DNA from: a virus
Direction: 5' to 3' (one strand)
Length of the DNA stretch: 23,756 bases
IMG/VR virus record: IMGVR_UViG_3300020428_000084
Coordinates: 1 to 23,756 of that record
Positions 1-23,756 of the stretch are shown one piece after another. Below the pieces are notes generated by a model, which ran no database searches, had not been told where the DNA came from, and saw only the letters and a program-made list of their open reading frames with translations. The number at the start of each line of letters is the position of its first letter. Positions within the stretch are counted from its first letter, which is position 1. Position numbers and translations under genes: made by a program.

Positions 1-2
1 TG

Positions 3-98
3 AAAGCAAATGAGAATCTCTCAAATGCTTTTAAGGTAGAGTTGATAGAGACCGTCAAGGAATCTACACCTGAGTGCTATTGGGACGCAAACGACTAA
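3..98 (+). CDS. C-terminal end of an upstream gene (partial)
   Basis: An open frame enters from the left edge and runs 31 codons to a TAA at 96-98, ending in the residues ECYWDAND. No start codon lies in this frame within the window, so the gene begins upstream. The stop is followed 40 nt later by a new, well-signalled start. The fragment is too short to identify. It is called coding only because the frame is open to the edge and fits the tight gene packing; chance openness over 31 codons cannot be excluded. Confidence 0.5.
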   Translation, partial: KANENLSNAFKVELIETVKESTPECYWDAND

Positions 99-138
99 AG
101 GAACGGATTAAATTCCAACTACTTTAGGAGTACCTACA

Positions 139-306
139 ATGAACACACTTAACCTGATTCGTAAGCAGATCAATAAAGCATCTGCACTGCATAACGCACA
201 GATTACTCACACCTCATATCGTGGTGTTGAATATAATACACGTTGTGTAGAATCCAAAGAGACCCACGGTACATTTTGCTATCGCGGTCAATTTTACACC
301 AAGTGA
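139..306 (+). CDS. Small DUF4278-like cyanophage protein, 55 aa
   Basis: A 55-codon ORF starts with ATG at 139, preceded by AGGAG (126-130) at good spacing, and stops with TGA just before a strong terminator at 322-347. The C-terminal half carries the pattern SYRGVEYN ... YRGQFYTK, which resembles the cyanobacterial/cyanophage DUF4278 family built around a YRG-x-x-Y core. The N-terminal half is a basic helix (NLIRKQINKASALHNAQ). Function is unknown; family members are small soluble proteins common in cyanobacteria and their phages. Start and stop are well supported by the ribosome site and the terminator; the family assignment rests on the YRG motif alone. Confidence 0.7.
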   Translation: MNTLNLIRKQINKASALHNAQITHTSYRGVEYNTRCVESKETHGTFCYRGQFYTK

Positions 307-321
307 ACAACTTACTTTAGT

Positions 322-347
322 GAGAGGGTTAATCCCTCTCTTTTTTT
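322..347 (+). terminator. Rho-independent terminator
   Basis: A perfect 7-bp stem (GAGAGGG 322-328 with CCCTCTC 334-340) with a 5-nt loop is followed at once by seven T (341-347). It sits 16 nt after the stop of the 55-aa gene, so it ends that transcript. The T7 run is followed by ATG, as at three other terminators here. Confidence 0.9.
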
Positions 348-377
348 ATGAGTATAAACTAGTAGGCAATAATATTC

Positions 378-406
378 TTTACAACAGGTGTTGATTTCAA
401 TATAAT
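378..406 (+). promoter_or_regulatory. Sigma70-type promoter
   Basis: TTTACA (378-383) and a perfect TATAAT (401-406) are separated by exactly 17 nt, in the gap after the terminator at 322-347. Transcription should begin near 413, about 28 nt before an AGAGG-preceded ATG at 441. This is a good fit to the host vegetative sigma factor, so an early phage promoter. Confidence 0.75.
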
Positions 407-440
407 TCTGTTAAATAGTGGTAGAATTAGAGGCAGACAA

Positions 441-521
441 ATGAACCCACGCCCTCCCTTTATTATGTGTTCTATGTTACGAGGTGTTCAATGCACAATC
501 TTTTATCCCGCTCTCAGTTAA
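441..521 (+). CDS. Possible 26-aa leader ORF
   Basis: ATG at 441 is preceded by AGAGG (429-433) at 7-nt spacing, about 28 nt after the predicted start of the promoter at 378-406. It encodes 26 residues (starts MNPRPPFIM) and ends with TAA at 519-521, overlapping the start of the following 54-aa ORF in a different frame. It has the best ribosome site of the two, so it could be a leader peptide coupling translation of the next gene, or chance. No family is recognised. Confidence 0.35.
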   Translation: MNPRPPFIMCSMLRGVQCTIFYPALS

Positions 522-655
522 ATGAGTGGACGAATTTTGAAAATTCACCGGAGCATGATAATTATAAATTAAATGATTATTATGAGTGTCTAATTGAATG
601 TGATTCTTTAGACCAACATCAATGCAAACGAATATGCAGGAGTATTTTAGATTAA
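491..655 (+). CDS. Small conserved cyanophage protein, 54 aa, unknown
   Basis: The frame is open from a GTG at 467, but ATG 491 is preferred because GAGG (481-484) lies 6 nt before it. The 54-aa product is acidic with a Cys-containing C-terminus (YYECLIECDSLDQHQCKR, then ICR), a pattern I associate with small proteins common in T4-like cyanophages; function is unknown. The spaced Cys residues could bind metal or be structural. It is followed 8 nt later by a perfect terminator stem, which supports the chosen reading frame and strand. Confidence 0.65.
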   Translation: MHNLLSRSQLNEWTNFENSPEHDNYKLNDYYECLIECDSLDQHQCKRICRSILD

Positions 656-662
656 TTTTTAC

Positions 663-687
663 GAGGGGTTGCAACCCCTCTTTTTTT
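663..687 (+). terminator. Rho-independent terminator (perfect palindrome)
   Basis: A perfect 18-bp palindrome (GAGGGGTTGCAACCCCTC, 663-680) is followed by seven T (681-687). It lies 8 nt after the stop of the 54-aa gene. Its central TTGCAA may also serve as a -35 element for the next gene. Confidence 0.9.
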
Positions 688-697
688 ATGGTATGAT
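669..697 (+). promoter_or_regulatory. Candidate promoter nested in the terminator
   Basis: TTGCAA (669-674) at the centre of the terminator palindrome and TATGAT (692-697) are exactly 17 nt apart, matching sigma70 hexamers at 4/6 and 5/6. The predicted start near 704 leaves a leader of about 15 nt before the ATG at 719, which has no clear Shine-Dalgarno. The position is right for driving the thyX operon, but it is only a sequence match. Confidence 0.4.
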
Positions 698-718
698 ATT
701 AACATCTGTAACCTAAAT

Positions 719-898
719 ATGGATAGAGACAAACTGAAGCTCATCGTCAAGAACCTTAAATCTCTAATCAACACACTAGAGAGTGAAGTATATTCAAATG
801 TAGATGCATACAAATATGTTCATCCTTGGGACGAACATATAAACAAAACAACACCCAGAGTACTGCTAGAGGACGACGATGATGGTTATGCAGATTGA
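719..898 (+). CDS. Small conserved cyanophage protein, 59 aa, unknown
   Basis: ATG at 719 opens a 59-codon frame ending in TGA at 896-898. The N-terminal 25 residues form a basic amphipathic helix (KLKLIVKNLKSLINTLESEV); the middle has aromatic YKYVHPWDEH; the C-terminus is very acidic (EDDDDGYAD). I associate this composition with a common small cyanophage protein of unknown role. It is the first gene after the terminator/promoter at 663-697, and its 3' end overlaps the next ORF by 20 nt. No strong ribosome site precedes it, in keeping with a short leader. Confidence 0.6.
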   Translation: MDRDKLKLIVKNLKSLINTLESEVYSNVDAYKYVHPWDEHINKTTPRVLLEDDDDGYAD

Positions 899-1118
899 TT
901 GGCGTTACAGTGATGAACGAATGGATGTGAGATCACAAGGACTTAATATCCTACTCAAGAAATTTGGACCTGAGTTATGCTCAGACGGATCACCAAGGTA
1001 TTCATCCCAAAGCATTTACGAATGCATTCATGATTGGGTATCACAAGGTAACGCAAGTACATCTGGCATTGTTGCATACTATAAGGCGTACTATGACGAG
1101 ACTAAAAGACCAGATTAG
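879..1118 (+). CDS. Hypothetical cyanophage protein, 79 aa
   Basis: A 79-aa ORF whose ATG at 879 follows GAGG (869-872) inside the end of the preceding gene, a 20-nt overlap that suggests translational coupling. Two further ATGs (882, 888) could be used instead. The sequence reads as a small globular protein (QIDWRYSDERMD ... SIYECIHDWVSQGNAS ... YYKAYYDETKRPD), with aromatic helices and no signal peptide or membrane segment. No family is recognised. It overlaps the next ORF by 26 nt, as in a compact early operon leading to thyX. Confidence 0.6.
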   Translation: MMVMQIDWRYSDERMDVRSQGLNILLKKFGPELCSDGSPRYSSQSIYECIHDWVSQGNASTSGIVAYYKAYYDETKRPD

Positions 1119-1365
1119 ACTGGCAAAGAAAGCAATCAAAGAAGCAAAGACAAATCCAAATCTGTATACAGCAGAAGAGATTTCTTACATGGTAATTCAA
1201 TTAACTCGTGCTAAAATAGCATTGAAACTTAAACAACAACGTCGCAAACAGGAGAAAGGTTTTAGTAATGAATTCAGTGAAACTCATAACAGTGACTCCC
1301 GAGGCGGAGAAGATGATGGGATACGTAGCGAGGGTGAGCAACCCGAACAACCAGGAGAACCCTAA
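1093..1365 (+). CDS. Hypothetical basic helical protein, 90 aa, overlapping thyX
   Basis: The frame is open from 964, but the best start is ATG 1093, with AAGG (1083-1086) upstream. Residues 1-57 are a highly basic helical segment (MTRLKDQIRLAKKAIKEAK ... LTRAKIALKLKQQRRKQEKG) that looks like a real protein, possibly nucleic-acid binding. After residue 58 the frame runs 98 nt into thyX and encodes a Gly/Glu/Ser-rich tail (SDSRGGEDDGIRSEGEQPEQ) that is an out-of-frame reading of thyX. The ancestral stop may have lain near the thyX start and been lost. Function is unknown. Confidence 0.5.
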   Translation: MTRLKDQIRLAKKAIKEAKTNPNLYTAEEISYMVIQLTRAKIALKLKQQRRKQEKGFSNEFSETHNSDSRGGEDDGIRSEGEQPEQPGEP

Positions 1366-1906
1366 GGTTGCAGGTCTTCTGTCCTATTGCATCAAACACA
1401 ACCACTGGAGCGTCTTTGAGCAGGCACACATGACGCTTGAGATTGAAACCACGCGGGGTCTAGCGGCTCAAATCTTACGTCATAGAAGTTTCACATATCA
1501 AGAGTTTTCTCAACGGTATGCTGATAGTTCTATGCTTGCAGATACAATTCCTCTTCCAGAACTTAGGCGTCAAGACACCAAGAATCGTCAGAATTCTATT
1601 GATGACATTGACCCGTTTACTAGGCAGAAGTTTGAAATGTTGATGCAACAACATTTTTCACAAGGAATGGATCTCTATCGGAGAATGCTTGATGAGGGTA
1701 TTGCAAAGGAGTGTGCTCGTTTTGTACTTCCTCTTGCCGTACCAACCAAAATCTATATGACGGGCTCAGTCCGCTCATGGATTCATTATATCCAATTGCG
1801 TTCTGCTAATGGAACGCAGAAAGAACATATGGATATCGCACTACAATGTCGTGATGTCTTTGTAAAAGAATTACCTATTTGTGCTGAAGCACTGGAGTGG
1901 ACATGA
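1268..1906 (+). CDS. thyX: FAD-dependent thymidylate synthase ThyX
   Basis: Makes dTMP from dUMP with methylene-tetrahydrofolate, FAD and NADPH, supplying thymidine for phage DNA replication. The 212-aa length is normal for the family. The ThyX signature RHR-x7-S is present at residues 71-81 (RHRSFTYQEFS), followed by QRY, and HNHWSVFEQAH at 44-54 matches the conserved N-terminal substrate-site region. ATG 1268 is chosen because a purine-rich ribosome site (GGAGAAAGG) lies upstream and the N-terminus VKLITVTPEAEKMMGYVAR fits the family. The 3' end overlaps the next gene by ATGA (1903-1906). ThyX is a common auxiliary metabolic gene of T4-like cyanophages, replacing the T4 thymidylate synthase Td. 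Confidence 0.96.
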   Translation: MNSVKLITVTPEAEKMMGYVARVSNPNNQENPKVAGLLSYCIKHNHWSVFEQAHMTLEIETTRGLAAQILRHRSFTYQEFSQRYADSSMLADTIPLPELRRQDTKNRQNSIDDIDPFTRQKFEMLMQQHFSQGMDLYRRMLDEGIAKECARFVLPLAVPTKIYMTGSVRSWIHYIQLRSANGTQKEHMDIALQCRDVFVKELPICAEALEWT

Positions 1907-2130
1907 AACTATTAACACTAGACGACTATCAAAAAGCAGGTGAAACATTCTGGCCTAAGTATTGGTACATCGCTAAGGAACTGGGTGAGGATGCCAAACC
2001 TGAGCAAGTTCTCAAAGTTATGGAAGCGATTGGTGGTGTTGCATTAAAGGTAGCACTAGAAGAAAAACTAGCGGGTCCATTTGGATTTAATAAAAAGAAG
2101 GAGGAAGAAGATGCCGACTTATCCAGTTAA
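1903..2130 (+). CDS. Hypothetical cyanophage protein, 75 aa
   Basis: Starts in an ATGA overlap with the thyX stop, with GGAG (1894-1897) inside the end of thyX as ribosome site, so translation is probably coupled. The product is a small helical protein (LLTLDDYQKAGETFWPKYWY, then IAKELGEDAKPEQVLKVME) with a Lys/Glu-rich tail (NKKKEEEDADLSS); no signal peptide or membrane span. Its tail overlaps the next gene by 20 nt. I associate this small gene with the thyX-phoH interval of cyanophages, but no function is known. Confidence 0.7.
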   Translation: MKLLTLDDYQKAGETFWPKYWYIAKELGEDAKPEQVLKVMEAIGGVALKVALEEKLAGPFGFNKKKEEEDADLSS

Positions 2131-2374
2131 AAATCTCACGACAGGTGAAGAAAAAGAACTTCATATGTCTATGAAAGATTACATGGTATGGAAAGAAGAG
2201 AACCCTGATTGGGATAAAGATTGGTCAAAAGGTTGTGCTAGTGCTGGTGAAGCCGGTGACTGGCGTGATAAAATGTCTAAGTCTCACCCCGGTTGGAAAG
2301 ATGTTATGTCTAAAGTAAAACAGGCACCCGGTTACGGTATGTCCACCAAGCATAAAGATAGTTATCAGTGGTAA
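2111..2374 (+). CDS. Conserved phage protein, 87 aa (possibly derived from an FmdB-like fold)
   Basis: The frame is open from 2081, but ATG 2111 is preceded by a near-perfect ribosome site, AAGGAGG (2098-2104), and gives the N-terminus MPTYPVKNLTTGEEKE. This resembles the start of FmdB-like zinc-ribbon proteins seen in many T4-like phages, but the paired Cys residues of the zinc ribbon are absent. The rest is Trp/Asp/Lys-rich (WKEENPDWDKDWSKGCASAG) and ends in a Gly/Lys region with SYQW at the C-terminus. It lies just before phoH. The function is unknown; the FmdB comparison is weak and based only on the N-terminal pattern. Confidence 0.6.
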   Translation: MPTYPVKNLTTGEEKELHMSMKDYMVWKEENPDWDKDWSKGCASAGEAGDWRDKMSKSHPGWKDVMSKVKQAPGYGMSTKHKDSYQW

Positions 2375-2377
2375 ATT

Positions 2378-3127
2378 ATGGCTAGAGGAAGATCAAATCG
2401 GACACCTGGTCAAGGGATGTCTAAGAAACAACTGAAGCGCAGGAAGCCAATCAACGAAGTATATCTTCTTGAGATTGAATCCCTAACAGATAACCAAGAA
2501 GTTTTCTTCACCGAGTGGGCAGAAGGAAAGAACATGTTTGCATATGGTGCAGCAGGAACAGGTAAAACTTTTATTGCTTTGTACCTAGCACTTAGAGATA
2601 TTCTGAATGAGAATAGTCCTTTTGAAAAAGTATATATTGTTCGTTCTCTAGTTGCAACTAGAGAAATTGGTTTCCTTCCTGGAACTCATGAGGACAAAGC
2701 ATCTCTGTATCAAATACCATATAAAAATATGGTAAAGCATATGTTTGAGATGCCAGATGATAATAGTTTTGAAATGCTTTATGAAAATCTTAAAGCGCAG
2801 GAAACAATTTCATTTTGGTCTACCTCATTCCTCCGTGGTACTACTCTAGACAATGCAATTGTTATTGTTGATGAGTGTCAGAACTTAAACTTCCACGAAC
2901 TTGATTCAATCATGACACGTATCGGACAGGATAGTAAGATCTGTTTCTGTGGAGATGTGAATCAATCTGATTTACAGAAAACAAATGAACGTAATGGTAT
3001 TCTTGACTTCCAAAGAATCTTAGAGAACATGGAAGAGTTTTCTATGATTGAGTTTGGAGTGGAAGATATTGTTCGCTCCGGACTTGTTAAAGCATATCTT
3101 GTTAGTAAATTATCTCTTGGTCTGTAA
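2378..3127 (+). CDS. phoH: PhoH-like P-loop ATPase
   Basis: A 249-aa protein with a Walker A motif GAAGTGKT at residues 57-64 and a Walker B region AIVIVDECQN near residues 158-170, in the PhoH arrangement (an SF1-helicase-like single RecA fold). The basic N-terminus (about 25 residues) could contact nucleic acid. PhoH proteins are ATPases, with RNA-helicase/RNase links in bacteria; their role in phage is unsettled. Despite the name there is no Pho-box-like element upstream here: the gene starts 3 nt after the preceding stop without its own promoter and is followed with zero spacing (TAA-ATG) by the exonuclease gene. It is a hallmark gene of marine T4-like phages. Confidence 0.92.
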   Translation: MARGRSNRTPGQGMSKKQLKRRKPINEVYLLEIESLTDNQEVFFTEWAEGKNMFAYGAAGTGKTFIALYLALRDILNENSPFEKVYIVRSLVATREIGFLPGTHEDKASLYQIPYKNMVKHMFEMPDDNSFEMLYENLKAQETISFWSTSFLRGTTLDNAIVIVDECQNLNFHELDSIMTRIGQDSKICFCGDVNQSDLQKTNERNGILDFQRILENMEEFSMIEFGVEDIVRSGLVKAYLVSKLSLGL

Positions 3128-3826
3128 ATGAATTTGTTTAATCATGTTGGTGATGTGACACCTATTGAAATGAATGCTGAGATGGTAGATGGAAAGCGTG
3201 TCTACTATACACCATCCGGTAATCATTATCCGTCAATCACCACTGTGATTGGCAATAACGCTAAGAAGCAAGCTGGTCTTGCTAAATGGCGAGAGAGAGT
3301 TGGTAAAGAGAAGGCAGCAAATATTTCTGCCCGATCTTCTGGACGTGGAACTAAGTATCATGCTATTGCTGAAGATTATTTCAATAATAATTTGGACTTA
3401 AAAAAGTACAGTAAGTTTCCCCTACCTGTACTAATGTTCCAGCATTCTCGGTCTGTTTTGGACCGTATAAATAATATTTACCTACAGGAAGCAGCATTAT
3501 ACTCCGACCAACTTGAAGTTGCGGGTCGTGTTGATTGTATTGCGGAATTTGATGGAGTTCTTTCTATCATTGACTTCAAAACCTCTGCTGCTCCAAAAAA
3601 AGAATCTTATTTGTACGACTATTTGGTGCAAGAAACTGCATATGCATGTTGTTTGCAAGAACTTTACGGCATTACCGTAAAGCAACTCGTTACTATTGTT
3701 GCATGTGAAAATGGAGAGACGCAAGTGCATGTCACTCCTCCCAAAAAAGAATACTTGCTCAAACTAATCCAGTACATAGACGAATACCAAACCCGATATG
3801 GAAAAAAAGAATCTACTAGCAGATAA
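3128..3826 (+). CDS. PD-(D/E)XK exonuclease (Cas4/RecB-like nuclease)
   Basis: A 232-aa protein starting directly after the phoH stop. Nuclease motifs appear in order: GRGTKYHAIAEDYF (about residues 71-84) with the conserved His and Glu, GRVDCIAEFDGVLSIIDFKTS (about 132-152, here given as two parts of one motif: the Asp of GRVD and the D-x-K of DFKTS), and QETAYA (about 167-172), the Q-x-x-x-Y motif. This set is typical of RecB/Cas4-family 5'-3' or single-strand exonucleases. In this context it probably takes part in recombination-dependent replication or host-DNA degradation. It overlaps the next gene by 29 nt. Similar genes are usually annotated simply as exonuclease in cyanophages. Confidence 0.85.
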   Translation: MNLFNHVGDVTPIEMNAEMVDGKRVYYTPSGNHYPSITTVIGNNAKKQAGLAKWRERVGKEKAANISARSSGRGTKYHAIAEDYFNNNLDLKKYSKFPLPVLMFQHSRSVLDRINNIYLQEAALYSDQLEVAGRVDCIAEFDGVLSIIDFKTSAAPKKESYLYDYLVQETAYACCLQELYGITVKQLVTIVACENGETQVHVTPPKKEYLLKLIQYIDEYQTRYGKKESTSR

Positions 3827-4052
3827 ATTTATGACAAGCGCGAAGTTCTCTCAAGAAGTAGAAAAAATAGCACTCACTAATTTAGATATGAATTATATTG
3901 ATGCTGTACTACACCTATGTGATCTCAATGAAATTGAAGTTGAATCTGTGTCTAAACTGATTTCAAAACCACTAAAAGAAAAATTAAAATGTGAGGCACA
4001 GAAGTTAAACTTTATTAAAAAAACGTCCAGAGCAAAATTAATGTTAGTCTGA
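3798..4052 (+). CDS. 33: Late-promoter transcription accessory protein, gp33-like
   Basis: An 84-aa protein beginning within the end of the exonuclease gene; an internal ATG at 3831 (MTSAKFSQEVEK) is an alternative start with a 73-aa product. The conserved core SAKFSQEVEKIALTNLDMNY followed by IDAVLHLCDLNEIEVESVSK and LISKPLKEKL is typical of the cyanophage gp33 family. In T4, gp33 is the co-activator that bridges RNA polymerase and the sliding clamp at late promoters, working with sigma gp55. The T4 acidic/hydrophobic clamp-binding tail is not evident here (the C-terminus is SRAKLMLV). Position just upstream of gp32 agrees. Stop overlaps the next start (TGATG). Confidence 0.8.
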   Translation: MEKKNLLADKFMTSAKFSQEVEKIALTNLDMNYIDAVLHLCDLNEIEVESVSKLISKPLKEKLKCEAQKLNFIKKTSRAKLMLV

Positions 4053-4396
4053 TGAGTGAATTTTTTAAATCCGAACTAGTAAGAGGAGAGATCCAAGAGA
4101 TGACATCACTGCAGGAGTTTTGCTTCCGCTGTGCAATGAATTTAAATCTTCTGGATCACGATAGAAAACTAGAATACTTTGACGCTTTAGAATTACTAAT
4201 TGAAAAGCAGAAAATTTTTCATGCACGAGTTTGCTTGAGTGATGATCCCGAAGCAAAATCTGTGGCAGAAAGTATTAAACAAGCAGTCGTTTTGCTTGGC
4301 GGTGATGAAAATTTACGAGCAACTGATATGTTTGATGAACTGCTCGGTAAAGTCCGTGAGTTTAAAGACATTCTTAAAAGCGGCACAGAGAGTTGA
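4052..4396 (+). CDS. DUF1825-like protein, 114 aa
   Basis: Starts in a TGATG overlap with gp33. The sequence begins with FFKSELVRGEIQEM and continues with repeated amphipathic helices (LLDHDRKLEYFDALELLIEK, then QKIFHARVCLSDDPEAK), ending in MFDELLGKVREFKDIL. This layout matches the DUF1825 family of small all-helical cyanobacterial proteins (F-F-x-S-E ... I-F-x-x-R-x-x-L-S-D-D). Function is unknown in both host and phage; a host origin is plausible because the family is essentially cyanobacterial. Its last codons form the left arm of the inverted repeat that covers the gp32 promoter (4382-4412). Confidence 0.7.
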   Translation: MSEFFKSELVRGEIQEMTSLQEFCFRCAMNLNLLDHDRKLEYFDALELLIEKQKIFHARVCLSDDPEAKSVAESIKQAVVLLGGDENLRATDMFDELLGKVREFKDILKSGTES

Positions 4397-4412
4397 CGCC
4401 TGACTCTGTGCC
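4382..4412. promoter_or_regulatory. 9-bp inverted repeat spanning the gp32 promoter
   Basis: GGCACAGAG (4382-4390) and CTCTGTGCC (4404-4412) are perfect complements with a 13-nt spacer. The spacer contains the -35 element, and the right arm fills most of the promoter spacer, ending 3 nt before the -10. It could be a protein operator, or a hairpin ending upstream transcripts while leaving the downstream promoter free; it lacks a T-run, so a classical terminator is unlikely. Confidence 0.6.
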
Positions 4413-4421
4413 TGTTATAAT
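4393..4421 (+). promoter_or_regulatory. Sigma70-type promoter of gp32
   Basis: TTGACG (4393-4398), a 17-nt spacer and a perfect TATAAT (4416-4421). The -35 overlaps the stop codon of the DUF1825-like gene. Transcription from about 4428 would give a leader of about 47 nt that begins with a small hairpin (GTGAT 4428-4432 with ATCAC 4438-4442) and continues as an unstructured A/C-rich stretch without a Shine-Dalgarno, up to the gp32 ATG at 4475. Confidence 0.85.
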
Positions 4422-4474
4422 GACTAAGTGATAGGGCATCACACAAACCAAATCCAATTCAATCTAAAAATCCT

Positions 4475-5398
4475 ATGTCTTTTGCAGACCTTAAGCGTAA
4501 ATCCCAGACCAACTTTGACTTCCTTCAAAAGGAACTAGAGAAATCATCCAGCGGTAAGAACGTTGATGAACGTTTCTGGAAACCAGAGGTTGACGCTTCT
4601 GGAAATGGATACGCTGTTATCCGTTTCCTCCCTGCCCCAGAAGGTCAAACCCTTCCTTGGGCAAAACTATACTCCCACGCCTTCCAAGGTGTTGGTGGGT
4701 GGTACATTGAAAACTCTCTGACTACACTCAACGAGAAGGATCCCGTTGGTGAAGTGAACCGCCGTCTCTGGAACAGCGGTGCAGATGAAGACAAAGAGAC
4801 TGCTCGTAAGCAGAAGCGTAAGCTTCAGTATTACAGCAACATCTATGTCGTGAAGGATCCTAAGCACCCTGATAATGAAGGTAAAGTATTCCTTTACAAG
4901 TATGGCAAGAAGATCCATGATAAGATCCTCGCTGCTATGCAACCTGAATTCCAAGATGAGACACCAACTAATGTCTTTGACCTTTGGGAAGGTGCTAACT
5001 TTAAACTGAAGATCAAGAAAGTTGCAGGTTACTGGAACTATGATTCTTCTGAGTTTGATTCTGTCTCTGCTCTGTCAGCTGATGATGATCAACTAGAAGC
5101 AATCTGGAAGAGTGAGCATTCCCTTGAGGCATTCACTCACAAAGATCAGTTCAAGTCTTATGAAGATCTTGAGAAGCGTCTGAACATGGTGCTTGGTATC
5201 ACTCAACGCACTGCTGCTCCTACAGTAGATAGCGAAGAGTATGAACCAGTCGCTGCTACTGGTGGGTTCAACGATCCTGACATCACTGGTGGATCTTCTT
5301 TCCGTCAGCAGATGAGTGCTCCCTCTCCTGTCAAGGAAGAAGCAATCGTTGAGGATGATGATGCCCTGTCCTACTTTGCACGTCTTGCAGAGGAGTGA
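4475..5398 (+). CDS. 32: Single-stranded DNA-binding protein gp32
   Basis: Binds ssDNA cooperatively and organises replication, recombination and repair proteins. The 307-aa product has the three gp32 parts: a basic N-terminus FADLKRKSQTNF (LAST-like Lys-Arg-Lys-Ser motif for cooperativity), an aromatic/basic core (residues about 30-215; e.g. GYAVIRFLPAPEG, GGWYIENSLTTLNEKDPV, RKLQYYSNIYVVKDPKHP), and an acidic C-terminal tail (EEAIVEDDDALSYFARLAEE) that recruits partners. It contains no cysteine, so the zinc-finger ligands of T4 gp32 are lost. It has its own consensus promoter, an A-rich leader without a ribosome site (compatible with autogenous control as in T4, inferred), and codon use and GC content that look higher than in the tail genes. 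Stop overlaps the next ORF (TGATG). Confidence 0.95.
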   Translation: MSFADLKRKSQTNFDFLQKELEKSSSGKNVDERFWKPEVDASGNGYAVIRFLPAPEGQTLPWAKLYSHAFQGVGGWYIENSLTTLNEKDPVGEVNRRLWNSGADEDKETARKQKRKLQYYSNIYVVKDPKHPDNEGKVFLYKYGKKIHDKILAAMQPEFQDETPTNVFDLWEGANFKLKIKKVAGYWNYDSSEFDSVSALSADDDQLEAIWKSEHSLEAFTHKDQFKSYEDLEKRLNMVLGITQRTAAPTVDSEEYEPVAATGGFNDPDITGGSSFRQQMSAPSPVKEEAIVEDDDALSYFARLAEE

Positions 5399-5514
5399 TG
5401 GGAGAAGCAGTACACGCTTGGAACTCCATGTCCTACGGGGAGGGGTTCCTCTTCTCTCTGTGGGTCGTTGGAATGTATTACATTAAACTTCGCATGGACA
5501 AGTTCATTAAGTGA
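5398..5514 (+). CDS. Small single-span membrane protein, 38 aa
   Basis: ATG overlaps the gp32 stop (TGATG at 5396-5400), with AGGAG (5391-5395) inside gp32 just before it, so it should be co-translated with gp32. The product has a hydrophobic segment, GFLFSLWVVGMYYIKL (about residues 16-31), followed by a basic tail RMDKFIK, giving a single membrane span with the positively charged end in the cytoplasm. It is followed by a strong terminator 11 nt downstream. No family is recognised; it is shorter than most gene callers accept. Confidence 0.6.
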   Translation: MGEAVHAWNSMSYGEGFLFSLWVVGMYYIKLRMDKFIK

Positions 5515-5525
5515 AGAAAGTGTTT

Positions 5526-5554
5526 GGAGATCCTGACAAGGGTCTCCTTTTTTT
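5526..5554 (+). terminator. Rho-independent terminator after the gp32 operon
   Basis: An 8-bp stem (GGAGATCC 5526-5533 with GGGTCTCC 5540-5547, one G-T pair) with a 6-nt loop and seven T (5548-5554). It closes the gp32 transcript 11 nt after the 38-aa ORF. Confidence 0.9.
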
Positions 5555-5571
5555 ATGGTCTGGTTCATGGA

Positions 5572-5592
5572 GGGTTAACATCAAGATAACCC
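5572..5592. repeat. Inverted repeat GGGTTA-N9-TAACCC
   Basis: A perfect 6-bp inverted repeat (5572-5577 and 5587-5592) in the gap between the gp32 terminator and the Pho-type promoter. The two GTTAAC/GATAAC half sites are 11 nt apart, the same period as the Pho repeats downstream, so this may be an outlying PhoB-type site. No gene lies in 5515-5696. Confidence 0.4.
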
Positions 5593-5612
5593 GCTCTATA
5601 TAACGAGGTTTG

Positions 5613-5667
5613 CTTTAAGTCAAGTTAACTTGATCTTAAAGACAGATCTGAAAGAGTTTGTTATAAT
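5613..5667 (+). promoter_or_regulatory. Pho-box-like promoter for the mini-barrel gene and pstS
   Basis: Three TTAA cores at 5615, 5625 and 5636 (10-11 nt period) sit within TTTAAG, GTTAAC and CTTAAA half sites, as in cyanobacterial PHO boxes (8-bp CTTAAC-type repeats spaced by 3). They end where the -35 should be; a perfect TATAAT follows at 5662-5667 with no other -35. The same stretch is a 29-nt palindrome with one extra base (CTTTAAG 5613-5619 against CTTAAAG 5635-5641 around TCAAGTTAACTTGA). Activation by host PhoB under phosphate limitation is inferred from this layout and from the pstS gene downstream. Confidence 0.75.
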
Positions 5668-5696
5668 AACCAAGTAATCACATTACAAGAAAACAA

Positions 5697-6059
5697 ATGA
5701 AAGCATTCGCAGTTGTCCTGCTCGGTTTGGCGATCTCCGCCCCCGCAGCAATGGCAGGTCCATATGTAGAGTCCAAGCACGAGTTCAAAGGCACTGATGA
5801 GGACTACTCCAAGACAGTCCATCAGGGTCGTGTCGGATATTCAACCAAAGTAGGTCGTCTCTCTCCTTATATTGAAGGTGGCCTTGGGGTTTCTTATCCT
5901 GATGCTGGTGATAGTGACACCTTTAAGGTTCTAGAAGTTGGAACCAAAGTAAAGATCACTGATTCATTCAGTGCATATGGTAAGTGGGAAAATGTCTTCC
6001 AAGATAGTGATGACACTCGCGACTGGAAAGTTGAAATGGGCACCAAGTACAAGTTCTGA
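5697..6059 (+). CDS. Small secreted beta-barrel-like protein (copy 1, with pstS)
   Basis: A 120-aa protein with a clear signal peptide (MKAFAVVLLGLAISAPAAMA, cut before GPYV). The mature part, about 100 residues, alternates polar and hydrophobic residues in about six strands (e.g. HQGRVGYSTKVG, LSPYIEGGLGVSYP, FKVLEVGTKVKIT, FSAYGKWENVF) and ends in an aromatic residue, VEMGTKYKF, as outer-membrane barrel proteins do for BAM recognition. It is homologous to the protein at 22658-23029 (shared AGPYV after the signal and Y-G/G-T-K ... KY-F ends). It is first in a Pho-type operon with pstS 29 nt downstream, so a role at the outer membrane under phosphate stress is plausible. There is no Shine-Dalgarno before its ATG. 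No named family is recognised. Confidence 0.8.
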   Translation: MKAFAVVLLGLAISAPAAMAGPYVESKHEFKGTDEDYSKTVHQGRVGYSTKVGRLSPYIEGGLGVSYPDAGDSDTFKVLEVGTKVKITDSFSAYGKWENVFQDSDDTRDWKVEMGTKYKF

Positions 6060-6088
6060 TCCAGTAAACCTATTAGGAGATATGACCG

Positions 6089-7087
6089 ATGAGAAACTCA
6101 CTACTAATCGCAGCGGGCTTAACTGCTGCCGTCACTATTCCCACAGTTGCACAGGCTTTCTGGTGGGGTGGGGACAAGCAGGCAGACACCCCTGCTGTAT
6201 TCAAACTAGACGCGGCGGGTGCGACTTTTCCAGCACCCTTATACACAGCATGGTTCCAAGCATTTAATGAAGAGACTGGCAACCAAGTAAACTATCAAGC
6301 AGTTGGTAGTGGTGCTGGTGTCCGTCAGTTCACTGCAAAGACAGTTGATTTTGGTGCCTCTGATGGTGCTGTAAGTGATGCCAAGAAGAAACTACCCATG
6401 GTCCATGTGCCCATGACTGGTGGTGCTATTGTTCCTGCTTACAACTATCCTGGTTGTGATGCCAAGATGACACAGACACAACTTGCTGATGTCTTCCTTG
6501 GTAAGATCACTAACTGGTCTGCATTTGGTTGTGCTGATAAGAATATCGTCACAGTCCATCGTTCTGATGGTAGTGGCACCACAAAAGGTTTCACTAACTC
6601 ATTGTCAGCATTCTCTCCCGAGTGGAAGAAGAATGTTGGTACTGGTAAAGCAGTAGCGTGGCCTGTTGGTATTGGTGGTAAAGGTAACAGTGGTGTTGCT
6701 GCTGGTATCAAAAACCTTGAAGGTGCTATTGGTTACCTGAACTATGGTTATGTTGTTAACAGTAATGATTTCCAACAAGTATCCTTACAAAACAAAGCAG
6801 GTAACTATGTCACAGCAAATGCTGAAACATCTGCAGCAGGTCTATCAAGAATCGTCTTGGACGATCAGCTTCGTGGTGCTGACGCTAACCCTGCTGGTGC
6901 CAACGCATATCCTATTGTCTCCCTTACTTGGGTCCTAGCATACCCAGAGTCTGCTCCTGGAGTCAAGGAAACTCTTCGTTATATGTTGAGTGAGAAGGCA
7001 CAGGCTAAATCTGATGGTCTTGGTTATGTTCCTCTCCCAGAGGACCTTCGTCAGAAAGCACTTGCTGCTGTGGAAACGCTAAACTGA
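6089..7087 (+). CDS. pstS: Phosphate-binding protein PstS
   Basis: Periplasmic substrate-binding protein of the host PstSCAB high-affinity phosphate transporter; phage copies raise phosphate uptake during infection. The 332-aa product has a signal peptide (MRNSLLIAAGLTAAVTIPTV, then AQA-FWW) and the PstS phosphate-loop motifs GATFPAPLY, GSGAGVRQF and SDGSGTT, with later GKGNSGVAAGIK and GAIGYLNYGY. ATG 6089 is set by AGGAG (6075-6079) at 9-nt spacing; the ATG at 6082 is too close to it and in another frame. It shares the Pho-type promoter at 5613-5667 with the upstream mini-barrel gene and ends in a terminator. Base composition looks richer in GC and host-like than the neighbouring tail genes, in keeping with acquisition from a cyanobacterium. 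Confidence 0.97.
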   Translation: MRNSLLIAAGLTAAVTIPTVAQAFWWGGDKQADTPAVFKLDAAGATFPAPLYTAWFQAFNEETGNQVNYQAVGSGAGVRQFTAKTVDFGASDGAVSDAKKKLPMVHVPMTGGAIVPAYNYPGCDAKMTQTQLADVFLGKITNWSAFGCADKNIVTVHRSDGSGTTKGFTNSLSAFSPEWKKNVGTGKAVAWPVGIGGKGNSGVAAGIKNLEGAIGYLNYGYVVNSNDFQQVSLQNKAGNYVTANAETSAAGLSRIVLDDQLRGADANPAGANAYPIVSLTWVLAYPESAPGVKETLRYMLSEKAQAKSDGLGYVPLPEDLRQKALAAVETLN

Positions 7088-7090
7088 AAT

Positions 7091-7140
7091 CCATAAAACT
7101 GGGAAAATTTTCCCGGTATATTTTTTACCTAAAAGGTCGC
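7091..7140. repeat. 50-nt intergenic element, copy A
   Basis: This stretch resembles 10749-10798 (about three quarters identical by eye): both have TAAAA, a G-A4/5-T3/4-C palindrome, the run CCGGTA, an A/T-rich T tract and an A-rich segment ending in GTCGC. Here it holds the terminator of pstS; copy B leads straight into a late promoter. Confidence 0.6.
7101..7126 (+). terminator. Rho-independent terminator after pstS
   Basis: A perfect 14-bp palindrome GGGAAAATTTTCCC (7101-7114) is followed by a GGTATA step and six T (7121-7126), 13 nt after the pstS stop. The stem is weak in the middle (A/T) but in the right place. Confidence 0.6.
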
Positions 7141-7160
7141 GTTAAACTGCGACCTTTTTT
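7131..7160. terminator. Bidirectional terminator between pstS and gp53
   Basis: AAAAGGTCGC (7131-7140) pairs with GCGACCTTTT (7149-7158) across an 8-nt loop, with T-runs on both strands (T6 at 7155-7160 on +, four A at 7131-7134 giving T4 on -). It covers the last codons and stop of gp53, so it can end both convergent transcripts. Confidence 0.8.
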
Positions 7161-7810
7161 AGTTTCTCGGTTATAAAGTCTGAAGACTCTGCATATTTGT
7201 TTGCAGATTTAAATTCCTCTACAAATCTAGTAAAGTATGCTGGTCTTAGCATAAAAATTTCTCTTTTCTTTTCATTTTCATCATTTTCATATTCGTAGTT
7301 AGATACTTCTCTACAAACAGTATTTCCTGGAACAGTTATTAATTGTGATCCATTCCAATATTCAAATGGAGCATCGTAAAACGTTTTATCAACAACAATT
7401 CCCTCTTCTAGTGCATTAACTGCAATCCCATCAATCGTTTGACCCGATGGAACTTCAAATGTTACATAGTGATGAGTACCTGAGTATGCTTCATCTCCAT
7501 ACTTATCTTCAGTATATTTTTGTAGAACAGTAGTTGATACAGGGGTAGAAAATAATGGATTCACTAAATTATTTGTTAATACAATTACCCAATCATAATT
7601 AGTATCACCATAAAAATCATTGGATATAGTATCTAATCTATCACTGTCTGTTATTGTATATTTTGTATAATATGTACTATAATCAAATAGATCTTTGTTG
7701 ACTTTAAATCTACGAAAGAAATTCTTTGCAGTAACGTAATCAGATTCCGTAAACGGATAACTGATTGGTTTTATATCGTATTTAATATCGGGAATAAGAG
7801 AAAAATACAT
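7142..7810 (-). CDS. 53: Baseplate wedge subunit gp53
   Basis: A 222-aa protein matching T4 gp53, the wedge protein that joins neighbouring wedges around the baseplate hub. The diagnostic segment is YTITDSDRLDTISNDFYGDT followed by NYDWVIVLTNNLVNP (about residues 48-85), a LysM-like fold used by the gp53 family. The N-terminus (MYFSLIPDIKYDIKPISYPF) and late part (REIFMLRPAYFTRFVEEFK) are typical of cyanophage gp53. It is the last gene of the leftward operon gp4-gp2-gp48-gp53; its start overlaps the gp48 stop by one base. The final residues are encoded within the terminator hairpin. Confidence 0.88.
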   Translation of the reverse strand: MYFSLIPDIKYDIKPISYPFTESDYVTAKNFFRRFKVNKDLFDYSTYYTKYTITDSDRLDTISNDFYGDTNYDWVIVLTNNLVNPLFSTPVSTTVLQKYTEDKYGDEAYSGTHHYVTFEVPSGQTIDGIAVNALEEGIVVDKTFYDAPFEYWNGSQLITVPGNTVCREVSNYEYENDENEKKREIFMLRPAYFTRFVEEFKSANKYAESSDFITEKLKKVAV

Positions 7811-8940
7811 TAGAATCCTGCTTGAATTTCGCTACTGAATATGAGTTTTGTTTCTACAAATTTAAGGGTAATTTCTGTTGCAACTGGAGAACCGTCGCCA
7901 TATGTAGCATATGTTCCATCTGGTGTGTAGTTTACTTGTACTCCAGTGATTGCACACGGTTTGTATTGTGCAACATTAGTATTTGCTGTACCACCTGTCA
8001 TGAAAGTAAACTTACATAGATTTGGAACTCTAATCCAATTAGAAGAACCCAATGCAACCGATTTTGAATCTGCTTCAAATCGTACAACCTTTCCTGGTTT
8101 AGATCCATACTCTGGTAATGAAGCGGTTCGGAATGTATCACAAATCATTTTAATTTGTTTTGCTTCCGTTTCTGATTGAGGAACCATTTTAAATACCATA
8201 CCAATTTCTCTTAAATCTGGAGAATCGTATAGTAGTTCTGCATTAGGGTTTAAAACTACACCTCTAGTTGAACCTGCAATATCATTTATACTTAAATTAC
8301 CACCAACACCCGGAATACGATTTAATGCAGAAGTTTTTAATGCATCAAGTGCTGATTTAAGTCCTCCATCATCCAGATTATCTCCGAGTTTACTAAAATC
8401 TCCTCCTGCTGCTCTAATAGCAGTAGCACCTAGTCTAGTAAACTTTTTACCATTCCAATTTTGTTTTTGCTCAGTACTCAAATCTTGAGGCATAGGTAGT
8501 ATAACTCCTGCTACACCACCACTTCTTAATTGAATTTCTACTGCTTCTAAATCATTTATTGATTGATTATAATCTCCGAGGATATTACCTCCATCTCCAC
8601 TATTTTTAAATGGAGGACTGTATTCCATAAATTGGAATAACACATAATCCGTATTGTAATTTATTTTACCTTCTGCAAAGGTGTCTGCAGCATATGGATA
8701 TCGTGGATATTTACTAGTTGCATTAACAGGTAAACTACCAGATTTTGCAGTATCTAATTCTGCAGCAGAGTTAAATGTTCTATACCAATTAATTGAATTT
8801 TTAACACTTCTGCTATCTACAGTATTATCTAGAGTCCAATTTTTTGAATCTTTCCTTCCGGTTAGCTTGTATACTTTATTAGTATCCGGGTCTATTGTTC
8901 TAGATCCGAGAGCAAAATTTGTATTTGTTGGTACTGCCAT
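7810..8940 (-). CDS. 48: Baseplate tail-tube cap protein gp48
   Basis: A 376-aa protein close in size to T4 gp48 (about 364 aa), which sits on the hub and starts tail-tube assembly. The C-terminal half carries the family pattern: VVLNPNAELLYDSPDLREIG, then MVFKMVPQSETEAKQIKMIC, TFRTASLPEYGS, and near the end CAITGVQVNYTPDGTYATYG followed by a beta-rich EITLKFVETKLIF. The LNPN-ELL and Y-T-P-D-G motifs are typical of the tube-fold hub proteins of the gp48/gp54 group. gp54 is the alternative, but length and the gp53 neighbour favour gp48. It starts 0 nt after the upstream gene's stop. Confidence 0.8.
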   Translation of the reverse strand: MAVPTNTNFALGSRTIDPDTNKVYKLTGRKDSKNWTLDNTVDSRSVKNSINWYRTFNSAAELDTAKSGSLPVNATSKYPRYPYAADTFAEGKINYNTDYVLFQFMEYSPPFKNSGDGGNILGDYNQSINDLEAVEIQLRSGGVAGVILPMPQDLSTEQKQNWNGKKFTRLGATAIRAAGGDFSKLGDNLDDGGLKSALDALKTSALNRIPGVGGNLSINDIAGSTRGVVLNPNAELLYDSPDLREIGMVFKMVPQSETEAKQIKMICDTFRTASLPEYGSKPGKVVRFEADSKSVALGSSNWIRVPNLCKFTFMTGGTANTNVAQYKPCAITGVQVNYTPDGTYATYGDGSPVATEITLKFVETKLIFSSEIQAGF

Positions 8941-9633
8941 TTATTTTACCATCTCGGTATCTTTACGGTTGCCATATCCACGGATGATTCTCCTTCCTCT
9001 GATGCGATCGTAGTAGTTATCATCTGTCTCTTCCCATACAAGTTCTTTAGTGTATGGAAATCTACCGGCACTACCTTTTACATTACGAACAAAGTTTTCA
9101 ATAGGAAGTAGTATTGCAGTGTCCCATTCTGCTGCTGCAAGGTCAAGCATCATACCATCTACTTGACTTGTTAAGTATTTATGGAAGCATCGCTTAGGAA
9201 CATCAATTCTTCCTTCCATTAATTTTTTAATAACCATTATACGTTTCTTTGGTGCCATATAATGTAAATTGACACCCCAAAATTCATCGGGTGATGCTTT
9301 CATCACATAAACTAACGGAAACGTGTCATAATATGGCAACCATTTTGTTTTTGCTTTGTATTCAAACATATAAAGGTGACCAGAGACTGCATATGCTCTA
9401 AGGATATTTTCATCCGTTTCTTCTTCTTTACCTCTATTATCTATTCTTTCATCTCTTATAATCTTTGATGGATCTTTTTTATAATCCATTGCCGATTTTC
9501 TTACAGCATTTTTATACCAATTAAAACTTTGCTTCTGTCCGCCTGTTAATTCAGTTATTTTTTCAAATAGAGTTGTATATCCTGTAGTTTCGTTAGTAGT
9601 ATTACGTTGTATAGTTGCAAATCCTTGTGCCAT
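8941..9633 (-). CDS. 2: Probable DNA end protector protein gp2
   Basis: A 230-aa basic protein. The core GHLYMFEYKAKTKWLPYYDT followed by FPLVYVMKASPDEFWGVNLHY matches a pattern I associate with phage proteins annotated as gp2, the protein that caps the packaged DNA ends in T4 and protects against host exonuclease (RecBCD in E. coli). Gene order supports this: T4 has 2, 4 and 53 in one block and here the leftward operon is gp4, this gene, gp48, gp53. The C-terminus is rich in Arg/Lys/Tyr (NYYDRIRGRRIIRGYGNRKD), fitting DNA contact. I am not certain of the name; a generic head-completion or tail-assembly protein is the alternative. Confidence 0.55.
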   Translation of the reverse strand: MAQGFATIQRNTTNETTGYTTLFEKITELTGGQKQSFNWYKNAVRKSAMDYKKDPSKIIRDERIDNRGKEEETDENILRAYAVSGHLYMFEYKAKTKWLPYYDTFPLVYVMKASPDEFWGVNLHYMAPKKRIMVIKKLMEGRIDVPKRCFHKYLTSQVDGMMLDLAAAEWDTAILLPIENFVRNVKGSAGRFPYTKELVWEETDDNYYDRIRGRRIIRGYGNRKDTEMVK

Positions 9634-9643
9634 TGCTCTTTAC

Positions 9644-10075
9644 CTAGAATAAGTGATCTTCTGTAAGAATTAAAAAATTCATCTGCCTATCTTCACAGAA
9701 GTCCTGAGCAGCGTCCCATTTGGCACGGTTCTTCATGAACGTCAGGGCAGCCCGTCTATAGGCAGCAGTCCTTTTGTTTTTGTCATTCGGTGGTGATGTT
9801 TGTTTTTTGGGTTTTACTTCAATAATATACTTCGTGATCTTTCCTGTTTGTTCGCGAACTTTAATATAAAAATCTGGAAAATATCTATGCACTCGTCCAT
9901 CAGTTGGACAACGATATGGAATAATGACTTCTTCACTACCCCACTCTAAAATAGAGGGATTTTTATCACAGAATATCATGAACTTTCGTTCCCATGATGA
10001 CCTGTAAATAATACGAGTAGGATTTCCGCGATACTTTTTTGGATTGACTGGTTTATACAATCCCGAGTATGCCAT
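9644..10075 (-). CDS. 4: Head completion protein gp4 (PD-(D/E)XK-like)
   Basis: A 143-aa protein matching T4 gp4, which finishes the DNA-filled head before tail joining. Seen motifs: RIIYRSSWERKFMIFCDKNP (Glu of the nuclease fold), HRYFPDFYIKV (the PD), and KYIIEVKPKKQ (the E-x-K). These form a PD-(D/E)XK nuclease-like site, as known for the family. The frame is open from a GTG at 10093, but ATG 10075 gives the family start MAYSGLYKPVNPKKYRG. The start codon overlaps the late promoter of the rightward operon (10074-10080), and a CTAAATA on this strand lies 24 nt upstream. First gene of the leftward operon. Confidence 0.88.
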   Translation of the reverse strand: MAYSGLYKPVNPKKYRGNPTRIIYRSSWERKFMIFCDKNPSILEWGSEEVIIPYRCPTDGRVHRYFPDFYIKVREQTGKITKYIIEVKPKKQTSPPNDKNKRTAAYRRAALTFMKNRAKWDAAQDFCEDRQMNFLILTEDHLF

Positions 10076-10080
10076 AAATA
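10074..10080 (+). promoter_or_regulatory. T4-type late promoter for the tail cluster
   Basis: ATAAATA matches the T4-like late consensus (TATAAATA) and lies 28 nt before the GTG start at 10108, with no sigma70 -35. It overlaps the gp4 start codon on the other strand. Recognition would be by the phage late sigma gp55 with gp33 (present here) and the clamp. Confidence 0.6.
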
Positions 10081-10098
10081 TATAAGATCCCACGATTA

Positions 10099-10105
10099 TA
10101 TTTAG
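10099..10105 (-). promoter_or_regulatory. Candidate late promoter for gp4 (leftward)
   Basis: On the - strand this reads CTAAATA, one base from the late core, 24 nt before the gp4 ATG at 10075. It faces the rightward promoter at 10074-10080, so the two transcripts would start within a few bases of each other. Confidence 0.4.
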
Positions 10106-10107
10106 CA

Positions 10108-10737
10108 GTGGCAGTAAATGGTTTAAATCAATTCATGACCAAAATTGGTGCTAGGGGCGGAATGTCCTACTCCACCAATTTTGATGTTGAGTTTTCTTTT
10201 AAAGATTCTCCGACATTTTATGATTTTAAGGGAGAAAATAAAAATGTAATTCAAATGTTGTGTGATGAAGCACAACTACCGAATGTGCAATCTGCTGTGT
10301 CACAAAGATCTGGTAGAAATCTTGGCGAGGGTCCGGTATCTTATCCCCACACTAGAATTTTTACTGATATTAGTTTAGGTTTTTTATTGGATGCTGATTT
10401 GACAGCACTGAAATTTATGAACAACTGGTATAATTATATTTTTGGTGAAGGTAATGTAGAGTATACTGGACTTGAAGGTGCGACAACCGCTAACCCATTG
10501 CCTGATAACCGTGTAAACAGACTTAAATATCTGGATCAATATGCTGCTACACTTAGAATTATGAAAACGGAACCTAATGCTACTGATGAAAGGGGTAGAG
10601 TTCCTGTAACATATCTTTTAGAAAAATGTTATCCATATTCTATTGATACAGTTCCTCTAGCATATGGATCGTCGCAAGTTTCAAGACTTACATGCAATTT
10701 CTACTATTCAAGACATACAGTAGCATACGGAAAATAA
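10108..10737 (+). CDS. Tail-tube-fold protein (gp19/gp54-like)
   Basis: A 209-aa protein with the C-terminal layout of tail-tube proteins: LKFMNNWYNYIF (the conserved ...W...I segment), RLKYLDQYAATLRIMKTEP, then VTYLLEKCYPYSIDTVPLAY and VSRLTCNFYYSRHTVAYG (the closing beta-hairpin). Early residues GMSYSTNFDVEFSF fit the tube-fold N-terminus. Because it sits beside hub genes rather than next to a sheath gene, it is more likely a baseplate-tube initiator (gp54-like) or a second tube-like protein than the main tube protein gp19. Start is GTG (10108) with no Shine-Dalgarno; it is the first gene after a late promoter. Terminator element follows (10759-10783). Confidence 0.6.
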   Translation: MAVNGLNQFMTKIGARGGMSYSTNFDVEFSFKDSPTFYDFKGENKNVIQMLCDEAQLPNVQSAVSQRSGRNLGEGPVSYPHTRIFTDISLGFLLDADLTALKFMNNWYNYIFGEGNVEYTGLEGATTANPLPDNRVNRLKYLDQYAATLRIMKTEPNATDERGRVPVTYLLEKCYPYSIDTVPLAYGSSQVSRLTCNFYYSRHTVAYGK

Positions 10738-10748
10738 CTATTTTAATT

Positions 10749-10798
10749 CTGTAAAAGTCGGAAAAATTTCTCCGGTAATTTTTGATTAAAAAAGTCGC
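10749..10798. repeat. 50-nt intergenic element, copy B
   Basis: Second copy of the element at 7091-7140, ending in the same GTCGC. It contains a terminator-like hairpin and is followed within 2 nt by a late promoter ATAAATA (10800-10806). No further copy was seen in the window. Confidence 0.6.
10759..10783 (+). terminator. Probable terminator after the tube-like gene
   Basis: CGGAAAAATTTCTCCG (10759-10774) folds into an 8-bp stem with one mismatch, followed by GGTAA and five T (10779-10783). It lies 21 nt after the gene's stop and before the next late promoter, so it separates the first gene from the gp26 operon. Confidence 0.5.
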
Positions 10799-10799
10799 A

Positions 10800-10806
10800 A
10801 TAAATA
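10800..10806 (+). promoter_or_regulatory. T4-type late promoter for gp26
   Basis: ATAAATA lies 24 nt before the gp26 ATG (10831), with no -35. Spacing to the start codon is nearly the same as for the other late promoters in the window. Confidence 0.65.
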
Positions 10807-10830
10807 TACATATGATCTGAGGTAAATATT

Positions 10831-11544
10831 ATGGCATTGCCAAAACTTGGTTATCCTACTTATGAGACGGCACTGCCTTCTACGGGAAAATCTGTAAAAT
10901 ATCGTCCATTTTTAGTAAAAGAAGAAAAAGTACTTTTACTTGCAATGGAGTCACAAGACGAAAAGCAAATTACTAGTGCAGTTAAGGATTTAATCAAAAA
11001 TTGCGTTATTTCACGAATTAAGGTTGATTTACTTCCTAGTTTTGACCTTGAATACTTATTCTTAAAAATTAGAGCAGCTTCTATCGGAGAATCTCTAACT
11101 CTTACGGTAACGTGTCAAGATGATAACGAAACTACTGTAGAAACGGAAATCAATATTGATGAAGTTGAAGTTATCAAACCCGAAGGACATGATAAAAAAA
11201 TCATGTTTGACGAAGATTCGGGTATTATTATGAACTACCCTAGTATGAAAGAATTCGTTGATCGCGAATTTTTACGCAAAGAAATGCAAACTCAAGAAGT
11301 TTATGATTTCATTGCTAATTCAATTGATCAAATTTTTCAAGGTGAAGATGTGTATGATTCTTCTACTACATCAAAGAAAGAGTTTCGTGAATTTGTTGAT
11401 AATTTGACTACAAAGCAATTTGAAAAGATTCAAGAATTCTATGCAACTGCGCCTAAGTTAAGTCATACTTTTACAGTGACTAATCCTAATACTGGTATTG
11501 AGTCCACGTTTACAATTGAGGGATTATCCAATTTTTTCGCATAG
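10831..11544 (+). CDS. 26: Baseplate hub subunit gp26
   Basis: A 237-aa protein with the T4 gp26-like N-terminus ALPKLGYPTYETALPSTGKS then KYRPFLVKEEKVLLLAMESQ, highly characteristic of this family across T4-like phages. It is a baseplate hub/assembly protein (T4 gp26 is about 208 aa). The middle has a beta-rich part with CQDDNETTVETEINIDEVEV and the C-terminus a beta segment HTFTVTNPNTGIESTFTIEG. ATG 10831 follows GAGG (10819-10822). In many tailed phages the gene here works as a tail-assembly chaperone with a small downstream ORF; the 48-aa ORF at 11580 fits that pattern. First gene of the gp26 operon, under the late promoter at 10800. Confidence 0.88.
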   Translation: MALPKLGYPTYETALPSTGKSVKYRPFLVKEEKVLLLAMESQDEKQITSAVKDLIKNCVISRIKVDLLPSFDLEYLFLKIRAASIGESLTLTVTCQDDNETTVETEINIDEVEVIKPEGHDKKIMFDEDSGIIMNYPSMKEFVDREFLRKEMQTQEVYDFIANSIDQIFQGEDVYDSSTTSKKEFREFVDNLTTKQFEKIQEFYATAPKLSHTFTVTNPNTGIESTFTIEGLSNFFA

Positions 11545-11579
11545 CACTCTTTCAGAATAATCTGGAGGGGTATTATAGA

Positions 11580-11726
11580 ATGAACTTTGCTTTGATGCAG
11601 TATCATAAATACTCTTTGACTGAGATTGAAAATATGATGCCTTGGGAGAGGGAAGTTTACACTACCTTTCTAATGCAATACCTTGATGAAGTTAAGCAAA
11701 AACAAGAAGCAGCAGCTAACAGGTAA
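11580..11726 (+). CDS. Small gp51-like / tail-chaperone-like protein, 48 aa
   Basis: ATG at 11580 follows a strong ribosome site GGAGGGG (11564-11570); the TAA (11724-11726) overlaps the next ATG by one base. The product, with YHKYSLTEIENMMPWEREVY followed by TTFLMQYLDEVKQKQE, carries the MPW-ER-Y pattern common in small ORFs downstream of tail chaperones (lambda T and P2 E' style, and the T4 gp51 baseplate hub catalyst position). It would act transiently with gp26 and the large hub/tape proteins during tail assembly. No frameshift signal at the gp26 end was seen, so it is probably translated independently. The exact family name is inferred. Confidence 0.65.
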   Translation: MNFALMQYHKYSLTEIENMMPWEREVYTTFLMQYLDEVKQKQEAAANR

Positions 11727-14473
11727 TGGCAAATTTGCAGCAAACATACAGTGGTGATCTTACTAGTGCCCTTGCCGGGACTATTGCTAAGAAGGTGCTG
11801 GATGCTGCTAGAAAAGAAAAGAAGGGACCTGTAGCGAAAGCACAGGCTGAAATGGAAGAACCTGATGATAGTTTTCCCGTCAAAGACATAAAAACAAGAG
11901 AACTTGCAGGTAAAATTTTAGGATCCACTGTTGAGCAAAAACTTAACGTAGTTGAGTTTTCAGTAAAACAACTTAAAAATGAAGTAAGTGCATTAAATTC
12001 AAACTTAGTGCAATCTCATCAGTTAATATATGATCAAAATTTAATGCTTGGCGCTAAATTTGATCAACTACTAGATCACTTTACTGCTAATCGTGAATTA
12101 CAGGAAGAAATTTCCGAAGATAATAAGGTAAAGAGGAAAGAGTTAGAGTTAGAAAAAAGCAATGACCTATCAGATACTCTAAAATTATCTGATGAGAAAA
12201 AAGAATCATCTAGTGGCGGCGGCGGTAATATTACTAATAGAGTCTTATCTAAAATTTTAGGTAGACTTACCAGAGGAAAATTTAAAGGTGTAAAAAGCAG
12301 ACTAAAACCAATTAAAAGTCTTCTAAAACCAAAAACAGCAGCAAAATCCGCACTAAAGAAATATGCTGCAAAAGGAGCATCTAAATTTGGTTTGAAACTT
12401 GGTGTTAAAGGACTTTCAAAAGGTGGTGCTAAAGTTGCCGCAAAGAAGTTACCTTTTGGCATAGGTCTTGCAATTTCTAGTATATTTGCAGCTCAAAGAT
12501 TATTCCAAAATCCACCAGATCCTGCTGGAGCTGCACTGGAACTTGCTTCTGGTGCTGCAGCATTTGTCCCTGGAATAGGAACAGCTGGGTCTCTAGCAAT
12601 TGATGCAGGACTTGCTGCTAGAGATATGAGTACACCTCAATATGAAAGGGGAACTGGATTTGCCAAAAGTGGATATAGTATGTTGCATGGTATGGAGGCA
12701 CTTGTTACAAAGAAAGATAGTTCTAATTTTTCTGATACCATGATGTTGAATCAAGATAATCAGATTTCTTATTTTGCTAGTTCAGTACAATCTTTAGCAA
12801 ATAGAACAGGAACCGGAAGAGAAATATCTTCAATAATTAAAAAATCTGGATTGGACTACAAATTTGTAAATATTCCTTTTGCATCTGATGTAGGAAATAT
12901 TCAGCAAGCATCTGCTGTTAAACAACCTACTGAAGCACTATTAAATGTTTTAAATCGTAGAGATAGGAATATTGTTAAAATGGTTAATAATACTTCTGAA
13001 CCAGATTCTGATGATCCTATTGATACAGATAATCCAGATAATCCGGATAGACCAGTTACTCCACGTAATCCACGATCAAGTAGTCCCCCAACGGGAAAAA
13101 CTGCTATAACCTTTAGTCCAGATCAAGGAATAGATGCTAGCGGAGAACCTGGACTAGATTTTAGTTTTGCAGATAGAAAGAACAACTATGCTGTATATGA
13201 CGGTGTTGTTGTAGAAACTGGTCCATTATATGGTGCAGGATATGGAAATGTAGTTGTTATAAGAAGTACAGATGCTAATGGTAGAGAATTTGATGCATTG
13301 TACGCACACTTTCCTGATGGAGGAATCAAAGTATCTCCAGGACAGAAAATATCTAAAAACGATTATCTTGGTCCATCTGGATTTGCTGGTAAAAGAGGTC
13401 CTGGAGACTCACCTGCAATGCAGGGTAATGGCGCAGGTAGAATGAGTGGATATCATACTAGTCTTGATTTCTTTGAACCAAATACAAAACCTGGAGAAGT
13501 AACAGCTCCTTTTGCTGGTAGAGGAGAGCTTATTCAAGAACTTCTAGATGGTGGTGGTGGTGGTAACGGTGGTGGAACTGGCGGACCTGGATTAACTGAA
13601 GGTCCTAAAATGAATACTGCAGATTACTATAGTTTATTGGCAATTTCAGCATTAGAAGATGATGATCCTCAAGGAAGAGCAGATGTTGCTCAAGCATTAT
13701 ATAATAGATTAGAAGGACATAAAGCAGGATCTAATTATTTTCAGAAAGATAATAGTTTAAAATCTCATATTGTTGCAAAACAGCAATTTGAACCAACGTT
13801 TTATAATAAATCTGATTGGCATAAAATTGTTAATATGGAAACTGCTATTACCGCTCTTATTATGTCTAAAAAAGGTCGGGAAAGAAATTGGACTAGAGAT
13901 TATGCAATGAAAGTTTTAATGGAAACTGAGAAGTCTTTGTTGAATCCCGAACTTCAAATGAAAGCAGCAGAACATGTAAAGGGCAGAACATATTTCTTGG
14001 GAACGAGCGAACAAGTTAATATGCAATCTGGTGATGTTCTTAGGAATCCTACTGATAATTTCTTTAGTATGTGGTACGATGAAAATAATTTGTATGGACA
14101 GGGAGGTGTTCCTTCTGCTGCATCAATTCCATCTAGAATGAGAACTGAATCAATGATTCCACCTGATGGGATTCTTGCTGATAAAATATCAGAACCTGCA
14201 GGTCCTAAAGGACTTGTTGAATCATTGACTGATACTGAAGGACTATCGGGCATTTATATGAATCCGATTAACAAAATATTTGGTGATCAGTCTAAACTAA
14301 ATGAAATTGAAAGAATTAGTTCTCGCATGGAGGACATGGAAGATGGGATCCCAGTTCAAACAGTAGTAGTGACTAATACTATCATTAAAAATCAGAACAA
14401 TACTCGTATAAGTAGTAATACATCTAAAATTAATCCAGTGAAAAGTTATCAGTTAGCGGTATTAGGAGCATAG
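11726..14473 (+). CDS. Giant tail/hub protein with degenerate M23 and SleB-like hydrolase domains
   Basis: A 915-aa virion protein. In order: N-terminal motif LQQTYSGDLTSALAG shared with the next gene; coiled coil (about 70-160); Lys/Ala-rich then hydrophobic Gly/Ala helices (about 190-300, e.g. LPFGIGLAISSIFAAQRLF), tape-measure-like; an Asp/Pro linker (about 430-455); an M23 peptidase-like domain (about 461-585) with GLDFS, YGNVVVI and ALYAHFPDGG, but with ligand changes (E-P-G-L-D for H-x-x-x-D, HTSLD for H-x-H); a poly-Gly linker; and a SleB/hydrolase-2-like domain (about 629-785: LLAISALEDDDPQGRADVAQ, candidate catalytic Glu644, later KQQFEPTF). It probably opens peptidoglycan during DNA entry. 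The 3' end is 1 nt from the next start. Confidence 0.75.
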   Translation: MANLQQTYSGDLTSALAGTIAKKVLDAARKEKKGPVAKAQAEMEEPDDSFPVKDIKTRELAGKILGSTVEQKLNVVEFSVKQLKNEVSALNSNLVQSHQLIYDQNLMLGAKFDQLLDHFTANRELQEEISEDNKVKRKELELEKSNDLSDTLKLSDEKKESSSGGGGNITNRVLSKILGRLTRGKFKGVKSRLKPIKSLLKPKTAAKSALKKYAAKGASKFGLKLGVKGLSKGGAKVAAKKLPFGIGLAISSIFAAQRLFQNPPDPAGAALELASGAAAFVPGIGTAGSLAIDAGLAARDMSTPQYERGTGFAKSGYSMLHGMEALVTKKDSSNFSDTMMLNQDNQISYFASSVQSLANRTGTGREISSIIKKSGLDYKFVNIPFASDVGNIQQASAVKQPTEALLNVLNRRDRNIVKMVNNTSEPDSDDPIDTDNPDNPDRPVTPRNPRSSSPPTGKTAITFSPDQGIDASGEPGLDFSFADRKNNYAVYDGVVVETGPLYGAGYGNVVVIRSTDANGREFDALYAHFPDGGIKVSPGQKISKNDYLGPSGFAGKRGPGDSPAMQGNGAGRMSGYHTSLDFFEPNTKPGEVTAPFAGRGELIQELLDGGGGGNGGGTGGPGLTEGPKMNTADYYSLLAISALEDDDPQGRADVAQALYNRLEGHKAGSNYFQKDNSLKSHIVAKQQFEPTFYNKSDWHKIVNMETAITALIMSKKGRERNWTRDYAMKVLMETEKSLLNPELQMKAAEHVKGRTYFLGTSEQVNMQSGDVLRNPTDNFFSMWYDENNLYGQGGVPSAASIPSRMRTESMIPPDGILADKISEPAGPKGLVESLTDTEGLSGIYMNPINKIFGDQSKLNEIERISSRMEDMEDGIPVQTVVVTNTIIKNQNNTRISSNTSKINPVKSYQLAVLGA

Positions 14474-14474
14474 G

Positions 14475-16796
14475 ATGGCGAGTTTGCAGGCAACTTATAG
14501 TGGAGATCTGACATCTAGTATTGCAGGGCAACTAGTGGATATTATATCTACTGCTGCATCACGAGGAAAGACTGCTAAAACTGCCGCAACTCTTGCATCT
14601 GCAAAATATAAGGTTGACCCTAAGTTTACACCTGGAGAGTTTACTGCAAGAGAGGGAAGAAATTATATTATTGAAAAAACTTTAGGTAAAAGATTTGTAC
14701 CTAAAACTAGTGTTAATGATATTCTTGCAAGAGGGCAATCAAGTAGTGATCCTTTAATGGGAACACCTGCCCATGTAAGAAATCTTCCGGAATATCAGCA
14801 ACTTGCAAATCCTGCCGAAAAAAAGTTTAAGGAAAATAGTAGTAAATTAACGGGAACAGTACCATCTAACGATAAACCAGTAAAGGTTCAGGATAAAAAA
14901 CTTGGTAAATTCTTAGCTGCTGCAGTAGAAGCAATCAATCAGAATTTTTCTACCTTAGGTGATAGTTTAGATGACGCACAATCAGAAGTAATTCAATCTA
15001 AAGAAGGTATTTTTGGTACTATTAAGCAATTAGAACAAAATTCTGATTTGCTGGAAACTAAGTTAGATGCTATTATAGATGCCTTACGAGATCAGAATGA
15101 TACTGCTAAGAAACAAACAGATATAGAACAAGTCAGAGCCAAAGCCGCAGAACAAGGTAAAGAAACTGATCAATCTGGAACGCTACGACTACAAGACATA
15201 GGGCAATCAAAACAAGAAGCAATACAATTAAATTTATTGCAGGATGAACAAGAGATTGGAAAGACTCCTGAGACTCAAGATCAGCAATTAAGTCTTCCAA
15301 TACCTCAACTTGAAGAGGGCGGCATTATGTCCGGTCCTGATAGTGGTTATCTTGCCAAGTTACATGGCAACGAAATGATTGTGCCACTTGATAATAATTT
15401 TACTCAAGGTGAACCTAGTGCTGTTGATGGTAAAGTAAGACCTAAACCTCAAACATCTGCAATTCCTTCATCCCGAGTTCCTAAAACTGGTGGTGTATCA
15501 AAGTTAGATTCTGGATCTAATGGTGAATCTAATCCTTTATTTTCTCCTAATATTCTTAATGCTATGGTTTCTATGCAGGACTCTGCTGTTCCTGCAAAAA
15601 TAGACAAAAAGAATAAAGATCTACAGAAAGCCATGGAACTGCCACTTAGAGCAGCAGGAGTCATGACATTATCTATGCTTGAGAAGGCAGTCTCTGGTAT
15701 GGGAACATTAGCAGCTCCTATTACTTCTGATCTTAAGCAAATTGCTAACCCAATTGCATCTGCATTTGGAGTTCCGAATACTATTGCTGATAGAGTTATT
15801 AAAGATACTTCTCATAAAAAAGATCAGGAAGATAGACGAAAACAGATGTTTGCTTCTGGTAGTGCAGAATCATCTAAAAATGAAAGAGCGTGGTGGGATC
15901 CTCTTGGGGTCTTCACTGGTCGTGGTGGTATAGGTGGTGATAATTCTAAAACCATTTATAGCAGACCTACAGGTGGCACTGGTGGATCATCTATGCGATA
16001 TGGTAGTCGTAAAGGTGGCACAGGAGGACCTTTTGGATTCTTACCTGGAACTGGTAGAGTTATGACTCCATCAGGATCTGGGCGAGGAAGCTATATGGAA
16101 GGTGGCAGAACGGTACAAAAATTCCTAGGAATGGAAGTACCATTCTCTGCTCAGAATAGTGGATATACTCCTGAGGATGTTGAAAGATATAATAGTCAGA
16201 ATTCTGAAACTCAACTTGAAACATATGATGCAGCTCCTCATCCAAAAAGAAAAGAACTTGCAGAAAGAATGCTTCGGGAATATAATATTAGTATAAGTGA
16301 TCCTGCATATAGAACTCGTAAGGTACAACCACAGGTTACTCCGCAATCTAGAATTCAACCATCAGGTAATAAAAGATTAGATAATGCGATTCGTAATGCT
16401 CAAGATATTGGAGATATGACAGGCACTCGTGGGTTGATGGATCGCACTGGGACAATCGCTGAGAAAGTACAAAGGCGAAATGATGTCTTAAGACAGTATA
16501 TGCGTGATGCTGGTATGTCTGGTGCTGATGAAAGCATGAATATGTATGGTAAACCTATGGGAGATCAATCTAGTATTAATTCTCCTGCATCTCGTGGTGC
16601 TATATCTACGGTTGTGAATATGCAATCGCAGCAAAATTCTCTACGTAAAATGGAAACCAAAAACAAAACTTTGGAACCAATTCTCATCAGTAATAACAGT
16701 CAAATAGATGATACTGCTGATGATACTCCTCCTTCTTATATAAGTACAAAGGGTGATATAGGATTTTCTGAACTCTACCCGTCTTTGTATAGTTAA
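14475..16796 (+). CDS. Large tail protein, tape-measure/hub-like
   Basis: A 773-aa protein whose start (LQATYSGDLTSSIAG) repeats the N-terminal motif of the upstream 915-aa protein, so the two are partly paralogous. A coiled-coil part lies at about 145-240 (FLAAAVEAINQNFSTLGDSL). At about 280-305 is EEGGIMSGPDSGYLAKLHGN followed by EMIVPL, a motif known from C-terminal parts of tape-measure and tail proteins in many phages. Then a hydrophobic/Pro segment (about 390-435) and a Gly-rich, low-complexity stretch (about 476-530, GGTGGSSMRYGSRKGGTGG). The C-terminus is disordered and Gln/Asn-rich. No enzyme domain is seen. It follows the preceding gene by one nucleotide and precedes the hub gene by 2 nt. 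Confidence 0.65.
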   Translation: MASLQATYSGDLTSSIAGQLVDIISTAASRGKTAKTAATLASAKYKVDPKFTPGEFTAREGRNYIIEKTLGKRFVPKTSVNDILARGQSSSDPLMGTPAHVRNLPEYQQLANPAEKKFKENSSKLTGTVPSNDKPVKVQDKKLGKFLAAAVEAINQNFSTLGDSLDDAQSEVIQSKEGIFGTIKQLEQNSDLLETKLDAIIDALRDQNDTAKKQTDIEQVRAKAAEQGKETDQSGTLRLQDIGQSKQEAIQLNLLQDEQEIGKTPETQDQQLSLPIPQLEEGGIMSGPDSGYLAKLHGNEMIVPLDNNFTQGEPSAVDGKVRPKPQTSAIPSSRVPKTGGVSKLDSGSNGESNPLFSPNILNAMVSMQDSAVPAKIDKKNKDLQKAMELPLRAAGVMTLSMLEKAVSGMGTLAAPITSDLKQIANPIASAFGVPNTIADRVIKDTSHKKDQEDRRKQMFASGSAESSKNERAWWDPLGVFTGRGGIGGDNSKTIYSRPTGGTGGSSMRYGSRKGGTGGPFGFLPGTGRVMTPSGSGRGSYMEGGRTVQKFLGMEVPFSAQNSGYTPEDVERYNSQNSETQLETYDAAPHPKRKELAERMLREYNISISDPAYRTRKVQPQVTPQSRIQPSGNKRLDNAIRNAQDIGDMTGTRGLMDRTGTIAEKVQRRNDVLRQYMRDAGMSGADESMNMYGKPMGDQSSINSPASRGAISTVVNMQSQQNSLRKMETKNKTLEPILISNNSQIDDTADDTPPSYISTKGDIGFSELYPSLYS

Positions 16797-16798
16797 CT

Positions 16799-18226
16799 AT
16801 GTCAGAATTTAATAGAAAACCATATGCATCTAGTTGTGAAATCAAACAGATTGCTTTATACAAACCGGATGGAGAGAAGGCGGAAGCAAACCTCTTGGAT
16901 ATGGTATTGTTTATTCAATATCATGAAAATATTCTGTGGCCTGCTTATGGTGCAACCATGGTTATACTTGATAATGCACAAAATTTAATTTCATCCATTC
17001 CTATTCAAGGATTTGAAAAGGTTGTTTTTGAAGTAGTTGATGCTAAAGAAGATACTTATTTCTACGAGTTTCGTGTATTTAAAGTAAGTAATAGAGTTAA
17101 TGCAGATAGAACCCAGATTTATACATTAGCATTAATTTCTACCGAGGGATTATTAAATGAGAGTATCCGGGTCAATAAACTAATTTCTGGATCTACCTCT
17201 GCTGTGGTAAGAAAACTACTGTTAGAATATTTGAATGTTGTTGGTAATAGGATTGATGTTGAAGATTCTGTTACTAGTCTTAAACACTTACCTACTAAAA
17301 AGACTCCATTTGCATTAATTAGATCCTTACAGTCTAAAACAATTGCCCAAAAAGAATCTACTACACCAAAATTAAGACCAGGAGTAGTTCCCTTAGAAGT
17401 AACACCATTCGGTACTAATTCTGATGCCGATCCTAATACTGCAGATGATGCATCAGGAACAGCAGGATATTTATTTTTTCAGGTTACAAGAAAAGAAGAG
17501 AAATCTCAATTCGTCTTTAAGTCAATTGATTCTTTATCAGAACAAAAACCAAAGACTAATATTTTTTCGTATTCTCCTGGAAAGACATCTGAAGAGAGTA
17601 TGTTTAAGATCCAAGAGATTAGATTCGGAAGTGAAATTGATACTATGCAAAAAATGAGGGAAGGAGCATATTCTTCTTTGGTGTGCTACTACGACATAAA
17701 TACTGGTAAGTACGAAGAGCAAGTTTATTCCATAACAAATACTTGGAATGATATGTCTCACTTAGGGACAAAAACTGAACTTCCTGTAGGTCAAACTATA
17801 TTATCACAGTATCCAAGTAGAGTGATGTCAACTATTGTAAATCACGAAAATTGGTATATGGGTAAAAATGTTGCATCTAATGAAGATGCTGATCTCGGGG
17901 ATCAATCTCCCGATAATTCTTTTCCTGATTATGTTAAACAATATTTACCGCAGAGTATTTCTAGACTAGGAGTTATGTTCAATTATGAATTGACCATATC
18001 CCTAACTGCGAATTTTGATCTTAATGCCGGAGATACAATAGATATTAGGATTCCCAATCAAGTTTCTGACGCAGAGCGGAAAGATGAAGTTTGGGATCCA
18101 ACATATAGTGGCACATATTTGATTAAATCTGTCAATCATCAGATTGACGTTAAGGAACAAAACGCTTATACTGTACTTGAACTAATCCGTGATTCTTGCG
18201 GAATTAAACAATATACGAATAAATAA
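16799..18226 (+). CDS. Baseplate hub protein, gp27-like
   Basis: A 475-aa beta-rich protein. The segment ENILWPAYGATMVILDNAQN followed by LISSIPIQGFEKVVFEV, then FRVFKVSNRV and YTLALISTEGLLNESIRVNK, fits the tube-like hub fold of T4 gp27, the trimeric ring to which the tail tube and gp5 attach. Later parts have LPTKKTPFALIRSLQSKT and a receptor-like C-terminal domain (NAGDTIDIRIPNQVSDAERK, GTYLIKSVNHQID) as in gp27/gpD-type hubs. Gene position, immediately before the gp5-like gene, supports this. No Shine-Dalgarno precedes the ATG; the gene starts 2 nt after the previous stop. The T4 name is by fold and position, not strong identity. Confidence 0.7.
   Translation: MSEFNRKPYASSCEIKQIALYKPDGEKAEANLLDMVLFIQYHENILWPAYGATMVILDNAQNLISSIPIQGFEKVVFEVVDAKEDTYFYEFRVFKVSNRVNADRTQIYTLALISTEGLLNESIRVNKLISGSTSAVVRKLLLEYLNVVGNRIDVEDSVTSLKHLPTKKTPFALIRSLQSKTIAQKESTTPKLRPGVVPLEVTPFGTNSDADPNTADDASGTAGYLFFQVTRKEEKSQFVFKSIDSLSEQKPKTNIFSYSPGKTSEESMFKIQEIRFGSEIDTMQKMREGAYSSLVCYYDINTGKYEEQVYSITNTWNDMSHLGTKTELPVGQTILSQYPSRVMSTIVNHENWYMGKNVASNEDADLGDQSPDNSFPDYVKQYLPQSISRLGVMFNYELTISLTANFDLNAGDTIDIRIPNQVSDAERKDEVWDPTYSGTYLIKSVNHQIDVKEQNAYTVLELIRDSCGIKQYTNK
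18219..18225 (+). promoter_or_regulatory. Candidate late promoter over the hub gene stop
   Basis: ATAAATA overlaps the last codons of the hub gene and lies 18 nt before the ATG at 18244. It could boost the small acidic protein and the gp5-like gene. The same bases encode Asn-Lys-stop, so this may be chance. Confidence 0.35.
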
Positions 18227-18243
18227 CGATACTAGGAGTACAA

Positions 18244-18471
18244 ATGAAATCAATTGAAGATCATATCGCAAAGGACAAAGAAATCCTTGACAATCCTCTC
18301 ATCTCATCTCATCAACGTCGTCATATTGAAGGTGAACTACAGGAATTAGAAGAATATGCAGATCATCATAAGAAAGATATTGAGGAAGGTGATCATCATG
18401 ATCCTACTTACCTAGAACTTTTCTGTGATCAAAATCCTTCGGAACCTGAATGCTTAGTATATGAAGATTGA
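18244..18471 (+). CDS. Small acidic His-rich protein, 75 aa
   Basis: ATG 18244 follows AGGAG (18234-18238). The product is charged and helical (IEDHIAKDKEILDNPLISSH, then RRHIEGELQELEEYADHH), followed by DHHDPTYLELFCDQNPSEPE and CLVYED. The C-terminal part has His and two Cys residues that could bind metal. I associate this small gene with the baseplate hub region of cyanophages, but its role is unknown. It lies between the gp27-like and gp5-like genes, suggesting a hub or assembly role (inferred from position only). Its stop lies 5 nt before the chosen start of the next gene. Confidence 0.65.
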   Translation: MKSIEDHIAKDKEILDNPLISSHQRRHIEGELQELEEYADHHKKDIEEGDHHDPTYLELFCDQNPSEPECLVYED

Positions 18472-18476
18472 CTAAT

Positions 18477-21332
18477 ATGGATTCATTAAACGGGTTATAT
18501 CCAATAAATCAAATCGGATCCGATGGATTCTCGTGGTGGATTGGACAAGTTGAATCTGAGAAGGCGGATGATGAAAAACTTTCTGGTCGTTATAAAGTAA
18601 GGATCGTTGGTGCTCATCCTAAGTCTTGTGAGGCAGTTTCATGGGAGGATCTTCCATGGGCAATTACTATGATGCCTGTAACGAATCCTCATACACCAGG
18701 AGGAGCAACATCAGTCTCTGATCAATTGGGTAAGGGAGTATGGGTTATTGGATTTTATCTAGATAATCTTCAACAACAACCCGTTATTATGGGTTCTGTT
18801 GGTAGAGTTGCTAATTCAACATCTGAAAAGACTGCTAATGATCCTACACCAGGTGAAAACTGTAAATCATTTACTACCTATATTCCGGAAGATGCTAAAT
18901 TAGCGTTTGATCAACCTACCCCTGCCGTTGGATCCCCTGCTTCGCTAACTTCTACAGAGGCAGGAGTAGCTCCTAGTGGCATACTAAAGAAGACTGGTGA
19001 TAAAAATCAAATAGTTAGTGGTCCAACAAATTTTCAAGTAGCAAAATATTCTAAAAATACAGATTTAAATCCTGGAGGGATTAATTTTTGTGTAGAGAAA
19101 GCAGATAAGTGTGGTAAAGAAACTGATCTTAAAAAAACTTTTACTAGATTATTCTCGGAAATGCTTGCCGAAGTTCAAAACAATGACGGCAAATTAGGAA
19201 CATACCTTATTGCACCATTAAGTGGTGAATTGCATGATGCAGTTGGCATAGGGAGAAAATATGTAAATAAGGCGATCCTTGTTGTAAGAACTTTTGTCGC
19301 GTCTGTAAAGGGATTTATTCTTGAAAAAATAAAAGCAGGTATTAAAGATTTAATTAACATGCTATTGTATCCATCGGATACTGGTAATTCATTAACACCG
19401 CTTACAAAATTCTTTAACGACCTTTTAGCTAATATTGGTTGCCAGATGGCAGATCTTGGAGATCGTTTGGCTTCTTTCTTGGAAGATCTTATTTTTGGAT
19501 ATTTGTTTGATGTATACAAAGCAGCAGCATGTTTAGTTGATAATTTTGTTGAAGGTGTTTTAAGTAAAATACAATCTTTAATGAATGAATTACTTGAATC
19601 TGTTTTAGGTCCTCTTCAGGACCTTTTAGGTGCTGCAGCATCTGCTATTAATATCATTGGTGATGCAATCAATTATGTTTTAGATCTACTTGGAATCCAA
19701 TGCAACGGTCCTGGAAAGTCATGTTCTAAAACTACCGTAGTTTGTACTAATTGCGATTCTGATGATCGGAGTAATTTTTTAGATGATCTATTAGATAATA
19801 TTACTGACGATCTATTCCCAGTTACGGGAGAAGATTGGTCTAGGTATACTTGTGATGAGGCATATGAAGGAAATGTTCTTCAACCAACAAAAGTAATATT
19901 TGTTGGTGGGGTTCAAAATCCCCCAATTCCAAATTCTATTCAATATGATATCTCTGATATTACAGTTGAAGAAGGAGATGAAGCAACTTTTGTTGTTACT
20001 AGAGTTGGATATCTTGATGTATCATCAAGTGTCAAGTATACTACTAGAAACGGTAGTGCTACAGAGGGAGCTGACTATTTAAAATCTAGTGGTATTTTAG
20101 GATTCGCTCCTGGAGAGTCGGAAAAGAAAATTTTTGTAAGAACTCTTACTGATACCGAATCTGAGGGAGATGAAGATTTCTTTGTGACAATCAAAAAAGA
20201 TTCTCCTGGAACAATTCCATCATTTGCTAAAAAAACTGTTGCTAAGTGTGTGATAACTGAAAGTACTATTAGGACACCAGGTCTACCGTTACCAGCACCA
20301 GGAGATCCCCCACCATCTCCTCCACCTCCACCTACTGAATCACCTGACATAATTATTCCTGATATTATTAACGCTAGAGATGTGAATCCTGATCCTACTG
20401 TTGATCCTACTGATACAACGCCAACCTATAAAGTAGTATCTGATAGGTCTAGTGTAAAGGAAGGGCAATTTATCAAATATACTATAACTACTACAAATGT
20501 TGAGACTGGTAGAACATTATTCTATCGTTTATTTGGAACTGGAATTACTCCAAATGATATTGTGGGTAATTCATTATCGGGATCATTTACTATAGAAGAT
20601 AATAAAGCAACTGTTATTGTTGGTGTAAATACAGATTCTGAACTAGAAGATGACGAAGTACTGACATTTGGTATTGCAGGAACATCTGCTAGTACCAATG
20701 TTATTATTCTCTCTGATACTTCTGGGTTTAGTTCTGAAGAATTAGATGCTAGTGAAGATTCATCTTCTAATGTAGACTCAAGAACTGATCCACCTAGAAA
20801 TCCTACTGTAGATTCTGGAAAGATCATTACTGATCCTGGTGGTGGAATTATTGATATTCCTATTGATGAACCTGGAGATCCATATACAGAACTTCCAGTA
20901 GTTATTATTCCGGGAGAAGGATTCCGCGCAGCTGCATTGCCATTATTGGATTCTACTGGTAGAATTACTGAGTTAAGAATTACCGATCCTGGATTTGGGT
21001 ATAAAATTAATACTCCCCAAACATCAGATAAAGAATGTATTATTGATTCTTTCACTATGTTAAATCCTGGTAGAGAGTATACTTCTTCACCTCAAGTATA
21101 CATTAATGGTGATAATACCATTGCTGATGCGGTAGTTGAAAATGGTAAAGTCATTAGTGTTAGAATTAAAAACAGATCTATTGTTTTTGATAGCTATCCT
21201 AAAGTTCTTATCATCGGTGGTGGTGGATATGGTGCTAAATTCATTCCATCATTCTCTTGTCTTGATAGAGATGTTAGAGTTACTGTTGGATCTGCCAAGA
21301 TCGGGACAGGTAAATATATTGATTGTCCTTAG
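18477..21332 (+). CDS. 5: Giant gp5-like baseplate hub protein with OB and Calx-beta-like domains
   Basis: A 951-aa protein; ATG 18477 is preferred to the TTG at 18468. Residues about 15-113 form a gp5-type OB domain: GFSWWIGQVES, SGRYKVRIVGAHP, DLPWAITMMPVT, GKGVWVIGFYLD, QQPVIMGSVG. Then helical segments (about 270-405), a Cys cluster (C409, C416, C423, C426), a Calx-beta-like domain (about 489-585, VEEGDEATFVVTRVG ... NGSATEGADY), a Pro-rich linker (about 602-619), a second Calx-beta-like domain (about 651-752) and a beta-rich C-terminus with Gly-Tyr repeats (about 815-951, DPGFGYKINTP, NPGREYTSSPQVYING). No lysozyme domain or gp5-type beta-helix is seen; these functions seem to lie in the 915-aa protein and the next gene. 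Trimeric hub protein under the needle. Confidence 0.8.
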   Translation: MDSLNGLYPINQIGSDGFSWWIGQVESEKADDEKLSGRYKVRIVGAHPKSCEAVSWEDLPWAITMMPVTNPHTPGGATSVSDQLGKGVWVIGFYLDNLQQQPVIMGSVGRVANSTSEKTANDPTPGENCKSFTTYIPEDAKLAFDQPTPAVGSPASLTSTEAGVAPSGILKKTGDKNQIVSGPTNFQVAKYSKNTDLNPGGINFCVEKADKCGKETDLKKTFTRLFSEMLAEVQNNDGKLGTYLIAPLSGELHDAVGIGRKYVNKAILVVRTFVASVKGFILEKIKAGIKDLINMLLYPSDTGNSLTPLTKFFNDLLANIGCQMADLGDRLASFLEDLIFGYLFDVYKAAACLVDNFVEGVLSKIQSLMNELLESVLGPLQDLLGAAASAINIIGDAINYVLDLLGIQCNGPGKSCSKTTVVCTNCDSDDRSNFLDDLLDNITDDLFPVTGEDWSRYTCDEAYEGNVLQPTKVIFVGGVQNPPIPNSIQYDISDITVEEGDEATFVVTRVGYLDVSSSVKYTTRNGSATEGADYLKSSGILGFAPGESEKKIFVRTLTDTESEGDEDFFVTIKKDSPGTIPSFAKKTVAKCVITESTIRTPGLPLPAPGDPPPSPPPPPTESPDIIIPDIINARDVNPDPTVDPTDTTPTYKVVSDRSSVKEGQFIKYTITTTNVETGRTLFYRLFGTGITPNDIVGNSLSGSFTIEDNKATVIVGVNTDSELEDDEVLTFGIAGTSASTNVIILSDTSGFSSEELDASEDSSSNVDSRTDPPRNPTVDSGKIITDPGGGIIDIPIDEPGDPYTELPVVIIPGEGFRAAALPLLDSTGRITELRITDPGFGYKINTPQTSDKECIIDSFTMLNPGREYTSSPQVYINGDNTIADAVVENGKVISVRIKNRSIVFDSYPKVLIIGGGGYGAKFIPSFSCLDRDVRVTVGSAKIGTGKYIDCP

Positions 21333-21340
21333 GAGTAATT

Positions 21341-22414
21341 ATGGCAAAAACATTTGACCAAAAACTTGGTGATGACTTGAGGGCACCTGGAGCTCCAACT
21401 CAACGATCTTATGATAATAAAACACCTGTAGAACCATCAACTCCTAATGAAGAGCAAGGACCTGTTTCAACTGAAATTACTGTACTAGTTGCTGGTAAAC
21501 GTTATACATTGACGGATGATGGTGGAGACCTTGAAATTCGCAATAAGTTAAATGGTATGGGAATCTCTATTCAAGAGAATGGAGACATCATGATGCTTAG
21601 TGGTTCTGGTGGAAATGGTAAAGCATGTGGTGGTAGATTCATTGTCAATTCCAAGGGTGGTCAAATAATTAAAAGTGGTCGCTCAGTTGCTGAATACAAT
21701 TCAAATCCCGATTCTTCAACAGAAGGTGGCGGATCTAAGGAATCTTCTACAGCAGGTAAAAATGAAACAGCAAAATCTGAAATATGTTATGGCGATTCTA
21801 TTACAGAAGTCCATGGTGAAGTAAGAATTAAAGGAACTAATATAGTTTTAGAAGCAGCAGATGTTTTATCTTTGATTGGTAAATCTTCTGTTCTTATTCA
21901 AGCAGGTCCTAATGGTGGTGGAGAACTTCGTATCAATGCTGGACAAATTACGGAAACGTCTGATACTAGAGTCGGTGTAGTTACAGGACAAAAATCAGAT
22001 GTTATTAGTGAAGAAGTGAGTCTTCAGTATGATCCTCGTGCATCAGTTAATGTTATATCACCTGGACATATGAATATTAAGGCGGCTGGAGATATTTCTA
22101 TGGGTGCAGGTGGAGCAATAGAAATGATTGCTATAGGAGCTAAACAACCTCTTGGATTAATTAAAGATCCGGTGAGTACTATTGGTATGAAAACTGTTGC
22201 TGGTGGATTAACTCTTACGAGCGCAGCATTTACTAATATTACTGCTGTAGGAGCACTTACACAAGCAAGTAATTCCACTACTATTACTTCTACGACTTCC
22301 TTAAGTGTACTTGCTGGTACTGGTATCAACATGCTTACCGGTACAGGAAATGTTGATATCACAGCAACTGCAGGTAACGTTAATGTTAAAGGACTGTTGA
22401 TATACCTGAATTGA
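21341..22414 (+). CDS. Needle/spike-like beta-helix protein (gp5 C-terminal-like)
   Basis: A 357-aa protein. ATG 21341 with AGGAG (21331-21335) 5 nt before it is chosen over an upstream start in the overlap. From about residue 40 it is repetitive beta structure: TVLVAGKRYTLTDDGGDLEI, GISIQENGDIMMLSGSGGNG, VHGEVRIKGTNIVLEAADVL, SVLIQAGPNGGGELRINAGQ, and a Thr/Ala-rich C-terminus (GTGNVDITATAGNVNVKG). This resembles the beta-helix of the T4 gp5 C-terminus that forms the cell-puncturing needle. The gene follows the gp5-like gene directly, so the two together would correspond to one split T4 gp5. Function by fold and position; alternative is another spike-like virion protein. Confidence 0.7.
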   Translation: MAKTFDQKLGDDLRAPGAPTQRSYDNKTPVEPSTPNEEQGPVSTEITVLVAGKRYTLTDDGGDLEIRNKLNGMGISIQENGDIMMLSGSGGNGKACGGRFIVNSKGGQIIKSGRSVAEYNSNPDSSTEGGGSKESSTAGKNETAKSEICYGDSITEVHGEVRIKGTNIVLEAADVLSLIGKSSVLIQAGPNGGGELRINAGQITETSDTRVGVVTGQKSDVISEEVSLQYDPRASVNVISPGHMNIKAAGDISMGAGGAIEMIAIGAKQPLGLIKDPVSTIGMKTVAGGLTLTSAAFTNITAVGALTQASNSTTITSTTSLSVLAGTGINMLTGTGNVDITATAGNVNVKGLLIYLN

Positions 22415-22463
22415 TAAGTTAAGGTTATAACATTCATCGGATATCCGTATCACAAACTGGCAC

Positions 22464-22489
22464 AAGGGGGAGTCAAAACTCCCCTTTTT
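22464..22489 (+). terminator. Rho-independent terminator closing the tail cluster
   Basis: GGGGAGT (22467-22473) pairs with ACTCCCC (22478-22484) around a 4-nt loop, extended by A-T/G-T pairs, then five T (22485-22489), about 50 nt after the needle gene stop. Confidence 0.9.
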
Positions 22490-22548
22490 CATGCTAAATT
22501 ACTCTTGTAGCAAATCAGGGAAGTGCCTCAATTAATCGCACATACCAC

Positions 22549-22577
22549 TTGACGCGCATCGCAACATGTGCTACAAT
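22549..22577 (+). promoter_or_regulatory. Sigma70-type promoter of mini-barrel copy 2
   Basis: TTGACG (22549-22554), 17-nt spacer, TACAAT (22572-22577): a strong vegetative promoter match. The region 22415-22657 holds only the terminator, this promoter and a structured leader; no gene was seen in it. Confidence 0.85.
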
Positions 22578-22587
22578 CTGTACAAGC

Positions 22588-22631
22588 GATTGGGAGAACC
22601 CAATCCAACATCTGTGGGTAATCACTCCACA
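22588..22631 (+). promoter_or_regulatory. Structured 5' leader (two hairpins) of mini-barrel copy 2
   Basis: A perfect 7-bp hairpin, GATTGGG (22588-22594) AGAA CCCAATC (22599-22605), sits at or just after the predicted transcript start (about 22584). A second, weaker stem TGTGG (22613-22617) with CCACA (22627-22631) follows. 5'-terminal hairpins of this type stabilise mRNAs such as ompA; here that role is inferred. Confidence 0.55.
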
Positions 22632-22657
22632 AGTAAACTAAAAGGTAATTAAACAAA

Positions 22658-23029
22658 ATGATCAAATCTGTATTTGCAGCAACCGCTGCCCTGTCCGTCT
22701 CTGCTGGTGCTGCATTCGCCGGACCCTACGTTAACGTAGAAGCTAATTCCGGTTGGACGGGATCCGATTATTCTGGAACCGCAACGGACCTTCACGTGGG
22801 TTACGAAGGCGCACTAGGTGACTCTGCATCATACTATGTCCAAGGCGGCGCTAGCGTAGTTGCTCCTGACGGTGCTGAAAGCGACACCGTTCCTTCAGGC
22901 AAGGCAGGCGTTGGTATCTCCTTGAGCGATGCTCTTGGTGCATATGGTGAAGTATCGTTCGTTGGTTCGGGTGATAGCGACGTTGATCGCGGTTATGGAA
23001 CAAAATTGGGTTTGAAGTATAACTTCTGA
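22658..23029 (+). CDS. Small secreted beta-barrel-like protein (copy 2)
   Basis: A 123-aa protein with a signal peptide (MIKSVFAATAALSVSAGAAF, cut after AFA before GPYV). The mature part has about six amphipathic strands (DLHVGYEGALG, SYYVQGGASVVAPDGAESDT, KAGVGISLSDALG, AYGEVSFVGSG) and ends in the aromatic YGTKLGLKYNF, as outer-membrane barrels do. It is homologous to the protein at 5697-6059 over the whole mature length, but lies under its own sigma70 promoter rather than a Pho-type one. The leader is structured and a UUCG terminator closes the single-gene transcript. GC content and codon use appear higher than in the tail genes. Six strands are fewer than a normal monomeric barrel, so an oligomer or periplasmic fold is possible. 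No family name is recognised. Confidence 0.8.
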   Translation: MIKSVFAATAALSVSAGAAFAGPYVNVEANSGWTGSDYSGTATDLHVGYEGALGDSASYYVQGGASVVAPDGAESDTVPSGKAGVGISLSDALGAYGEVSFVGSGDSDVDRGYGTKLGLKYNF

Positions 23030-23046
23030 TCTCCTGACATAACTGA

Positions 23047-23071
23047 GAGGACCTTCGGGTCCTCTTTTTTT
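23047..23071 (+). terminator. Rho-independent terminator with UUCG tetraloop
   Basis: GAGGACC (23047-23053), TTCG loop, GGTCCTC (23058-23064), seven T (23065-23071). A C(UUCG)G tetraloop closes a perfect 7-bp stem, an unusually stable design, 17 nt after the mini-barrel stop. Confidence 0.95.
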
Positions 23072-23077
23072 ATGCTT

Positions 23078-23084
23078 CTAAATA
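23078..23084 (+). promoter_or_regulatory. Candidate late promoter for the 104-aa gene
   Basis: CTAAATA, 22 nt before the ATG at 23107, the same one-base variant and spacing as the - strand site upstream of gp4. Weak evidence by itself. Confidence 0.35.
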
Positions 23085-23106
23085 AACCAGGTGTGATCTA
23101 GGTTTT

Positions 23107-23421
23107 ATGCTGTCTACAAAATACCGACTGCGAATGGAGTTTATTTGTAAATGTATTGCGAATGGTGAAGAGGTAAAATTAGATGATATGATTTGGGCAG
23201 AGAAATTGGCAAAGAGTCATACTACTGCTCGTGATTGGTTACAGCAAGCACGAAGACAATCTTCTCAGGAAATTGAAAACGGTAGTACAGATGATTTTTT
23301 GAATAGGATGGGATTAGGAGATCCCGACCCATCCAAACATAAGAAGGGGTTTACAAGTGCAGATGATATGCTAGAATGGTTTCAGCAAGATAAACCTGAT
23401 GACTGGCGTCAACGTGACTAA
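23107..23421 (+). CDS. Conserved cyanophage protein, 104 aa, unknown
   Basis: A 104-aa soluble protein. The N-terminal half is helical with KYRLRMEFICKCIANGEEVK and LDDMIWAEKLAKSHTTARDW, then LQQARRQSSQEIE; the C-terminal half has DDFLNRMGLGDPDPSKHKKG and ends in WFQQDKPDDWRQRD. The pattern is familiar from many T4-like cyanophages, where it is a conserved hypothetical gene; I know no function. The helical N-terminus with Arg/Lys faces could be a nucleic-acid-binding domain. It is the first gene after the UUCG terminator, with a candidate late promoter 22 nt upstream. Confidence 0.75.
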   Translation: MLSTKYRLRMEFICKCIANGEEVKLDDMIWAEKLAKSHTTARDWLQQARRQSSQEIENGSTDDFLNRMGLGDPDPSKHKKGFTSADDMLEWFQQDKPDDWRQRD

Positions 23422-23439
23422 TTGAGTTATACTAATATT

Positions 23440-23646
23440 ATGAATGTAGTTCGTTTAAGAATGGTGGGTAGTGCTTTAGTTATTATTGCTTACTTTATTG
23501 TCCTTCATGTAAATGTATTGGTTGGTGTAACAGCACACTTTGTTGCAGATCTTATTTCAATACCTTACTTCATAAAGACAAAATCATGGGATGTGGTTAT
23601 AATGTTAGCATTCCTACTATTCATTTCGTTATCTAAGTTACTATGA
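23440..23646 (+). CDS. Small membrane protein, 68 aa
   Basis: A TTG at 23422 is an upstream alternative; ATG 23440 is chosen. The product has at least two hydrophobic segments: MVGSALVIIAYFIVLHVNVL (about residues 8-27) and WDVVIMLAFLLFISLSKLL at the C-terminus, with a polar/aromatic middle (HFVADLISIPYFIKTKS). It is an integral membrane protein with two or three spans. Its stop overlaps the next start (ATGA at 23643-23646). No family is recognised; host inner-membrane location is inferred. Confidence 0.6.
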   Translation: MNVVRLRMVGSALVIIAYFIVLHVNVLVGVTAHFVADLISIPYFIKTKSWDVVIMLAFLLFISLSKLL

Positions 23647-23756
23647 ATATCTTTGTGACCTCTCCCAGTCCTTGGGAGTCTGCTGTGACTCTCCCTGACA
23701 AGCACATCGTCAAGATGCCCCTAGAGACCTGTCAGATGCTTGCTATTGTATGCTCT
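23643..23756 (+). CDS. Conserved phage protein, N-terminus only (partial)
   Basis: ATG 23643 overlaps the preceding stop (ATGA), and the frame is open for 38 codons to the window edge. The N-terminus MNIFVTSPSPWESAVTLPDK then HIVKMPLETCQMLAIVCS matches a conserved phage family with a DKH-VVKM-LE-QML motif, found in many phage genomes and sometimes annotated as pyrimidine-dimer glycosylase-related. I cannot confirm that name from 38 residues. It uses GC-rich codons compared with the tail genes. Confidence 0.7.
   Translation, partial: MNIFVTSPSPWESAVTLPDKHIVKMPLETCQMLAIVCS

Follow-up and report, generated by a model that had tools for sequence, protein, structure and literature searches.

What does a near-perfect inverted repeat do in a promoter that already carries direct repeats of the Pho type, and does its symmetry belong to those repeats or to a second site? 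The question is raised by the window, meaning the whole 23,756-nucleotide stretch of DNA that was analyzed, which comes from a T4-like cyanophage with Synechococcus and Prochlorococcus phages as its named relatives. That host PhoB governs cyanophage pstS is already known, and Zeng and Chisholm (2012) reportedly showed the control of P-SSM2 pstS. A second conserved operator, if real, would mean that the phages respond to an additional signal from the host ahead of phosphate-binding protein synthesis.

The palindrome upstream of the OMP gene and pstS

The palindrome lies in the gap between gp32 (single-strand-binding protein, 4475-5398) and a pair of plus-strand genes, one for a cyanophage outer-membrane-protein-like (OMP) product (PF24653, 120 aa, 5697-6059) and the other pstS for the phosphate-binding protein (phrog_5385, 6089-7087). 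The P-SSM2 orthologues of the pair are PSSM2_247, the homologue of the OMP gene, and pstS. A terminator-like hairpin with a T-run is present on the plus strand 3' of the gp32 region (5526-5554). The palindrome itself, which has no assigned strand, spans 29 nt (5613-5641) and reads CTTTAAG TCAAG TTAA CTTGA (T) CTTAAAG, with 14 perfect pairs and a single-base bulge, the extra base at 5634. Its TTAA cores begin at 5615, 5625, and 5636, at spacings of 10 and 11 nt. Within it, at 5619-5634 and likewise without assigned strand, is a putative operator, GTCAA-GTTAAC-TTGAT, with its dyad axis between 5626 and 5627 and one mismatch (GTCAA for ATCAA) from the motif ATCAA-N6-TTGAT.

No stronger palindrome occurs in the 23.8-kb window, the runner-up having 11 pairs. 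When the window was dinucleotide-shuffled 200 times, the best palindrome had 13 pairs, and 2000 shuffled versions of the 298-nt intergenic region gave at most 11, so that 14 pairs were never reached. This bears out the preliminary description of a near-perfect inverted repeat with one extra base and TTAA cores 10 and 11 nt apart, and a chance palindrome was rejected since the shuffles fail to reach 14 pairs. That the feature reflects chance or a sequencing artefact is barely conceivable; matches to the motif with at most one mismatch are no commoner in the window than expected by chance (2 found versus 2.87), but the relatives contradict this explanation. The exact extended motif, TCAANTTAACTTGATNTTAA, was found in 36 IMG/VR stretches, in 29 of them before an OMP gene, with 4 cut by the contig end and 3 elsewhere.

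The palindrome might instead contain no second site and arise from PhoB repeats built on the palindromic TTAA, perhaps with PhoB bound in both directions. TTAA reads identically on both strands, and the three cores come close to forming a 10/11-nt ladder. When these cores were held fixed and the remaining positions randomized, however, only 20 of 200,000 trials reached the observed 14 pairs, and the symmetry therefore does not follow from the TTAA cores themselves. The relatives described below, in which the arms are lost jointly while the repeats are retained and the motif recurs at other places without TTAA cores, also argue against this explanation, which we consider decidedly improbable, and the by-product account was rejected as the full cause on the basis of the fixed-core trials and of the loss of arms where the repeats stay.

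Promoter elements and Pho-type direct repeats

The preliminary description had the TTAA cores standing in place of a -35 element. This is wrong: a -35-like hexamer, AAGACA (5639-5644, plus strand), precedes the -10 hexamer TATAAT of the promoter, here called P2 (5662-5667, plus strand), by a 17-nt spacer, with TG at 5659-5660 upstream of the -10, and together the hexamers match the sigma-70 pattern at 10 of 12 positions. Only the last TTAA touches AAGACA, overlapping it by one base. The (N)GACA of the hexamer is mostly retained in relatives, and those with the element 11 nt nearer to the -10 (L132, L134, and L314) lack GACA.

The direct repeat of the Pho-box type, GTTAACTT-GAT-CTTAAAGA (5624-5642, plus strand), has an 11-nt pitch and contains the middle and right TTAA cores; read by eye, its halves match PyTTAAPyPy(T/A), given as the Pho box consensus in a part of PMC10976474, at 7 of 8 and 6 of 8 positions. 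We collected 100 distinct OMP-gene upstream regions from IMG/VR, the window included. TTAA-N7-TTAA was exact in 58 of these 100, a set that includes OMP paralogues at 25 to 37% identity not known to precede pstS, as compared to 3.6 per 100 for shuffles, and the Pho-type repeat was kept in 42 of 44 aligned relatives. Together with the PhoBR control of P-SSM2 pstS described in a section of PMC10976474, the 58 of 100 upholds the earlier claim of Pho-type direct repeats ahead of the pstS operon. CTTA-N7-CTTA has been applied to cyanophage genomes as a Pho box pattern (PMC3037559), and predicted Pho boxes in a phage were judged unreliable without binding tests in a passage of PMC10976474. The window resembles the cyanobacterial Pho box (PhoB/SphR), which has also been reported in cyanophages, in its TTAA direct repeats of 11-nt pitch upstream of pstS; it differs in that the repeats are interleaved with a 16-bp inverted repeat that can be lost without them and in that a -35-like hexamer is present.

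A second promoter-like unit is seen farther upstream in the window (5573-5612) and in relatives (L001, L003, L021, L148, and others), where a Pho-like TTAA-N7-TTAA pair is followed by CTCTATATACnnAGGTTTG. In the window this putative promoter, P1, comprises the repeat GTTAACAT-CAA-GATAACCC (5574-5592, plus strand), a pair of the TTAA-N7-TTAA type conserved in relatives, and TATATA as its proposed -10 (5597-5602, plus strand) in the conserved context CTCTATATACnnAGGTTTG. Scanning for this upstream promoter with the pattern TATATACNNAGGTTTG proved too unspecific, most of the 120 stretches retrieved being unrelated. On this arrangement of elements, the OMP/pstS operon would be driven by two tandem Pho-type promoters.

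The inverted repeat in related promoters

The conserved core of the palindrome proved to be ATCAA-N6-TTGAT and not the outer TTAA ladder. The motif was exact in 32 of the 100 upstream regions, compared with 0.1 per 100 for shuffles, and the same half-sites at spacings of N3, N4, N5, N7, N8, or N9 were exact in 0 of the 100. Mismatches to it were bimodal over 133 regions, a set partly fetched by the motif itself, with 56, 12, 5, and 40 regions having 0, 1, 2, and 3 mismatches, respectively, and 20 having four or more.

Among 42 relatives keeping the middle and right TTAA, both arms were present in 25, the left only in 2, the right only in 1, and neither in 14 (Fisher p = 3e-8, kinship ignored). 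Ten rows fetched by the palindrome scan alone were left out of this count, and the 2 of 44 rows lacking the two TTAA cores were not tabulated. Seven of the 42 had come through the P1 pattern scan (L178, L230, L249, L254, L263, L266, and L270), and the palindrome pattern, too, retrieved three of these (L254, L263, and L270); with all pattern-fetched loci removed and pstS-followed rows kept, the corresponding counts were 18, 2, 1, and 12 over 33 rows. On the OMP tree, six independent pairs on supported branches, too few for significance, showed the right arm changing with the left in 4 to 5 and against it in about 0 (median p = 0.06). A minimum of 23 gains or losses is required to explain the distribution of the motif over 97 rows of that tree, which is poorly resolved.

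Because the arms are kept or lost jointly while the repeats stay, and because the two arms occur together at other places in related promoters, the results sustain the earlier view of the symmetry as an additional feature and a possible site for a second regulator. We conclude that the palindrome is genuine and comes on top of the Pho repeats, in the form of a recurring, movable 16-bp inverted repeat. The alternative offered in the preliminary description, PhoB in both directions as the cause, fared poorly: the leftmost TTAA (5615-5618, plus strand), 10 nt from the next core, is the most variable of the three and was disrupted in 8 of the 25 rows with both arms, whereas ATCAA/TTGAT is the conserved part. 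That description had also staked its reading on close relatives not losing the symmetry while keeping the direct repeats. This held for L033 and L060, which carry the full window version, but not for L027, L044, L045, L058, and L120, which retain the TTAA repeats and the promoter layout of the window with the right arm gone.

The placement of the site varied among phages. We sorted 97 proteins, partly by hand, according to the site in their upstream regions: 43 nt before the -10 in 20, one turn nearer in 3, overlapping the -10 in 4, around it in 2, just after it in 12, upstream in 4, and no recognized site in 52, two of which have weak matches left uncounted. About half of the relatives lack it, so Pho control does not depend on the site. 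The whole element lies 11 nt, or one helical turn, nearer to the -10 (32 nt) in L132, L134, L136, and L314, which are three contigs and SynMITS9220M01. The exact site is on or adjoining the -10 in P-SSM2 and P-SSM7, and the motif overlaps or abuts it in L094 and L100, surrounds it in L105 and L158, lies 3' of it in Sf-FP1, Sf-CH3, and Sf-CH11, and stands upstream of a classic Pho box in S-SM1 and S-E7. P-SSM2, with its PhoBR-controlled pstS operon, shares with the window the orthologous PSSM2_247-pstS pair, a Pho-type repeat, and the inverted repeat, which is exact in P-SSM2; the inverted repeat overlaps the -10 in that phage, whereas the window's copy is placed inside the Pho repeats, 43 nt ahead of the -10.

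Named phages gave a similar range. Ten of 22 examined with an OMP gene and pstS (a set including P-SSM7, P-SSM3, S-SM1, and P-RSM1) have an exact site, with P-SSM2, P-SSM7, and S-SM1 among the carriers. No exact site was found in the podovirus P-SSP2, where the OMP gene precedes a photosystem gene and not pstS, or in S-RIM12, which has pstS with no OMP gene annotated before it. Across 18 named phages (3.51 Mb) there were 23 exact ATCAAN6TTGAT sites, 8 of them at the OMP/pstS promoter, compared to 2 sites for the reversed control pattern. Five of the other 15 were examined (three in S-SCSM1 and two in P-SSM2) and all are intragenic, the OMP/pstS promoter copy being the only non-coding one in P-SSM2 and S-SCSM1.

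In twelve carriers (group C) the motif takes the form of a hairpin directly after the -10. Hairpins at that place in other phages differ in sequence, and the group C site may therefore be an RNA feature. A hairpin with a T-run right after the predicted start, resembling an attenuator, was noted in L061, L092, L103, L108, and Sf-CH11 (L322), and the hairpins there in L085, L096, and L145 differ in sequence. Separately, upstream of the OMP gene in L070, L142, L144, L146, and L069, a long inverted repeat encloses the -10 in its loop, and a T-run often comes next; in L070, for example, GACCTCTGT-TACAAT-ACAGAGGTC forms a terminator-like hairpin overlapping the promoter. Promoter type is only loosely coupled to OMP phylogeny, and similar proteins with different promoter types (L021/L069 and L093/L095) suggest that promoter cassettes are exchanged between phages.

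An RNA origin was also considered for the palindrome of the window, as one hairpin of the P1 leader, alongside an outer stem and another hairpin spanning the P2 -10. All three elements form in predicted folds. For the outer stem and for the second hairpin, own partners gave better pairing than swapped partners (reached in 0 of 5000 permutations for each, kinship ignored). The palindrome arms behave likewise over all 43 rows with a left arm (reached in 5 of 5000), and L051 may represent a case of compensation (TTTAAAATC/GATTTTAAA). Among the 29 motif carriers, however, own pairing of the arms was no better than swapped (516 of 5000), with conserved sequence and no covariation, and the 14 non-carriers gave 485 of 5000, so that the pooled value is explicable by the contrast between carriers and non-carriers. 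No Rfam family matched in the window, and the P1 start site is itself a predicted one. Conservation of the arms in sequence suits a DNA site. We regard the RNA hairpin as an improbable cause of the palindrome, disfavored by the arm swap test, although the leader around it may still be structured. A transcript from the upstream TATATA would begin GGTTTG and is predicted to be able to fold with the outer stem and the hairpin around the P2 -10. The possible structured leader covers 5607-5699 in the window, 1516-1632 in L001, 1826-1943 in L148, and 1326-1443 in L311; its outer stem is GGTTTGTC/GACAAACC or GGTTTACC/GGTAAAC, and its hairpin is GAAGACC/GGTCTTC with the P2 -10 in the loop.

Candidate readers of the inverted repeat

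The motif ATCAAN6TTGAT coincides with the core consensus of ArsR sites in a portion of PMC9137774, whose authors showed ArsR binding to related sites. Links between arsR and phosphate genes appear in parts of three further sources: cyanobacterial arsenic clusters contain pstS, sometimes with arsR immediately upstream (PMC4284471); arsR is among the phosphate-acquisition genes or clusters of Prochlorococcus (PMC10504305); and arsR is tabulated beside a phosphate-binding protein in Nodularia (PMC9846622). The motif has the half-sites and six-base spacing of the ArsR operator and likewise overlaps promoter elements; in cyanobacteria, arsR can adjoin pstS. The window site differs from that operator in being a putative site, with one mismatch, in a lytic phage promoter that also has a Pho box, and in that the phages searched lack arsR. 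HTH_5 (PF01022) was found in 0 of 19 records (the window and 18 named phages), which sets aside a phage-encoded ArsR for these records and leads us to expect a host protein.

The reading that we favor, at a little short of an even chance, combines activation of the PhoB type with a distinct operator at which a dimeric host protein, most likely an ArsR-family repressor, would bind. Protein binding, the ArsR-like host identity, and the direction of regulation are all inferred from sequence, and the window's own site would be bound by ArsR only presumptively. The OMP/pstS operon of the phage would be driven by a composite promoter, in which a host PhoB-type activator would read the TTAA direct repeats at 5624-5642, ending at the -35, and a separate dimeric repressor would read the 16-bp inverted repeat of the ATCAA-N6-TTGAT class at 5619-5634. 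In the window the putative operator overlaps the Pho repeats, and by sharing DNA the activator and the repressor would compete. With a host ArsR-family protein as the likeliest reader of the inverted repeat, full expression of the operon would require both phosphate scarcity, with PhoB active, and an inactive repressor, released for example by arsenite made from arsenate that enters via the phosphate transporter. We propose more tentatively that marine cyanophages repeatedly place a host ArsR operator in pstS promoters, at positions that vary relative to the Pho box, as a two-input circuit in which PhoB would report lack of phosphate and ArsR would report arsenic stress, i.e. the arsenate-to-phosphate ratio.

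The main rival to an ArsR-type repressor is a separate operator for another dimer, either a different host regulator, such as the Crp-family protein PtrA of marine Synechococcus, or one encoded by the phage. Every sign that the arms form a unit apart from the Pho repeats fits another dimer too. Sites of the Crp/FNR type run TTGAT-N4-ATCAA or TGTGA-N6-TCACA, but TTGAT-N4-ATCAA was exact in 0 of the 100 regions. The confinement of the motif outside genes to the OMP/pstS promoter in P-SSM2 and S-SCSM1 suits a host regulator over a phage master regulator. PtrA is described as needed for phosphate regulation in Synechococcus WH8102 in a portion of PMC9846622. On balance we find another dimer rather unlikely.

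If ArsR is the reader, viral phosphate acquisition would be linked to arsenate, a phosphate analogue, and marine cyanobacterial viruses may respond to two signals of the host simultaneously. The relocation of the site over many phage promoters also makes it instructive for the study of regulatory-site turnover in viruses. The closest comparison for host PhoB on phage promoters is the set of S-PM2d genes bound by Synechococcus WH7803 PhoB, which are different genes, as given in a part of PMC10976474; the main text of that paper does not mention "palindrom," "inverted repeat," or "arsen." An ArsR site in cyanophages was not treated in the titles and abstracts returned by our literature search. 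A scan of genome contigs with the phage PstS returned one contig, L328 (CAJXMP010000220.1), which is cyanophage-like and lies in a metagenome-assembled genome (MAG) titled Lewinella, where it is probably a viral contamination of the bin.
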